A stretch of 64,000 bases of DNA from Bacteroidota bacterium (GTDB lineage Bacteria; Bacteroidota; Ignavibacteria; UBA10030; SZUA-254): assembly GCA_020056225.1 (NCBI GenBank), contig JAGVIE010000023.1, positions 1-64,000 of the forward strand, written 5' to 3'. A program made the translations under genes and the position numbers. This document shows, piece after piece, positions 1 through 64,000 of this stretch (position 1 is the first letter of the stretch; the number at the start of each line of letters is the position of its first letter). Below the pieces are notes generated by a model. It worked only from the letters and a program-made list of their open reading frames with translations. It searched no databases and was not told where the DNA came from.

Positions 1-168
1 AGACGTAGAGCGAGCATGGAGTACTTCCCGAAGATGTGCGACGTTCGCGAAGCGAACGAGCACATCGAGGGCGACAGCCCGCGCCACGATGTGACGGACA
101 CGCTTATGAGCGAAGCGCATGCATTTACTTTCAAAATTATTTTGATAGTTGTTCATGGAACGTGTTAG
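1..168 (+). other. Open-frame fragment at window edge
   Basis: Frame 1 is open from the window edge to a TAG at 166-168 and could be the tail of a gene that begins outside the window. The first ~125 bases are visibly GC-rich while the following 400 bases are AT-rich, so there is a composition break near 125. The reverse strand is also open across the GC-rich part, so the coding strand is not settled. I do not recognise a family in either reading. Confidence 0.2.
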
Positions 169-584
169 TAATAAACTCGTTTGCACCTTGTGCTGAGTGA
201 ATGTCCGTCACAACATCTGTAATAACGCAATATGTCGTTATTACGCTTTTTATTTTTTGCTTATTTAAGCAATTTCTGTGATTCATCTGATATTTTGTGT
301 TCGTCTTTCGTTTCCAGGAAATCAAGCTGACTACGGATGCGCCCAAGTCCTTTCAGGTTAATATGCGGATAAATTCCAATCGTTTTTGAGTTACTTTTAA
401 TGATAAGTTAAGCTTCCAAACTCCGATCCTCAATATGTTCGCCGCCCAAGATTTTACGAAATAATATTCACAATGTCAAGCATGAAAGTGCGACTCACTT
501 ACGCGTTGGTTTCAGGTGCAAAGTGAGTCGCACTTGGCAAACTTGAAATCAAAAATATTTCATGTATATTTACAGTAGGAAAGC
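169..584. other. Intergenic, AT-rich, no convincing gene
   Basis: No frame here looks coding. A 69-codon minus-strand frame at 137-346 has low-complexity composition, no recognisable domain and no clear ribosome site. The only clear structure is the inverted repeat at 486-535. AGGAAA at about 576-582 serves as the ribosome site of the next gene. Confidence 0.5.
486..535. repeat. Perfect 15-bp inverted repeat
   Basis: AAGTGCGACTCACTT at 486-500 and its exact reverse complement at 521-535 flank a 20-base loop. It lies 49 bases before the AmrS start. No T-run follows on either strand, so an intrinsic terminator is unlikely. An operator, a REP-like repeat or a MITE remnant all remain possible. 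Confidence 0.7.
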
Positions 585-1658
585 ATGATAGGAGAAAAAC
601 AAATATCGCTCAAGGAACTGCTCAACAGTCATACGCGTGCCGGTGAATTATATCGCAACATCGGAGATGGGAAAATCGAATGTTTTGCATGCGGTCACCG
701 GTGTAAGATCGGAGAGGGAAAAGATGGTATATGCAAGATTCGCTTCAATCGTGGCGGGAAACTTTTTGTACCCTGGGGTTATGTCGGTTCACTCGCGCTT
801 GACCCGATTGAGAAGAAGCCATTCTTCCATGCACTGCCCGGAAGCCTCGCGATGAGCTTCGGAATGCTCGGTTGTGATTATCATTGTTCATTCTGTCAGA
901 ATTGGATTACATCGCAAACCCTTCGCGATCCTTATGCAGTTTCTAACATAGAAATAATATCTCAAGAAGAGATCGTTCTATCCGCCCGTCAGCATAAAGC
1001 ACAGATCATTACAAGCACATATAATGAGCCGCTTATCACGAGTGAATGGGGTGTTGAGGTTTTTAAGATTGCCAAGCGCTCTAAACTTATCACCTCGTTT
1101 GTCTCGAACGGCAACGGCACACCTGAAGTGGTTGAGTATCTGAAGCCATGGCTTGATCTCTTTAAAATAGATCTTAAAGGATTCAACGACAAACGATACA
1201 GGGAGCTTGGCGGCGTATTGCAGAATGTGCTTGATACGATCAAATTGGCATACGAGAAAAAATTTTGGGTTGAGATCGTTACATTAATCATTCCCGGATT
1301 TAATGATTCAAAAGAAGAATTGACAGACATTGCGGACTTCATCAAATCAGTATCAGCCGATATCCCTTGGCATGTAACCGCGTTCCACTCGGACTACAAG
1401 ATGACGGATATCCCTAACACGCCTGTTAATACGGTCTTACAAGCAGTAAAGATCGGATATGATGCAGGTTTGCATTATGTTTATGCGGGAAATATTCCGG
1501 GCGCTGTTAGGAATTTCGAGAATACATACTGTCACTCGTGCGGTGAACTGCTGATAGAGCGGTTGGGTTATCATATCCGGGAGAATCGAGTGAAGGATGG
1601 CCATTGTCCGAAATGTGATACTTCGATTCCGGGCGTTTGGAAATTTCCGGACGATTAA
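585..1658 (+). CDS. amrS: AmmeMemoRadiSam-system radical SAM enzyme
   Basis: A 357-aa radical SAM protein of the AmrS family, which is related to pyruvate-formate-lyase activating enzymes. The CxxxCxxC cluster motif (C97, C101, C104, in GCDYHCSFCQNW) binds the [4Fe-4S] cluster that cleaves SAM. A Cys-rich N-terminal segment (C33, C36, C40, C50) and a second Cys-rich tail (CHSCGEL and CPKC near the C-terminus) are typical of this family and may bind metal. AGGAAA sits 4-9 bases before the ATG. The usual partner genes (AMMECR1 and MEMO homologues) are not adjacent. The family's substrate is not established, so the reaction cannot be stated. Confidence 0.88.
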   Translation: MIGEKQISLKELLNSHTRAGELYRNIGDGKIECFACGHRCKIGEGKDGICKIRFNRGGKLFVPWGYVGSLALDPIEKKPFFHALPGSLAMSFGMLGCDYHCSFCQNWITSQTLRDPYAVSNIEIISQEEIVLSARQHKAQIITSTYNEPLITSEWGVEVFKIAKRSKLITSFVSNGNGTPEVVEYLKPWLDLFKIDLKGFNDKRYRELGGVLQNVLDTIKLAYEKKFWVEIVTLIIPGFNDSKEELTDIADFIKSVSADIPWHVTAFHSDYKMTDIPNTPVNTVLQAVKIGYDAGLHYVYAGNIPGAVRNFENTYCHSCGELLIERLGYHIRENRVKDGHCPKCDTSIPGVWKFPDD

Positions 1659-1736
1659 AATGATTGCATTATGGTTTTCTTTTTACTATTTTAAATTATA
1701 TTAAAATTAGTAACTGTCTGTAAGTAAAATTATTTT

Positions 1737-2549
1737 ATGAAACAATCATCACAACAAGACATTCATATATCTTCCGAAGATTGGGAAGAATTCGAGCGTG
1801 GAGTATCCTACTTCAACAACGGGCAATTCCCGCATTCTTTAGAAGCTTGGGAATTATTGTGGGAAAGAAAAGATTCGCGAGATAAGGTATTCTTTCGCGG
1901 TTTGATGGAACTTACATCGGCATGCCAATGTCTTTTCAAAAATCAAGATGCTTCAGATGCAATTGATAATTTAGAGAAAGCCCAGACGAAATTACAAAAA
2001 TTTATGCCTGAGTATTTCGGCATTCCCATCGAACCCCTGTTGAAATATATCGGAGAAAGTAAGGAAGCAGTACGATGCAGATCTCGCAACGGGCAACGTA
2101 AGAAAGGGTATCCGCTTCCGCAAATCGAATTTCATAAACCCGATAACCCGGATTTAAATGTCGAATTATGCGAGATATTGCAATCCGCACAATTTTTAGA
2201 GGGAATAAGATTATTTAACAGTGGGTTTTACTGGGAGGCTCATGAAGAATGGGAAGAAGTATGGCGTGAACAAACGGGAGACGGGAAAATATTCGTTGAA
2301 GCTTTTGTTCAGATGGCAGAAGCGTACAGTTTTATTAAACTCGGTAAAGCCGCTACGGCTGTATATCTTTTCGAAAAATCAATTAAGAAATTTGCCGAGT
2401 ATAAACGGATTCGCTGTGCCATCTTGATATCTGCAATTGTTGCCGACATGAAAAAAACTCTTGATAGCCTCCGCATGTTATCGACCAATGGAAAGATTTC
2501 CATCAAGCCGATGAAAATCCAAGTTAGTGATAATAAAAGAGGTGAATAG
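1737..2549 (+). CDS. Tandem DUF309-domain protein
   Basis: A 270-aa soluble protein made of two copies of the all-helical DUF309 fold. Copy 1 spans about residues 14-105 (FNNGQFPHSLEAWELLW). Copy 2 spans about 155-250 and carries the signature AHEEWEEVW. DUF309 proteins are usually single-domain and of unknown function, so the internal duplication is unusual. The second copy is closer to the family signature. The gene follows amrS by 78 bases on the same strand, but the spacer is AT-rich and lacks an obvious ribosome site, so co-transcription is uncertain. No catalytic residues are assigned for the family. Confidence 0.75.
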   Translation: MKQSSQQDIHISSEDWEEFERGVSYFNNGQFPHSLEAWELLWERKDSRDKVFFRGLMELTSACQCLFKNQDASDAIDNLEKAQTKLQKFMPEYFGIPIEPLLKYIGESKEAVRCRSRNGQRKKGYPLPQIEFHKPDNPDLNVELCEILQSAQFLEGIRLFNSGFYWEAHEEWEEVWREQTGDGKIFVEAFVQMAEAYSFIKLGKAATAVYLFEKSIKKFAEYKRIRCAILISAIVADMKKTLDSLRMLSTNGKISIKPMKIQVSDNKRGE

Positions 2550-2589
2550 CTTTCCTCAATCCGATATTGAAAGTATCGGCTTCAATTAT

Positions 2590-3951
2590 CTATAATCCGA
2601 GTTGCCTCCTAATTTTCTGTTCAAGCGAGAGATGCTCATCGGCGGAAATGTTTAATTCGCTTCGCAGACGTTCGAGATGCGAAACGTCATCAGGTGAGAG
2701 AGTTCCATCCTGCCATGCTTTCTTCAACGCCTCCATGTAAGCTTCAGGTTTAATTTGTGTTTCTATTTTCAGGTGCTCATCTACGGAAATCTGAAGCGAA
2801 GTGCGTAACGCATCAAAGTACGATTCTTCCGTAGCTCCGGGGACGCCTTCACTCCAGGCGAGTTTAAGAAGTCGGGTGTAAATTTCTGTGTATGTACTTG
2901 GCTGAATTTCTTTTTCTTTCTTGACCCTGTCTTCGAGTGATGATGAGATTGCATTGGATACAATTTGTTCGAGTTGTTTCGCTTCGTAATTGTCTTTATT
3001 GATAAAATTAATCTTCAGGATTTCAATTCTCGCGTCGTCATAAGCTTCACTGGCTACCAGCTTTTTCGCACGCTCAAGATATTCAGCCAATTTTGCTTCA
3101 GTCGCGTTCCGTTTGCCCTCTTCCAGCGCATTCTTCAAAGTCGCCTCTTCTTGCTTTCTGAGCCGCTCCTCTTCCTTTCGTTTCTGCATTTCTTCGTCAA
3201 GTTTGCGCCTTGCTTCTGCTTCGGTTTTCCGGCGTTCTTCCGCTTCGATCCGAATTCTCTCCTCCTCTGCCGCTTTCCTTCGTTTTTCTTCCTCCTTTTC
3301 CCGTCGTTTCCTTTCTTCTTCTTCTGCCTTCCGCCGGGCTTCTTCCTCAGCTCGTTTATGCGCGATCTCTTCATTGCGTTTCAGCTCTTCTTGCAGACGC
3401 AGCTTTTCTTCATCTATACGCTTGCGTGTTTCGGCTTCTAACCGGACTCTGTCATCGGCGAGTTTTTTCTTGGTTTCTTCTTCAACTTTGCGGCGAGTAT
3501 CCTCAGCGACTTTCCGATCTTCCTCTTCCCGCTGCCGGTTGATTTCTATTTCAAGCGCACGACGTCTTAACTCCTGCTCTGCGCGCTGCCGTTCTGTATC
3601 GGTACGCTTTTTTTCTTCAGTATCCCTTTGCCGGTCAGCTTGTAATTTTCTCTGAAGTTCTTCCGTGTCGTTCTGACTCTCATCATCATATGTGTCCTCG
3701 CCTGAATGTGCTGGTGACTCAGGCGTTTGAGATCGCTGAGATTTTGAAGGAGGATGCTGTTGTGAATTTTGTATCCTGTCTTTATAAGCACGGGCGTAAA
3801 AATTTCCCGGATCGATTTCAAGCGCCTTCTCTATTCTTTCCAATGCGGCTGGAAAATCGCCGTTTTTAAAAAATTTATCGGCGCTCTTGAGAAAATCGCT
3901 CGCTTGTTTTTTCCGATCAAGGTCTTCTTTTGATATTTCTTTCTTTGCCAC
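2590..3951 (-). CDS. TPR and coiled-coil protein with duplicated C-terminal module
   Basis: A 453-aa protein with no signal peptide. Residues ~14-60 form a TPR-like helical pair (FFKNGDFPAALERIEKAL). Residues ~85-290 are an almost uninterrupted, very charged Glu/Arg/Lys coiled coil. The C-terminal ~110 residues hold two copies of a ~50-residue helical module ending in LRxxLxISxDEHLxxE. It is the second gene of a minus-strand pair; the upstream partner at 3999-6392 shares the coiled-coil plus TPR design, which suggests the two proteins assemble together. No enzyme motif is visible and function is unknown. Long frames on the opposite strand here are shadows of the coiled coil. Confidence 0.7.
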   Translation of the reverse strand: MAKKEISKEDLDRKKQASDFLKSADKFFKNGDFPAALERIEKALEIDPGNFYARAYKDRIQNSQQHPPSKSQRSQTPESPAHSGEDTYDDESQNDTEELQRKLQADRQRDTEEKKRTDTERQRAEQELRRRALEIEINRQREEEDRKVAEDTRRKVEEETKKKLADDRVRLEAETRKRIDEEKLRLQEELKRNEEIAHKRAEEEARRKAEEEERKRREKEEEKRRKAAEEERIRIEAEERRKTEAEARRKLDEEMQKRKEEERLRKQEEATLKNALEEGKRNATEAKLAEYLERAKKLVASEAYDDARIEILKINFINKDNYEAKQLEQIVSNAISSSLEDRVKKEKEIQPSTYTEIYTRLLKLAWSEGVPGATEESYFDALRTSLQISVDEHLKIETQIKPEAYMEALKKAWQDGTLSPDDVSHLERLRSELNISADEHLSLEQKIRRQLGL

Positions 3952-3998
3952 TCTTTAAATCCAATCAATATTATAAGTCACTGTTACACTGTTGCTTT

Positions 3999-6392
3999 TT
4001 ATTTCAATGGTTCTTGAATTAAAGCGCGAAAATCCGGTTGATCAAACATATTGTAAAAATCAGAATTAGTAATCTCTATGACGCGGTAATTGAGCGCCAG
4101 TGCTTCACGAAGGTATTTCAAAGCAGTTTCCTTCTTCTTCTCATTAAGTTTCTTTTCTTTCTGGTCGTACATCTGTAAGGAGTATGTCTGTGCAATCCGA
4201 TATTTAACAAAATCATCGGACGGAGCAAGTGCGGCGGCTCTTTCAGCGGCAGTAATCGCCTCAGAATATCTTCCCAGTCTTGTTAATGTGAGTGCGAGAT
4301 ACACCAAGACGTGAGAATCTTTTGGATTATTCTGGAGCAGATTTTGAAGGACATCTGCCGTTGTCCGAAGTATATCGACCGCATCGGTATCGCCCATTAT
4401 TTGCCGCAAGCGTGCCAGATGATATAGGGTTATATAGTCGTTCGAATTCATATTGATACGGCGATAACTTGCGGCTATAATTCTGTTGCTCTGGTTCAAT
4501 CGCAAGTCGGGATCACCGGATATCGCATCCGAAAGTGTAATAGAAAGATAAGCCAATGGATCGGCAGAATATTTAAGCGCCGCCTCATGGTAGGGCATAC
4601 CTTGCTTTGTAGAACCGACAAGTTGGTAAACAGCGGCAATATTTTGCAGGATTTCAGTATCCATCCCGTTATATTTGTATGCCTCATTCAGCGTATTGAT
4701 TGCCTCGGCGTATTTCCCGATTTTCAAAAAGATTTTACCCTTTTCGAAATCGATGATACTATTATTCGGTGCGAGACTATGTGCGCTATCGAGTTGTGCA
4801 AGTGCCGGAGTATATTTTTTCTGGAATGCAAGAATCTTTGCCTTCGCGATATAACCAATTTCCAGCGAGGGATTTTCTCGTACTGCGGCATCGGCTAAAT
4901 GTTGAGCTTGAATAACGACGGAATCACCCCGGCTCCAACCATTTTCCAGTCTGAATTCTAAGACATCTGCCGCAGAAGCAAACCCTTCAGCAAAACCGGG
5001 ATCTTGTTGAATTGCCTGAAGGAATAACATATAGGCGTTTTCCGAACTTTCTTGAGTGCGTCTTAGAAGTATCTCTTTTCCCCGAAGGTAAAAGAGATAA
5101 GCATCGGGATCAGAACACGTTGTTGCAGATTTGAACCCCGGGGAGATATCTCCCGTTCCAACTCCGAGCGCATCGATAAAGTGCTGAGATATTTCTGCTG
5201 GTAGTTCAGCTAAACCTGTAAATGGTTTTACATATTGTCCCGTCCATTCTTCATTACCGAGAGAGTCGACTAACTTCATTTCTATCGATACCGAATTCTC
5301 GGATCGAGATAATTTTCCAAGGAGTAAATATGTGTATCCTAATCTGAATGCCTCACGTTCCGGCTCTTTTATGCGTTGCCTCAGGTTATAGCCTGATGAA
5401 AAACCTAAGACGTGTAATGTCTTCACACTTCCAAGTCGTCGTGTTACTTCCTCTGCTATCGAAGACCCAAGGATGTTCTCTTCCAGTGAGCCGGACGATC
5501 CGCCCCACGGCATTATAGCTATTGTAGCCGGCAGTCTGAATGCCGGTTTTTTCAATTGGAAGATTATTACGACTACTATAACTAGTATAAGAGCAATAAT
5601 ACGCAGGATGTATGGTACTGAAAAGCGTTTTTTCTCGGTTGTAGAGGGTTCGGAAGCTTTTAAAGGAACGCGTTTTTTGGGTTTGCGTTTTTTGGGAATT
5701 GATTCTGAGATGGGTGTTTCAATTCCGCCGATAGCCGTTTTAATTTGTGTTTCAATATCGAGTGCGCGCCGGTTAACCGGATCGTTGACCAACGCTTTGG
5801 CTATCTCTACCAAAGCATTTTCATTATCACCGTTAGCAAAATAATTTTCCGCACTTAGGATTAGCGATGCAATCCGTTCTTTTCGTTCTTCCTCTACTCT
5901 GCGCTGTTCTTCATCCCGACGTTGTTGTTCGAGGTCGAGGCGTTGTTGTTGTTCTTCGCGTCGGCGCTGTTCATCTGTTTCTTTAAGTCTGCGTTCTTCC
6001 TCTACGCGACGAAGTTCATCCTCTCGTTTGCGTCGTTCTTCTTCTTCAGATTTCTTGCGTGTCCACTCTTCCTCTAACTTTCTTCTTTGTTCTTCGGCTT
6101 GCCGCCGTTCTCCGATATTCTTTTCTAACTCCGCTTCAATTTTTGTACTATATTCGATTTCAAGATTTAGCAGAATATTCTCTTGCGTCTCTCGCTCTTT
6201 TCTTGCCTGGTCGAGTTTCTGCTGAGCGATTCTTTCCTCTCCGGCTAGAAGATTCTTTAGCTCTTCTTGGGCGTATGATGTCGCCTCTAAGTCAAGCCGG
6301 TTTGCTTCTTGTTCTGTCGCTGTTTTTGTAACTTCTTCAGCTTTTCGCTTTAATTCTTCAATTCGTCTCTGATCCTGCAGTTCTTCCACCAT
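3999..6392 (-). CDS. Membrane-anchored coiled-coil/TolB-like/TPR protein
   Basis: 797 aa. Residues 1-170 are a charged coiled coil, ~173-220 a TPR-like pair, ~230-257 a basic linker, and 261-280 a single membrane helix (YILRIIALILVIVVVIIFQL). Residues ~288-410 resemble the TolB-like/FlgO-type alpha-beta domain (IAIMPWGG, then EEVTRRLG), a fold often found before TPRs in bacterial signalling proteins. The rest (~420-797) is a TPR array. The predicted topology is a cytoplasmic coiled coil with the TolB-like and TPR parts across the membrane, because the basic KKRKPKKR segment precedes the helix. It lies 47 bases upstream of the related 453-aa gene. No enzymatic residues are seen; a scaffold or assembly role is inferred. 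Confidence 0.7.
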   Translation of the reverse strand: MVEELQDQRRIEELKRKAEEVTKTATEQEANRLDLEATSYAQEELKNLLAGEERIAQQKLDQARKERETQENILLNLEIEYSTKIEAELEKNIGERRQAEEQRRKLEEEWTRKKSEEEERRKREDELRRVEEERRLKETDEQRRREEQQQRLDLEQQRRDEEQRRVEEERKERIASLILSAENYFANGDNENALVEIAKALVNDPVNRRALDIETQIKTAIGGIETPISESIPKKRKPKKRVPLKASEPSTTEKKRFSVPYILRIIALILVIVVVIIFQLKKPAFRLPATIAIMPWGGSSGSLEENILGSSIAEEVTRRLGSVKTLHVLGFSSGYNLRQRIKEPEREAFRLGYTYLLLGKLSRSENSVSIEMKLVDSLGNEEWTGQYVKPFTGLAELPAEISQHFIDALGVGTGDISPGFKSATTCSDPDAYLFYLRGKEILLRRTQESSENAYMLFLQAIQQDPGFAEGFASAADVLEFRLENGWSRGDSVVIQAQHLADAAVRENPSLEIGYIAKAKILAFQKKYTPALAQLDSAHSLAPNNSIIDFEKGKIFLKIGKYAEAINTLNEAYKYNGMDTEILQNIAAVYQLVGSTKQGMPYHEAALKYSADPLAYLSITLSDAISGDPDLRLNQSNRIIAASYRRINMNSNDYITLYHLARLRQIMGDTDAVDILRTTADVLQNLLQNNPKDSHVLVYLALTLTRLGRYSEAITAAERAAALAPSDDFVKYRIAQTYSLQMYDQKEKKLNEKKKETALKYLREALALNYRVIEITNSDFYNMFDQPDFRALIQEPLK

Positions 6393-6606
6393 ACCCCTTT
6401 CTATATTTCCTGAACAGGAAAAATATAGAGAAATTGAAACCTAATGTCAACCGGCTTTGTGATAAATATTATTTTGTTTTAAAGTTTGATTTTTGTTACT
6501 TTAGGGGCGGTTTTTAACCTATTTTGTATAAAAGTAATATTGATTTAATACATGATAATGGAAGTTCCATTCGACTGTTTTTCTGTCATTTACCTATAAC
6601 AAAAAT

Positions 6607-7032
6607 ATGAAGAACAAAAAGAAAACCATTGCTGCAAAACTTACCGGTCTTGATCGCAGGTACGATGCCGAAAACCTAGACTCGATTGATATTGAAGCGC
6701 TGGATACATTCCCATATGAGTATCCGGGAATAGATGTTGTCATCAACATCGATAGCGATGAGTTTACTGCTGTATGCCCATTCTCAGGTCTTCCTGATTT
6801 TGCGGTACTAAAAATTAACTATATTCCCGGCAAGAGCATCATCGAGTTGAGATCATTGAAATATTATTTACTCTCGTACCGGAATGTAGGCATATATCAG
6901 GAACACGTTGTGAACAGAATCTTAAACGATCTCGTAAAATGCTGCAAGCCTAAATGGATGCAGGTGATCGCTGATTATAAAATTCGCGGCGGTGTCCATA
7001 CGGTAGCAAGCGTGGAATGGGGTAAAAAATAA
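6607..7032 (+). CDS. queF: NADPH-dependent 7-cyano-7-deazaguanine reductase
   Basis: A 141-aa QueF of the short, single-domain type, which reduces preQ0 to preQ1 in queuosine biosynthesis in the cytoplasm. The nucleophilic Cys57 in FTAVCPFSG and Asp64 in GLPDF are seven residues apart, matching the Cys55/Asp62 pair of the Bacillus enzyme. The NADPH-binding family motif is present as ELRSLKYYL. It is divergent from the coiled-coil gene at 6392, with a 214-base AT-rich spacer, and appears to be a single-gene unit since the next gene is convergent. No other queuosine gene lies in the window, and no preQ1 riboswitch is evident upstream. Confidence 0.92.
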   Translation: MKNKKKTIAAKLTGLDRRYDAENLDSIDIEALDTFPYEYPGIDVVINIDSDEFTAVCPFSGLPDFAVLKINYIPGKSIIELRSLKYYLLSYRNVGIYQEHVVNRILNDLVKCCKPKWMQVIADYKIRGGVHTVASVEWGKK

Positions 7033-7038
7033 TCCCTA

Positions 7039-7683
7039 CTATTTATTTTTTTGGAAGCGGTGACGCAAAAACTCGAACACAGCGGGAAGCACTGAGATGA
7101 CAATGATCGCGACGATTACCAGCGTGAAATGGTTTTTAACTGCGGGTAGATTGCCGAAGTAATATCCTCCAAAAACAAAAATACCTACCCATGCAATTCC
7201 CGCAACGACATTGAAGAACATGAAACGTCCGTACTTCATGAAGCCAATACCAGCTACAAAAGGAGCGAATGTGCGAATGATTGGAACAAATCGCGCAATG
7301 ACCATAGTTTTACCTCCATGTTTTTCGTAAAATTTATGAGTTCGCTCCAAATAATCTTTGTTGATAAACCGGAGATTTTTTTTCTGCATAATGTTGGGAC
7401 CGAGATAATATCCGATTGAATAGTTAACGATATTACCGGTTATTGCCGCTATGGATAGAAGAACAAATAGCCATACTGCATCTAGTGATCCTGTTGCCGC
7501 AAATGCACCTGCTGCAAAGAGGAGAGAATCGCCCGGGAGAAATGGTGCTACGACCAATCCGGTTTCAGAGAATATTATTATAAAAAGGATTGCATATGTC
7601 CATACGCCGTACGTGGAGATAATTCCTTGAAGATGGACGTCGATGTGAAGTATAAAATCGATTATTTGTTGTATGAGTTCCAA
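7039..7683 (-). CDS. DedA-family membrane protein
   Basis: A 214-aa integral membrane protein of the DedA/VTT superfamily, members of which act in lipid-carrier flipping and envelope homeostasis. The family signature ETGLVVAPFLPGDSLLFAAG is at about residues 41-60. A second conserved stretch, KHGGKTMVIARFVPIIRTFAP, lies near 120-140 and carries the essential Arg residues. About five to six hydrophobic segments are visible. It lies 88 bases downstream of rnr on the same strand and may be the last gene of the rfaE1-rfaE2-tamB-rnr run. Its stop nearly touches the convergent queF stop. Confidence 0.88.
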   Translation of the reverse strand: MELIQQIIDFILHIDVHLQGIISTYGVWTYAILFIIIFSETGLVVAPFLPGDSLLFAAGAFAATGSLDAVWLFVLLSIAAITGNIVNYSIGYYLGPNIMQKKNLRFINKDYLERTHKFYEKHGGKTMVIARFVPIIRTFAPFVAGIGFMKYGRFMFFNVVAGIAWVGIFVFGGYYFGNLPAVKNHFTLVIVAIIVISVLPAVFEFLRHRFQKNK

Positions 7684-7771
7684 GATTGATCCTTGTTATG
7701 TTATTTGAAATAGGCGATGGCTGACAATATAAGAAAAATTGGAAAGAAGCGAAAGAATTCGTTCAGGCGGC

Positions 7772-9931
7772 TCATTCCACGAGCATAAAATCAATCTGAC
7801 GCTCTTCAGGATCGACCCGAACCACTTTAATGTTCACTTTGTCGCCGAGCCTGTATCGTTTTTTTGTGCGGCGGCCCGTAAGCGCGTAGTGTTTTTCATC
7901 GAATACGTAATAGTCATCTTCCATATCTCTAACGCGAATCAAACCTTCAACCAAGATATCCGTTATCTCTACAAAGATTCCGAAATTAGTAACACCGGAA
8001 ATGATTGCGTGAAATTCATCGCCGACATGGCGTTTCATATATTCAACCTGCATAACCTTGACCGAAGCGCGTTCGGCTTCCATTGCAATCCGCTCAGTTT
8101 CGGAAGATTGGGTGCAGATATCGGGCAGGGTTTTCAGTAATTGCGCTCTTCGCTTGTGCGGCATTTTGTTTGCGTATTCTAGAAGAAGTCGATGTACGAT
8201 CAAATCGGGATACCTTCGTATAGGAGATGTGAAGTGTGTATAGTACGTAAATCCAAGTCCAAAATGACCCAAGTTATCCGGAGAGTAAACAGCTTTTGCC
8301 ATAGAACGGATTGCCACCTCGTTAACAACATTTTCTTCTTCCTTACCTTTAATATCGCTCAATAATTTCTGAAGCGCGCGGGAAGTTACACCACCTGAGA
8401 AATTTAATGAATAGCCGAGATGTTCAACGAACGATACCAGGTCTTGAAGCTTTTCAGGGGGCGGTACATCATGAACACGGTAAATAAACGGACGGATATT
8501 TTCTTCTTTCTTTTGATATCCGATATGCTTTGCCACGCACTGGTTTGCAAGCAGCATGAATTCCTCGACGAGTCGATTAGATTCCGATCTAACTTTTTTA
8601 ACGATTTCCGAGGGCTTACCTTCTTTATCAAAACGGAATTTCGTTTCGGAAGATTCAAAATCGACGCTTCCTTCCTTCATCCTTTTTTTAAGCAATGCCT
8701 GGCTCAGAGAGTACATTTGTTTTATTATTTCGGAATAATCTCCCCGATTTGTCTCGATAATTTTCTGTACCTCTTCATAAGTAAACCGGCGTTTACTGTG
8801 GATGACGCTTTTCTCAATAAGATAATCCTTAATAACGCCTTTCGGACTCACAGTCATGATTGTAGAATAGGTGAGACGATCTTCTTTTGGCCTCAGGCTA
8901 CATATACCGTTGGATAGTTTTTCCGGCAGCATAGGTATAACCTCATCCGCAAGATAAACGCTCGTTCCGCGTTTATAAGATTCCTCATCCAGCGCTGTGC
9001 CTTCACGAACGTAGTGACTGACATCTGCGATATGCACGCCGAGTTTGAAATTTCCATCGGGCAGTTGTTCCAGCGAAACAGCATCGTCAAAATCTTTTGC
9101 GTCTTCAGGATCGATCGTGAAGCAGATCAATTTGCGAAGATCCAACCTGTTTTTGATTTCTTCTTTGGGAATCGAATCGGGAATATTATCTGCTTCCGAT
9201 AAAACTTCTTTGGGGAATTGAAGAGGCAGGCGAAATTCGCGTGCAACTGCCGTCATCTCTGCGCGTACTTCACCCGAGGAACCGAGGATCTCGATAATAT
9301 GTCCTTCGGGGTTTAGATTTTTTGATTCCCAAACATCCAACTGGGCAACTACTTTTTGTCCGGGACGGGCGCCTTTCGTTTTTCCTTTCGGTATATAAAT
9401 ATCCCTGCCAATTCTGCGCCCATCGGGAATTACAAAACAGAAATTTTTATTTTTCTCAAACACTCCGACGATTGGTCTCTGGTTTCGCTCGATGATTTCA
9501 ACTATCTCGCCTTCAGCCTCTTGTAAGGCGACGAGCTTCTCGTCTTTATTCGCGCTTGATTGCGCGAAGAGGACAACGCTAACAGTATCGCCATCGAGTG
9601 CGGTATAAGTGAATTGTGAGGATATTCCCACGTTCCCCTCGTTGGGTGGATGTAACCTGACGATACCCCCGCCGGTTTTAATCGCTTTATACGTTCCAAA
9701 AAGATGATGCGAAGCCGGTGGAGTTGTGTGTCCATAGCGTTTCCGTTTTCCGCGGGATATTGAATCAGCCTGCGAGAGTTCATTTAGGGCTTTCAGAAGA
9801 AACCGATACTCGTCTTGTTCTTTTATTGCTAATCGACGAGCGAGAACTTTCGGTTTGAATTGTTCGGAAGGATTTTTTGCCAGAAAGCGTAAAATCTTTT
9901 CTTTTATTTGTTCGAATGATAAAGTATGCAT
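7772..9931 (-). CDS. rnr: Ribonuclease R
   Basis: A 719-aa 3'-to-5' exoribonuclease of the RNase II/R family, for degrading structured RNA. The order is an N-terminal winged-helix-like segment, cold-shock-type OB domains (to ~200), the RNB catalytic domain (~240-575) and an S1 domain (~635-715). The RNB active-site cluster is seen in TIDPEDAKDFDDAVSLE, whose acidic residues coordinate Mg2+. The RNB C-terminal motif HFTSPIRRYPDLIVHRLL is also present. The ATG is three bases after the tamB stop, so the two are almost certainly co-transcribed. Length is typical of compact RNase R proteins, and there is no lysine-rich C-terminal tail like that of the E. coli enzyme. Confidence 0.94.
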   Translation of the reverse strand: MHTLSFEQIKEKILRFLAKNPSEQFKPKVLARRLAIKEQDEYRFLLKALNELSQADSISRGKRKRYGHTTPPASHHLFGTYKAIKTGGGIVRLHPPNEGNVGISSQFTYTALDGDTVSVVLFAQSSANKDEKLVALQEAEGEIVEIIERNQRPIVGVFEKNKNFCFVIPDGRRIGRDIYIPKGKTKGARPGQKVVAQLDVWESKNLNPEGHIIEILGSSGEVRAEMTAVAREFRLPLQFPKEVLSEADNIPDSIPKEEIKNRLDLRKLICFTIDPEDAKDFDDAVSLEQLPDGNFKLGVHIADVSHYVREGTALDEESYKRGTSVYLADEVIPMLPEKLSNGICSLRPKEDRLTYSTIMTVSPKGVIKDYLIEKSVIHSKRRFTYEEVQKIIETNRGDYSEIIKQMYSLSQALLKKRMKEGSVDFESSETKFRFDKEGKPSEIVKKVRSESNRLVEEFMLLANQCVAKHIGYQKKEENIRPFIYRVHDVPPPEKLQDLVSFVEHLGYSLNFSGGVTSRALQKLLSDIKGKEEENVVNEVAIRSMAKAVYSPDNLGHFGLGFTYYTHFTSPIRRYPDLIVHRLLLEYANKMPHKRRAQLLKTLPDICTQSSETERIAMEAERASVKVMQVEYMKRHVGDEFHAIISGVTNFGIFVEITDILVEGLIRVRDMEDDYYVFDEKHYALTGRRTKKRYRLGDKVNIKVVRVDPEERQIDFMLVE

Positions 9932-9934
9932 ATT

Positions 9935-12900
9935 TTAGAAAGAAAATTTGTAAAATATTCGTGCTTCGTTTGTTAGTTTCTTGTCATCGGGATTATCTCC
10001 TTCGACTTTGCGCAGAATTTCAAGATATAGATTTCTTATTTTTACGGAGTTCAGGAATTCACCGAGACTCAACTGGTAACTAACGTTAGTGTTTCCCAAA
10101 TCGTTAAAAATTCTTCCGCCGACACGGAGATGACCTTTGAAAGCCGTTGCGCTGACATTCAAGCTGGTGCCGGCTTGGAAATTTCCACCCTGATAGCTTA
10201 CTTCAACTCTGCGGATAGAAGGGAACTCGCGTTTTAAGACATCCGAAAAAATGCTGGACAGCAAGCTCGATGCAACAGATGTACCGGTTGCCGAACCAAG
10301 ATTCGTAAAATCCTGCTGTTCCTTCGATGTCAGTTGGTCTCTGAATTTTCCGGTGATAATAAATGAGATAGCGTCGGATTGGACATCGCCGCCTTTTGCC
10401 TCCGAAGCCCAATCTACTGGGTTTTCATCAGTTCTGGATTGTACTTTCATCGACATAGTGAGCTTTGGCTCGAAACGGGTGCCGCCTATTTTTAATTCTA
10501 CGATAACTTTTTGTTCGGTAGACAATTGTGCGGCAGAGAGATTTGTCTGTTCGATTGGCGCGTTCTCTGTAGTAGTCGTCTGTGTTATTTGCCGATAACC
10601 TTCGTATGTTGCATTGATATCGAGTTCAGGGTTATTCCAATTACCGACAAATTTCAATTTGCCTGTAGCGTCAAACCGCTTGAAAAAATTGTAATATGAA
10701 CGAGGTGAAATTTCGATCACTCCGTACAAGTTCGGAATTCCCTGATCGTTGATGGCGTTTATTTTACCATCCAATTCGGCATATAATTCTTCACCGGTTG
10801 TTGGTGTAAAAACCATCGTGAGTGCCGTTAGTCCGCGTGTTTCTATACTCAAATTGTACCGGAGACGATCGATAAGTGAATACTCTCGTATCTCTCCGTT
10901 CTTTTCTGCCGATGCTTCCGCTGAATCGATTTCAGAATAAAATTTTGAAATCTTTTGACCTGCTTTTTCTTGCTTTGTTGTATCGTCGATAACTACATAG
11001 CGAAGCGTCAGGTCGGAATTGGCGGTTTCCGTTTTCTTAGTCGGAGGGAATGTGAGATTCGCTTCGTTTATGTAAAGTGTTCCGGAGATGTACGGACGTT
11101 CAAGAGTACCCTGAAGCTTAAGCCCCTCCAGGCTTGTCTCTGTCAGCAGAAGTCCATACATGTTTGGATTCACATTCCGGGTAGCATCGGTCATCAGCAA
11201 AAGTTGACCTCTTGCGATGACATCGAAGGAACTGATTTTGAAATTCTGGGTTGAAAGTGAGCCTGTAAAAGTTGCTTCACCGTTTATTTTATTTTCAGAA
11301 GTATTTTTTATTAAAAATGATTTGAATACGATTTGCTCTCCTTTTGGTTCCAATTCACCATTGACAACATAACTGATATTGTTCGGAACAAAAAGAAATC
11401 TTGTATCGCTCAAGCTGATAGCTCCCCGATATGCCGGAACACGCGGTGTGCCTCCAATTACGACGTCGCATCTAAGTATGCCGGAAAGATTATCGAAATC
11501 CGGCAGAAGGGGATCGAGAATGTTTAAGTTGAAACGGTCAGACTTAATTTCAAGGTGTTGTTCGTTATCTGGAAACCGTTCGGTTACATTCGAGAAGGCA
11601 AGATCGATAGGGAGCGTGCCATTGATCGCGAAACTTGGAACGGTGTCTGTGTAGTTTTGTTTTGCGATCAGATTAATCGAAGCATTTTGTTTGTTATAAT
11701 CAATTGAAGTTGTTACCTGCCCTATACGTGTTTGCCGGAAGTAAAGATTATTTATATCGGAGCGAAATGAAATAGACAGATCTGCCGGGGTTCCTGTTAA
11801 ATGCAAATCGAAATTCGCTTTCCCCGATAATCCATGTTGACGGCTGGTTAGCTGTGGATTCCGTAAGAAAATTCCAAGGCTTCCAAGCTCGAAATTTCTC
11901 ACAGCCGCACTGAGATCGAACGTCCCCCCGGAATAAATCGCGCCGGTGAGGGATACTGATTCATCAGATCTCCGCAGTAATCCCCGCATAAGCCGGAGTC
12001 CTTCAGTGTTGAGCCGGAACTGGACATCCTGATCGTTCAACCATGTACGATCCGCACATGTGACATTCAAACTGTCGAAATCGAATGCGTAAGTATGCGG
12101 CTGAACGGAAATATTGCCTGTCGCGCTTATGTTATATAATGAATCTAACAGGTAGTGCCCCCTAACCTTACTATTCATCTTCTTGTAATCTAATTCGAGT
12201 GCGATAGAATGCAATGTCCGTGTGTTTAGTAATCCGGAGTCAATCGAAAGTTTGACATTTCCGATTAGGTGCTCGAGTGTCTCTGTATCCGACAAAGAAT
12301 CGAGTCTGAGGGAAAGCGATCCGCTCTTAAACAGCGCTCCTCCTCTGCTTGTTCCTATAAAAAATTCATCGATAGTACCGTCGCACGAAAAAGAAAGTTT
12401 ATTTTCCGTGCCTTTAAGTTGTCCCGTTATTTCTGCCTGAGCGTTGAACGGTGTACCATCGAGAACGGAAGCAACCGGGTCGAGATCCTTTATTTTCAAT
12501 TTATAATTCAGATCTATTTTCTGTTGGGGTAGATCTTTTTTACGCAGAATTCTAACGGGAGATATTCCGGCTGTTAAGCTCGATTCAGGCGTTGCATGTT
12601 GTTCTGTAACGCGGATTAAATTGTCGGTCTGATGAATTAAAGTTTTTATAGTAGAAGATAAATCAAATATTCCCTCGATTGACACATCTGAAATAGGAGA
12701 TTGTATAGTGAGACTTTTTGCGTTACTATCCCGCTGGTCGAGTGACAGCAAGATATTGCCTGAATTTAATGTATGACCTCTGAAGGATGAGGGAAATAAC
12801 GATAGGTCTAATTCGGCATCGAGATTACTCAGCGATTGCCCCGATCCTGAGAATGTCCCCTGTAAATTGAGATCGCTTTTGTATAGTGAATCATCGAAAA

Positions 12901-14491
12901 GAGAAGATAAGTCAAGGGATGTGAATTCGATGTTTCCACTCATTGCTTTGAGAGACGTTTCAGATACTTCTGCCTGTCCGTTGAACAAAGCTTTCATTCT
13001 ATCGGAATTAAGAGAAACCACCGCATCGATGATATTGTGAGAGGAATTTGTTGTGATTCTGGAATTGTTCAAATGTATATTCTGGATATCCGATGAATCG
13101 ATACTCATATCCAGCTTGGTTGAAAGATCGTTGAACGAAAATCCGCTGCCTGTAATTGTCCCGTTTGTCGAGATGATCGTTTTAATTTCACCAAGATCAA
13201 AATAATTTGATAGATTTAATTTTGAGGTTAGAAAGGAAAAATCGTATGATGGTGGTGAAGACTCAAGATTCAACATACCGGTTATTTCGGCTTCGCTCTT
13301 TATCCCGCGCAGTGTCGTTCGAGTTCGGAAGTTTATCGGTTTTCCAATGAATGTTGTTGCGAATTCTAATGCCTCTTCTTCTTTGAACGGAGGCAGAGGC
13401 AATCCCGGTAATAGCTTCGGTACATCTGCCGGTACAATTTTACTGTCTCCTATGATCACATCGAGGTATAGCTGGTCGGGCTTGTGAAGATTGCTAATAT
13501 TGCCCGATAAGTTCAAGGTGTTTCGGAACGTCTTTAAATTGAGATGATTGATAGTTAGATTGCCGAATTCTCCGGTAGCTGTTAAATTGACGTACGCTGA
13601 ACCGTCGAGAAAATTAATTTGAGGGATGAAACTTTTCAATTCAGATAGATCGATATTCTTCGCTCGAAATTGCAGGCGTGTCGAATCGTGCTCAAGGTCT
13701 TCCAGTTCGATCCCCTTAAATATATTGATCTTGCTTATCGATGCATCAAATTCCAAATATGATTTTCCTGTTTGAATAATTGTGTTCCTGGCGGTAATCT
13801 CTTTATCTGAAAGAGTAAAATCTCCCTTGAAATGTGTCAACTCGAATTGCGATTGCGGCGAATAACAGCTCAGGTGATTTATCCGCGCGCTGATGTTTTT
13901 TTCTCGAATAATCGCGTTCAATTTTATGTTCAGGTCGTTGACGGAGAAATTATGGTACTCGAAATACGATGCTGGCATATCCCAATGATCGTGAGCAAAG
14001 AGCGATGTGGAATCCATCAGAACGATACTGGCATTCTTCAGTTCGACATCGTCAAATTGTAATATCCAATCGAGCCTGCCGGCAGCAGTATCAGCGCTCG
14101 GTTTTATGATGTTCGAGAGGTTCCATTTTCCGTCCATCGAGCGGACGAACCGGATCTTCGGCTGCTCGATAATGAGATACTTCATCTTCAATCTTTTCTC
14201 AAATACCGGAACAATATCGTATTGGCAAGTTATCTTTCCTGTCGTGATCAAGATTCCCTTGTCGTCGAATATTGCCAGTGAATCGATACTAAAACCGGAA
14301 AGAAAATTCCCTTCAATTGTTCCAAGGTGCAGTGTGCCGTTGATGTTCGTGGAGATGGACGATGCAATTATAACCCGCAGCCGATCTTTGAAGAATTGTG
14401 TTTGTGTGAAAAGCGCGAGGAGAATGACGAGGGAAATAAAAACTCCTGCTGAGATACCGACAATTTTCAATATCCGCTTTAATTGTTTCAT
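9935..14491 (-). CDS. tamB: Translocation and assembly module protein TamB
   Basis: A 1518-aa AsmA-like/TamB protein. One N-terminal membrane anchor (about residues 9-30, IVGISAGVFISLVILLALF) is followed by a very long beta-rich region of short amphipathic strands and the conserved TamB (DUF490) domain over the last ~350 residues. Such proteins bridge the inner and outer membranes and are linked to outer-membrane protein assembly or phospholipid transport. No tamA/BamA-like partner is adjacent. It sits between rfaE2 (10 bases upstream) and rnr (3 bases downstream) in one transcription unit, linking LPS heptose synthesis, outer-membrane assembly and RNA decay. Confidence 0.9.
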   Translation of the reverse strand: MKQLKRILKIVGISAGVFISLVILLALFTQTQFFKDRLRVIIASSISTNINGTLHLGTIEGNFLSGFSIDSLAIFDDKGILITTGKITCQYDIVPVFEKRLKMKYLIIEQPKIRFVRSMDGKWNLSNIIKPSADTAAGRLDWILQFDDVELKNASIVLMDSTSLFAHDHWDMPASYFEYHNFSVNDLNIKLNAIIREKNISARINHLSCYSPQSQFELTHFKGDFTLSDKEITARNTIIQTGKSYLEFDASISKINIFKGIELEDLEHDSTRLQFRAKNIDLSELKSFIPQINFLDGSAYVNLTATGEFGNLTINHLNLKTFRNTLNLSGNISNLHKPDQLYLDVIIGDSKIVPADVPKLLPGLPLPPFKEEEALEFATTFIGKPINFRTRTTLRGIKSEAEITGMLNLESSPPSYDFSFLTSKLNLSNYFDLGEIKTIISTNGTITGSGFSFNDLSTKLDMSIDSSDIQNIHLNNSRITTNSSHNIIDAVVSLNSDRMKALFNGQAEVSETSLKAMSGNIEFTSLDLSSLFDDSLYKSDLNLQGTFSGSGQSLSNLDAELDLSLFPSSFRGHTLNSGNILLSLDQRDSNAKSLTIQSPISDVSIEGIFDLSSTIKTLIHQTDNLIRVTEQHATPESSLTAGISPVRILRKKDLPQQKIDLNYKLKIKDLDPVASVLDGTPFNAQAEITGQLKGTENKLSFSCDGTIDEFFIGTSRGGALFKSGSLSLRLDSLSDTETLEHLIGNVKLSIDSGLLNTRTLHSIALELDYKKMNSKVRGHYLLDSLYNISATGNISVQPHTYAFDFDSLNVTCADRTWLNDQDVQFRLNTEGLRLMRGLLRRSDESVSLTGAIYSGGTFDLSAAVRNFELGSLGIFLRNPQLTSRQHGLSGKANFDLHLTGTPADLSISFRSDINNLYFRQTRIGQVTTSIDYNKQNASINLIAKQNYTDTVPSFAINGTLPIDLAFSNVTERFPDNEQHLEIKSDRFNLNILDPLLPDFDNLSGILRCDVVIGGTPRVPAYRGAISLSDTRFLFVPNNISYVVNGELEPKGEQIVFKSFLIKNTSENKINGEATFTGSLSTQNFKISSFDVIARGQLLLMTDATRNVNPNMYGLLLTETSLEGLKLQGTLERPYISGTLYINEANLTFPPTKKTETANSDLTLRYVVIDDTTKQEKAGQKISKFYSEIDSAEASAEKNGEIREYSLIDRLRYNLSIETRGLTALTMVFTPTTGEELYAELDGKINAINDQGIPNLYGVIEISPRSYYNFFKRFDATGKLKFVGNWNNPELDINATYEGYRQITQTTTTENAPIEQTNLSAAQLSTEQKVIVELKIGGTRFEPKLTMSMKVQSRTDENPVDWASEAKGGDVQSDAISFIITGKFRDQLTSKEQQDFTNLGSATGTSVASSLLSSIFSDVLKREFPSIRRVEVSYQGGNFQAGTSLNVSATAFKGHLRVGGRIFNDLGNTNVSYQLSLGEFLNSVKIRNLYLEILRKVEGDNPDDKKLTNEARIFYKFSF

Positions 14492-14501
14492 TCAGATAAT
14501 C

Positions 14502-14984
14502 TCACCGGGGACCGAATCGTTCAAGAACTCTATCTATAATTGACGTTGTCGAGCGGTCTGGAATGAAATCGATTGTGATGACTTTACCTCCCGCTTTTTT
14601 GACAACCTCTTTTCCGACAATATCATCAACTTTCCAATCTGCGCCTTTGACAAGAATATCAGGCACGATAGCAGAAATAAGATTAAGGGGAGTATCCTCA
14701 TCGAACAAACAAACAAAGTCAACAGGGAGGAGGTTAGCTACTACGAACGCACGGTCGCCTTCGCTGACGACGGGTCGTTTATCTCCTTTAATCCGGCGGA
14801 CAGAAGCGTCGGTGTTAATTCCAACAATTAGCACATCGCCTAATGCTTTCGACTTGGCAAGATACTCAACATGTCCGCGATGGATAATATCGAAGACTCC
14901 GTTGGTGAACACGATTATCTTCTTCTGCTCTCGAAGAGATTCCCGAAAAGATTTTAGTTCTGGTATGCTTAAAACTTTACCCAT
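14502..14984 (-). CDS. rfaE2: Heptose-1-phosphate adenylyltransferase
   Basis: A 160-aa nucleotidyltransferase corresponding to the C-terminal half of bifunctional HldE. It transfers AMP from ATP to D-glycero-beta-D-manno-heptose 1-phosphate during ADP-heptose synthesis for LPS core. The nucleotide-binding signature TNGVFDIIHRGHVEYL includes the HxGH motif. Later landmarks are GINTDASVRRIKGDKRP and a C-terminal DRSTTSIIDRV. It starts four bases after the rfaE1 stop, so kinase and adenylyltransferase are separate but coupled genes here. gmhA and gmhB are not in the window. Confidence 0.93.
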   Translation of the reverse strand: MGKVLSIPELKSFRESLREQKKIIVFTNGVFDIIHRGHVEYLAKSKALGDVLIVGINTDASVRRIKGDKRPVVSEGDRAFVVANLLPVDFVCLFDEDTPLNLISAIVPDILVKGADWKVDDIVGKEVVKKAGGKVITIDFIPDRSTTSIIDRVLERFGPR

Positions 14985-14988
14985 TAAA

Positions 14989-16005
14989 TTATTTTCTTTC
15001 CGGCTGTTGGCGATCGTGATCGCGAAGGATCGAGCGCTTTAATTCTTCAGGATCGATAGGCACAATACCGATGTAGCCGCAAACAATTCCTCCGGCGAAG
15101 TTTGCAAGTGTGGCGGCTTCTTTAATTGTTGCGCCGCCGGAGAGCGCCATAGTGAGAGTTGAAATGACCGTATCGCCCGCGCCGGATACATCTGCAACAT
15201 TTAACGCCTTGGTCGGCATGGAAGATATTGTTCCATCCGATTCAAAGAGCGACATACCGCGGTCGCCGAGAGTTAAGAGTATATTTTTCGCTCCAAGTTT
15301 CTGGAGGAGAGATTTTCCCGCATAGATAATATCCTCGTCGGTTTTTATGCGTGTACCTAAAACATCTTCGGTTTCTTTGCGGTTCGGCTTGACGACTGTG
15401 ACATTCTTATACTCGAAGAAATTATTAAACTTCGGATCGACAGCTATGATTTTATTATGCTTGTTGGAAATAGAGACGAGTTGCGCAATCAGATTTTTAA
15501 CAACGGCGCCTTTGTTATAATCCTCGATGATGATGCCGTCTATTGTATCAATATTTTTTCGCAGGACGTCGAGCAACTTTTCCTGAATTGTATTTGAGAT
15601 ATCGGTTTTCTGTTCGCGGTCGATCCGGACTACATGCTGGTTGTGCGCGATGACGCGTGTCTTCACGGTTGTCGGTCGTGAGTTATCCATAACGATGCCC
15701 TCGACGGAAAATTTACTTTCCCGTACAACATCATAAAGTTGTTTGCCGCTGTTGTCGTCTCCGATAACTCCGAGTAACAGGGGTTCACCGCCCAAAGACT
15801 TAATATTTTTTGCAACGTTTGCTGCTCCGCCGAGCCGTGCCTGCTCCTGTTCCATATCTACAACTGGCACCGGCGCTTCTGGAGAAATTCGGCTGACGCT
15901 TCCCCAAATGTAGCGGTCGAGCATCAGGTCGCCGACTACGGCAATCCGCTTGCCGTTCATTCCGGTAAGAAGTTCATTCAATCGTTTTTCAGAAATAGTA
16001 ACCAA
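14989..16005 (-). CDS. rfaE1: Heptose-7-phosphate kinase (TTG start)
   Basis: A PfkB/ribokinase-family sugar kinase corresponding to the N-terminal half of HldE. It phosphorylates D-glycero-D-manno-heptose 7-phosphate at C1. Landmarks are GDLMLDRYIWG near the start, RLGGAANVAKN, and the ATP/anion-hole motif DVSGAGDTVISTL with the catalytic Asp. An upstream ATG at 16074 would add a 23-residue extension with no match to the family. I chose TTG at 16003-16005, giving MVTISEKRLNELL, because AAGGAG lies exactly seven bases before it and homologues begin with this kind of sequence. It is the first gene of the rfaE1-rfaE2-tamB-rnr unit. Confidence 0.9.
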   Translation of the reverse strand: MVTISEKRLNELLTGMNGKRIAVVGDLMLDRYIWGSVSRISPEAPVPVVDMEQEQARLGGAANVAKNIKSLGGEPLLLGVIGDDNSGKQLYDVVRESKFSVEGIVMDNSRPTTVKTRVIAHNQHVVRIDREQKTDISNTIQEKLLDVLRKNIDTIDGIIIEDYNKGAVVKNLIAQLVSISNKHNKIIAVDPKFNNFFEYKNVTVVKPNRKETEDVLGTRIKTDEDIIYAGKSLLQKLGAKNILLTLGDRGMSLFESDGTISSMPTKALNVADVSGAGDTVISTLTMALSGGATIKEAATLANFAGGIVCGYIGIVPIDPEELKRSILRDHDRQQPERK

Positions 16006-16012
16006 CCGCAAG

Positions 16013-16018
16013 CTCCTT
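16013..16018 (-). promoter_or_regulatory. Ribosome binding site deciding the rfaE1 TTG start
   Basis: On the minus strand AAGGAG is followed by seven bases and TTG (16005-16003). The ATG at 16074 has no comparable Shine-Dalgarno. TATAAT is present at 16021-16026 on the minus strand, but it is too close to this ribosome site to be used together with it. Confidence 0.7.
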
Positions 16019-16197
16019 GTATTATATGCTCTTATGTTTGATAGAAATATAGCCAGATGCAGTGAGAGAAGCAAGAAAATGAAGAAGATTTAATACTAAG
16101 CTGAAAATCCGGCAAAAAATGTGTGAGAACAAGTGATGCTTTTAATCGGATGTTTGTTTTTGTATTTTCCTTCCCCATTTTCTATATTATTTACACT

Positions 16198-16998
16198 ATG
16201 AATTCATTCGAACTAATATCATTATCACGGCTCAAAACCTACTCCAAACTGTTACAAAAGAAATACCGTCAAACCGACGGGAAGTTTTTGGTAGAAGGAA
16301 TTCACCTCGTAGAGGAGGCATTGAAATCCGATTGGGAAGTAGAAGCGATTGTAGTAAGCGATCATGGTTTAGTGAAAGAGATTGGGAAATTAGAAAGCTG
16401 GGATGTTAGACAGGATATAGAATTATTGGAATGCTCGGAGAGGGAGTTCAATAAACTTACAGATACAGTTACCTCCCAGGGAATTGTGGCAGTTGTAAAA
16501 ATCAAGTATAATACGCTGGAAGGTTTTTGGGAAAAACTTCCCGAGCGCTCAATCATAGTTGCGCTTGATGATGTCGCTGACCCGGGAAACATAGGAACAA
16601 TCCTCCGTACGTGCGATTGGTTTGGGGTCGACGGTGTAGTGCTGAGTGAAAATTCTGTCGAGTTGTATAACTCCAAAGTTATACGGTCAACGATGGGCGC
16701 AATCTTTCATCTTCCGGTATTCATAGATGTTGATTTACGATCCACGATTCAAGATGCACGCAAGGCTGGATTTAATGTTATCACGACTGTTCTTGATGGC
16801 GGAAAACCATTGAACAAATTTTCGTTTCCTGAAAGATCGATCATTGTTTTTGGGAATGAAACACATGGTATTTCGAAAGAGATTGAACAAATGGCTGACG
16901 CATCGATTACGATACCAAAATATGGAAAAGCAGAATCGTTGAATGTTGCTATCTCTTGTGGTATCATTCTGAACGCAGCCAGTACATATCAAATCTGA
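16198..16998 (+). CDS. TrmH/SpoU-family RNA 2'-O-methyltransferase
   Basis: A 266-aa SPOUT-class SAM-dependent 2'-O-methyltransferase for rRNA or tRNA. The N-terminal ~95 residues form the substrate-binding domain (KYRQTDGKFLVEGIHLVEEAL). The three SpoU motifs are visible: DDVADPGNIGTILRTCDWFG with the catalytic Arg/Asn, then IIVFGNETHGIS, then IPKYGKAESLNVAISCGIIL, which makes the trefoil knot. The frame stays open to an ATG at 16123, but that would add a 25-residue hydrophobic leader not expected for this family, so ATG 16198 was chosen. No strong ribosome site is visible. The gene is divergent from rfaE1. The RNA target cannot be told from sequence. Confidence 0.88.
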   Translation: MNSFELISLSRLKTYSKLLQKKYRQTDGKFLVEGIHLVEEALKSDWEVEAIVVSDHGLVKEIGKLESWDVRQDIELLECSEREFNKLTDTVTSQGIVAVVKIKYNTLEGFWEKLPERSIIVALDDVADPGNIGTILRTCDWFGVDGVVLSENSVELYNSKVIRSTMGAIFHLPVFIDVDLRSTIQDARKAGFNVITTVLDGGKPLNKFSFPERSIIVFGNETHGISKEIEQMADASITIPKYGKAESLNVAISCGIILNAASTYQI

Positions 16999-17231
16999 CA
17001 TCTTTTTTAGTGTCATTAGTCATTGGTCACCTGTCACTGGTTATTAACATCAACAATCTTGAAAATTGAAACATAAATCGTGAATCATCCATCTTGAATC
17101 GTGCATCATTCTGCGTTTGGGTGCTGTCCTAAGTTCGTTTTATTGTCCTAATTTGATTTTGAAATAATCGTTCTGTTTCGTTAGATTGATACCCTCTATC
17201 ATTGTTCTTTCATCCATAAAAAGGTATCCAA

Positions 17232-17627
17232 TTGGCAAAGATTAAGGCAAGTGAGATGCTCTCAGATATTGTCCGTTTCCGGGATGGTATCTTTACTGAA
17301 GAACTACTACTACAAGCTCAAAATGCGTATCAATCGCTTGTAAACGAAAAGATATGTAATGACCTGCACAGTTCTTCTACATCTGAAATTGCGAGCATGG
17401 TCGATGATATTCTTGCTCTGAACACCTATCCAGAGATCAAACTTTATCTTGCGAAAAAGAATCCAAATCTAATTGCTTTTCTATTTGCTCGAATACAACA
17501 CTTTGTCCATTATTTGGAGTCTTTGGAAGATTTATCCGTACAGTTTCTAACTCCGCCAAAATCTGTTCTGAGGTGGGGCGTGGTAGATTTTTGGAATGAT
17601 TCTCCACCTTCGAGTGACCGATATTAA
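17232..17627 (+). CDS. Hypothetical protein, 131 aa (TTG start)
   Basis: A small, mostly helical soluble protein that I do not recognise. The start is TTG, supported by AAGG eight bases upstream. There is no signal peptide, membrane segment or Cys/His cluster. The C-terminal ~30 residues are proline- and serine-rich and look disordered. It is followed by two hairpins (17644-17688 and 17697-17725) before the convergent transposase. It is the first gene of the accessory island and may have arrived with it. Confidence 0.45.
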   Translation: MAKIKASEMLSDIVRFRDGIFTEELLLQAQNAYQSLVNEKICNDLHSSSTSEIASMVDDILALNTYPEIKLYLAKKNPNLIAFLFARIQHFVHYLESLEDLSVQFLTPPKSVLRWGVVDFWNDSPPSSDRY

Positions 17628-17643
17628 CCATTGAAGTTTTTCT

Positions 17644-17688
17644 CCTTGACTTTTTATTATTAGTATCGTAGATTACGATGTGTCAAGG
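17644..17688. repeat. Nested inverted repeats between hypothetical gene and transposase
   Basis: CCTTGAC at 17644-17650 pairs with GTCAAGG at 17682-17688. Inside, ATCGTA (665-670) and TACGAT (674-679) make a second hairpin with a three-base loop. No T-run follows. It could be part of the left end of the transposase element or a weak terminator. Confidence 0.45.
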
Positions 17689-17696
17689 ATGTATTT

Positions 17697-17730
17697 GAAG
17701 CTCCACATTCACCGTGTGGGGCTTCTCTCG
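17697..17730 (+). terminator. Hairpin terminator candidate
   Basis: An 11-bp stem (one G-U pair) between 17697-17707 and 17715-17725 with a seven-base loop, followed by TCTCGTTT. It lies 69 bases after the stop at 17627 and between convergent genes. The T-run is weak. Confidence 0.4.
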
Positions 17731-17789
17731 TTTATGGGCACTTTGTGAATCTATATATTTATATTCTCTTTGTCAAGCTAACGTTTTGT

Positions 17790-18629
17790 TTACGCCGCCT
17801 GCCGTTGTTCTTCGTGGTTCAAGAATCTTTCCCATGACCAAATATACTTCGTTAATCCCGCCTGCATCGCGGGTGTCATTCTCAACGATTCGTGTACTCT
17901 GGCAAAGTTATAGTGCCAGAAATGAAGGGCTAACGCTGCATTTAAGTTCTCAAGTTTCTTTGAATAAGCATTTGTCAATCGTGTAAATCTCCGCATTTGC
18001 ATTCTCATTGTCAAGTTCTGACGTTCTACAAATGACGTACTGATATACTTTCTGTCGGGATAACCTGTAATCGGACGTATTATCGCCCTCACAATTCTTG
18101 CCGGACTGTATCGTCTTTCGCCTTGAGGTTCTTCGTCATAAACTTTGTGAACTTGACCGTAATGAATATCATCACCGAAAACCCTATCTACTGCATCTCT
18201 ATATCCGGTGAATGAATCGGTTGAAAGCTGAAAAATAGTATTGATTCTCGTTCTCAGTTCCATCATAAACGAAGCGGCGAGATGTGAGGTACGTTTACCT
18301 ACTCTGAATGTTGGAATGAGTTTCGTATCAGCGTCTAAGGCAACAAAAACATATTGATCGCCTAACTCTAAACTACCTGCTTCATCTTGTTTCAAGTGCT
18401 TCTGTTTCTTTCCTACAAACGTCCAAATCTCGTCTACCTGCAATCTTCCTACCTTGAGGTTAACCATTTCACGGTTCAAAAACTCAGCGCATTGTTCGCC
18501 TACTGAAACCGTTAATCGCATGATCGTATCTCGATGTACGCCGGACATTCTTTCAATGGCTCTGATTGAGTTACCTTCTGAAAGAAGGGACAAGACTAAG
18601 ACTTTCTTTTCGTTTGGTAATGTGTTCAT
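17790..18629 (-). CDS. IS1-like DDE transposase
   Basis: 279 aa. An N-terminal helix-turn-helix (SLLSEGNSIRAIERMSGVHRDT) is followed by a DDE catalytic core: first Asp in LQVDEIWTFVG, second in STDSFTGYRDAV, and Glu in SFVERQNLTMRMQMRRFTRL. This pattern matches IS1-family transposases found in many environmental genomes. The frame is intact, and no programmed frameshift is needed, unlike enterobacterial IS1. The flanks hold several hairpins (17644-17725, 18711-18741), but I could not match a pair of terminal inverted repeats or a target duplication, so element limits are unknown. It is probably active or recently active. Confidence 0.82.
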   Translation of the reverse strand: MNTLPNEKKVLVLSLLSEGNSIRAIERMSGVHRDTIMRLTVSVGEQCAEFLNREMVNLKVGRLQVDEIWTFVGKKQKHLKQDEAGSLELGDQYVFVALDADTKLIPTFRVGKRTSHLAASFMMELRTRINTIFQLSTDSFTGYRDAVDRVFGDDIHYGQVHKVYDEEPQGERRYSPARIVRAIIRPITGYPDRKYISTSFVERQNLTMRMQMRRFTRLTNAYSKKLENLNAALALHFWHYNFARVHESLRMTPAMQAGLTKYIWSWERFLNHEEQRQAA

Positions 18630-18710
18630 ATTACACTCCTTGATTTTGTGCCGTAAGGAGCGTATATTGTATTAGGTCTTTTGTCGCTCCAAACAGCGAT
18701 GATTGATTAG

Positions 18711-18741
18711 GGTTTGTAGGTACTTCGAATACTTACAAACC
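18711..18741. repeat. 12-bp-stem hairpin downstream of HTH gene
   Basis: GGTTTGTAGGTA (18711-18722) pairs with TACTTACAAACC (18730-18741) over 12 bp including one G-U, around a short loop. On the minus strand it lies 16 bases past the stop of the HTH gene and could end its transcript, though no T-run follows on that strand. On the plus strand TGTTTTATTT follows. It could also mark the right end of the transposase element. Confidence 0.5.
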
Positions 18742-18757
18742 TGTTTTATTTATAAAC

Positions 18758-18955
18758 TTATTTTTGCCTTTTCTTCCATGCTTCAACTTCTTCTTTTGAA
18801 ACTAACGTGAGAGTTTTGAATTTGTACGTTGTCAGCTTCTCATCGTAAAGATAATTACGAATTGCTGTTGTTTTAATTCCTAACTCCGTTGCAGCTTCAT
18901 CTACTGTGAAGAAATCAGCATCATTGACTTGTTTGAGTTGTTTTACTTTATTCAT
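18758..18955 (-). CDS. Excisionase-like helix-turn-helix protein
   Basis: A 65-aa MerR/excisionase-type DNA-binding protein. FFTVDEAATELGIKTTAIRNYLY is the helix-turn-helix, followed by a short beta wing (TLTLVSKEEVEAWKKRQK) that ends the domain, as in the HTH_17 family. Such proteins act as recombination directionality factors or small regulators of mobile elements. It lies between the transposase and the tRNA-Ser-like gene, whose 3' end is 95 bases away. No integrase is present, so excisionase activity is only a family-level inference. Confidence 0.7.
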   Translation of the reverse strand: MNKVKQLKQVNDADFFTVDEAATELGIKTTAIRNYLYDEKLTTYKFKTLTLVSKEEVEAWKKRQK

Positions 18956-19050
18956 ATATACAATATAAGTGATAGAGTATCAAATGTCAAGTGTAAAGTG
19001 AGAAATATCCTCTTGACTTTGAATTTTGTGATGCGTATCTTATAAATAAG

Positions 19051-19135
19051 CGGAAAGGGTAGGGGTCGAACCTACTACTCGTTAGAGTACCTCAGACATA
19101 TCAATCCGGTGCTTTAACCGTTCAGCCACCTCTCC
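19051..19135 (-). tRNA. tRNA-Ser-like gene with irregular anticodon arm
   Basis: An 85-base class II tRNA on the minus strand. The acceptor GGAGAGG/CCTTTCC pairs with one wobble. The D arm has a three-bp GCT/AGC stem and a GG in the loop. The long variable arm TACTC-TAAC-GAGTA is perfect, and the T arm GTAGG-TTCGACC-CCTAC is perfect. The discriminator is G, as in tRNA-Ser. No CCA is encoded. The anticodon arm does not fold normally: CCGGA and GTCTG mispair around TTGATAT, leaving either TGA (Ser) or GAT in the anticodon place. It may be a serine tRNA pseudogene or one altered by recombination. Confidence 0.6.
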
Positions 19136-19329
19136 GTTGTTTGTTACATTATTATTCTAAGCGGTATCACTGTATACACCTTCCTTTCTCAAGTGCGTTA
19201 ACACTTGTTAAAGTTTATAGTTTTGGTTGAAGCCCTCTTTTGAGGGCTTTTTTTATTAGTAAGATATTTAATCGTATAGATGTTACCTATTTTACCTTTA
19301 AAGTAATAAAAGTAAAAAAAGTAATACGC
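19136..19329. other. Intergenic with possible small transcript
   Basis: No coding frame. It holds a weak hairpin, AAGTG-CGTTAA-CACTT near 19190-19206, and the strong plus-strand terminator at 19230-19256. No plus-strand gene lies upstream for it to end. Confidence 0.4.
19230..19256 (+). terminator. Strong intrinsic terminator
   Basis: AAGCCCTC (19230-19237) pairs perfectly with GAGGGCTT (19242-19249) around TTTT, followed by a T-run on the plus strand. The nearest plus-strand gene ends 1.6 kb earlier, so it either ends an unannotated small RNA or is a leftover. On the minus strand no T-run follows. Confidence 0.75.
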
Positions 19330-20115
19330 TCATTCGTTATATTTTGAGGCGGCTTTGCGGCAATACCCAAGTTCGGAAAGCATCTTACTGATAAGATGAT
19401 AGGCAGAATTGCGCGATTTAAAAGTTTCCAATGTGCCAAGATTATCCATTCCAATCGCTTGAGCGATCTGATACTTAATCTCTCTCCTTATGGTTTGACC
19501 CTTTGGTAATTTACGCTTTTGGCACTCCTTTCTACATTCTTCCAACAAAACTTTCTTAACCGATGCTCTCCCCTGTGATGGAGCAAAAAAATTTCCCATA
19601 CGTTCTCCTTCTGTTTGGATATTTGTTTTCGTGCTTAACTCAAGATTGTGTCTTTTCACTGCTACTTCAAGACGATTAATGTATACCGTTTTAAATTCAC
19701 TATAAATGCTCGTAACGGGTAGAAACATCGAATTAAAATCGTTGCTTCTCCCAAGAGATGCAGCAATTCTTCTGAAGGTCTGTTCTTGCTGGCTTAATGC
19801 AACCTTGTACCGTTTATAGAAAAGATTAACTATCTTCACGTTCAAAGGCTTTGTAATTGTGCTACTGAATCGGTGTATTACACTCTCAAAAGCGGATAAA
19901 AAATCCGCACCTATATTCTCGGCGTGTTCCCTTAATAAGTTATATCGGTTGAATATCGGATCGATACTTTGATCCTGTTGTATTAACGAAATACTCTCAT
20001 CGTTTATTTTCTGTTTTAATTCTCTTGACCTCTCCCGATATAGATTACGAAGCTCTGTTTCAAATAAGTCAAACACCTCATTGAATGATTCTTCATTCGG
20101 ACTATCATTGTTCAT
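19330..20115 (-). CDS. Hypothetical protein, 261 aa
   Basis: I do not recognise this protein. It is soluble, predicted mostly helical, acidic at the N-terminus (residues 1-50) and basic in the C-terminal third, where KRKLPKGQTIRREIKYQ suggests nucleic-acid contact. The ending NSAYHLISKMLSELGYCRKAASKYNE looks like a compact helical tail. There is no signal peptide or membrane segment. Its 5' leader carries the elaborate structure at 20131-20238, only 15 bases upstream. The gene lies in the accessory island, so a plasmid- or phage-type role is conceivable but unsupported by any motif. Confidence 0.6.
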   Translation of the reverse strand: MNNDSPNEESFNEVFDLFETELRNLYRERSRELKQKINDESISLIQQDQSIDPIFNRYNLLREHAENIGADFLSAFESVIHRFSSTITKPLNVKIVNLFYKRYKVALSQQEQTFRRIAASLGRSNDFNSMFLPVTSIYSEFKTVYINRLEVAVKRHNLELSTKTNIQTEGERMGNFFAPSQGRASVKKVLLEECRKECQKRKLPKGQTIRREIKYQIAQAIGMDNLGTLETFKSRNSAYHLISKMLSELGYCRKAASKYNE

Positions 20116-20130
20116 AGGTATAAGAATAAA

Positions 20131-20238
20131 AAATCCTTCCCGTGCCTTAGAGCAAACTCTTGTTTACCCCCGCTCTCAATGGAGCGGACGAGAAGGATTT
20201 CTAAATTCTTTTATCACACATCTAAGGCGGTGTGCGAT
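20131..20238 (-). ncRNA. Candidate structured leader or small RNA
   Basis: Read on the minus strand, this leader forms four elements. First, a hairpin with stem 20231-20238/20213-20220 (8 bp, one wobble) has GCCTTAGA in its loop. Second, a long stem pairs 20200-20188 with 20143-20131 (12 of 13 pairs). Third, inside it lies CCGCTC-loop-GAGCGG (20170-20187). Fourth, a small AGAG/CTCT hairpin (20149-20160). The loop GCCTTAGA (20221-20228) is exactly complementary to TCTAAGGC at 20144-20151, allowing a pseudoknot or switch. The long stem is followed by a T-run (from 20133 down), like an attenuator, 15 bases before the 261-aa gene. No known riboswitch class is recognised. Confidence 0.45.
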
Positions 20239-20365
20239 GTTTTCTTGCTCAAATTTACGTCATTTTTACACCTTATTCAAGTCAAAAAGTATATTTGATT
20301 TATCCATATATTCTATTTACTTTTGTCAATACGGGTTCAAGTAAAACCAACATTAAGGATATATC

Positions 20366-20734
20366 ATGGAATTAACACCCCAAGAACTTACGATTATTAG
20401 CACTCTTGCTGGTACTTTCATTGGCTCTCTTTTCATGTATCTTGGAATGAGGGCTTCAATAAAATCAGAAGAGCGAAAACATTATCGAGATATAGTAATA
20501 AAAGCAGCGCTTGAAAATTGGAAGGCATCAATCGACTCAGCAAAATTAAAAGCATCTGCGACTGGAGGCCCTCAACTCGCTTATCCTTTGGATTCATTTA
20601 TTATTCACATGATAAAGTTGTTAGAACTGGTGCTCAATAAAAATCTCAAAAAATCAAATGTCATCGATAGATTAAAAGAGGTTGATGAAATTACTGATCT
20701 GGTTATAAAACACGTAAATACTAAAGTTTTCTGA
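20366..20734 (+). CDS. Small single-span membrane protein, 122 aa
   Basis: Unrecognised family. One membrane helix spans residues ~9-28 (IISTLAGTFIGSLFMYLGM). It is followed by a ~95-residue helical cytoplasmic part with a hydrophobic heptad-like stretch (IIHMIKLLELVLNKNLKK). TAAGGA eight bases before the ATG is a good ribosome site. Its 3' end overlaps the convergent small membrane gene at 20721-20876 by 14 bases. The layout of small membrane proteins next to a transposase island resembles phage or defence accessory genes, but no specific function can be claimed. Confidence 0.55.
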   Translation: MELTPQELTIISTLAGTFIGSLFMYLGMRASIKSEERKHYRDIVIKAALENWKASIDSAKLKASATGGPQLAYPLDSFIIHMIKLLELVLNKNLKKSNVIDRLKEVDEITDLVIKHVNTKVF

Positions 20735-20876
20735 TCCTTTCCAAAATATCCAACCAAACATCGATTATTTTATCAAAAGGATGAGTGAATGCTATAATCG
20801 TTGTTATTACGCCCAGCATATATCCCGAAAGAACAGCCACTATAAGTAACCAATCAGAAGGATTAGTATTATTCAT
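20721..20876 (-). CDS. Short membrane protein, 51 aa
   Basis: From ATG 20876 the product is a 51-aa peptide with one membrane helix (LLIVAVLSGYMLGVITTIIAF) and a charged amphipathic tail (DVWLDILERIRKL). A GGAAAGGA ribosome site lies about ten bases upstream, which favours this start over the ATG at 20921. It is convergent with and overlaps the 122-aa membrane protein by 14 bases. No family is recognised. Confidence 0.45.
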   Translation of the reverse strand: MNNTNPSDWLLIVAVLSGYMLGVITTIIAFTHPFDKIIDVWLDILERIRKL

Positions 20877-20985
20877 ATTAGGACAATCCTTTCCGAATAA
20901 GGACAGTACCTGCGTTTGCAATTCTTCTCCTTTTTTCCTAAATTTTCATTCAATACTAATCAATTTCCATTTAATCAAATAATAC

Positions 20986-21342
20986 ATGCTTGTTGATTAC
21001 ATTCCAATCGGTATCATGATCGTTTTTGGTGTTGCTTTCGGTGTGTTTATGTCGAAAGCAAGCGAATGGTTGGGTCCGAAAAATCCAAATGATGTCAAGC
21101 AATCGATCTATGAAAGCGGCATGGAGCCTGTGCGCTCTGCGCGTGAACGCATGTCGATCAAATACTATATGGTTGCAATGCTGTTCATCATCTTCGATAT
21201 CGAAGTGGTTTTCCTTTATCCGTGGGCTGTCAACTTCAAACAACTTGGAATGTTCGGCCTCATTGAGATGTTTATATTTATAGTGATATTGATGTTGGGC
21301 TTTGTATATGTATGGAAGAAAGGCGCATTGAAATGGGATTGA
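20986..21342 (+). CDS. nuoA: NADH-quinone oxidoreductase subunit A
   Basis: A 118-aa membrane subunit of respiratory complex I. Three membrane helices are visible (about residues 5-25, 62-83, 88-110). The conserved loop between helices 1 and 2 carries YESGMEP, the region containing the family's reactive Cys, here replaced by Ser. The second helix is preceded by [19 protein letters not shown] with the conserved acidic residues. It is the first gene of nuoABCDEF, and the next start lies within its 3' end. Confidence 0.95.
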
Positions 21343-21863
21343 TGAAAACAGACGAATCGTTCATTACTACAAAATTGGACGATATGATTGGGTGGGCAAG
21401 GAAGAATTCACTCTGGCCCATGCCGATGGGAATTTCATGCTGTGCAATCGAGATGATGTCGTTCGCAGGTCCGCGTTACGATTGCGCACGATTCGGTTCC
21501 GAAGCATTTCGTTTTTCACCCCGTCAGGCTGATTTAATGATCGTTGCAGGAACGGTAACGTATAAGATGTCGCACGTTGTTCGTAAAATTTACGATCAGA
21601 TGCCCGATCCGAAGTGGGTGATTGCTATGGGCGCATGTACATCGAGCGGCGGAATGTACCGCTCGTATTCAGTTGTCCAGGGAATCGATCTTTTCATTCC
21701 TGTAGATGTTTATATTGCCGGATGCCCACCGAGACCCGATAATCTGATAAACGGATTGATAGAAGTTCAAAAGAAAATCGCGCGCGGTGAGAAACCGGGA
21801 CAGGCGCAAAAAGTTTATATTCAGGAACCAACTCTTATTCATGAAAGACAGACTGCTCGATAA
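21333..21863 (+). CDS. nuoB: NADH-quinone oxidoreductase subunit B
   Basis: A 176-aa peripheral-arm subunit of complex I that holds cluster N2, the last Fe-S centre before quinone. All four ligands are present: the tandem Cys in [11 protein letters not shown], one in [12 protein letters not shown] and one in AGCPPRPD. The frame extends to 21312, but ATG 21333 ([10 protein letters not shown]) was chosen: AGAAAGG lies nine bases upstream and homologues begin MGL. It overlaps the end of nuoA by ten bases. A third ATG at 21342 overlaps the nuoA stop and is also possible. Confidence 0.94.
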
Positions 21864-22323
21864 GTTAAATTCTAATTTCAAAGATTCCATCGAATCGGTG
21901 AGCGAGTTCCGCAAGGAACTCACGATAATCATCAAGAGAGATGACATTGTAAAGGTATGTCAATTTCTCCGCGATGATGAAGAACTTAGATTCGATTCGC
22001 TCCGCGATGTGTGCGGCGCTGATCGGTTCACACCAGAAGAACGCTTTGAGGTTATTTATAATCTGTATTCGTTAAAAAATAATTTTCGGCTTAGGCTCAA
22101 AGTTCATATAGGAGCAGAAAATCCCCGGGTCCCTACGGTCACAGGTATTTGGCCCACAGCTAATTTCGAGGAGCGTGAAGCTTACGATATGTTCGGAATT
22201 ATCTTCGATGGTCATCCCGATTTGAGACGCATTTACATGCCGGAAGAATTCGAATATCACCCGTTGCGTAAAGATTTCCCGTTGATGGGAATTCCCGGGT
22301 CACTCCCTTTACCGCGAAAATAA
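21841..22323 (+). CDS. nuoC: NADH-quinone oxidoreductase subunit C
   Basis: A 160-aa peripheral subunit of complex I (30-kDa subunit family), involved in assembling the quinone-binding module with NuoD. The signature [25 protein letters not shown] and the terminal [12 protein letters not shown] are clear. ATG 21841 is used because the open extension to 21787 lies wholly inside nuoB. It overlaps nuoB by 23 bases. NuoC and NuoD are separate here, not fused as in E. coli. Confidence 0.94.
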
Positions 22324-22334
22324 GACAGCGACCA

Positions 22335-23591
22335 ATGCCAATCGATACCAAACAACAGGAAGCGCGTCAAAAGATTCTCACTGCTCTCGAGAACCAGCAT
22401 ACAACAGTTACGTTCGACGATCCGCTTGAGAACGACATGGTGCTCAATATGGGTCCACAACATCCTGCAACGCACGGTGTGCTTCGGCTGCTTGTTAGGT
22501 TAGATGGTGAAACGATAGTCGCGGCGGTTCCCGATCTCGGTTACTTGCATCGCGGCTACGAAAAACTCGCGGAGAACATGAACTATCACGAATATATTCC
22601 GCATACCGACCGGCTCGATTATCTATCTCCGCTTGCAAATAATGTCGCTTACGTTCTAGCAGTCGAGAAGCTCGCAGGAATCGAAGTGCCGCTAAGAGCA
22701 CAGTACATTCGTGTTATCTGTGCCGAGCTTGCTCGTATCGCATCGCATCTCGTTTGGCTTGGCACGATGGCAATGGATGTTGGCGCGGTGACAGTATTGT
22801 TATGGGGATTCCGTGAGCGTGAAAAGATACAGGATATTTGGGATATCTTTACAGGTGTTCGATTCACAACAAGCTTCACTCGGATCGGCGGATTAGCGAA
22901 TGATTTATCGCCTGAAGCGATTGCCGCGACGAAGAAATTCATCGATGAACTTCCAGCTTCGCTTGATGAATGTGAAAACGTATTGGTTAGAAACCGGATT
23001 TTTATCGACCGCTGTGAAGGAATCGGGTATGTTTCGAAAGAAGATACAATCGCCATGGGATTGACAGGCCCGCTGCTTCGTGCCGCGGGAGTCGATCATG
23101 ACCTTCGCCGCGATGAACCATATCTTATTTATGACAAACTTGATTTCCATGTTCCGGTATATACTGATGGTGATGTGCTCGCGCGGTTTTATGTGCGCAT
23201 GACAGAGCTAAGAGAAAGCATAAAGATTATGCGGCAGGTATTGGAAAAGATTCCGGCAGGTCCTATTCACGCTAACAAACCCAAAAAAGTTCTTCCGCGA
23301 AAAGAAAAAGTTTATGGGAAGATGGAAGAACTGATTCATGATTTTATGATTGTTAATTTTGGAATTAACCCGCCGGTTGGCGAAGTTTATCAAGCTATTG
23401 AAGCATCGAAAGGCGAGTTGGGGTTTTATATTCAGAGCCGCGGTGAAGGATATCCGTGGCGCTTAAAAATCCGATCGCCGTCATTTGTAAATATACAATC
23501 GCTTCCCATGATGCTTAGGGGTGGATTGATTTCCGATGTCGTTGCTGTAATCGGAAGTCTTGATCCTGTAATGGGTGAAGCGGATAAGTAA
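22335..23591 (+). CDS. nuoD: NADH-quinone oxidoreductase subunit D
   Basis: A 418-aa 49-kDa subunit of complex I, homologous to the large subunit of NiFe hydrogenases, which forms the quinone pocket with NuoB. Landmarks are the N-terminal GPQHPATHGVLRLLVRLDGE, whose His loop lines the pocket, then DLGYLHRGYEKLAE, and DPVMGEADK at the C-terminus. The hydrogenase metal-ligand Cys residues are absent, as expected. It starts 11 bases after nuoC. A ~75-base AT-rich spacer separates it from nuoE. Confidence 0.96.
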   Translation: MPIDTKQQEARQKILTALENQHTTVTFDDPLENDMVLNMGPQHPATHGVLRLLVRLDGETIVAAVPDLGYLHRGYEKLAENMNYHEYIPHTDRLDYLSPLANNVAYVLAVEKLAGIEVPLRAQYIRVICAELARIASHLVWLGTMAMDVGAVTVLLWGFREREKIQDIWDIFTGVRFTTSFTRIGGLANDLSPEAIAATKKFIDELPASLDECENVLVRNRIFIDRCEGIGYVSKEDTIAMGLTGPLLRAAGVDHDLRRDEPYLIYDKLDFHVPVYTDGDVLARFYVRMTELRESIKIMRQVLEKIPAGPIHANKPKKVLPRKEKVYGKMEELIHDFMIVNFGINPPVGEVYQAIEASKGELGFYIQSRGEGYPWRLKIRSPSFVNIQSLPMMLRGGLISDVVAVIGSLDPVMGEADK

Positions 23592-23666
23592 CAATTAAAA
23601 ATGCAAAAGTAAAAAGGCAAAAATATTTCATTTAAAATTTTGATGCCTTAATTTGAATAAAGCGAG

Positions 23667-24131
23667 ATGTTAACACAGGAAAATCTAAATAAAATAGAAG
23701 AACTTAAAAAGCGTTATCCCGACACGAAGTCGCTAACGATACCAGTTCTCCATATTGCTCAAGAACAATATGGCTGGATATCGGAAGAAACGATGAAGGA
23801 GATCGCCAAACTTCTTAATCTCCCGGTAAACCATGTAATTGGAGTAGCAACATTCTACACGATGTTCAATAAAAAGCCAGTAGGAAAATATCACATACAG
23901 GTTTGCACGAATATTTCCTGTCAATTACTCGGAGCGGAAAAAATATCGGAATATATCTGCAAGAAATTAGATATAAGAGTTGGCGGCACGACAGATGATA
24001 AAATGTTCACAATATCCGAAGTCGAGTGCCTCGGTTCGTGCGGCACCGCGCCGATGATGCAAGTAAATGACGATTACCACGAAAATCTCACCATTGAAAA
24101 AATCGATAAGCTCCTTAAAGAATTAAAATAG
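23667..24131 (+). CDS. nuoE: NADH-quinone oxidoreductase subunit E
   Basis: A 154-aa thioredoxin-fold subunit of the NADH dehydrogenase module that carries the [2Fe-2S] cluster N1a. The four ligand cysteines are in CTNISC (near residue 82) and ECLGSCGTAPM (near 121-125). Length and N-terminal helical region (YPDTKSLTIPVLHIAQEQYGWIS) are typical. It lies three bases before nuoF. Confidence 0.95.
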   Translation: MLTQENLNKIEELKKRYPDTKSLTIPVLHIAQEQYGWISEETMKEIAKLLNLPVNHVIGVATFYTMFNKKPVGKYHIQVCTNISCQLLGAEKISEYICKKLDIRVGGTTDDKMFTISEVECLGSCGTAPMMQVNDDYHENLTIEKIDKLLKELK

Positions 24132-24134
24132 ATT

Positions 24135-25439
24135 ATGTCCGATTTCCCAGATAAATTACTTCTCCCTGATATACCGAATCTTCACCGGATCGATGTTTAT
24201 GAGCAACATGGCGGATATGCGGCTATTCGGAAAGCGTTGGCCATGACGACCGATGCAGTCATAGATGAAGTGAAGAAATCAAATCTGAAAGGACGTGGAG
24301 GGGCAGGATTCCCGACGGGACTCAAATGGACATTTATGCCGAAGCAAACATCGAAGCCGAAATATTTATGCGCGAACGGTGATGAGGGAGAACCGGGTAC
24401 TTTCAAGGACAGACAAATCTTCGAATTAAACCCGCACCAATTCATAGAGGGATGTTTGATTGCTTCGTACGCGATGGGTGTTCGCGCAACGTATGTCTAT
24501 ATCCGCGGTGAATATGTTAAATGGATAAACATCCTCCAACACGCGATTGATGAAGCATATGCAAAAAATTACATCGGCAATAAAATCTGTGGAACAAACT
24601 TCAGTACGGATGTGTACATTGTTCGCGGTGCCGGCGCTTATATCTGCGGTGAAGAATCGTCGCTTATGAATTCGATTGAGGGCGACCGGGGTTATCCGCG
24701 TGTGAAGCCTCCGTTCCCGGCACAGGTTGGATTATGGGGTTGTCCAACAACTATAAATAATATTGAGACCCTCACTAATATTCCGGTTATAATGAATCGT
24801 GGCGGCGATTGGTATTCGAAAATCGGTTCTTCGAAACATCCGGGAACCTTGCTCTACGGTATCAGTGGTCATGTGAATAAACCGGGTGTTTATGAACTGC
24901 CTACCGGTGTTCTGCTAACCGATCTGATTCACAAACATGCCGGCGGGATTCATGGAGGCAAAAAAATTAAAGCTGTAATCCCGGGCGGCTCGTCGACTAT
25001 GTGGCTGCGTGGTGATGAACTTGAAGGCGTCAGGATGGATGCTGATTCTTTGAAGGCGGCAGGTACTTCAATCGGAACTGCCGGCGTTATAGTTATGGAT
25101 GAAGATACTGATGTTCTGAAAGTTCTTGCACGTATCACACATTTCTATCATCACGAGTCGTGCGGACAATGCACACCATGCCGCGAGGGCTGCGGTTGGA
25201 TGGAAAAGATATTGAAACGATTCATGTCCGTAGATGGAAACATAGAGGATATCGATCTTCTGTTAAACGTTGCAAACAATATCGAAGGAAATACAGTTTG
25301 TGCTTTAGGTGATGCAGCGGCGTGGCCCGTACAAAGCGTCATTAAAAAATTCCGGGAGGAATTTGAGAAACGTATCGGAAAAATTCCGGCGGAAAATAAA
25401 TACATCCCGCCCCCGCATCTTGTAGCTAAATCGGGTTAA
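24135..25439 (+). CDS. nuoF: NADH-quinone oxidoreductase subunit F
   Basis: A 434-aa subunit that oxidises NADH. It carries FMN and the [4Fe-4S] cluster N3. The glycine-rich nucleotide region GRGGAGFPTGLKW, the FMN motif NGDEGEPGTFKDR and GAGAYICGEESSL are all present. The N3 ligands are in ESCGQCTPCREG plus a later Cys in NTVCALGDAAAWP. It is the last gene of the cluster here: nuoG and the membrane subunits nuoH-N do not follow, and the next gene is convergent, sharing the stop-codon bases. Confidence 0.96.
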   Translation: MSDFPDKLLLPDIPNLHRIDVYEQHGGYAAIRKALAMTTDAVIDEVKKSNLKGRGGAGFPTGLKWTFMPKQTSKPKYLCANGDEGEPGTFKDRQIFELNPHQFIEGCLIASYAMGVRATYVYIRGEYVKWINILQHAIDEAYAKNYIGNKICGTNFSTDVYIVRGAGAYICGEESSLMNSIEGDRGYPRVKPPFPAQVGLWGCPTTINNIETLTNIPVIMNRGGDWYSKIGSSKHPGTLLYGISGHVNKPGVYELPTGVLLTDLIHKHAGGIHGGKKIKAVIPGGSSTMWLRGDELEGVRMDADSLKAAGTSIGTAGVIVMDEDTDVLKVLARITHFYHHESCGQCTPCREGCGWMEKILKRFMSVDGNIEDIDLLLNVANNIEGNTVCALGDAAAWPVQSVIKKFREEFEKRIGKIPAENKYIPPPHLVAKSG

Positions 25440-25855
25440 GATCCGCCGTCAGCTCCTTCTTTTACCCACTGGCGAAGTCCCGTTTTTTGGTTATCGTTCA
25501 ATTGCGGCTGACCGGATGGCGGCATCTTACTTGTACTTTTTCCTTCAACGGTGAGAATCAGCAGGCTTGCATCGGGATTTTTTGGAAGAACTACTTTTAT
25601 ATCCCCAAACATCAGATGATCATAAGAGTCGAGACTGAATTTATTCATCGTGAACGTATCCGGTCCGTGGCAGGCGTTACTTTGGCCTCCGCATCCTGCA
25701 TTGAAAAGTTGTTGAACTTTACTATATGAAACGTTAGAAGCGGGAAAAACTATCGTTGACAAATTCCCACCGGTCACTGTATCTTTGCATTCCCACACTC
25801 CAGCGATGAGTATCAAAAGGATTGTCACAATCATTATAAATTTAATTTTATTCAT
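25436..25855 (-). CDS. Cytochrome-c-like lipoprotein or exported protein
   Basis: 139 aa. An N-terminal hydrophobic signal (residues ~4-20) ends before a Cys (GVWEC), which may be a loose Bacteroidota-type lipobox. The remainder resembles the c-type domain seen in planctomycete/PSD1-like cytochromes: an ACHGPDTF heme-type CH, then LDSYDHLMFGD, then a MPPSG methionine loop and a LRQWVKEGA tail. The heme motif is atypical, with the first Cys (GCGGQSNACH) six residues before the CH rather than two, so heme binding is uncertain. It is the second gene of a pair with the DUF4013 protein (four-base overlap) and is convergent with nuoF. Confidence 0.65.
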   Translation of the reverse strand: MNKIKFIMIVTILLILIAGVWECKDTVTGGNLSTIVFPASNVSYSKVQQLFNAGCGGQSNACHGPDTFTMNKFSLDSYDHLMFGDIKVVLPKNPDASLLILTVEGKSTSKMPPSGQPQLNDNQKTGLRQWVKEGADGGS

Positions 25856-26523
25856 ATAGGCATGACGGATAATTCTTGAATATCCCGGCTGATCTGACCA
25901 TATAGATGAAATCGGACGAGAGTAACATAAAACGATGTGAAAAATACACCGAAGATCAATACAATCAAACCTAAAGACGCAAGAATGTCACAAGCATAAC
26001 ACAAAGCCACAATGATTAAAACATCCTGCCAAATAAATTTAAATGACCGTAAAATCTTCGAAATCTGTAATCCATCACCGATTCGCTCCCTTTCGGCAAA
26101 TTTAACTGCAATGATGGGCGTTAACAAAGATATAAAGAGCGAGTACAGAACGATTATCGAGATAAGGCTCATAACTATTATACTACCTTCGATGAATGCA
26201 AGTGGCGCTAACCCTTGAGTCAATAAGATAAACATCAATATGATCATTGGCAGAGAGATAATCGTTACCGGCAGATAAAATATGAATAGGATAACTAGAT
26301 ATTTCAGACCTAAAATGAATAAGATTCCAACGTCTTTCCATTCCGGTAATGGTTTTTGTTCACCACGCTGAACGCGCTGTAATAGCGTAATACTGTAACC
26401 GTAAATTACCGGTATTCCAATTAGAAATATTGAAAGAAATACAAAAAACGCGCCAATAGCGATTTTGGCTATCCAGTTGGGGTCTTTAAAAATGAATGTG
26501 AACGCTTCCGGTATATTCTTCAC
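25852..26523 (-). CDS. DUF4013-type polytopic membrane protein
   Basis: A 223-aa hydrophobic protein with about five to six membrane helices. The opening PEAFTFIFKDPNWIAKIAIG followed by a helix, then GYSITLLQRVQRGEQKPLPEW, matches DUF4013 proteins, which have no known function. Four bases overlap with the downstream cytochrome-like gene (ATGA arrangement), so the two are translationally coupled. A role in membrane localisation of the partner is speculation. Confidence 0.7.
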   Translation of the reverse strand: MKNIPEAFTFIFKDPNWIAKIAIGAFFVFLSIFLIGIPVIYGYSITLLQRVQRGEQKPLPEWKDVGILFILGLKYLVILFIFYLPVTIISLPMIILMFILLTQGLAPLAFIEGSIIVMSLISIIVLYSLFISLLTPIIAVKFAERERIGDGLQISKILRSFKFIWQDVLIIVALCYACDILASLGLIVLIFGVFFTSFYVTLVRFHLYGQISRDIQELSVMPI

Positions 26524-26824
26524 GGTTTATTTATTTCATTTTGTTGAAAAAGAATCAAATTCAATTTAAAGAAATATTATTAAATGAGCAATCCGTGAAA
26601 AAAGTATGATAATTTCAACGAAATACCTTGACTATTATAATAACTTATTTTATCTTGCTACACACTTCCTTTTAGGTGATATCAGAATCAAAAGAGATTA
26701 CTTTGTTCTTCAATTGATATAAATCTGAAATAATAATTCATTTTTCGGGCAATGTCTCATCTAAGAAATCTTACAGATAATAAAGATAGTTTATTAATTC
26801 ATCATAATCTTCAGGAGTAATATT
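26524..26824. other. Divergent promoter region
   Basis: A 301-base AT-rich spacer between the minus-strand DUF4013 gene and the giant secreted protein. It contains a sigma70-like promoter candidate at 26628-26656, and CAGGAG eight bases before the ATG at 26825. No coding frame is visible. Confidence 0.6.
26628..26656 (+). promoter_or_regulatory. Sigma70-like promoter candidate
   Basis: TTGACT at 26628-26633 and TATCTT at 26651-26656 are separated by 17 bases. This would leave a leader of ~160 bases before ATG 26825. AT-rich sequence makes chance matches likely, and main promoters in this phylum can deviate from this consensus. Confidence 0.3.
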
Positions 26825-29800
26825 ATGAAATACTTTTCTATCAGTTTATTAATTCTCGTCCTCGTAGTATCAGCGAATGGTCAAACCAATGTGTCAGGAA
26901 CTGTATCCGGGACGTGGAATCTTGCAGGTAGTCCGTACACTGTTGTTGGGACGGTTACAATAAATAACGCAACAACATTAACCGTCGATTCAGGAGTGGT
27001 GGTTCGATTCACTGCCGGACAATTGATGTATGTGTGGGGAACTGTGAATGCTACACACGCAACGTTTACTTCTTCAAAAGATACGACAGGAGGGTCGCCA
27101 GCGAAAGGGGATTGGGCTTACATTCAGGTAGGAACAGGTGCAACTGCAGGCAGTTTGAATCTGAACAATTGCGTAATAAAATATGGCGGCACGGCATCTC
27201 CTCAGTATGCGGCGACTATTTATATTGAAAACGGAACTGCATCTCTAACCTCGTGCGATATGAACAACTCAAAAAATTATGGAATCATCTTATATACTAA
27301 TGCCTCTGTAACATTAACAAACACAAATATTTCCAATTGTGGTTGGCCCATCTCTTATAACGGTCCCGGTTCGCTCGTCTTCAACGGGATAAATAATCTG
27401 ACGGGCAATACTAATAACGGTATTTATCTATATTTTAATAATAACTCGAATGCGCTCGTGCTGGATACCATTGCTGTTCCGTATGTTTTCTATTCTCACC
27501 ATACAGTAAATACCGGTGGCTCGCTCCAAATAGCATCTACAAACATTCTGAAGTTTGTTGATGGTGCATTTCTCTATGTTGATGGAATTTTACAGGCGAT
27601 AGCTGGAGATGGGCAATCGATTTATTTCACGACCTATCGAAATGATAACCTTGGCGGCGATACAAACGGCGATGGGACTGCAAGTATTCCGAGTTCGAGC
27701 AATTGGTACGGCATATATTTCAGGGATGCGAGTATCGATGCATCTTGTGTCCTTCGACGATGCAATATTACATATGCGGGATATGGAAACTACGGTGGAA
27801 TCAGCATGACAGATGCCAGTCCAACTATTGATTACTGCTCGATGGCGAACAATTACTACGGTGCGATGATGATGGGTGTCTCTAATCCTGTCTTTACTAA
27901 CAATACTATCGGTTCGAGCCAGGTAACGCCGATAGCAATGTCGTTCTCATGCAATCCCACTTTCGACAATAACACTTTTTCGTTTTCAGATAATACATAC
28001 GATGCTATTGGTCTTTTAGGAGGGACACTCCCGGCTGATGCGATCATCCCGATCCGATCTGTTACTTCCGTTCCAAATGTCACGTATGTGCTTTTGGGTG
28101 ATGTCATTGTACCTGCAGGGCGAACATTAACGATTAACAAAGGTGTAGTGTTAAAAGGAATATATTATTGGTACCGCCTCGATATTCAGGGAAAACTTGT
28201 TGCTAACGGAACCGCAGACAGCATGATAACAATTACATCTATAAAAGATGATAATCATGGCGGAGATACAAATAAAGATGGTACTGTAACTTCACCCGCA
28301 CGTTATGACTGGGGTGGAATATTATTTGAAACATCAAGTGATTCAACATCAATGCTTAATTATTGTCGGATTAAATATGGAACAGTTCCTTCTTATGGCG
28401 CCGCACAGATTGCAACGGTTGGCGCTCATCCAACAATCTCCAACTGCGAAATTAAAGATGTTGTTTACGGTTTGATAGCGTATCAAACATCGAGAGTGAA
28501 AATATCTAACACATCAATCATCAATTCTCAATATACGCCAATAGCCATGTCGGTTTCCGCCGATCCTGAAATGACCGGATTAACATTTTTGAATCCTGGT
28601 TGGAATGGTCTTGGTTTGATAAGTGAAGCTGTTGGATTCAACGGAACAATCAAGAAACGTGATGTTGCTGGTTATACAAACATAACATACGTTCTTCTTG
28701 GAGATTTAACGATCAATGCCGGGACAAACGTTGATGTTGAACCTGGTATTGTACTCAAAATGAATGATTATGTGGGTATCTGGGTTAACGGAGGTTTCCG
28801 AGCTAAAGGAACCACTACGGGTGGTGAAATAATCTTCTCCGGAATAAGGGATGATAATGTCGGTAATCCTTTTGATACAAATGGAGATGGACAAGGAAGT
28901 GCGCCTGCAAGAGGAAATTGGTACACTATCAGATTCCAATCTTCGAGTGATGATGGTTATTGCCTGCTCGATAGCTGTCAGGTAAAATTCAGCGGCGGAA
29001 ATTGGTGGGGGGCGGTAACCTTCACGGATGCAAGCAGCATATTACGAAATTCAACGATAATCAATTCTGCTTTTTATGGAATCCGTTGCGAAGGTGCATC
29101 AGTTCCAACGGTCACCAATGTAAATATTAGCAGTTGCGGATATGATCCCATAGCTATGTCTTTAAAATCAGATCCGGTTCTAACAAGTATTTCATTTGCG
29201 GGTAATGGAAGTCAGGGAATCAGATTATTAGAAGGTACATTATCTTCAAATGCATATTTAAGGAAACGTGATGTTGCCGGAATAAGCAATATTGCATACA
29301 TTATCCAGGGACTCACGATTAGTGCGAATGCCGTTCTTACTATCGAACCGGGTGTTGTAATTAAAAATGTAGTCGACGGATGGAATGGCATCGGTGTTAG
29401 TGGTGCGCTCGTTGCTGAAGGTACTGCTACTCAAAAAATTGTTTTCACATCCATCCGGGATGATTCAAAGGGTGGCGATACAAATAATGATGGAAATGCT
29501 ACTGCACCGTATCAGGGTTACTGGTTTGGTATTGCATTTTATAATTCAGGGCTTGATACCTTGAATTCTTTGAAGAATTGTGAAATTCGTTATGGAGGAA
29601 GCGGTGTAGGAGGTTACTTTAATTGGGGTGAAGTATTATTCTCAAACTGTGATGGAAAGATAGATAGTTGTGCGATTGAACATTCCGCATCGAGTGGCAT
29701 CGGTGTTTATGGAAGTGGCAATCCGGATATAAGAAATACTCAAATTAACAATGTAAGCTGGACTCCGGTATCATTGAGTATGTTCTCAAATCCAACTTTT

Positions 29801-32071
29801 ACAAATATGTCATCACAAAATGTCGGATATATGGCATTCGGTGTTGCACCGGAAACATATTCGGTTACTGCGACAATTCCTAAACGCGATTTTGCCGGTT
29901 ACACAAATATTACTTATCAAATACTTTCGAATTTGGCGGTCAATTCCGGGACGACTATTACAATTCCAGCTGGAGTTGTATTTAAGGGTGGATATATCAG
30001 TGTCAGCGGCGGGTTGATTGTGAATGGAACCGTCTCTGAGCCGGTTGTCTTTACCGGTGTTGATGATGATCTGTATGGTAATCCCAAAGATACTCAGGGC
30101 AATGGCTTCACCTGGCCCGGTATCTGGTGGGGTTATGCGCGAATTTATTTTTACGACATCAGCGACGATCCGAACTGCTCGTTGAGTAATACTATTCTTC
30201 GATATGCAGAAACCGGCGTCTATATGAATCAAGCTTCACCAAATATATCGAATTGCCGTTTCGACCGTGACTATCGTGGATTACATTTAACGGGATTATC
30301 TGCGCCAGTTGTTGATAGCTGTGTGTTTCATAACCTCGATAATGCACCGATGCTTACTTCGATACTTTCATTTCCAAGCTCATACGTCGGTAATATTCTT
30401 TCAGGTACAACATGGCGCGGTATCCGCATAATGGATGAAACGCTTTCTCAAGACTTTACACTTGTGAAACGAACCTTTGCCGGATTTTCTAACATCCCAT
30501 ACCTTTTTGGCAGTTTCACTGTCGGAACAAGTTCAACACTCACGTTGGAACCGGGTGTTATTATTAAGTTTGAATCAGGTGGTGTTCTCTATGTTCATAA
30601 AGGATTAATCGCCGAAGGCGGTTCAACAACCGACAGTACGATTGTGTTCACTTCTTGGCGTGATGATTTCTATGGCGGCGATACAAATGCCGATAGCAAC
30701 GCTACTGGTCCATGGTATGAAAATTGGTCGAGCATTCAGTTCTTAGGTGATGCGCTTGATCCAGAATGCCGCTTAAAAAATTGTGTACTCCGGTATGGTG
30801 GATATTACTGGAATGGCGCTGCTGCCGTTTATACTAACAACGCCAGTCCAACTATCACTAACTGTTCATTTAGTATGAATAGAAACGGTATCAATCTCAC
30901 AGGTGCTTCGAATCCTGTTATCAACAATTGCGACATCTATCAGTGTTCCGGTTACAGTGGACCACCATATATATCCGGATACGGAATCTATAATACTGAT
31001 AAAACCTTTAACATCGATGCGACAAACAATTGGTGGGGCGATGACACAGGACCGTATCACGCTACACTAAACCCCGGCGGAAAGGGATTGGTTGTCTCCG
31101 ATAGCGTTAACTTCATACCATTCACTTCGCATGGATCCCTTAAGCCCAAATTGGGCGATGTTAGTTTGAATGGCTCTATTCAGGCATATGATGCTTCGTT
31201 GGTACTCCAGCATGTCGTTTCCCTGATCACTCTAACTGATCCGCAGAAAGTAGTAGCTATGGTCAGTAAAGACACAACGATCAGCGCCTACGACGCATCG
31301 CTGATTCTTCAATATGTTGTTGGTCTTATCACGACATTCCCGGCTCAAGATAGCGGGGCGAGCGCCTTAATAAAAGATTCACCTGTTCTCGCTTCATCGA
31401 TTGAATTAGGAAATATCGAAGGAGCGTTCGGCTCAACAGTTACAGTGCCGATTAGATTAAACGGTGTCAAGCATCTTGCCGGCGCCGATATTGTCCTGAA
31501 ATTCAACGGTGATATCTTGACGGCAAAAGAAGCAAAACTGACTTCTGCGGTCGGCGAAATGAACCTCGCTTCGAATTTCTCGAAGGGAGAAGCACGAATC
31601 GCGCTTGCAGGGTCAAAGTACATTGATATAGATGGAGATGCTATTCTTCTAACGTTCGATATCTCGAAAGATATTCGCGGCTATTCAAGTTCGTCAATAC
31701 GATTCGAAAGAGTACTACTCAACGAACAGGATTTCACTCTCTTGGCAACATCAAACAATACGAAGATTGAAGGTAAACCGATTCAGTATGTTCTGAATCA
31801 AAACTATCCTAATCCGTTCAATCCATCGACGAAGATTCAATATCAAGTTCCCGATGATATTGCTCATGTGAAAATAGTTGTTTACAGTTCGCTGGGCGAA
31901 GTAGTCAGTACAATAGTCAACCGCGATCATTCTGCAGGAATGTTTGAAGTCGTTTGGGATGGAACAAACGATGCGGGTGAGAAAGTTGGAAGCGGTGTTT
32001 ATTTCTATCGGATCACTGCAAACGGTGAAAAAGAATTTACCAGTATTAAGAAAATGCTTCTGGTGAAATGA
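26825..32071 (+). CDS. Giant T9SS-secreted beta-helix protein with dockerin and cohesin
   Basis: A 1748-aa exported protein. Signal peptide at residues 1-19. Residues ~50-1430 are right-handed parallel beta-helix sequence in six long modules, each opening with an Asp-rich DDNxGGDTNxDG-type loop at residues 273, 475, 676, 879, 1080 and 1280 (spacing 200-203). The likely role of the loop is Ca2+ binding. Residues ~1441-1505 contain two dockerin-like segments (both with AYDASL.LQ.VV). Residues ~1524-1655 form a cohesin-like domain (GSTVTVPIRLNGV). Residues ~1657-1748 are the sorting region (NYPNPFNPSTKIQY, then GSGVYFYRI). GGAG precedes the ATG. Substrate or ligand is unknown; surface adhesion or glycan binding fits the architecture. 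Confidence 0.85.
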   Translation: MKYFSISLLILVLVVSANGQTNVSGTVSGTWNLAGSPYTVVGTVTINNATTLTVDSGVVVRFTAGQLMYVWGTVNATHATFTSSKDTTGGSPAKGDWAYIQVGTGATAGSLNLNNCVIKYGGTASPQYAATIYIENGTASLTSCDMNNSKNYGIILYTNASVTLTNTNISNCGWPISYNGPGSLVFNGINNLTGNTNNGIYLYFNNNSNALVLDTIAVPYVFYSHHTVNTGGSLQIASTNILKFVDGAFLYVDGILQAIAGDGQSIYFTTYRNDNLGGDTNGDGTASIPSSSNWYGIYFRDASIDASCVLRRCNITYAGYGNYGGISMTDASPTIDYCSMANNYYGAMMMGVSNPVFTNNTIGSSQVTPIAMSFSCNPTFDNNTFSFSDNTYDAIGLLGGTLPADAIIPIRSVTSVPNVTYVLLGDVIVPAGRTLTINKGVVLKGIYYWYRLDIQGKLVANGTADSMITITSIKDDNHGGDTNKDGTVTSPARYDWGGILFETSSDSTSMLNYCRIKYGTVPSYGAAQIATVGAHPTISNCEIKDVVYGLIAYQTSRVKISNTSIINSQYTPIAMSVSADPEMTGLTFLNPGWNGLGLISEAVGFNGTIKKRDVAGYTNITYVLLGDLTINAGTNVDVEPGIVLKMNDYVGIWVNGGFRAKGTTTGGEIIFSGIRDDNVGNPFDTNGDGQGSAPARGNWYTIRFQSSSDDGYCLLDSCQVKFSGGNWWGAVTFTDASSILRNSTIINSAFYGIRCEGASVPTVTNVNISSCGYDPIAMSLKSDPVLTSISFAGNGSQGIRLLEGTLSSNAYLRKRDVAGISNIAYIIQGLTISANAVLTIEPGVVIKNVVDGWNGIGVSGALVAEGTATQKIVFTSIRDDSKGGDTNNDGNATAPYQGYWFGIAFYNSGLDTLNSLKNCEIRYGGSGVGGYFNWGEVLFSNCDGKIDSCAIEHSASSGIGVYGSGNPDIRNTQINNVSWTPVSLSMFSNPTFTNMSSQNVGYMAFGVAPETYSVTATIPKRDFAGYTNITYQILSNLAVNSGTTITIPAGVVFKGGYISVSGGLIVNGTVSEPVVFTGVDDDLYGNPKDTQGNGFTWPGIWWGYARIYFYDISDDPNCSLSNTILRYAETGVYMNQASPNISNCRFDRDYRGLHLTGLSAPVVDSCVFHNLDNAPMLTSILSFPSSYVGNILSGTTWRGIRIMDETLSQDFTLVKRTFAGFSNIPYLFGSFTVGTSSTLTLEPGVIIKFESGGVLYVHKGLIAEGGSTTDSTIVFTSWRDDFYGGDTNADSNATGPWYENWSSIQFLGDALDPECRLKNCVLRYGGYYWNGAAAVYTNNASPTITNCSFSMNRNGINLTGASNPVINNCDIYQCSGYSGPPYISGYGIYNTDKTFNIDATNNWWGDDTGPYHATLNPGGKGLVVSDSVNFIPFTSHGSLKPKLGDVSLNGSIQAYDASLVLQHVVSLITLTDPQKVVAMVSKDTTISAYDASLILQYVVGLITTFPAQDSGASALIKDSPVLASSIELGNIEGAFGSTVTVPIRLNGVKHLAGADIVLKFNGDILTAKEAKLTSAVGEMNLASNFSKGEARIALAGSKYIDIDGDAILLTFDISKDIRGYSSSSIRFERVLLNEQDFTLLATSNNTKIEGKPIQYVLNQNYPNPFNPSTKIQYQVPDDIAHVKIVVYSSLGEVVSTIVNRDHSAGMFEVVWDGTNDAGEKVGSGVYFYRITANGEKEFTSIKKMLLVK

Positions 32072-32136
32072 GGATCAGGTAAAATGCCTGACATGTGCAT
32101 AAAATTCATTTCACAACGAAAAAAGGAGCATTTACA

Positions 32137-35100
32137 ATGAAACGATTAATTTGTTTTCTCGTGGTATTCGCCGCCGTTGCTGTTCAGGCAGTGGCGGCGG
32201 AGCCGATTCGGCTCGCGCTGAAAGATACAACCGTTCTGCGGGGGAGTACGTTTCTTTACCCTGTATTAGTCGACAGCAGTCTGACAGGATTAAACGTTAC
32301 CTCGTACGAATTGGATATTACCTACGATCCCAACGCTTTCCGAATTGATAGTATCATTGTCGCTGGAACAATGACACAGAGTTGGGGAACGCCTATCTCT
32401 AATGTCTCCAGTAGCCATATTATAGTTGCCGGTGCCGGAATCACTTCGTTATCGGGTACGGGGATATTACTTTACTTTAAAATTACCGCACCACTCGCAC
32501 TTAGCGGTTGGGGCAGCGGTTTTACTTTCTCGAAAGCCATGCTGAACGAGGGCAGCCCTACAACCACAACACGTAATGGGACTGTTTGGATTACCAATCT
32601 ACCGACAATCAATGTATATCCCGACGTTGCGACATTTAGTGTGGGTGATCAACAGCAGTTCTGGGTATCCGGAGCTGTAGCTCCAAACAATTGGTATTCT
32701 ACCAATCCATCGGTAGCCACCATTGATGCCAACGGATTATTAACCGGATTGCAATCCGGTTTTACTCGTGTTGTCGCACAAGACAGTCGAGCGATTGTCG
32801 ATACTTCCGGACAAATTGAAGTCCGCGCATTCAAGATGATTATTAGGGATAGCACATTTCTGCAGAGTTATACAGTTAATATTCCGATTTATGTCACGGA
32901 TCTGAGTCAAGTCGATGTCACTTCGGGCCAATACACAATAACTTACGATCCGAACCTTCTGACATTTCTAGGTTCAAGTCAAATTGGAACACTCCTCGAA
33001 GGTTATACTCCTCCAACAATAAATCAGGTATCAAATCGTTTAGAGATATCCTTCGCGGGTTCTTCTCGGCTCAACGGTGTTGGGACTCAAATATTGATGT
33101 ACCTCAGATTTAGAGCATCTATCCAATCTTATGGCGGGACCTGGCTCAATATTTCGAACCTTCTATTTAATGAGAATATCCCTGGCGTTATCGACGATGG
33201 ATATTTAGTCGTAAGCAACCGGACAGTTCTCGGTATATCACCCACCAGTGCAAATCTTCTTGTTGGAGATTCATTACAATTCATGGTTAATAGCGGTGCG
33301 CCGGTATATCCATTAAAGTGGTCGGTTACCGACACAACGCTAGTGCGAATAAAACAAAATGGCATGCTCACAGCCCTAAAGAGCGGTAGTGTTGTGGTTG
33401 GCGTGGAAGATGCGGTCGGTAAAATTGGTTACACGCAGAATATTAATATCTACGATATATCTCTATCGATGCCGGATACGAATGCATTGTCAAGGGATTC
33501 CGTTATTATACCAATATCAATAACACAATACGCTCCTGGTATTACCGCCGCTCAGATGATTGTAAAATTCGATTCAACATATTTTGAGAATCCTAGTGTT
33601 ATCACCGAGGGAACATTAACCGGTGCACAGGAAGTATATAGTTTCGCAAGGCGGGAGACATTATCGATAGCGACCGCGAGCATCACACCCGTAACAGGTC
33701 CAGGTGTACTCTGGAAAGTGAAACTCTTCGTCCGTTACGGAGCTCCAAAATTGACGACATCGACGATCAGACTTGTTGGAATTATATTTAACCAAGGTGT
33801 TCCGATTCCACTCGTCAAAGATTGTAATTTTTATGTTAGATGGGAGCGGGATGTCCGCGTCAATGACATCTATGATCCGTTCGGTGTAATCAGCCGCGAT
33901 ACAGTCGTTACACCAAGGATGCAAATCGCAAACGTGCGCGGTGTTCAACAGACCGCGTTGTATCGATTTGATATCGGAAACCTTTATACCGATACAATGA
34001 CTGTAACCCTTGCACCGTGGGAAACAAGAACTATTACATTCGCGAAATCGTGGACAGCCGTTCCATCAGGTACGTACGTACTGCGGGCGGCGGCAATTCT
34101 CGTAAGAGATCAGGATACATCTAATAATGTTGTTACCCGAAATCTTGCCGTTGTTCGCACAAGCGCCGATCCGCTGATTCTATCTATGACGCCGAACTAT
34201 GGAGGAAATAATGGAATTGTAACAGCGCTAATCCACGGACAGCATTTTAAAACCGGTGCTACAGTTCGGTTAAGTAAAATCGGCTACCCGGATTATGTTG
34301 TGGATACTTCTTACATCCGTGTTATTGACCCGACGAAACTAAAGGTCGTTTTTGATTTTTATGATGAACCGTTGGGAACATGGGATGTCACAGTGATGAA
34401 TCCCGATAGCGGCTCGGCAACATTCTACGATGGTTTCACTATCGAAGAACCATCAAAAAGACTCTGGGTGAATTTAGCCGGTCAGAGTCGAATTCGGGTG
34501 GGACGAGATCAAACCTATACCGTCATGTACGGGAACGTGGGAAATGTTGATGCTGTTGGAGTTCTTGTTTTGATCAGAGGGATTCTCCGAGGCACTGAGT
34601 GGAAAATGGATTTCACTTTTGCTCCATCTCCGGAACCGGATGGTATTAATTGGAGCGAAGGGCTTGGTTTTATTGAAACGGAAACTGAAAAAATTATTCC
34701 ACTCTTCATCCCAATATTGCGTGCGAACCATACAGGTCAGGTGAGTTTCAGTTTAAAGGTTCCTATCGGAACGCCGCCATTTACACTCACTGCCGGAATA
34801 AGCGAAACTGAAACGCACCTTTATTCACCAGGTTTCCTTAAATCTTATGGTGCAAAAATGCCATATGGTTTGATGGGTACAGATGATATCAATTGGGCAT
34901 GCGTTACTTCAATCGCATCGCTGGCTGCGAATGTTCTTGGTGCAGTTCTGCCGTATAATTGTTATAGTTTTGCTGTCAATGGAGCAATTAATATAGCTTC
35001 GTTGGCAACCTCAGACGAAACGAATTGGTCGTTCGTTCAATTTGTTGCGAACACGGTAAAGGATGCCGCATTTTGTGCGGGTGAAATTCTTGGTGGTCCA

Positions 35101-36870
35101 ATTGCTACCGCTATTAAGGTTGCATCGGTAGCAGCCGATGTAATTTCCGGCGCGGCTGGTATTTACCAAAATTGTTTCCCACCACCGGGCGCCGAATTGC
35201 CAATTCAACCTGTAATGTCAATGGATCCAAATTTTAAAACAGGACCGAATGGATTTGATACGACAGCGCATTATACAACGAGCGATCAGCCTTTCGTGTA
35301 TATGGTAGAATTTGAAAATATGGCGTCGGCATCTGCCGAAGCTGAAACGGTAGTTGTTTACGATACACTCGATACTAATCTCGATATGAGTACGTTCAGT
35401 ATGATTACTTCAACCCATCCATCGGTACTAACAACTACTGTTGATACAACTTCACGATCCATCACATGGCGGTTCAGCGGAATCAATCTTCCGCCGAACG
35501 TTAATCCTCCGGAAGGTCAGGGGTGGACTATATTCAGCATAATGCCGAAACAAAATCTCGCATCCGGAACGCAGATAAAAAATTCTGCCAACATAATCTT
35601 CGATGTTAATCCGCCTATAGCGACGAATACTTTCATCAACACCATCGATTCCGGTAAACCGAGCAGTCAAGTGTTCACTTTGCCTGATACTACAATGACC
35701 GGTGAGTTTGACGTACACTGGTCAGGAATAGATGATTCTGCCGGATCGGGTATTCGATCGTATGATATCTATGTGAAGTACGATTCCGGCGCGTATGTTC
35801 CATGGCTTGTTGGAACAACCGATACGATAGCAACGTTCATCGGACAAAATGAACGGGTTCATTCTTTCTACAGTATTGCAACGGATAATGTAGGATTGCG
35901 AGAAGATCCACCACTTTCGCCGGATGCCATAACATGGGTGAACGGTATTTCTGCACCGGTGTATCTATTGCCGTTAGATCATTCTGCTTCGAGCGGTAAA
36001 ATACCGACGTTCGGCTGGACACCAACTGCCGGTAAAACGGGTCATTATGATTTACAATATACGCTCGACAGTTTGTTCCTTAGCAACGTAACAATGGTAT
36101 CGGGCATGACGGATACGTTTTACACTTTACCTGATTCACTTCTTGATGGACTCTATTTCTGGAGAGTAGAAGCGGTGAGCGGGTCGGGAAGCCACAGCGG
36201 GTATCGGACACCGTTCAGGTTTACAATCGATACTCAACCGCCCTCGATGCCGGTATTGATAAGTCTTGAAGACAGTTCGGTAATTAAAGTTGCGATGCCA
36301 ACATTCACATGGACTCGTACATCGGATGAAGGCAGTAAGTATTTCTGGGAGTGTGCGACTGATACCTCTTTCGATACGGTGAAGGCGGCATATTATTCAA
36401 GCGATACGATTATTACCGTTCCTCAGAATATGTCGTTAAATAGAGGTACATACTACTGGCATGTGTGTGCGGTAGATAGGGCGCTGAACAAGAGCGCGTT
36501 CCAGTCGCATCCGTACATGTTCATAATAGATACGACATTCGTAGGAGTGAAAGAGAAGGTCGAGATACCTCAGAAGTTCGTACTTCACCAGAATTATCCG
36601 AATCCGTTCAACCCGCTGACGAAGATACGGTATGAGTTGCCGGTGGCGAGCCAGGTGAGATTGAAGATATACAACCTCCTCGGTCAGGAAGTTATGACAC
36701 TTGTGGATGAAGTACAACCTGCCGGTTATGTTGCTATCGATTGGAATTCGACGAACAATGCCGGCGCTTCGGTAGCAAGCGGTATTTATTTTTACCAGCT
36801 CGAAGCGACCAACATTGCAAACCCGAAAGATTCATTCGTACAGGTGAAAAAACTGATGCTGATTAAGTAA
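32137..36870 (+). CDS. Giant T9SS-secreted multi-cohesin/Big_2 protein
   Basis: 1577 aa from ATG 32137, which has AAGGAG nine bases upstream; the frame is open to 32095 but that start would bury the signal peptide (MKRLICFLVVFAAVAVQAVAA). Domains in order: cohesin-like (~24-155), Big_2 (~157-235), cohesin-like (~233-365), Big_2 (~365-445), cohesin-like (~441-575), CARDB-like (~575-670), TIG/IPT (~675-770), a hydrophobic stretch (~925-1015), a DUF11-like region (~1030-1170), fibronectin-like repeats (~1265-1460) and the sorting region (NYPNPFNPLTKIRYELP). It follows the dockerin-bearing gene by 65 bases, so a cohesin-dockerin partnership is plausible. A strong terminator follows. Confidence 0.82.
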   Translation: MKRLICFLVVFAAVAVQAVAAEPIRLALKDTTVLRGSTFLYPVLVDSSLTGLNVTSYELDITYDPNAFRIDSIIVAGTMTQSWGTPISNVSSSHIIVAGAGITSLSGTGILLYFKITAPLALSGWGSGFTFSKAMLNEGSPTTTTRNGTVWITNLPTINVYPDVATFSVGDQQQFWVSGAVAPNNWYSTNPSVATIDANGLLTGLQSGFTRVVAQDSRAIVDTSGQIEVRAFKMIIRDSTFLQSYTVNIPIYVTDLSQVDVTSGQYTITYDPNLLTFLGSSQIGTLLEGYTPPTINQVSNRLEISFAGSSRLNGVGTQILMYLRFRASIQSYGGTWLNISNLLFNENIPGVIDDGYLVVSNRTVLGISPTSANLLVGDSLQFMVNSGAPVYPLKWSVTDTTLVRIKQNGMLTALKSGSVVVGVEDAVGKIGYTQNINIYDISLSMPDTNALSRDSVIIPISITQYAPGITAAQMIVKFDSTYFENPSVITEGTLTGAQEVYSFARRETLSIATASITPVTGPGVLWKVKLFVRYGAPKLTTSTIRLVGIIFNQGVPIPLVKDCNFYVRWERDVRVNDIYDPFGVISRDTVVTPRMQIANVRGVQQTALYRFDIGNLYTDTMTVTLAPWETRTITFAKSWTAVPSGTYVLRAAAILVRDQDTSNNVVTRNLAVVRTSADPLILSMTPNYGGNNGIVTALIHGQHFKTGATVRLSKIGYPDYVVDTSYIRVIDPTKLKVVFDFYDEPLGTWDVTVMNPDSGSATFYDGFTIEEPSKRLWVNLAGQSRIRVGRDQTYTVMYGNVGNVDAVGVLVLIRGILRGTEWKMDFTFAPSPEPDGINWSEGLGFIETETEKIIPLFIPILRANHTGQVSFSLKVPIGTPPFTLTAGISETETHLYSPGFLKSYGAKMPYGLMGTDDINWACVTSIASLAANVLGAVLPYNCYSFAVNGAINIASLATSDETNWSFVQFVANTVKDAAFCAGEILGGPIATAIKVASVAADVISGAAGIYQNCFPPPGAELPIQPVMSMDPNFKTGPNGFDTTAHYTTSDQPFVYMVEFENMASASAEAETVVVYDTLDTNLDMSTFSMITSTHPSVLTTTVDTTSRSITWRFSGINLPPNVNPPEGQGWTIFSIMPKQNLASGTQIKNSANIIFDVNPPIATNTFINTIDSGKPSSQVFTLPDTTMTGEFDVHWSGIDDSAGSGIRSYDIYVKYDSGAYVPWLVGTTDTIATFIGQNERVHSFYSIATDNVGLREDPPLSPDAITWVNGISAPVYLLPLDHSASSGKIPTFGWTPTAGKTGHYDLQYTLDSLFLSNVTMVSGMTDTFYTLPDSLLDGLYFWRVEAVSGSGSHSGYRTPFRFTIDTQPPSMPVLISLEDSSVIKVAMPTFTWTRTSDEGSKYFWECATDTSFDTVKAAYYSSDTIITVPQNMSLNRGTYYWHVCAVDRALNKSAFQSHPYMFIIDTTFVGVKEKVEIPQKFVLHQNYPNPFNPLTKIRYELPVASQVRLKIYNLLGQEVMTLVDEVQPAGYVAIDWNSTNNAGASVASGIYFYQLEATNIANPKDSFVQVKKLMLIK

Positions 36871-36885
36871 GTCAGCTTATCTTAG

Positions 36886-36930
36886 TCCCCCTCTCGACAT
36901 TTAGATATTGAGAGGGGGATTTTTTATTTA
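36886..36930 (+). terminator. Strong intrinsic terminator
   Basis: TCCCCCTCTC (36886-36895) pairs with GAGAGGGGGA (36910-36919), followed by a six-T run. It ends the transcript of the giant secreted protein genes. Confidence 0.9.
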
Positions 36931-37049
36931 TGTGACGCGACTTGTTTGCTATTTATTGGTTTTGACATTGACATAGAAGTTTGGTAATTTGCTCTGGTGG
37001 CAAGGATGATAGACAAATCCAATATCTGTTTATTCATTAAAGTAATTGA

Positions 37050-37235
37050 ATGGAAATTAAGACTCATCATAAAATAATTAACGGCGATAGTCGGGAAATG
37101 ACCGAATTGCCGGACAATTCTGTGCATCTTGTCATAACTTCTCCACCGTATTGGCAGCTAAAAGATTACGGTTCCGAAAATCAGATTGGCTATCATGAAA
37201 AAAGACTTTCCATTTCAATCCCTAAGGAAGTGTGA
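37050..37235 (+). pseudogene. Truncated DNA methyltransferase
   Basis: The first ~50 residues are a clear N-terminus of a beta-class N4/N6 DNA methyltransferase: HKIINGDSREMTELPDNSVHLVITSPPYW holds the catalytic TSPPYW-type motif IV, preceded by a GDS start. Homology stops after QIGYHE, and the frame runs for ten unrelated residues to a TGA. The SAM-binding motif and the target-recognition region, which should follow, are missing. It looks like a deletion remnant of a modification gene upstream of the restriction-like gene. Confidence 0.7.
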
Positions 37236-37237
37236 CC

Positions 37238-38326
37238 ATGAAAGAGAGTTTAGTTCAATGGACATTATTAAATAATCAGGCATATCTCTCCAAGTGCTTA
37301 AGTTTTCCAATTTCTAAAAAGATTGGACAAGAAATTACTACTGAATTTGGTAGGTTAGATTTTATTTTGGAAAATAACAGACAGCAACAGTTGATAGTTG
37401 AATTAGAAACTATTCTAAACTCCTCCGACAAACTGAACTATTGCTTTAATCAGGTCTTGAATTATCGTAATGTTAGGTTTGTTGAGGACACAAGATATTG
37501 TATTCTTTATGCTAAAGAAACTTCGAAAGCCAATATTTCTAAAGTTGAAAAATTTGGGAAAGAAAATGATGTTTTGATTCGTTCTTATTCGCTCAATGCA
37601 ACAAAAGAGCTTTATTCAGAAACTGTTGAACGGTTAAGCTTAAATGTGGGATTGGCTCTGCCCAATCCTAAAAACTACACAATCTGTTTTTTAAGATGGT
37701 TAAATAAAATCCTTAAACCGTTTAGTGATTTTCAAAAACAAAAGCTAACATATGATGAAATATTTTCCCATTTCACAGGAAGAACAAATTTCAACTGCTA
37801 CAAAAGATTGGCTCTGGATTTTGAGATGATTACTGAACAAGATGATATTTATTCTATAACCTCATACGGTAAAAATTTCATTGATAACTTCAGTCCGTTT
37901 GTTTTTCAAAATAGCAATGTATCTTCTATAGATTTGACTAATGAACAAAAAAGGTTACTTCTCAAAATTTTGACGAATGGAAATTGGGACGGTAAAATCC
38001 ATAAAATGAATATATATTGGTTTTTAAGATTTTTAGAAGTAACAAATGGAGATTGGTTGCCTAAGCGATTTCCTTTTGACCAAGATAAATTAGAAATAAC
38101 CAGAGGATTGTTTAAGGTATCATATAGTTTTCAAACTATGCAACAGTTTTTGAACTGGTGTTGCAATTACTGTGAGGAACTCGGGTTAGTTGAAAGAATA
38201 AAATCAACCACAACATACGATCGTTTAATACTAACTCCTTTGGGGGTTGAGGTCAACAATATTTTTAGTATGGACTTACTACTGAAGAAGAGCAGGATGA
38301 ATTTAAGTTTTAAGTATTCTGAATGA
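37238..38326 (+). CDS. Probable restriction endonuclease (PD-(D/E)xK-like)
   Basis: 362 aa from ATG 37238, with AAGGA nine bases upstream; the ribosome site lies inside the end of the methyltransferase remnant. The N-terminus has a nuclease-like core: E36-F-G-R-L-D41, then 13 residues, then V-E55-L-E57. The D...ExE pattern resembles the BamHI-type variant of PD-(D/E)xK rather than ExK. The C-terminal ~200 residues are helical with a winged-helix look (FEMITEQDDIYSITSYGKNF). The gene is visibly AT-rich compared with its neighbours, consistent with horizontal transfer. It may be an R gene that outlived its methylase, or an inactive relative. Confidence 0.5.
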   Translation: MKESLVQWTLLNNQAYLSKCLSFPISKKIGQEITTEFGRLDFILENNRQQQLIVELETILNSSDKLNYCFNQVLNYRNVRFVEDTRYCILYAKETSKANISKVEKFGKENDVLIRSYSLNATKELYSETVERLSLNVGLALPNPKNYTICFLRWLNKILKPFSDFQKQKLTYDEIFSHFTGRTNFNCYKRLALDFEMITEQDDIYSITSYGKNFIDNFSPFVFQNSNVSSIDLTNEQKRLLLKILTNGNWDGKIHKMNIYWFLRFLEVTNGDWLPKRFPFDQDKLEITRGLFKVSYSFQTMQQFLNWCCNYCEELGLVERIKSTTTYDRLILTPLGVEVNNIFSMDLLLKKSRMNLSFKYSE

Positions 38327-38607
38327 TGGATAACTACATTAAAAAATATTTAGTGGAAAATCGAGAATGCTTTGATAGGTTTACATTTGATAAAATATTT
38401 AGATTTCTATTAACAAATCAATATTCACACGAAGAAGCAAAAGACATAATTCTTTATAATTGTTCATTGTCAGCGATAATCTTTCAAGAACGTATTGATA
38501 ATGGTTATTACAAAATCATAAAGGTGAATGAACAAATGTCAAAGGATTTACTAATATTAAAAAACGAAATATTCAATTCAAAAACTCCAAGGCATTTTTT
38601 AAATTAA
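38323..38607 (+). CDS. Small helical protein coupled to restriction-like gene
   Basis: A 94-aa acidic/helical protein with no recognised domain. Its start overlaps the stop of the previous gene by four bases (ATGA), so the two are translationally coupled. It has the same AT-rich composition. It could be a control protein or accessory subunit of the restriction-like gene, but there is no helix-turn-helix of the C-protein type. Confidence 0.5.
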   Translation: MMDNYIKKYLVENRECFDRFTFDKIFRFLLTNQYSHEEAKDIILYNCSLSAIIFQERIDNGYYKIIKVNEQMSKDLLILKNEIFNSKTPRHFLN

Positions 38608-38792
38608 TCTTACTAAACGCTCTTTAAAAAATACGGCAAGGGGGAAAAAGTATTAAACTAGCGACTTCGTGTTTAATCGGACGAAAATTCAAGAAAGATA
38701 TATGTAGAATAGTGCAAGTTGATTCCTTGCCACAATCTTCGTATATTTCGAACGTAATTGATAATTGGCAATTGTTAATTGATAATTAATCC
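38608..38792. other. Intergenic, AT-rich, no gene
   Basis: No coding frame. Near 38757-38790 it contains short palindromic AATT-rich repeats (TTGATAATTGG and TTGATAATTAAT variants). It links the restriction-like pair to the duplicated tRNA 5' end. Confidence 0.5.
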
Positions 38793-38808
38793 GGGGCTGT
38801 AGCTCAGT
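38793..38808 (+). repeat. Partial copy of tRNA-Ala 5' end
   Basis: GGGGCTGTAGCTCAGT at 38793-38808 is identical to the first 16 bases of tRNA-Ala at 38908-38923. The rest of a tRNA does not follow. It looks like a target duplication or the footprint of an insertion into the tRNA. Confidence 0.8.
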
Positions 38809-38907
38809 CCCAATCTGACTGAACTTAACAAATGAAATGCAGTTAAGTTCATCGTCAGATTGAGAATCCCGCTGAAAGCGGGATTGGGCTACGGCAGAAA
38901 AATAAAT
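38809..38907. mobile_element. Palindromic MITE-like element at tRNA-Ala
   Basis: A ~99-base insert between the two copies of the tRNA-Ala 5' end. Arm 1 pairs 38811-38828 with 38843-38862 (18 bp with a two-base bulge). Arm 2 pairs AATCCCGCT (38865-38873) with AGCGGGATT (38877-38885) around GAA. CCCAATC (809-815) also pairs with GATTGGG (882-888), so alternative folds exist. It encodes no protein. Such compact cruciform elements are usually moved by transposases in trans. Confidence 0.55.
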
Positions 38908-38980
38908 GGGGCTGTAGCTCAGTTGGGAGAGCGCCTGAATGGCATTCAGGAGGTCGAGGGTCCGATCCCCTTCAGCTCCA
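38908..38980 (+). tRNA. tRNA-Ala(GGC)
   Basis: A 73-base cloverleaf. Acceptor GGGGCTG/CAGCTCC, D arm with TTGGGA, anticodon stem CCTGA/TCAGG around ATGGCAT, so the anticodon is GGC. T stem GAGGG/CCCTT. The G3-U70-type identity region is compatible with alanine. The T loop reads TCCGATC, with C in the place of the almost universal T55. CCA is not encoded. Confidence 0.9.
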
Positions 38981-38999
38981 CAAGATTGGTAAATGTTCG

Positions 39000-39021
39000 C
39001 CGGAGATAAACGCTTCTCCGG
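39000..39021 (+). terminator. Hairpin after tRNA-Ala
   Basis: CCGGAGA (39000-39006) pairs with TCTCCGG (39015-39021) around eight bases, 19 bases after the tRNA. The T-run is absent, so it may be a processing hairpin rather than a terminator. Confidence 0.4.
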
Positions 39022-39157
39022 TTAAGTGAGTGATAAGGTATCGGTTCAAATTATAAGATTCTTCATCGCTTCACTCCTCAGATGACAGTTAAAATTATTT
39101 TTTAGTCAATCCTCATTTCACGTATTCGCAGATTAACCTTTGAGTGAAAGGCAAACT

Positions 39158-39517
39158 ATGAGTAAACGTCTTGATGAGTTTCAATCCTTCCGAAAAAAAA
39201 TGAATGATCGTATCCTGAGCGCTGATAATCGAGCCATAAAAAGATTTTTCGGTGTCGATACGCTTACCTACGAACCGGGTAAGTTGAACGATAAAACCAA
39301 AGAGATGCTCGGGCTTGTTGCTTCGATGGTTTTACGCTGTGACGATTGCGTATCCTACCACATCATGCAGTGCAAAGAAGCAGGTGTAACCGATGAAGAG
39401 ATGTTCGAAATATTCAGTGTCGCCTTAACGGTTGGCGGATCGATAGTTATACCGCATCTCAGACGGGCTGTCGCGTTTTTAGATGAACTGAACGAGCAAT
39501 CTCAAACGAAGAAATAA
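39158..39517 (+). CDS. Carboxymuconolactone decarboxylase/AhpD-like protein
   Basis: A 119-aa helical protein of the AhpD/CMD fold. The redox motif CDDC (in VLRCDDCVSYHIMQC) and the following SYH are characteristic of AhpD-type members that relay electrons to peroxiredoxins. The frame is open to a TTG at 39140, but ATG 39158 has GAAAGG six bases upstream and was chosen. It lies 20 bases before the PAS-GAF gene, likely one transcript. No peroxiredoxin gene is adjacent, so the electron-acceptor partner is unknown. Confidence 0.8.
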   Translation: MSKRLDEFQSFRKKMNDRILSADNRAIKRFFGVDTLTYEPGKLNDKTKEMLGLVASMVLRCDDCVSYHIMQCKEAGVTDEEMFEIFSVALTVGGSIVIPHLRRAVAFLDELNEQSQTKK

Positions 39518-39537
39518 ATATAAGGTAAGTTAAATCA

Positions 39538-40995
39538 ATGCCGCTCAATCCATCCAATATCGATTCCTCTCATCTAAGAATGATCGTGGATGCGACAAGC
39601 GATCTGGTTATTATCTCCGACCTGCAACGAAATATCATCTATGTGAACCGGTCAACATGCGAAAAGACCGGATATTCGAAAAAAGAACTTCTCAATACAA
39701 AAGTCAATCTGCTCTACCCGCCAGGCAAACAGCAACATTATAGCGCGAAGATATCGAGCGCTCTTCACCGAAGAGGAAAGTGGCACGGACAATCGGAAAC
39801 ACTTCGAAAAGACGGCAGTACATTCTGGACAGACTCGATTATCGAGTGGCTGCGTGACAGAGACGGCAAACCTACGGGCATGATTGGAATCGGGCGTGAT
39901 CTAAGTACTACAAGAATGCTAAGCAAGCAACAATGGGAATCCGAAACTTCACTCGTATCGATCATGAAGTCGATGATAGACGGACTCTTTGTCTGCGATA
40001 CAAATGGAAATATTTTAATGTGCAATGCTTCCTTTGAATCAATGGTAGGGTATAGCGAAGAAGAAATAATCGGAAGCCGGTTTCCCTATCTGTGGCTGGA
40101 CAAACAGGGGAATAAGAAACTTGAAGAATATTTTCGCCTTCTCCGGAAGGACAGGCAATTACATAATTGTCCGTTGGCGCTAAAACATAGTAACGGAAAG
40201 GTTATCAAGTCAAGTTTAATGATGTCATTCTTTTCGAACACGACAAAAAAAGAAGACCGGTTTATCGTTACACTCAGGGATGTTTCCGATGTCCAATATG
40301 TTGACGAACTATGGAGAGCTAAAGAGCAGATCGAGCGGCTGATGCTTGATTCAAAGCGCAAAGCGATGCAATTGCAAATCCTTCAGGAAGCGAATAATTT
40401 AGTTTTAAATAACAGCGACATAGCCGCAGTGTTCAGGGCAGTCACTGACGGGGTTAAGAAAGTTGTTGAGCATGATCTTGCCGGTATCTATGTATATCAT
40501 CAGGGAAAGAACGCATTTATTCCACATACATTATCGAAGCAGACGAAATTTTCCAGGGAACTCGGGAAACATCCACTACCGCTCGGTGAAGGGATAATAA
40601 GCGCCGCCGCTATATCGGGGGAAATGGTGTGGGTTAATAACGCGCAACTCGATCCCCGCTCAAGGTATCCGAAAGGTGTTAGACCTGAGAAAGAACATTT
40701 CATCGCCATACCGTTGATGGACAGTAAAGCTGTTTTTGGCATATTGGTAGTAGCACGAAACCGTGATCCGCAATTTATCGAAGAAGAAATTAGTATTGTT
40801 GAATTATTCGCCAAAGCTGTTAGCGTAGCGCTTGAAAATGTACGTTTGCGTAATGAACTTAAACTCGCTCAGGGAGGAATTGATCAAGCCGGCAATAAAG
40901 TATCAACACATCAACGAGACGGTAAGGTAGCGGCGGGCAGAAGGCTAATCAATTTTGACGGATTGAAGATGGGCGCAACACGGGACAGAAGATAA
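39538..40995 (+). CDS. PAS-PAS-GAF sensor protein without output domain
   Basis: 485 aa, soluble. PAS 1 at ~15-125 (LVIISDLQRNIIYVNRSTCEKTGY, PAC-type end MIGIGRDLS), PAS 2 at ~138-255 (GLFVCDTNGNILMCNASFESMVGYSEEE), a short coiled linker, and a GAF domain at ~285-440 (FIAIPLMDSKAVFGILVVA). The C-terminal ~45 residues (AQGGIDQAGNKVSTHQRDG) are basic and low complexity. No histidine kinase, GGDEF, HTH or phosphatase domain follows, and no frameshift is seen that would hide one. It may signal through a partner protein. Ligands of the PAS and GAF domains cannot be told. Confidence 0.85.
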   Translation: MPLNPSNIDSSHLRMIVDATSDLVIISDLQRNIIYVNRSTCEKTGYSKKELLNTKVNLLYPPGKQQHYSAKISSALHRRGKWHGQSETLRKDGSTFWTDSIIEWLRDRDGKPTGMIGIGRDLSTTRMLSKQQWESETSLVSIMKSMIDGLFVCDTNGNILMCNASFESMVGYSEEEIIGSRFPYLWLDKQGNKKLEEYFRLLRKDRQLHNCPLALKHSNGKVIKSSLMMSFFSNTTKKEDRFIVTLRDVSDVQYVDELWRAKEQIERLMLDSKRKAMQLQILQEANNLVLNNSDIAAVFRAVTDGVKKVVEHDLAGIYVYHQGKNAFIPHTLSKQTKFSRELGKHPLPLGEGIISAAAISGEMVWVNNAQLDPRSRYPKGVRPEKEHFIAIPLMDSKAVFGILVVARNRDPQFIEEEISIVELFAKAVSVALENVRLRNELKLAQGGIDQAGNKVSTHQRDGKVAAGRRLINFDGLKMGATRDRR

Positions 40996-41081
40996 ATGAA
41001 ATCCGGGATATTATATCAATTCAAACTTGGAACAGGCAGTAATAAGCGATGGCAGGATGAAATAAGGAACGAAAGGATGAG

Positions 41082-41216
41082 ATGAAAATAATCGAATTCC
41101 TTGGATTGAACTTCATACTTGGCGCCGCCATCGTACTGGTGGTGTTCGTATATATTGTGTCGCTGATTAACAAACGCAAGAAAAATAAATTCCTTCATAA
41201 CGATATGAAGGGATGA
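41082..41216 (+). CDS. Single-span membrane peptide, 44 aa
   Basis: ATG 41082 to TGA 41214-41216 encodes a 44-aa peptide with one membrane helix (FILGAAIVLVVFVYIVSLI) followed by a strongly basic NKRKKNK stretch, a textbook positive-inside anchor. GAAAGGA lies seven bases before the ATG. It follows the PAS-GAF gene by 86 bases on the same strand. It resembles small stress-type or complex-associated membrane proteins, but no homologue is known to me. Confidence 0.55.
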   Translation: MKIIEFLGLNFILGAAIVLVVFVYIVSLINKRKKNKFLHNDMKG

Positions 41217-41349
41217 AAATCAAAGAGCTAATTTTATTTACATCGCTGCCCTTCAACCCAAATGGAGGGTATTTTTTTATTGCTACTCTGACTGTACTGT
41301 ATTATATTAATTCAATTCATAGAATCCCGAAAGGAGAATCGTCCAATAC

Positions 41350-42756
41350 ATGATAGTAATGAAATTCGGCGGGACATCGACACAGGATGCCGCGGCAATT
41401 GCCAACGTTGTAAAAATCGTTAAATCTCGTTTGTCTATGAGACCGATGGTTGTAGTTTCTGCAATCGCGCAGGCTACCAATGTACTTGAGCGTGCAGGCA
41501 AACTTGCCTCGGAGAACAAATCGGATTCCGCGCTTAATATACTTCAACAGTTATCGGATCGTCATGTCGGGATTATCAATAATATGATCGAAGACAGCCA
41601 ACGCCGCGATGTTCTTATTAATATTATTGAGATATCGTTCAATGAACTTCGTGATCTTGTTAAAGGCGTTTCGATTTTGCGTGAACTTACTCCAAGAACA
41701 TTGGATTCGTTCTACTGCTATGGCGAGCTTCTATCATCACGGATTGTAGCGGCTGCATTGCAAGAGGCAAATATAGATTCCTGGTGGATCGACACAAAAG
41801 ATTTCATGATCACAGATGAGAACTTTACACGTGCCATGCCTATGATCGAATATGTTGAAGACCGGTTGAAGGCTATCGTAAAACCGCTTTTCGAAAATAA
41901 CATTGTACCTGTGACGCAAGGTTTTATCGGTGTAACGACTGCCGGCAGACGAACCACGATGGGGAGGGAAAGCTCGGATTACTCTGCGTCGGTTGTCGGC
42001 TGCGCACTGAACGCTGACGACATACAGATATGGACAGATGTGGATGGCGTTCTAACAGCCGATCCGACTGTAGTCCCGGAGCCGAAAAAAATAAAGTTAC
42101 TCTCATTTGAGGAAGCATTTGATCTTTCATATTTCGGCGCGAAGGTGCTTCACCCGAATACGATGCTGCCAGCCATCGAAAAAAATATTCCGATTCACAT
42201 TTATAATTCCCAGAAGCCTACTCTTTCAGGAACTCTTGTAGCAAAACAAACAGATGCCAAAGACACAATCCCCAAGTCGGTTGCGTATAAACGAAATGTT
42301 CTTATTCTAAATATCGTTCCCAAAAAACGTTACGGACAATATATCTTCTGGGAACATGTCAATAATGTACTCACGAAACATGATGTTGCTTCACATATGA
42401 CGGCGACATCGGAGTATAATTATTCGGTCGTATTGGATGCCAAGGATAATATTTCGGCAATCGTTCACGATTTGAATACTATTGGAACGGTGAGTGTAAT
42501 AGAGGGGAAAGGGATCGTCTGTCTGGTTGGTTCAAATCTAAGGCAATCACCGGGACTGCTGGATAAGATATTCCATTCGATTATCGATGTTGGTGTTGAG
42601 ATGATAACATTCGGTCCATCGAAATCCAACATAAGTTTTATCGTTGAGGATAATGATGTTCTCGATGTGGTTAGAAGAATTCACAATAATTTCTTTTCTG
42701 TTGTGAAGGATGATGATATATTTGAGATTCTTGAACATCACCACACGCCTGAGTAA
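41350..42756 (+). CDS. lysC: Aspartate kinase
   Basis: A 468-aa monofunctional aspartokinase, which phosphorylates L-aspartate at the entry to lysine, threonine and methionine synthesis. The N-terminal MKFGGTS motif, SAIAQATNVL, GRESSDYSASVVG and DIQIWTDVDGVLTADP in the kinase domain (~1-290) are all present. Two ACT domains (~310-468) give feedback control, probably by lysine or threonine. The ribosome site (AAAGGAG) is unusually far (~13 bases) from ATG 41350; ATG 41359 would be even farther. It is followed closely by nth. Confidence 0.94.
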   Translation: MIVMKFGGTSTQDAAAIANVVKIVKSRLSMRPMVVVSAIAQATNVLERAGKLASENKSDSALNILQQLSDRHVGIINNMIEDSQRRDVLINIIEISFNELRDLVKGVSILRELTPRTLDSFYCYGELLSSRIVAAALQEANIDSWWIDTKDFMITDENFTRAMPMIEYVEDRLKAIVKPLFENNIVPVTQGFIGVTTAGRRTTMGRESSDYSASVVGCALNADDIQIWTDVDGVLTADPTVVPEPKKIKLLSFEEAFDLSYFGAKVLHPNTMLPAIEKNIPIHIYNSQKPTLSGTLVAKQTDAKDTIPKSVAYKRNVLILNIVPKKRYGQYIFWEHVNNVLTKHDVASHMTATSEYNYSVVLDAKDNISAIVHDLNTIGTVSVIEGKGIVCLVGSNLRQSPGLLDKIFHSIIDVGVEMITFGPSKSNISFIVEDNDVLDVVRRIHNNFFSVVKDDDIFEILEHHHTPE

Positions 42757-42761
42757 CAACG

Positions 42762-43508
42762 ATGAGAACCGCGCAGGTTTTGCTGAGACGAAAGATAAAG
42801 CGTATTGCAGTCAAGTTAGAAAAGTATCTTGGTACGCCGCATCCACCCAGTACGCGTGCCAAACCGATCGATATGCTTATTGCGACATTACTTTCCCAAA
42901 ATACCAACGATAAAAATAGTCACCGGGCATACATCCAATTGAAAAAAACATTCCCAAGTTGGAGTGAAATAGCCGGAGTGCCCTGGCAGAAAATTGCTTC
43001 CTCTATTCACTCAGGAGGTATGGCAAATCAAAAAAGCAAGCGCATCAAAAAAATAATCAGAACAATCGAAAAAGAATACGGTTCAATCGATCTTGATTTC
43101 CTGTATGAAAAATCAGACGATGAGGTCATTGAAATATTGTCGTCGTTCGACGGCGTCGGAATTAAAACAGCGGCTTGTGTTCTCACCTTTTCATTGGGGA
43201 GAGATATCTTCCCCGTTGATACGCATGTTCATAGAATATGCAACAGATTAGGATTGACATCGAATTGTAAAACGCCTGAATGCACTTTTCAGCAGATGAA
43301 ACCGAACATACCCAATGGTAAGGGATATTCTTTCCATACGAATCTAATCCGCTTCGGCAGGAAGATTTGTAAGGCGAATAATCCACTTTGCAATATATGT
43401 CCTGCATACAAAGAATGCCGTTATGAAAACAAGGAGATATTTGCGATAAAGCGTACTAATAGAATTACTCAAAAGGATTATGAGTTCATGTTATTAGATA
43501 ATGTCTAA
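42762..43508 (+). CDS. nth: Endonuclease III-like DNA glycosylase/lyase
   Basis: A 248-aa HhH-GPD DNA repair enzyme that removes oxidised pyrimidines and nicks the abasic site. The helix-hairpin-helix SFDGVGIKTAACVL carries the catalytic Lys, and FPVDTHVHRICNRLGL carries the catalytic Asp. The [4Fe-4S] loop is C-x6-C-x2-C-x5-C (CKANNPLCNICPAYKEC). The N-terminal ~35 residues and a ~35-residue C-terminal tail are longer than in E. coli Nth. It begins five bases after lysC and probably shares its transcript. Confidence 0.9.
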   Translation: MRTAQVLLRRKIKRIAVKLEKYLGTPHPPSTRAKPIDMLIATLLSQNTNDKNSHRAYIQLKKTFPSWSEIAGVPWQKIASSIHSGGMANQKSKRIKKIIRTIEKEYGSIDLDFLYEKSDDEVIEILSSFDGVGIKTAACVLTFSLGRDIFPVDTHVHRICNRLGLTSNCKTPECTFQQMKPNIPNGKGYSFHTNLIRFGRKICKANNPLCNICPAYKECRYENKEIFAIKRTNRITQKDYEFMLLDNV

Positions 43509-43522
43509 AGGTAATGTTTACT

Positions 43523-44191
43523 ATGAAACAGAGTAAATCTTTTAATATTATCCGGGTTGGAGTGATTTGTTTTTTACTCTTATCAGTGTTCTGTCAGGGT
43601 GGTGCACAAATAAAATTATTTGGCGGATTAAGTATACCGATGAGCGATCTTGCATCGATAGACAGCTCTTCTGGCGGGTTTGCAAGACCCGGATTTTCTT
43701 TAGGAATAGAATATGTTTCTAAATTCTTATTTGACATCGATGTCGGGGTATCTGGTATATTTTCTTACTATCCGGTCGATGTGAAGGCGATGTTAAATAG
43801 TCAGCCGCACATACCGATGGGCAGTCCGATCAAATCGGGACCGTGGATTCTCTTCTGGCCCACGGCAAGCGCCGGTTATACATATCCAATCTCAGAAAAT
43901 GTTAAAACCTACTGCCGCGCGCATGCCGGTTTTATTTATGGTGTGCTTCCTGAAATAACGGTTGTCGAAACCGGTACGACGAAATTTACCCGGAATTTTT
44001 CCATTGAAGTCGCTTTCGGATGGGGTGCAAGTACCGGAATTACACTTAGCGACAAGTATAATTTTGAAATCAGATTCATGGTGTCACGACCGCAGTACGA
44101 ATTGAACACACCGGTTGGTGGAGTAACGAATACAAGCAAACTGACAATTGATACGAAGACAATTCAATTCACACTCGGCTATATCTTGTAA
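43523..44191 (+). CDS. Outer-membrane beta-barrel protein
   Basis: About 222 aa with a signal peptide (VGVICFLLLSVFCQGGAQ) and alternating short amphipathic strands ending in an aromatic-rich C-terminal strand (IQFTLGYIL), as in small OmpA/OmpX-like porin-type barrels. ATG 43523 was chosen over 43514: AAAGG is two bases from 43514 and eleven from 43523. It lies downstream of nth and upstream of sppA. Ligand or function is unknown. Confidence 0.7.
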   Translation: MKQSKSFNIIRVGVICFLLLSVFCQGGAQIKLFGGLSIPMSDLASIDSSSGGFARPGFSLGIEYVSKFLFDIDVGVSGIFSYYPVDVKAMLNSQPHIPMGSPIKSGPWILFWPTASAGYTYPISENVKTYCRAHAGFIYGVLPEITVVETGTTKFTRNFSIEVAFGWGASTGITLSDKYNFEIRFMVSRPQYELNTPVGGVTNTSKLTIDTKTIQFTLGYIL

Positions 44192-44205
44192 GAATATATT
44201 ATGGA

Positions 44206-44231
44206 CAGGCGTCAGCCTGCCGCCCTAGCGG
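44206..44231. repeat. Pair of small hairpins between barrel gene and sppA
   Basis: CAGGC-GTCA-GCCTG (44206-44219) is followed directly by CCGC-CCTA-GCGG (44220-44231). They look like an intergenic repeat of the same style as the palindromic element at 46715-46804. Confidence 0.45.
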
Positions 44232-44275
44232 ATTGATTGCATCTTGATAATTACAAATTATTTATAGGAGTCTTT

Positions 44276-46702
44276 ATGAAACAAATATTAACTTTTGGTA
44301 TCCTTATAGTAATATTTATTTGTTCGCTCTACGGTCAGAATGGCTTTCTGCCGTATCATGCGCAAAATGATTTTTCATTGACCTCGCCCGGTGCGCTGAA
44401 ATATGGTCTCTATGGATTTGATAATCCTGCGCTTCTCACATATCTGCATCAACCCGATTTCATGTTTACATGGTCTGATGCTAGCGGTAAGTGGAACGAC
44501 TTCAATCGCTGGGGTTTGTTCACGGCGATACCTCATGTCGGGTTCGGATTGATTCATCAAAAAGAAGGGCCAGATGCTGTTACCGATTATCGACTGTCGT
44601 TTGCACTTGGTAATAGGAGTGCCGGCTTTGGTTTATCTTACGGGTGGTCGGGCGGTAATACATCCTTGTTCCAGCGTTCAAAAATAATTTCGATTGGCAC
44701 TCTTATCAGACCAAATGAATATGTTTCAGTTGGTACAGTCGGTTCAGCCGCATTGAGCGGTGATAGAAAGGAAGCAGTTCTCGATTTAGCCGTGCGCCCT
44801 CTTGGAAATGAGATCGTTGCAATCTTCACCGATTACGCGATTGAAAACTATCAATCTATAAAAGACGGCGCCTGGAGTGTTGGTACTGCAATAGAGATGA
44901 TTCCGGGCGTACGTGTCACCGGACGATATTTTGATACAAAAGCTTTTACCATCGGACTTCAATTCAGCTTCGGTAATCTCGGAGTCAGCACTCAATCTTA
45001 TTACAACGATAAGAGTAAATATGGTTATCAATCTTATGGGATACGTTTAGGAGCCAATGATCGGACGCTGTTTGGGACAAAGATATTTCCTCAAGAGAAA
45101 TATCTCGATATGAATCTTCTTGGTCCGATCAAATATCAGCGTTATAAATTTTTTGATAGAGCAAACACTCTTGCTTCACTCCTCGAGCAAATTAAAGCGG
45201 CAAAAGATGATCCAAGTGTACGAGGAATTGCAATCAATACGTCAGGGATGATTGGTAACAGGGAAATGTATTGGGAAATTCGTGAACAGTTGAAAGATTT
45301 TAAATCTGCCGGGAAACATGTAGTTATGTTTGTTGATCGTCCCAATATAGATATTTACCATCTTGCATCAATAGCCGATAAAATTGTTATGGATCCGACC
45401 GGGAGTCTGACGCTTGAAGGTTACATTATGGGAAGAACATATCTAAAAGGAACTTTCGAGAAATTGGGTATCGGTTTTGACGAGTTGAGATTCTTTAAAT
45501 ATAAATCGGCGGTTGAGTCGTTCTCGCGCGATAAGATGACGGATGCAGATAGAGAACAGCGTCAAAAACTCGTAGATGATTATTACAGGTTAGCCAAGAC
45601 AGAAATATGTGAAGCGCGGAAAATATCTCCCGATAGATTCGATCAATTTGTCGATGATATCGTTTTCTTCAGTCCCGATTCAGCTATGAAAGAAGGATTG
45701 ATCGACACAATTGGTAGGTGGGAAAAAGTGAAAGAGGTTGTGAAGAATCTGGATGGTGAGGATAATTATTTCGTGGGCGCCGGTTCATTGGAGAAATTTC
45801 AGCTTCCATTTGATAACCGGTGGGGAGAGAAACCGAAGATTGCGATCATCTATGCTCTTGGTGCATGTGCAATGGATGAGGGAATAACTGCACGCAATCT
45901 TGTGAAAGATGTTGAAGCAGTTACCAACGATACCCGCGTGAAAGCGGTCGTACTTCGTGTCGATTCTCCCGGCGGTGACGGCATGGCATCGGATTATATC
46001 GCGGAGGCGTTGAAAAAATGTAAAGAGCAAAAACCTGTCATCATATCCCAGGGTTATGTGGCTGCTTCAGGTGGATACTGGCTCTCAATGTATGGCGATA
46101 CGATTGTTGCCGCGCCAAATACGATCACCGGCTCAATCGGTGTTATTGGCGGATGGGCTTATAACAAAGGATTGAAAGATTCATTAGGGATGACAACAGA
46201 TCATGTGAAAGTCGGTAAACATGCCGATCTGGGATTTGGAATGATGCTGCCGATTATCGGTGTAGGATTGCCCGACCGAGATTTCACACCTGAAGAGCGC
46301 TCACGTCTTGAAACAGAAATCAAAACGATGTATAAAGAATTTGTTACAAAAGTTGCCTCAGGCAGAAAGAAACAATTTGATGATATTGAGCCGATTGCAC
46401 AGGGCAGAGTCTGGTCCGGTTACGATGGAAAGGAAAATGGTTTGGTTGATGTGCTTGGTGGACTTGAAACCGCAATCAAAATTGCGCGGGAGCGGGCAGG
46501 GATTTGTCCCAAAGCGGATGTTGAAATCGTAGAGTTGCCTGAGAAAGGTTGGTTCGATATGAGTGGATTCATGCCGAAGCTTTTACCTTTCAGTGTCGAA
46601 GATGATCCTATTTTAAACCACCTTAAATTTCGATTGAAACATAACGGTGAGCCGATGCCGATTATGCCGATGGACGAGATCGAAATAAACCATAATAAAT
46701 AA
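44276..46702 (+). CDS. sppA: Signal peptide peptidase SppA with barrel-like N-terminal half
   Basis: 808 aa from ATG 44276, which has TAGGAG five bases upstream; the frame is open to a TTG at 44237, but that start would displace the signal peptide (FGILIVIFICSLYGQ). Residues ~22-270 read as beta strands of an outer-membrane barrel-like domain (SFALGNRSAGFGLSYGWSGG). The rest is a tandem Clp-fold SppA of the 67-kDa type, a serine protease degrading signal peptides. The catalytic dyad is Lys410 in KYKSAVESF and Ser598 in YVAASGGYW, matching E. coli Lys209/Ser409 in motif and similar spacing. Such a barrel fusion changes the expected location from inner to outer membrane. Confidence 0.88.
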   Translation: MKQILTFGILIVIFICSLYGQNGFLPYHAQNDFSLTSPGALKYGLYGFDNPALLTYLHQPDFMFTWSDASGKWNDFNRWGLFTAIPHVGFGLIHQKEGPDAVTDYRLSFALGNRSAGFGLSYGWSGGNTSLFQRSKIISIGTLIRPNEYVSVGTVGSAALSGDRKEAVLDLAVRPLGNEIVAIFTDYAIENYQSIKDGAWSVGTAIEMIPGVRVTGRYFDTKAFTIGLQFSFGNLGVSTQSYYNDKSKYGYQSYGIRLGANDRTLFGTKIFPQEKYLDMNLLGPIKYQRYKFFDRANTLASLLEQIKAAKDDPSVRGIAINTSGMIGNREMYWEIREQLKDFKSAGKHVVMFVDRPNIDIYHLASIADKIVMDPTGSLTLEGYIMGRTYLKGTFEKLGIGFDELRFFKYKSAVESFSRDKMTDADREQRQKLVDDYYRLAKTEICEARKISPDRFDQFVDDIVFFSPDSAMKEGLIDTIGRWEKVKEVVKNLDGEDNYFVGAGSLEKFQLPFDNRWGEKPKIAIIYALGACAMDEGITARNLVKDVEAVTNDTRVKAVVLRVDSPGGDGMASDYIAEALKKCKEQKPVIISQGYVAASGGYWLSMYGDTIVAAPNTITGSIGVIGGWAYNKGLKDSLGMTTDHVKVGKHADLGFGMMLPIIGVGLPDRDFTPEERSRLETEIKTMYKEFVTKVASGRKKQFDDIEPIAQGRVWSGYDGKENGLVDVLGGLETAIKIARERAGICPKADVEIVELPEKGWFDMSGFMPKLLPFSVEDDPILNHLKFRLKHNGEPMPIMPMDEIEINHNK

Positions 46703-46906
46703 TAAGTTTATTCCGTGGTGTCAGGTGTTCCCACCTGATACAAACAAAGTTCTCTGCTTACATAGTTTACAGTGTAAGTGTCAGGACGTAAGTCCTGCCA
46801 CCACACTAAAAGATTATAAATGTAACTACGTCAGCAGTGACATGTGATATGATTGCAATTTATATCCTTTTTCCTATATTATTGCGTTTATGATGGATGA
46901 CAAAAT
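46703..46906. other. Intergenic repeat region
   Basis: No coding frame. It is occupied by the 90-base palindromic element at 46715-46804, followed by AT-rich sequence before the phosphatase gene. Confidence 0.6.
46715..46804. repeat. 90-bp palindromic MITE-like repeat
   Basis: Ends GTGGTGTCAGG and CCTGCCACCAC form near-perfect inverted terminal repeats (10 of 11). Inside lie three hairpins: TCAGGTG/CACCTGA, CTTACA/TGTAAG and CAGGAC/GTCCTG. No coding capacity. The four-branched shape suggests a mobile or RNA-forming element. Confidence 0.6.
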
Positions 46907-49900
46907 ATGACTTCTCAAAAAGATACCATATCGAAACGAACGCTCGTCTTCCGCTACGCCGCGCTCTCTATCCTGACGGCATATCTCACAACAATGGTTG
47001 CAACTTCATTTCTGTTGTTACACCGTGAGGTTCAAAGCTCTAACACTTACAGGGGATGGTGGATGGGAAATTTGGGAGGATCCGCAAGTTTCTATGACTT
47101 CGGCAGGATTCGACGCGCTGGTGGAGTGATCGTTGCCTCGGTGGATCCCGTATCTCCCGCTGAGAAAGCTGGTCTCGAAGTCGGTGACACGATTATTGCA
47201 GTGAACGGCGTAACTCTCACTGAGCACCCGCAAGCATACTTCCGCTTTAATCTTACCGCCGACGCAGGTGATTCAGCTTTCTTTACCGTTCGGAGGGGAA
47301 ATGCAATTAAAATCAAGACATTTGTCATCGTCGACCGTGACAGTGCCTTCAGCAAGATGGGCTACCTTGGGGTAGTATCTCGATTAATGAATCGAGATTC
47401 CCTTAAAGCGCGGAAGCTGAGCACTGAAAGTGGAATACTGATAGAGGAGGTCAATCCAAGTTCACCGGCGGAAGTGACTGGGCTTAAGGCTGGAGACATT
47501 CTTACCACGTTCGATGGGGTTCGAATAGAAAGTGACACCCAATTCACACGGTTGGTCTTGATGATCCCGCCAGCCAAAAACGTGAAACTCGAACTGATCA
47601 GAGATGGAACAAGCACAACGCTTGTTGCCACTCTTTCGAGCAAACCATCCAACCTCGGCATCCAAATCTGGTTCTATGGTTCCATCCTCGGAGGTTCTCC
47701 TGCAAAAGTAGTTTGGATGTATTATTTCCCACGGATAATTCTTCCTCTATTGTTGCTCATCGTTGGTGCTCTGGTAGGATGGATGAGACCGAGAGATTCA
47801 GTGGCATTCGATTCGGCGTTGCTCTTCCTATGCTTTGGCAGCACAATGGCTTTGAACGATATTCCCGGTACAGGTTCGCTGCAAGATTGGTTTCTAGTGA
47901 TCTTGGTTTCAGGTTCGAACTTACTGGCGGGCATGATATTTCCTCTCTCATTTAGGTTACTCTCGGTCTTTCCAGTCCCGACGAAGTTGGGGAAGATGTT
48001 CCTGCGATGGCAAGGCGTTGCCTTTGTCATCTTCGGATTGTATGGCATCCGATGGTTTGTCGCTGAGATCTCGATTCTCTTCGGTTGGAAAGATCCGATT
48101 CCGTTCAATCTCTCAGAAAATTGGCCCCTGATAATTCTCTGCCTTGGAATGATTGTGCTCATGGTCGCCCAAAGGAGAGCATCGCGCAATCAACCACAGG
48201 CTCGGCTCAGGTTATTCGAATTTAGCGTCTTCCTCGGTGCTGTTGCAGGGTTGATCTTTACGTTTCGCGACTCGTTCTTAGACATTACTCCCGAGTGGCT
48301 AAAACCGGCGTACGGATATGTCATGTGGTGGCTTCCCGTGCTTTTGTGGGCTGTTTTTCCAATTGCCTTTGGTTACACCGTTTTAACAAAAAAAGTCTTC
48401 GATATCCGTTTCATCATCCGTAAAGGCCTCCGATATATTTTATTATCGAGAGGAGCGTTGGTCATCGAAGGCATCATCGTCTTCCTGATCGTCTTTCAAG
48501 TCATCACGCACGGAGGAGAGAACATCGCCGGTTCACCATTTGCTGTGAGTAGTTTGTCAGTAGGAAGTACATTAGCGGTCATCTTTGTGCTTGGGAAAGT
48601 CAATCGCAAACTCATGCCGGTGATTGACCGGCGATTCTTCCGTGAAGCTTTGGACGTGAGAAAGTTGTTGATGGATTTGAACGAACAATTATCTGAATTG
48701 AGGGAACAAGATAAGATTCTCCAGTTGACTGCTTCGACTGTTCTCAAAACACTCCATCCACTACGAGTTGTATTTTTGTTGAAAGATGAAAAAGCAAAGG
48801 ACTTCAAATGTGTTCTTGTACAGGAATATGAAGCGAAACAACCACCTTCCTCAGATGTCATTCTGATACCGACCGAAGGTCGGGAGAAGAATCTGATTAT
48901 GGTAGGAGACTCTTCGTCCCGTCCCGAAGAAATTGGGACGAGACTCAGAGTGACAAATGGTTTGAGTGCCAACGATCCCATTATCCGCCAGTTAGAAGAA
49001 AAGAGATCCTTTGTAACCCTCTATCCCGAAAAACTCAATCCAGCGCTGGAAGAAGATAAACGACTACTCGATCTCGACTGCGAACTTCTAATCGCAATCC
49101 AAGGAAGCGCCGGACTAGTTGGTATCATGGCGCTTGGCGGAAAACTCTCCGAAGAGCCATACAGCAAAGAAGATCGAGATTTACTAACGACAGTTGCCCG
49201 ACAAATGGGACTTTCGCTGGAGAATGCAGAGCTATTGGAAATCGCAAAGCGGGAAGCCGAGCAATCACGAGACCTGGAGATTGCGAGATCAGTACAACAA
49301 AACCTTTTCCCAAAACAACTGCCGGTTGTTGCGGGCTGGGAGTTTGCCGGAATCTGTAATCCTGCAAAAGCAGTAGGCGGAGATTACTACGACATCTTTG
49401 AAGCAGTACCTGGGAAAGTAGTTGTAGCGTTAGGAGATGTATCAGGTAAAGGACTTGGTGCTTCGTTTGTAATGTCGGGCGTACACAGCACGATTCGAAC
49501 GAACGCAGAAAAGTCAATCGACAATCCCGTTGGACTAATCAATGAGTTGAATAAATATCTGCTCGAATCGACATCGAAGAACATATTCGTTACTTTGTTT
49601 TTGGCAATCATCGATCTTGAGACTGGCTTGATGAGATACGTTAATTGCGGTCATCCACCTGCGTTTGTTGTTCGGAAAGAAAGTGGTGAAATAGAGAAGC
49701 TTACACGGACCGGTCTTGCACTCGGCATGATGAACACCATACAATTTACTCAAGGATCATCGACATTGAAAGCAGGTGATTCGCTCATCGTCTACAGCGA
49801 TGGCATCACCGAAGCGATGAATGAGAAGGAAGAAATGTATGAGGAAGAACGATTATCGCAATTGTTGAGTAACGCAACAGGTTTAGAAGCATCGACGATC

Positions 49901-49990
49901 ATGGAGAAAATCTTAAACTCAGTCGAGACATTTGCCTCAGGTGCTGAACAGGCGGATGATATATCGGTAATTGTGGTCAGTCGGAAATAA
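46907..49990 (+). CDS. PDZ-membrane-GAF-PP2C (RsbU/SpoIIE-like) phosphatase
   Basis: 1027 aa. Membrane helix at ~12-36, PDZ 1 (~65-140, VIVASVDPVSPAEKAGLEVGD), PDZ 2 (~178-250, VNPSSPAEVTGLKAGDIL), about seven membrane helices (~265-560), a coiled-coil, a GAF-like domain (~580-780) and a PP2C/SpoIIE domain (~790-1027). The Mg2+/Mn2+-binding acidic residues are in GGDYYDIFE (from residue 824), GDVSGKG, SDGITE and ADDISVI. Such phosphatases dephosphorylate anti-anti-sigma proteins in partner switching; no STAS or RsbW gene is nearby. A palindrome at 48914-48941 adds a short Ser/Arg-rich insert in the GAF region. The periplasmic PDZ pair may sense misfolded proteins. Confidence 0.88.
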   Translation: MTSQKDTISKRTLVFRYAALSILTAYLTTMVATSFLLLHREVQSSNTYRGWWMGNLGGSASFYDFGRIRRAGGVIVASVDPVSPAEKAGLEVGDTIIAVNGVTLTEHPQAYFRFNLTADAGDSAFFTVRRGNAIKIKTFVIVDRDSAFSKMGYLGVVSRLMNRDSLKARKLSTESGILIEEVNPSSPAEVTGLKAGDILTTFDGVRIESDTQFTRLVLMIPPAKNVKLELIRDGTSTTLVATLSSKPSNLGIQIWFYGSILGGSPAKVVWMYYFPRIILPLLLLIVGALVGWMRPRDSVAFDSALLFLCFGSTMALNDIPGTGSLQDWFLVILVSGSNLLAGMIFPLSFRLLSVFPVPTKLGKMFLRWQGVAFVIFGLYGIRWFVAEISILFGWKDPIPFNLSENWPLIILCLGMIVLMVAQRRASRNQPQARLRLFEFSVFLGAVAGLIFTFRDSFLDITPEWLKPAYGYVMWWLPVLLWAVFPIAFGYTVLTKKVFDIRFIIRKGLRYILLSRGALVIEGIIVFLIVFQVITHGGENIAGSPFAVSSLSVGSTLAVIFVLGKVNRKLMPVIDRRFFREALDVRKLLMDLNEQLSELREQDKILQLTASTVLKTLHPLRVVFLLKDEKAKDFKCVLVQEYEAKQPPSSDVILIPTEGREKNLIMVGDSSSRPEEIGTRLRVTNGLSANDPIIRQLEEKRSFVTLYPEKLNPALEEDKRLLDLDCELLIAIQGSAGLVGIMALGGKLSEEPYSKEDRDLLTTVARQMGLSLENAELLEIAKREAEQSRDLEIARSVQQNLFPKQLPVVAGWEFAGICNPAKAVGGDYYDIFEAVPGKVVVALGDVSGKGLGASFVMSGVHSTIRTNAEKSIDNPVGLINELNKYLLESTSKNIFVTLFLAIIDLETGLMRYVNCGHPPAFVVRKESGEIEKLTRTGLALGMMNTIQFTQGSSTLKAGDSLIVYSDGITEAMNEKEEMYEEERLSQLLSNATGLEASTIMEKILNSVETFASGAEQADDISVIVVSRK

Positions 49991-50048
49991 GACAACAATC
50001 AAACCAAATTCTTGAAGGAGAGCGGAGGATTGTTTATATTAAACTACT

Positions 50049-51872
50049 ATGAAACAATACTTTCGCATCGTTAAATACCTGAAGGAATTCTGGAAGCCGC
50101 TAACGGCTTCAACAGTGTGCAATATTTTATTTGTTGTATTTGCCACCCTTTCGGTCGCTTCAATCATGCCGTTCATGGATATCGTATTCAATCCCCCGGC
50201 ACAAGTCAATCAGAAACCTGTCGAATTCAATCTCTTCCAGCTTCGTGAGTATACAACACTACGTCTTCAGCAGTTGGTATTAAATTATGATCGCATAGAT
50301 TTACTCCTCGGCTTATGTATTATCCTGATAGTAACCTTCTTCATGAAGAATTTATTCATGTACTTTCAAGGTTATTTTATGTCAACCGTTGAGCAGGGAG
50401 TTACACGACGGCTGCGTGAAAATTTATACGCTCATCTGCATCAACTATCGATGGGATTTTTCAATAATGAAAGAAAGGGAAACCTCGTTTCAACGATTGT
50501 TAACGACGTAAGAGTTGTTCAAGAATCTCTTTCGGTTGCTATGAATGGCATGTTTCGCGATCCGCTGCAAATTATACTTTTTACGCTCGTACTCTTTTTC
50601 TTCGATTGGTCTCTCTCTTTGTTTATGTGCGTATTATTACCCATTACGGGTCTGCTTATTACGAAATTGGGACAAATGCTGCGCCGAGAGAGCAAACTCG
50701 CGCAGGAGAGAATGGCTGATGTGATTTCTGTTTTAACAGAGACTTTATCCAACGTGCGAGTAGTTAAAGCTTTCCGAATGGAAGAATTTGAGATCAACAA
50801 ATTCAAACATCATACTTTCAGTTATTTTAAAACCATGCGGGGAATTCAGAGGCGGAAAAATCTTGCAAGCCCGCTGACTGAGTTTCTTGGTGTAATAACT
50901 GTAGCCATCATACTCTGGTTTATCGGGAAGAACGTAATCCATGGAACAACCGCGATGACACCGGGAGCGCTACTGCTCTACATCGGAATTATCGTACAGA
51001 TGCTGCCGTCGTTGAAATCGTTCGGATTAGTATTCAACAGCATTCAGGAAGGAGTCGCAGCCGCTAATAGGGTTTTTGGAATTCTGGATATCAAGCCGCA
51101 GATTATAGATCAATCGAATGCTGTCGTCATTACCGGTTTTCATAACAAGATTAAATTTGACAATGTTTATTTCAAATACGAATCGGGTGAGATTGTATTA
51201 AAAGATGTCAATTGCGAAATCAATGCTGGTGAAACAATCGCGATAGTAGGACCAAGCGGCGCCGGTAAGTCAACTATGGTCGATTTGATTCCACGATTTT
51301 ATGATGCGACCGATGGACGTGTTTTAATCGACGGAGTTGATATCCGCAACATCACGATGGATTCACTTCGCTCACTCATGGGCATCGTGACACAGGAAAC
51401 CATATTATTCAATGATTCGGTTCGGAATAATATAGCTTACGGACATCAGGATGTTGAATTTGAAAAAATAATCGCGGCGGCAAAAGTTGCCAACGCCCAC
51501 GATTTCATTCTTGGTTTCCCGGAAGGATATGAAACGGTCATCGGTGATCGCGGCGTAAAATTATCCGGCGGCGAACGTCAGCGCATCTCGCTCGCGCGTG
51601 CAATCTTAAAAAATCCACCCATTCTAATTCTGGATGAAGCAACATCTGCGCTTGATACAGAATCTGAAATACTCGTTCAGCAGGCAATCGAGCGTCTCAT
51701 GATCGGCAGAACGTCTATCATTATAGCCCACCGATTATCTACCGTCCAGCGCGCTGATCGCATCATAGTTATTGAAAACGGAAGGATAGTGGAAACGGGC
51801 AAGCATCTCTCTCTTCTTTCCAAGACTAACAGTGTTTACAAGAAATTGTACGAGCTGCAATTCCAGGTTTGA
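50049..51872 (+). CDS. MsbA-like ABC lipid exporter
   Basis: A 607-aa half-transporter with an N-terminal six-helix domain (~20-330) and an ATPase domain (~365-600). Walker A GPSGAGKSTM, signature LSGGERQRIS, Walker B ILILDEATSALD and the H-loop IIAHRLS are complete, so it is active as a homodimer. Sequence type (MsbA/LipidA-flippase-like) and position at the head of the glycan block suggest export of lipid A or a lipid-linked glycan. It follows the PP2C gene by 58 bases. Substrate is not settled by sequence. Confidence 0.86.
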   Translation: MKQYFRIVKYLKEFWKPLTASTVCNILFVVFATLSVASIMPFMDIVFNPPAQVNQKPVEFNLFQLREYTTLRLQQLVLNYDRIDLLLGLCIILIVTFFMKNLFMYFQGYFMSTVEQGVTRRLRENLYAHLHQLSMGFFNNERKGNLVSTIVNDVRVVQESLSVAMNGMFRDPLQIILFTLVLFFFDWSLSLFMCVLLPITGLLITKLGQMLRRESKLAQERMADVISVLTETLSNVRVVKAFRMEEFEINKFKHHTFSYFKTMRGIQRRKNLASPLTEFLGVITVAIILWFIGKNVIHGTTAMTPGALLLYIGIIVQMLPSLKSFGLVFNSIQEGVAAANRVFGILDIKPQIIDQSNAVVITGFHNKIKFDNVYFKYESGEIVLKDVNCEINAGETIAIVGPSGAGKSTMVDLIPRFYDATDGRVLIDGVDIRNITMDSLRSLMGIVTQETILFNDSVRNNIAYGHQDVEFEKIIAAAKVANAHDFILGFPEGYETVIGDRGVKLSGGERQRISLARAILKNPPILILDEATSALDTESEILVQQAIERLMIGRTSIIIAHRLSTVQRADRIIVIENGRIVETGKHLSLLSKTNSVYKKLYELQFQV

Positions 51873-51898
51873 GAAACAACGATTGACGACACAATAAG

Positions 51899-53401
51899 TT
51901 ATTCTTTATCCAGAACGCGATATATATAAACAGTCCGATTTATATTGTATTTAGGATTCAGGATGTAAAGCAGATCGTCAACAAGACTCGGATTTATTTG
52001 TTTTACAAATTTCTGTTCCGGGAATATTGATTTTAGTTTATCTATTCTTTCCTGCAAGTGATCATCTCCCATGTAGATAATATACGAGGGCGGTAAAGAT
52101 CTGTCGTTTATCAAAATGATCTTTAAAGAATCAAAAGGTTTTTCATGGCTGACTTCATATATCCGGCAGGTTCTCCCCATATAAAAAAAGGGCATCATCG
52201 GAATAGAAGCCAATTCATCATCGATGAGAATGGCTTGCACCTCGGGCTTGTCGTAGAAGAATCGCATACTCTCGACTCGTGTTTTTTTTGAATAAGTAAA
52301 TAATGTTAATACGAGTAACATGGCATTGACAACCCAGAACCACCGCCACATCCATTTATTAATCCGGTCCCATGTCAAAGATACTTTCATTTCTTTTTTC
52401 AACCAATACCAACCGATAGTCGCGCCGATCAAAATGAAAGGGATAGCCGGAAGTATAAATCTTTCCTGTTTATTGGGATATAAAGAATGAAAGATTAAAA
52501 AAGCGACTGTCGGGAATACTAAATAACGTGCCTTTTTCCAAGCTGTTATGAATATGGAGAATATCATTAGACTCGTCGGTGGGATGAGAAAACCGAGCAC
52601 CGTTCCGGCATAAGTATACCAGACATTCGTCGTGTATTCGTACATGTTCTTTGAGTCGGCGTTATAACGGAGATACTCGATGAAAGTTGTAAATGGTTTG
52701 CCGTACACAAAGTATTCCGGGATTCCGAGAGCAATAAAACAGATAACTATAAATCCTGCCATTAATCCTATCAGTCGGGTCCATTTTCTTTCAATAAGAA
52801 GCAGCAATCCAAGCAGTCCGATAAATGAAGCTGTCTGGTATCTCAACACAAATGCAAATCCGGAAACTACCCCTGCCGAGACTGCGAAAAGCAGTTCTTT
52901 GTTTTGATTTTTCTTTATCAGTAAATAAGCGCCGATCATGAGAGGGGGGATACACACTATCTCAACGAGGTTTCTGACAGCCATGAAAGGTAAGATCCAG
53001 AAAAGCGCCAATAGTATGCCTGCAAATTTTGCAGTATTCTTATCGGATAGTTCTTCTGTAATTTTCATACCAAACCAGACGATAAGAAGAGAATAAATCG
53101 CGTGGAGGATCCTGACGATAAACATTTTAATTTGCGGATCGAAGACCCCGACCTGTTCAAATCCGCTGAACAATAAATAATGCGAACCTATATAAAATAA
53201 ATTTCTAAGAGAAGAATCTCTCGCATCCGGCAATGCAATTCCATCTACCCAATTCTGGGCAACTTCGATGACACAGAAATGGTCATCGTGCATACCGTAT
53301 CCTCTTGCAAAGATTGCCGCGATCAGCCGAACTATCAACGCAATTACCATGATAGCTCCGTAAGGATACTTAGTCCAAATATTTTTAAAATATTCTTTCA
53401 T
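51899..53401 (-). CDS. GT-C family glycosyltransferase (mannosyltransferase-like)
   Basis: A 500-aa polytopic membrane protein with about ten helices. MHDDHF in the first periplasmic loop is the DxD-type acidic motif of GT-C enzymes. LYPNKQERFILPAIPF resembles the HKE/RF motif of GT22/Alg9-like mannosyltransferases. A C-terminal soluble domain (~400-500) follows. It likely transfers a sugar from a polyprenyl-phosphate donor. It is divergent from the LtaS-like gene at 53592 and convergent with the ABC exporter. Acceptor and sugar are unknown. Confidence 0.75.
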   Translation of the reverse strand: MKEYFKNIWTKYPYGAIMVIALIVRLIAAIFARGYGMHDDHFCVIEVAQNWVDGIALPDARDSSLRNLFYIGSHYLLFSGFEQVGVFDPQIKMFIVRILHAIYSLLIVWFGMKITEELSDKNTAKFAGILLALFWILPFMAVRNLVEIVCIPPLMIGAYLLIKKNQNKELLFAVSAGVVSGFAFVLRYQTASFIGLLGLLLLIERKWTRLIGLMAGFIVICFIALGIPEYFVYGKPFTTFIEYLRYNADSKNMYEYTTNVWYTYAGTVLGFLIPPTSLMIFSIFITAWKKARYLVFPTVAFLIFHSLYPNKQERFILPAIPFILIGATIGWYWLKKEMKVSLTWDRINKWMWRWFWVVNAMLLVLTLFTYSKKTRVESMRFFYDKPEVQAILIDDELASIPMMPFFYMGRTCRIYEVSHEKPFDSLKIILINDRSLPPSYIIYMGDDHLQERIDKLKSIFPEQKFVKQINPSLVDDLLYILNPKYNINRTVYIYRVLDKE

Positions 53402-53591
53402 CCGGCTGGCTTCAGATATTGAAACATACTAGCAATTATTTTAGTATTATGGCAACCTGATTCACAGTAATGCCAGATTTATTCAGTAAGATATCTGCGA
53501 TTGCTAATTTACCGCAGAATGAATATATTGAAAAAAATATTAATATAAAATCAATGCCATTAAAGCAGGTCAAGCGGATTAGTCCTTTCAG
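53402..53591. other. Divergent promoter region
   Basis: A 190-base AT-rich spacer between divergent genes. No coding frame. No strong promoter consensus or repeat was found. Confidence 0.4.
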
Positions 53592-55472
53592 ATGAATGAA
53601 ACCATCCTACATCAAACATTTTACCTCCGGCTACTTTTCAAACGGTTATTGATTGTACTTGCCCTTTTTACGGTATATCGCGCCCTTTTTTATGTATTCA
53701 ATCATGGAGTGTTCGCAGATAGTACATTAGAGATCATAGCCGCGTTCATATACGGCATCCGCTTCGACATCTCTGCGATAATCTATTTTAACTTCTTATT
53801 TATATTTCTTCATCTCATTCCCATCCCATTGCGCGATGACCGGTTTTATCGGTTGATGACAAAGATCGTATTTCATCTATCCACTGTTTTTATTATTCTG
53901 GTTTCGGTAATCGATCTCGAGTATTTTAAATATTCTAAGAAAAGAACTACATACGATGTTTTCGGGATGAGCAGTGACTGGCCGCAGTTGTTACTTCAAT
54001 ATCTTAAAGATTTCTGGTATCTCGTTTTAATTCTGATAGGTTTGATAATAATAATTGAAGTCCTCTACCGTAAAACGGAGCGGCGCCCCGCCAGTGTTAG
54101 AATAAATTATCTATTCCAGTCGGCGCTTCTTATCATATTCGGAGCCGCGTTTATAATCGGCGCGAGGGGTGGGTTTCAGTTAAAACCTATTAAAATGAGC
54201 GATGCCGCTCTTCATGTAAATCCAAAAAATATTTCACTCGTATTGAATACTCCCTTTACAATCATGCGCACCTATGGCAGGAAAGGACTTGCCGAGGTTC
54301 GCTATATGTCTGATGACCAGGCGGCTATGCTTGTTCCAATTCATAAACGAAAAAATTCTGAGGCTACTTTCAGGAAAATGAATGTGGTCATCATAATCGT
54401 CGAGAGTCTTTCCAGAGAATTTATCGGCAGATTGAATCGATATCCGGGATATACGCCATTTCTGGATTCGCTTAGTTATCATGGGCTGATTTGTACAAAC
54501 GCTTATGCTAATGGAACAAGATCAATGGAGGCGGTTCCGGCAATCCTTGCAAGCATACCCAACCTGATGGATGATTCTTATATTTTCTCCGTCTACCAGA
54601 GCAATGCGATTAACAGCATCGGAAGTATATTGCGCGATCAAGGTTACAATACTTCTTTCTTCCATGGCGGAACTAACGGTACGATGGGATTCGACAGCTT
54701 CATCAGGCTGGCAGGTTTTGAAAAATATTACGGCAGGACCGAGTACGGCAATGAAAATGATTACGATGGTTACTGGGGGATTTCGGATGAGGAGTTTCTC
54801 CAATATACAGCGATGAAATTGAATGAAACATCCGAGCCATTTTGTGCCACGATATTTACTCTCTCATCGCATCACCCGTATTCTCTTCCGCCGAAGCATG
54901 CAAATGATTTTAAAGGCGGAACGATGCCGATTCAAAGAACAATAATGTACACAGATTATTCATTGAAGAAGTTTTTTGAAACTGCTTCGTCTCTAAATTG
55001 GTACGATAACACTCTGTTTGTTATCACCGGAGATCATACACCGGCGGAAACAGAACATCCATTTTACCGTTCACAGGTTGGAATGTACGCCCTGCCGATA
55101 ATTTTCTTCCATCCGGGAAGCGATTTAACCGGTACATTTGAGTCGGTTGTTCAGCAGATCGACATCATGCCGTCGATACTGGATTACTTGCATTATGACA
55201 ATGAGTATACTGCATTCGGCAACAGTATATTTGATACAAGCAAGCACCGTTTTGTATATAATTTTTTAGATGGTTATCAAGTATTCAGTGACGAGTATGC
55301 TTTATCGTTCAGTGGTGAAACGAGTACCGGTGTGATTAAGTACGAATCGGATAGTTTGTCTGCTATAAATCTAATAAAGTCACATCCGGAAGTTTCTAAC
55401 CGACTTGAAAAACAGATGAAGGGGATGATTCAGGTGTATAATCGCGCGCTAATTCATAATGAGATGAAATGA
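53592..55472 (+). CDS. LtaS-like phosphoglycerol/phosphoethanolamine transferase
   Basis: A 626-aa protein with five N-terminal membrane helices (to ~195) and an alkaline-phosphatase-superfamily domain (~255-565). Landmarks are VVIIIVESLSRE with the metal-binding Glu, the catalytic Thr309 in NGTRSMEA, and ITGDHTP with the Asp/His ligands. Family members move phosphoglycerol or phosphoethanolamine onto surface polymers or lipid A. In this Gram-negative setting, modification of LPS or a periplasmic glycan is more likely than lipoteichoic acid synthesis. Confidence 0.85.
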   Translation: MNETILHQTFYLRLLFKRLLIVLALFTVYRALFYVFNHGVFADSTLEIIAAFIYGIRFDISAIIYFNFLFIFLHLIPIPLRDDRFYRLMTKIVFHLSTVFIILVSVIDLEYFKYSKKRTTYDVFGMSSDWPQLLLQYLKDFWYLVLILIGLIIIIEVLYRKTERRPASVRINYLFQSALLIIFGAAFIIGARGGFQLKPIKMSDAALHVNPKNISLVLNTPFTIMRTYGRKGLAEVRYMSDDQAAMLVPIHKRKNSEATFRKMNVVIIIVESLSREFIGRLNRYPGYTPFLDSLSYHGLICTNAYANGTRSMEAVPAILASIPNLMDDSYIFSVYQSNAINSIGSILRDQGYNTSFFHGGTNGTMGFDSFIRLAGFEKYYGRTEYGNENDYDGYWGISDEEFLQYTAMKLNETSEPFCATIFTLSSHHPYSLPPKHANDFKGGTMPIQRTIMYTDYSLKKFFETASSLNWYDNTLFVITGDHTPAETEHPFYRSQVGMYALPIIFFHPGSDLTGTFESVVQQIDIMPSILDYLHYDNEYTAFGNSIFDTSKHRFVYNFLDGYQVFSDEYALSFSGETSTGVIKYESDSLSAINLIKSHPEVSNRLEKQMKGMIQVYNRALIHNEMK

Positions 55473-55552
55473 AGCATCCAGGCATATACAAAGCGGGGAT
55501 CAATAATTAATCACAAACAAAAATTATTATATTATTATATGATTACTCTAAA

Positions 55553-55951
55553 ATGGCGGAAATGATTTCTATAGGATTTATTTTAAAGTTCATTCGTTTC
55601 GGTATTGTCGGATTCTCGGGTGTATTCGTCGATTTCGGCATTACGTATCTTTTAAAAGAGAAGATCAAGATAAATAAGTATATTTCTAATAGCACCGGAT
55701 TCTTGACGGCAACGGCAAGTAATTATACATTAAATAGAATCTGGACGTTTCACAGCATTGATCCGGCTATTGCAACCCAGTTTTCTAAATTTCTTCTGAT
55801 ATCCGCTATCGGTTTGGGAATTAACAACATGATCCTATACATCCTGACTAATAAATATAAAATGAATTTCTACGTATCAAAAGGCATTGCAACCGTAGCA
55901 GTGATGTTGTGGAATTTCTTTGCAAATTATTACTACACATTTCACGAGTGA
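55553..55951 (+). CDS. GtrA-family membrane protein
   Basis: A 132-aa protein with four membrane helices and the GtrA-family pattern (KFIRFGIVGFSGVFVDFGITYLL at the start; a later NFFANYYYTF tail). GtrA proteins help flip undecaprenyl-phosphate-linked sugars. ATG 55553 and 55562 are both possible; no strong ribosome site separates them. It lies within the glycan block, 80 bases after the LtaS-like gene. Confidence 0.85.
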   Translation: MAEMISIGFILKFIRFGIVGFSGVFVDFGITYLLKEKIKINKYISNSTGFLTATASNYTLNRIWTFHSIDPAIATQFSKFLLISAIGLGINNMILYILTNKYKMNFYVSKGIATVAVMLWNFFANYYYTFHE

Positions 55952-56028
55952 TAACCAAGGGTTGGAATGCGACTTAAATCAAATAATTAAGGACAAGATC
56001 GGTTTACTTTATACAATCGAATAAATCT

Positions 56029-57249
56029 ATGATAGATAACGATGTAAGTTCAACTTATGGTACCGGGAATAAAATATTAATAAATATTATCGTCGATTGT
56101 ACTTTCGCTTTCGTATTTTGCTCGACATTCTCCATAGCATTTTCTCAGATTGCATATTTCGGCGGACTGATGCTGTGGCTGTTTCTCATAGTTAGAAAAA
56201 AAGATAATGTTGGCAAGACACCGCTCGATGTATATTTTATAATATATCTATACTTTGAGGCGATTACGACAATCTTCGCATTCAATTCCTTTGATGCTCT
56301 AATGCATATACAGAAGAGACTTCTGCTGATTCCTATAGTTTATGTTGTAATAAGATTCGCAGATAGCCGTCTGCTGGTTCAGAAACTTATCATTACATGG
56401 TTTGTGTCGGCAGTACTGGTTGGGATTTTCAGCGCAGTTTCGATTGCCACAGAATTCGCCGACTACTCACATTATCTGAAACGTTTCGGTCTCTATAATC
56501 ACTATATGACAATCGGCGGTTTGTCGATGTTCATGATCTTACTGATGACGCCATTCGCTCTTCATGAAAAAACGCCAATGCGTATCAGGTTTCTCTCGAT
56601 CATCGGGATTGGATTTATTTTATTCACGCTTCTGTTCACTTTCACGCGGAGTTCCTGGATGGGTGTGATAGCAGGAATATTTGTTATTGCCGTAATCAGA
56701 TATAAAAAGCTTGTTGCGATTATTGTCGCGGTTGCCGCAGGTATCGCTATATTCGGAAGCCCGGAACTGCATGCGCGATTCTTCTCGATATTTAACCCGA
56801 ACGATCCAAGTAACGCTGAGCGACTTCAGATGTGGGGAGTGGGATTGCAAATATTTCGTGATTATCCTTTGTTTGGCGTAGGTGATGTTAACCTGATGGC
56901 TTTAAGCCGGATGTATTCACACAGTAGTTTTGGTTTTGGTCATGCACATAATAATATTATAATGTGGCTGATCACGCTTGGAGTTGTAGGATTTGTTTTT
57001 ATTCTTTTCTGGTTTATCAAGATCTGGAAAGTATTGTGGAATACATATAAAAAATCGCAGAACGATTGGCTGTTTGAATCATTCACGCTCGGGGCGATTG
57101 CCGCGTTCATCGGGTTTCATGTGAACGGTATGTTTGAATGGAATTTTGGCGACGCAGAAATATTCATGATGTTCTGGATCATGGTCGGTATGGTTATGTC
57201 GATCAAAAAAATAATCGAGCGTAACAAATCAGGTGAACCCGCGAAATGA
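56029..57249 (+). CDS. O-antigen ligase/polymerase-family protein
   Basis: A 406-aa integral membrane protein with about eleven to twelve helices and a large periplasmic loop (~255-315) typical of the Wzy/WaaL superfamily. FTRSSWMGVIAG and PLFGVGDVN match the family's conserved Arg-containing and GxG segments; the conserved His lies in GHAHNN. It ligates O-antigen to lipid A-core or polymerises repeat units. It overlaps the next glycosyltransferase gene by four bases (ATGA). Confidence 0.82.
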   Translation: MIDNDVSSTYGTGNKILINIIVDCTFAFVFCSTFSIAFSQIAYFGGLMLWLFLIVRKKDNVGKTPLDVYFIIYLYFEAITTIFAFNSFDALMHIQKRLLLIPIVYVVIRFADSRLLVQKLIITWFVSAVLVGIFSAVSIATEFADYSHYLKRFGLYNHYMTIGGLSMFMILLMTPFALHEKTPMRIRFLSIIGIGFILFTLLFTFTRSSWMGVIAGIFVIAVIRYKKLVAIIVAVAAGIAIFGSPELHARFFSIFNPNDPSNAERLQMWGVGLQIFRDYPLFGVGDVNLMALSRMYSHSSFGFGHAHNNIIMWLITLGVVGFVFILFWFIKIWKVLWNTYKKSQNDWLFESFTLGAIAAFIGFHVNGMFEWNFGDAEIFMMFWIMVGMVMSIKKIIERNKSGEPAK

Positions 57250-58376
57250 TCGACCGAATTCGTATACTGCACATTTCTTCTTCGCGCTCATGGGGAGGGG
57301 CAGAGATGGCGGCGGTTAAATTAGCAAATAATTTTGCTCTGCGGGGACACGAAGTTATTTTCGCTGCCCATCCGAAAAGCCGGATAATAAAAGAATTAGA
57401 AAATACGGATGTCGACGTGATTCCGATTAATTATATTCGCCACTTTGATCCTGTCACTGTGATCAAGCTGATGAAAATTATCAAAGACCGACAGATTGAT
57501 GTTATTCATTGTCATCTGTCACGGGATCTGGTTCATCTCTATTGGGTAACAGTTCTCTCGCGGTCACTGCCAATTATCTTAGATAAGCAAGTTTCTTCAG
57601 GTGTTTCTAAAAAAGGCATCATTCATAAGATGATTTATGCCAAAGTTTCAAAAGTATTTGTACTCTCCACTTATTTGGCAAAAAATGTTCTTGATACTTG
57701 CCCGGTAACGAATGATAAAGTAGTTGTAATTCCCGGCGGCATCAGGCTTGAGGATTATAACATACCTGAAGGTGTGCGTGGGATATTAAGATCTCATTGG
57801 CAGCTACCATCGAATGAGATTGTGTTTGGAACAGTGAGCCGAATTGATCGGCAAAAAGGGCTGGAAGATTTAGTGCGGGCATTCGCTTTACTCTGTGCGA
57901 AATATAAATCTATTAAATTAGTCATCGTAGGTGAGCCAACTTATGGTGAACCGGAGTATGCCAATGAATTAACAAATATCATTAAAGAATTAGGAGTGGA
58001 GGATAAAGTGATCTTACCGGGATTTCGTTCCGATATTCCGCGTGTATTATCTGCGTTTGATATTTTTGTTCTCCCGTCGTATTCAGAGTCGTTCGGTTAT
58101 GTTTTTATAGAAGCGCTTAGCGCCAGATTGCCCGTTATTGCAACCAATGCCGGAGGAGTTCCGGATATTATTGAGAACGAAGTATGTGGATTGTTAGTCC
58201 CGCCGATGGATCGACAAAGCTTGTATGACGCTATGGAACGATTTTTAACCAACGATGCATTACGAAAACAATTCGGGTCTGCAGGTAGAAAGAGAGTGAA
58301 AGATAATTTTTTAGAAAGTGAGATACTTGATAAAATTGAAAGAGAATATTTGAACCTTATTGAAAGGAGAGTCTAA
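57246..58376 (+). CDS. GT4-family glycosyltransferase
   Basis: A 376-aa GT-B enzyme. The N-terminal acceptor domain opens with SSSRSWGGAEMAAVKLAN, and the C-terminal donor domain holds FGTVSRIDRQKGLEDL, LVIVGEP and the EX7E region (PSYSESFGYVFIEALS), typical of retaining GT4 enzymes. It probably builds the LPS core or O-unit on the cytoplasmic face. It is translationally coupled to the O-antigen ligase-like gene. Confidence 0.9.
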   Translation: MIDRIRILHISSSRSWGGAEMAAVKLANNFALRGHEVIFAAHPKSRIIKELENTDVDVIPINYIRHFDPVTVIKLMKIIKDRQIDVIHCHLSRDLVHLYWVTVLSRSLPIILDKQVSSGVSKKGIIHKMIYAKVSKVFVLSTYLAKNVLDTCPVTNDKVVVIPGGIRLEDYNIPEGVRGILRSHWQLPSNEIVFGTVSRIDRQKGLEDLVRAFALLCAKYKSIKLVIVGEPTYGEPEYANELTNIIKELGVEDKVILPGFRSDIPRVLSAFDIFVLPSYSESFGYVFIEALSARLPVIATNAGGVPDIIENEVCGLLVPPMDRQSLYDAMERFLTNDALRKQFGSAGRKRVKDNFLESEILDKIEREYLNLIERRV

Positions 58377-58394
58377 GTTCTAAAGATATAATTA

Positions 58395-58910
58395 TTATGG
58401 ATTTTTTTTCGGTTGAACACCTTTATTCTTTGTAAATTCTTCGAAACTAATTTTCTTATAATGTTCACCACCGATGTATTGTATTATTAGGAGGAAACGA
58501 TCTGCCGGAACGAATGATCCTAATTTATTTATCGCATCTCCATTTGAATCCATAAAGAGTATTGTCGGAAATCCGGTAACGCCGAAACTCTGGGTCAGTC
58601 CGCTTTCGGTTATAGTTTCGCCTTTATATTTTAGATTTTCTTTCCCTTCGCCATTTACCTTAACAGGGATATAATATTTATTCAGATAATCGACTACCTT
58701 GGGATCTGTGTATACTTCGGCGTCGAGCTTTTTGCACCATTTACACCAGTCGGTATAAACATCAATGAGTATTTTTTTCTTAGCCTTTTTTGCCTCAGCA
58801 ACACCGGCATCGAATTTTCTCCATTTTAATTCTGCCTTATCCCCGGCTAAGATGGTCGTAGCTCCGAGAAGAATGAAAAGAATAAGCAAAGATGTTATTT
58901 TCGTTTTCAT
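58395..58910 (-). CDS. Exported thioredoxin-fold protein
   Basis: 171 aa with a signal peptide (residues ~4-22) and a thioredoxin fold. The active site is CKWC in YTDWCKWCKKLDAEV, with the cis-Pro in GFPTILF. This WC-x-WC-K type is common in Bacteroidota thiol-disulfide proteins (DUF255/DsbD-gamma-like). It acts in the periplasm. It is the last gene of the five-gene minus-strand run, 21 bases after a PorV-like gene, and might tend disulfides of that set. It is convergent with the glycosyltransferase. Confidence 0.85.
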   Translation of the reverse strand: MKTKITSLLILFILLGATTILAGDKAELKWRKFDAGVAEAKKAKKKILIDVYTDWCKWCKKLDAEVYTDPKVVDYLNKYYIPVKVNGEGKENLKYKGETITESGLTQSFGVTGFPTILFMDSNGDAINKLGSFVPADRFLLIIQYIGGEHYKKISFEEFTKNKGVQPKKNP

Positions 58911-58931
58911 AAGTATAATCTATCCTGATAA

Positions 58932-59834
58932 TTAAAATTCAAAACTAAGCGACACACTATGTGTCGATCCGAAATCGTAACGGAATGGGACATATGCATA
59001 ATCCAGTTGCATAATTCTGTAATGAATACCGAAACCTGCAGAAATATTTTTTGCTTCGTATCCTGTTTGGAAACCGAAACGCAGGGCGAGCATATTCTTA
59101 TAACTAAGCTCGGTACCTAAATGCAAATGTGTTTCGCTTTCACGCGTGTATGTGACGACATCTGAGGCGAAAGTCAGTTTGCTATCAATGTTCTCAACGC
59201 CCAACTGATAAGCGATACCGCCGCGCACGGTTGTGGGCAGCTTTATTGATTCATACAGTAATTTGTTCATTGATCCGATGTTGGCTATCACGAATGCAAT
59301 ATCGAAATTCCAGGGTGTTCGGTACAATCCGCCTAAATCAACAGCATATCCTGAAGCATCATCAACAAAAATCTTTTCATAAAGATATTTTCCTGTAATG
59401 CCGATATTAATAGATGTATCAATCTGATAAGCGGCAGAAAAACCGATCGCGACATCATGTGATGAGAAGGTGCTCAGAGCATCTCCGGGTTGTGTTCGTA
59501 CCTGAATGTCTGCTGTGCCAGTAGCATTCAAACTGAAACCGAATGAAAACCTACCTGACGGAACAGACGCGCCGATGAATTCCGTTTTCGTATCCTCGAT
59601 CCATTCTTTGTGCATAAGGAGAATCTGGGCATTTTTCGAAATAGCAAGCGCCGCCGGATTGTAGTAAGTCGCTGAAGGGTCTGTGGCAATTGCCGAGTAT
59701 GCTTCACCCATTCCGAGCGCTCTGCCGCTGATACCGTGCTTCAGAAACGCCAGACCCGTTTGACCTGTTTGTGAGTATGAAATACCGTTCATCAGTATAT
59801 ATGATGCGGTAACAAAAAAAAGGATTTTTTTCAT
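58932..59834 (-). CDS. PorV/PorQ-family outer-membrane protein (second copy)
   Basis: A 300-aa outer-membrane barrel of the PorV/PorQ family, part of the type IX secretion shuttle. After a signal peptide the family opening GRALGMGEAYSAIATDPSATYYNPAAL is clear, followed by alternating strands and a terminal aromatic strand (SVSLSFEF). It starts five bases after the neighbouring paralogue at 59840. The two share the GxGxxxMGxA and YYNPA motifs but diverge in the loops, so this is an old tandem duplication. Confidence 0.87.
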   Translation of the reverse strand: MKKILFFVTASYILMNGISYSQTGQTGLAFLKHGISGRALGMGEAYSAIATDPSATYYNPAALAISKNAQILLMHKEWIEDTKTEFIGASVPSGRFSFGFSLNATGTADIQVRTQPGDALSTFSSHDVAIGFSAAYQIDTSINIGITGKYLYEKIFVDDASGYAVDLGGLYRTPWNFDIAFVIANIGSMNKLLYESIKLPTTVRGGIAYQLGVENIDSKLTFASDVVTYTRESETHLHLGTELSYKNMLALRFGFQTGYEAKNISAGFGIHYRIMQLDYAYVPFRYDFGSTHSVSLSFEF

Positions 59835-59839
59835 GATGC

Positions 59840-60790
59840 CTAAAATGTGGTTGATAAAGTTATGATATGCATTGCGTGAGGTGCATAGGATTCAAAAACA
59901 AAAGCATACGTTAACGCCGGTGTCCAATCGCCGAACGATTTCTTTGCGGAAAAACCGAACGATGGTTTCGCTCCTGTGGCTTTATCGCTGAAATCGATAC
60001 GATCTATGCCGCTTCTGACGCTGAAATATTCCATGAAATTATATTCCGCTCCTATCCGAACAATGTTTGTTTTCTCGGATGAGTTTTCAAATTCTGCCGA
60101 TACAACTCCCATATGCGAAGGAAGTAAATACGCTAATCCGATGCGGCGAAGATTCGGAAATTTATCCGTAGTCGTTTTACCTTCGGGATCTGGATAGATC
60201 GCGTGCGTATCCCATTTGTATTTTGAACCTATATCCTGAATTGAAAGACCTGCGTAGAGATTATCTAGAATTTGTACGCAGGCGCCGATATCGAAACCGA
60301 CGGTTGTTGAGGTTACTTCCTCGAATAACTTACTATGATAAATTTTTACCGCAACTCCGAGGGAGACTCTTTCATCAACCCGGTTCGAGAAAGCAAGATA
60401 GAATTGGTTTTCATATGTGGAGTAATCCTCTGTGTGAATGCCGTCGCTGTTACGTCCGTCAATATTGCCGACACCGGCATTGATCAATCCTACAGATAAA
60501 CCTGCTTTCGGTTTTACAGATTGTGTGTAACTCAGAAAATTCAGCCTTCGGTCCAGAGATAGAATACCGAATGAAGCGGCGGCAGTCCGGTGTTCCGAAA
60601 ATGCCGATAGCGCAGGGTTATAGTATGTACTGATGTCGCCGGTAACGACTGCCGTCATTGAGTTACCCATCGCCATTCCGCGTGCGCCAAAACCCATACG
60701 GGCGAACGCGCCTGCTGTGCCTGCGTTTTGCGGGTAAGCGATCGTTGTATAAAGAAGGAGTAAAACGATATATCGAGAATAAGGCTTCAT
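59840..60790 (-). CDS. PorV/PorQ-family outer-membrane protein (first copy)
   Basis: A 316-aa barrel with a signal peptide (residues 1-20) and the family opening GFGARGMAMGNSMTAVVTGDISTYYNPALSAF. Strands continue to a C-terminal IITLSTTF. PorV forms the outer-membrane acceptor for T9SS cargo leaving the SprA pore. It lies one base after the stop of the beta-propeller gene and five bases before the second copy. Confidence 0.87.
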   Translation of the reverse strand: MKPYSRYIVLLLLYTTIAYPQNAGTAGAFARMGFGARGMAMGNSMTAVVTGDISTYYNPALSAFSEHRTAAASFGILSLDRRLNFLSYTQSVKPKAGLSVGLINAGVGNIDGRNSDGIHTEDYSTYENQFYLAFSNRVDERVSLGVAVKIYHSKLFEEVTSTTVGFDIGACVQILDNLYAGLSIQDIGSKYKWDTHAIYPDPEGKTTTDKFPNLRRIGLAYLLPSHMGVVSAEFENSSEKTNIVRIGAEYNFMEYFSVRSGIDRIDFSDKATGAKPSFGFSAKKSFGDWTPALTYAFVFESYAPHAMHIITLSTTF

Positions 60791-60791
60791 A

Positions 60792-62420
60792 TTATTGCAG
60801 TACTAAAATTTTTCCAAATATCGGTTCGTCATTATCGATCTTGACGGAATAAAAATAAACGCCGTTCGCCACAATCCTACCTTCATCATCTCTTCCGTCC
60901 CACATTTCATCGATCTCTATGTTCGATTGCCGTGTTGCGTTATTAATTAGTGTCCGAACGCGGTTCATTCCGAAATCAAAAATATCGATAGACACTTCCC
61001 TTGTAGATCCGGCGCTCGTTTGTTTTTCGCCGTAATGAATTCTAACATATGCTTCGGGATCGGAGAGATTCGTTTTTGGCTGGAACGGATTCGGATATGC
61101 GAAAGTTTTACTCGATGCCCCGACCTTTTCGTAAGTTCGTCCGATAGACCACACCGAACCGAAAGGATTTTCGAAGTTGTCTATTGTTCGTACGAAACCT
61201 TCATTCGTGACGAGGAAAACCGTATCGCCGATTACCGCAACCGAGAAGACCTGAGCAGAAAGTATCGACTGATGAACCGAAGCGTCTGTGAAGTTTGATA
61301 TTTTAATGAAACTCTTTCCGCTGTTATCCGTTCGGTAAATTCCCGCGTCTGTGGCGATGTAGGTGATGGAATCTTTGAATGCAAAATCGTAAGCCCTGAC
61401 ACCATTGAGAAGATTATTCCATGAATTACCGTCGTTATCCGTGTAGCTTACACCGAATTCTTCAGCATTGTCTTCTGCTTTCCAGTTTGTCGTCCAGATA
61501 CGTTTTGTGCCGTTGAAATTCTGCTCTCTGATCGCAATGATCCAGTTTCCGAGTATCGGATGAGATTGATTGCGATGGTTGAATTTTATCCATGTAGTTC
61601 CGCCATCGGTCGATCTGTTGATGCCCCCTGCAGTACCGCACCAAATTGTATTCCGGTCACTTGCGTGAACAGAGAATGCCAGCAGGTTATTGTTCTTTCG
61701 TGGATCGAACTTTTTGAAGTACCTCGTTATCGCATCTGATCCATAAGTCCATAATGTATCGCTCACCCTCAGCGTATCCATATTATCCAATGGTAGAAGA
61801 ATGCGCTGCCATGTTGCGCCATTGTCGGTCGATTTGCGCAATCCGCTTGCCCAACTGGCAATCCAAACTGTTCCTTCCGATAAAGCGATATCGAATGTAA
61901 CATTCTGTTCCGGCACGAGAACCGGTAAAAACCAAACCGAGTCGTTAATGCAGATTGAATCGGGGATGCAATATCTGAAAATGCTGTCACCGCGGTTGTC
62001 GAGCGTTTGCGGGAGATGCTGCCAGCCCGTATCTCCGTTTACACTGAAAGTATAACCACTGCCTGTCTGTACGCTTCCGCCGCTGATTTCTGTATTGTAG
62101 CCTGTCGAAACCCATACTGTTTCCCGGTTGGCGGCTATCGCGAATATACCTTCATCTGCAAATGCGGGATCAGTGCGGTAACTTGTCCACGTGCGACCTC
62201 CGTTAGCACTTCTTGCAAATCCTCTGCCTGTGCCGATGTATAGCACGGAATCGGATACTGCAATATGTGAAATACTGTTGCTTGGCGGAAGTGCCAGTTG
62301 TGCACTGGAAGAAGGGATTGAAAATTCTTTTAGATATTTCGATTGTGCATTCATTATAGATGGAATTCCGACTGCAACTGCAAGCATCAGAAAGATATAT
62401 GTATTCAATTGTTTGATCAT
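60792..62420 (-). CDS. Secreted beta-propeller protein with FlgD-like/T9SS tail
   Basis: 542 aa with a signal peptide (~6-24). The body is a BNR/YCF48-type beta-propeller: SANGGRTW, STDNGATWQR, STDGGTTWIKF, DNDGNSWNNL and DNSGKSFIKI mark at least five blades. The C-terminal ~95 residues (YPNPFQPKTN, then FDFGMNRVRTL, then GVYFYSVKI) form the FlgD-like sorting region of T9SS cargo. It overlaps the upstream lipoprotein gene by four bases. No glycosidase catalytic residues are visible. Confidence 0.85.
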   Translation of the reverse strand: MIKQLNTYIFLMLAVAVGIPSIMNAQSKYLKEFSIPSSSAQLALPPSNSISHIAVSDSVLYIGTGRGFARSANGGRTWTSYRTDPAFADEGIFAIAANRETVWVSTGYNTEISGGSVQTGSGYTFSVNGDTGWQHLPQTLDNRGDSIFRYCIPDSICINDSVWFLPVLVPEQNVTFDIALSEGTVWIASWASGLRKSTDNGATWQRILLPLDNMDTLRVSDTLWTYGSDAITRYFKKFDPRKNNNLLAFSVHASDRNTIWCGTAGGINRSTDGGTTWIKFNHRNQSHPILGNWIIAIREQNFNGTKRIWTTNWKAEDNAEEFGVSYTDNDGNSWNNLLNGVRAYDFAFKDSITYIATDAGIYRTDNSGKSFIKISNFTDASVHQSILSAQVFSVAVIGDTVFLVTNEGFVRTIDNFENPFGSVWSIGRTYEKVGASSKTFAYPNPFQPKTNLSDPEAYVRIHYGEKQTSAGSTREVSIDIFDFGMNRVRTLINNATRQSNIEIDEMWDGRDDEGRIVANGVYFYSVKIDNDEPIFGKILVLQ

Positions 62421-63256
62421 TGCGCTATAATCGTGATTGTGTGATCAAGAGAATCTCCGAGGAAACCCGACTTATCGATTGCATAGAACCGTAATAATTT
62501 TGAGCCTAATGTGTTTGATGAATCTACTTGCAGTAGAGTCGAATATCTTCCATCCCCCGCAACTGAATCTCCATCCGAAGAGAAATTGCCGTCATCGTAC
62601 AATGGATTCTTGGTGCTGGAATTTACAGAACTGAGATTTCGGAAATAAACCTGATCTATATCCGCAAGACCATCAGGGTCACTCGCAGATATACGGAAAT
62701 AAACGAGTGTCCTGCCGTGAAGCGGACGAATAAATGTATCTTGAGCAGAAAGGTTCCAGATGTGCGGAGGTCCGCTGTTCTTCGCAATCAGTAAACCCAG
62801 CTGAATCGAATTACTGATAGAATTTCCCTGACCTTGCGCAAACATTTCGATTATGTAAATACCGGTCGATGAACGCTCCATTGTGAACGATGCGTTAGTG
62901 TTATAAACAGCTTCGTCCGGCAATGTACTATCCGGCAAAAAGGACAGATTCCCCCTTTGAATGACATCATGCGATACGGGTGAATAAATTCTGTAAGATA
63001 CTTGCTTAATGTCGTCGATTCCATTAGCATCCTCGACATGTGCAGTTATCGTGAAATTTATCTTATATTTTCCATCTGTCAGATGAGTAACCGCACCTGA
63101 GCTTGTTGTATCTATGTGAAGATAATATGTATTCAATATCGCTGTAGTAACATAGGGCGGTACTCCTTGTGTGTCGATTAGCCCGCTACGATCTTTCTCG
63201 CACGAAAGAGCAGTCAGGATAAAGATAATGAAGATGATGATTAAAGGATTTTTCAT
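62417..63256 (-). CDS. Lipoprotein with Ig-like domains
   Basis: 279 aa. The signal MKNPLIIIFIIFILTALSC ends in a good lipobox (ALSC), so it is a lipoprotein. Two Ig/cadherin-like beta domains follow (about 50-150 and 155-279), the second with an ISASDPDGLADIDQVYF motif common in bacterial surface Ig folds. It heads the five-gene operon 63256 to 58395 and is translationally coupled to the beta-propeller gene. Confidence 0.8.
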   Translation of the reverse strand: MKNPLIIIFIIFILTALSCEKDRSGLIDTQGVPPYVTTAILNTYYLHIDTTSSGAVTHLTDGKYKINFTITAHVEDANGIDDIKQVSYRIYSPVSHDVIQRGNLSFLPDSTLPDEAVYNTNASFTMERSSTGIYIIEMFAQGQGNSISNSIQLGLLIAKNSGPPHIWNLSAQDTFIRPLHGRTLVYFRISASDPDGLADIDQVYFRNLSSVNSSTKNPLYDDGNFSSDGDSVAGDGRYSTLLQVDSSNTLGSKLLRFYAIDKSGFLGDSLDHTITIIAQ

Positions 63257-63530
63257 TGGCTGATTTGAAATATAAAAAAGCCGAGTAGTCAGAACGTAAC
63301 ATAAAGACTCGCTCGGTGAGCTTTCTCCAAAAAGTTACCGTTGTTTAGTTAGTGACTTGGTAACAAAGAATCGTAAGTTTCCTGCTATAATTGAACAAGT
63401 TGAGGATTTAAACTACTAAAAACTAAGAAATCCTTTCCATAAAGTCAAATTTGAGTAATGTACTAGTTTCAGAAGGAAGAAGTCAACAGCAGACCTCACC
63501 TATAATCGTTCGACTGAGCTTCCGACGAAG

Positions 63531-63551
63531 TCCTCTCCTAAAAGGAGAGGA
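63531..63551. repeat. Short perfect hairpin
   Basis: TCCTCTCCT and AGGAGAGGA pair perfectly (9 bp) around AAA. No T-run follows on either strand, so a repeat rather than a terminator is favoured. Confidence 0.6.
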
Positions 63552-63624
63552 TGAAATATCTATGCACTCGTATTTGCGCAGGCAATAACGGGGCTGTCTA
63601 AAAAGAATCAATTACTGTCAGCCT

Positions 63625-63673
63625 GAGCTTGTCGAAGGCTCAATGCCGCTCAATTTCACATTTCGACAAGCTC
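63625..63673. repeat. 12-bp inverted repeat of a dispersed-repeat type
   Basis: GAGCTTGTCGAA (63625-63636) and TTCGACAAGCTC (63662-63673) flank 25 bases. This motif (CTTCGACAAGCTCAGG-like) is a widespread dispersed repeat in many bacterial genomes. Confidence 0.7.
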
Positions 63674-63777
63674 AATGTGACACACTCTCAGACTTATTAG
63701 ACATCCCCTACGGGTGAGGTCTGTTCATCATTGATCGCTCTGAACATTTTTCAAACTGATACACCCCATAAATTTGC

Positions 63778-64000
63778 TTACACTCCAAAATCTATGAACG
63801 GCACCGGCGGAAAAGTGAGTATAAAGGTGATGAAAGCAAACCATCCCAAGAATTTTCTTGTTGGAGTCAGTACCGTATCATCGTTTATCTCAGGATGTTT
63901 TAACTTAATCAGGAAGTATAAAATTGCCGCCCATAGCAGCCATCCTATAGATCCAAGATACAGCTTGAATCCGAAGAACGGAATGAAGCTAAGCAATCCC
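63778..64000 (-). CDS. Probable site-2 protease C-terminus (partial)
   Basis: Only the last ~74 residues are in the window; the gene continues past 64000 on the minus strand. The fragment has two membrane helices and ends LTPTRKFLGWFAFITFILTFPPVPF. The HPEINDDTVLTPTRKFLGW pattern is typical of the C-terminal end of M50-type site-2 protease-family proteins in related genomes. The catalytic HExxH and NPDG-type motifs would lie upstream, outside the window, so the call rests on the tail only. Confidence 0.55.
   Translation of the reverse strand, partial: GLLSFIPFFGFKLYLGSIGWLLWAAILYFLIKLKHPEINDDTVLTPTRKFLGWFAFITFILTFPPVPFIDFGV

Follow-up and report, generated by a model that had tools for sequence, protein, structure and literature searches.

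As far as we know, protein repressors are the usual means by which satellites control their operons, and P4 is the best-known case of control by RNA. A structured RNA is also catalogued between int and alpA in proteobacterial elements, as the int-alpA RNA motif of Rfam. In P4, the CI RNA directs premature termination in the leader, which silences the replication genes (PMC4825925), and complementarity between a non-coding RNA and a leader is known in P4, phiR73, P1, P7 and N15 (PMC7567579). IsrK of Gifsy-1 is a phage RNA with an intrinsic-terminator end and partial readthrough into the genes behind it (PMC4825925). Here we followed up a leader RNA ahead of a gene for a 261-aa protein in a 64,000-nucleotide stretch of a Bacteroidota genome (contig JAGVIE010000023.1), the whole of which we call the window. 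Like the P4 leader and its CI RNA (c4, RF01695), the new RNA is a leader with short complementary strands ahead of the replication genes of satellite-like elements, and for it, too, we propose control by early termination. Unlike c4, to which it has no Rfam match, it forms an intramolecular pseudoknot of fixed distance around a three-way domain, and its outer stem ends in a U-run. As with the int-alpA motif, a structured RNA lies in a small integrative element between the integrase and the operon that follows, but cmscan gave no match at E up to 5 and alpA was not seen. IsrK differs in sequence, structure and host, and acts on a downstream translation site, unlike the role proposed here. Moreover, type III toxin-antitoxin systems (ToxIN) likewise combine a structured, pseudoknotted RNA, a terminator and a gene directly behind, whereas the present RNA is a single unit without tandem repeats and no ToxN-like protein follows it (no family match, and an all-helical model).

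The leader RNA extends over 20238-20129 of the minus strand and consists of a P0 hairpin, a long P1 that encloses P2 and P3, and a pseudoknot (Table 1). An earlier note on this DNA had described an 8-bp hairpin, a long stem ending in a T-run and two inner hairpins, and all of these are present in the sequence; P1 is 15 bp long with two G-U pairs among them and runs into the T-run. The complementarity on which the note had based its reading was confirmed as exact, the DNA octamer GCCTTAGA (20228-20221) in the P0 loop pairing with TCTAAGGC (20151-20144). The minimum free energy of the leader was -52.5 kcal/mol, compared with -31.4 +/- 3.7 kcal/mol for shuffled sequences (z -5.7; 0 of 200 as good), and the P0 helix that encloses the loop strand had a p of 0.001 in the window RNA. 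The octamer pair had been taken to imply either a pseudoknot or a choice between two folds. The pseudoknot stood, as it covaries in homologues, and the choice of folds fell away: with a 5-bp P3 (UAAAC/GUUUG), all eight pseudoknot pairs and P0 to P3 form together. We therefore dropped the idea of a two-fold switch based on the octamer: every stem can form alongside the pseudoknot, and no choice between folds is needed.

Table 1. Features of the leader RNA and of the surrounding insertion in the window
Feature	Position	Strand	Details or basis
Insertion of about 3.9 kb with RNA and gene	16983..20913	.	Absent from two relatives
IS1-like transposase, inside insertion	17790-18629	-	
Excisionase-like HTH_17 protein, inside insertion	18758..18955	-	Family searches
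tRNA-like sequence, inside insertion	19050..19135	-	Degenerate Ser/Leu type, anticodon unclear
Gene for 261-aa protein, predicted all-helical	19330..20115	-	N-domain about 1-180, C-domain about 186-261
U-run (TTTTTT) after G+C part of P1	20128..20133	-	Intrinsic-terminator-like; U-run in 14/14 homologues
P1 3' strand ACGGGAAGGAUUUUU	20143-20129	-	End overlaps U-run; fold; covariation
Pseudoknot 3' strand UCUAAGGC, P3-P1 junction	20151-20144	-	Complementarity matrix and covariation
P3 hairpin (UAAAC AAGA GUUUG)	20166-20153	-	Fold; covariation
P2 hairpin (CCGCUC...GAGCGG)	20187-20170	-	Fold; covariation
P1 5' strand AGAAAUCCUUCUCGU	20202-20188	-	Fold; covariation of outer P1
Pseudoknot 5' strand GCCUUAGA, in P0 loop	20228-20221	-	Complementarity matrix and covariation
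P0 hairpin	20238-20231 with 20220-20213	-	8 bp, loop CCGCCUUAGA; computed fold
Predicted Bacteroidetes-type promoter	20250..20281	-	-33 CTTG 20281-20278, N20, -7 TAAATTTG 20257-20250; consensus scan

A second leader was found ahead of a 145-aa gene in locus L003 that matches the C-domain of the 261-aa protein; it has the same layout in different letters. Because a two-sequence MAFFT alignment misplaced P1, we built the first covariance model (R1) from the window's own sequence alone, and in other genomes it matched L029 (E 1.4e-17) and L030 (2.9e-10) strongly and L032 and L033 more weakly. A model from six sequences in which only P1, P2 and P3 were paired (R2) added L041 to L045, and R3 added L046, L047 and L048. 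The family thus comprises 14 RNAs, the window copy and 13 further copies from covariance-model searches of related genomes. The RNA was present in 11 of the 294 sampled genomes of the class (R2) and in 8 of 98 of the order (R3), whereas a phylum sample of 148 genomes returned only the window's own genome and one false positive. Among viral contigs, a P1 pattern picked out 71 stretches, none of which matched R3. Two model hits were rejected, L031 as a palindromic repeat encoding a PPLKKG-type peptide (L031:1467-1623) and L049 as a plain terminator, and at L004/L027 the C-domain is present and the RNA is unconvincing. The earlier note had regarded the leader as a structured, undescribed RNA directly ahead of the 261-aa gene, and this holds: Rfam 15, including C4, int-alpA and the known riboswitches, gave no match over the window RNA at the gathering threshold, and at E up to 5 no family fell on the RNA, whether in the window itself or in any of 10 homologous loci. 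Since homologues exist, chance is ruled out for the window structure, and the uncatalogued family is almost certainly real. Its wider setting is mobile, satellite-like elements, and the leader is more than the oddity of a single genome.

The note had named compensatory changes, in the long stem as well as in the octamer pair, as evidence that would support the element, and the homologous leaders show them in both. All 14 RNAs have, 19-26 nt upstream of P1, a strand that can pair with the junction; in the deviant L047 its partner is found in the P3 loop or in an enlarged junction. The sequences of these complementary strands differ between elements. In R2 and R3 the pseudoknot columns were present as unpaired sequence and never paired. 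For 11 RNAs we compared the junction with the 65 bases upstream of P1 in an 11 x 11 matrix; each RNA had a partner of 5 to 8 bp (shuffled-upstream p from below 0.001 to 0.036), and the upstream regions scored best with their own or a same-type junction; the few exceptions, for which a foreign junction scores slightly higher, are L040 and the short-junction group L038/L039/L041. The pseudoknot pairs include GCCUUAGA/UCUAAGGC, GCGUUGGA/UCCAACGC and CUUCCAAA/UUUGGAAG, as well as GUGCUGA/UCAGCAC, UUGCGAG/UUCGCAA, UUUCAGU/AUUGAAA and UUAGCA/UGCUAA, and that of L048 has five pairs only. When helices were set by hand, a procedure that favours pairing, the pseudoknot had 91% of its cells paired, compared with 52% when strands were swapped between RNAs, and the corresponding values for hand-set outer P1, P2 and P3 were 97, 97 and 100%. 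Double changes occur at all eight pseudoknot positions and compensatory changes also in P1, P2 and P3. About 8 of 14 RNAs have a hairpin around the pseudoknot 5' strand (combined p 1.3e-5). G-U pairs occur in P1, P2, P3 and the pseudoknot, which points to RNA and not DNA.

At least nine RNA copies lie in integrative elements, typically in the order tyrosine integrase, RNA, variable first gene and then usually replication genes, with TerS in some; in most elements the RNA stands between integrase and replication genes. Seven of these elements, 5.3-8.7 kb long, are bounded by 45-80-nt duplications of tRNA genes. That of L026/L148 (5.8 kb, with an 80-nt tRNA-Ser duplication at its bounds) carries integrase, RNA, a C-domain gene, p138, a DnaD-like loader, a primase-helicase and TerS. 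The six others (5.3 to 8.7 kb), with 45-67-nt duplications of tRNA-Phe, tRNA-Arg (three), tRNA-Glu or tRNA-Ser genes, carry an integrase and some or all of p138, a DnaB-type helicase, DnaD and a weak TerS match. TerS is strong in L026 (phrog_57, 5.7e-27) and weak in L139 and L143. All seven bounded elements show the PICI-like set of integrase, tRNA att duplication, replication module, small size and no capsid genes, the last according to ORF lists and to family searches of some elements. The RNA-bearing integrative elements look like phage satellites, and there is good support for the tie between such satellite-like elements and the RNA family. Among 48 genomes of the order, six loci had p138, and the RNA was found at all five that had enough upstream sequence, that of the sixth being too short for the check. 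The p138 proteins (L026:5426-5842 and relatives) form an undescribed family of 135-145 aa that is typical of the RNA-bearing elements; no Pfam or PHROG match was obtained for them, and a p138 scan of viral contigs gave no match. One genome, G013, holds two elements (L046 and L048), whose junction strands share UUCGGAA. To our knowledge, almost no satellites of this lineage have been studied, and an uncatalogued RNA family with strong comparative support is hereby tied to satellite-like elements of a poorly studied group of Bacteroidota.

The window copy stands in a different setting, an insertion that contains an IS1-like transposase, an excisionase-like HTH protein, a degenerate tRNA-like sequence, the 261-aa gene and the RNA. 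Two relatives (L055 and L053) align to the window up to about 16982 and resume at 20914 with about 71-90 bases between, and in the relatives G007 and G013 the gene at 16123-16998 stands almost directly ahead of nuoA. The tRNA-like sequence is possibly a decayed Ser/Leu tRNA or an att remnant. Neither integrase nor p138 was found in the insertion, and this solo copy lacks the PICI-like feature set. Solo cassettes of RNA and gene occur in three genomes (the window's own, L145 and L146), and the solo copies have a common GC[C/G]UU[A/G]GA type of pseudoknot.

The 261-aa protein is predicted, with good confidence, to be all-helical (pLDDT 84.8). It had no Pfam, PHROG, PADLOC, NCBIfam or PDB assignment, a fold search gave no PDB match at E below 0.6, and close relatives were absent from the genome contigs, viral contigs and plasmids searched. 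Its C-domain is common to the first gene of the L026 element, and its N-domain is fused in L014 (L014:1492-2682) to a region that is TIR-like as judged by eye. The N-domain is possibly a sensor domain of defence proteins. At L002 the N-domain lies beside an abortive-infection-like gene. Loci differ in the first gene that follows the RNA; the encoded proteins are mostly unrelated in sequence, and no family match was obtained for these first genes.

In our model, which we hold to be about evenly poised between right and wrong, the RNA is a pseudoknot-braced intrinsic terminator that gates the downstream operon by transcription attenuation. Transcription would start just 5' of P0, as predicted in the window from a promoter that scored 10/11 in the consensus scan (shuffle p 0.007). 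The transcript would fold into the pseudoknot of P0 loop and J3/1 and the P1-P2-P3 three-way domain, and the pseudoknot, because its 3' strand runs straight into the P1 3' strand, should stack on P1 and brace it, so that P1 and the U-run would together work as an intrinsic terminator. While the element is resident, the majority of transcripts would end at the U-run, which would hold down expression of the variable first gene and of the replication genes behind it, and readthrough would follow upon a signal, which may be a helper-phage factor, an antiterminator or the helical protein that the element encodes. The solo copy in the window would gate the 261-aa gene only. Attenuation fits because at least five U directly follow P1 in 14 of 14 RNAs, an AUG or predicted gene start usually lies within about 30 nt of the U-run (in the window, an ATG 12 bases 3' of it), and replication genes stand behind. 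Against it count the branched insert of more than 40 nt that interrupts P1, which is unusual for an intrinsic terminator, the promoter matches, which are non-significant in about half of the loci (best supported in the window and in L042, L043, L044, L046 and L048), and the first longer ORF past the RNA in L041 and L043, which is of a different protein type. No antiterminator fold or ligand was identified for the leader RNA, and hence we infer the regulated step. If there is a second RNA gate beside that of P4, structurally unrelated to it, early termination would seem to be a recurring solution; the RNA is compact enough for in vitro testing.

The main rival to the attenuator is a trans-acting role like that of P4 CI or phage c4, which we think unlikely: the terminated leader would accumulate and, by pairing through its loop or junction strands with a nascent leader, whether of its own element or of an incoming one, force termination. 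Complementary strands that are hypervariable, set on a P1 frame that is more conserved, would suit it, as would the P0 loop that presents the strand in about 8 of 14 RNAs, the leader position in satellite-like elements and the precedents of complementarity between non-coding RNA and leader (PMC7567579, PMC4825925); however, the two partner strands belong to one molecule and are a fixed distance apart, as befits an intramolecular pseudoknot. A determinant of exclusion is also mildly disfavoured by the coexistence in G013 of L046 and L048 with the same core UUCGGAA. With the attenuator itself, the hypervariable loop-junction pair on the conserved terminator frame could conceivably set satellite identity as an element-specific lock, a tentative idea to which we give little weight; if true, the RNA would gate its own operon and recognise or exclude either related elements or the signal of a helper, which would be a new form of lysogeny control by RNA.

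Quite unlikely, in our judgement, is a stable RNA that works together with the protein encoded behind it, perhaps as an RNA antitoxin or as the partner of a defence protein, with the U-run setting the ratio of RNA to mRNA as it does in type III toxin-antitoxin loci. Although the three solo cassettes and the fusion of the N-domain to a TIR-like region would be in line with such a pair, the proteins behind the RNA are for the most part unrelated in sequence and none matched a toxin family, tandem repeats are missing and most copies lie in replication operons. The riboswitch, ribozyme and DNA-hairpin readings rank low. The switch suspected in the earlier note was not borne out, since the pseudoknot is compatible with the other helices and the downstream genes are not metabolic; a compact three-way junction, a loop-junction pseudoknot and a terminator resembling an expression platform do recall a ligand-binding riboswitch, which we nevertheless regard as very unlikely, because the RNA is bound to mobile-element genes, its junction and loop letters lack the conservation expected of a binding pocket and an alternative antiterminator was not seen. 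A folded single DNA strand serving replication, packaging or recombination, for which one might invoke the integrase and replication genes of the elements and the STAXI motif, which has been discussed as possible ssDNA (PMC2864571), is highly improbable given the G-U pairs in all four helices, the constant location just ahead of genes and on their strand, and the distance from att sites.

A further point against the attenuator, which is the preferred reading, concerns two of the solo copies, L035 and L037: they follow a small gene, with which they may be co-transcribed. A gene for a short 'RNPAAVALGRLGGLKGG' protein stands upstream of the L145 and L146 copies. This small lysine/arginine-rich protein (RNPAAVALGRLGGLKGG) is encoded directly upstream of two solo RNAs, at L029:1256-1489 and L030:1633-1869.
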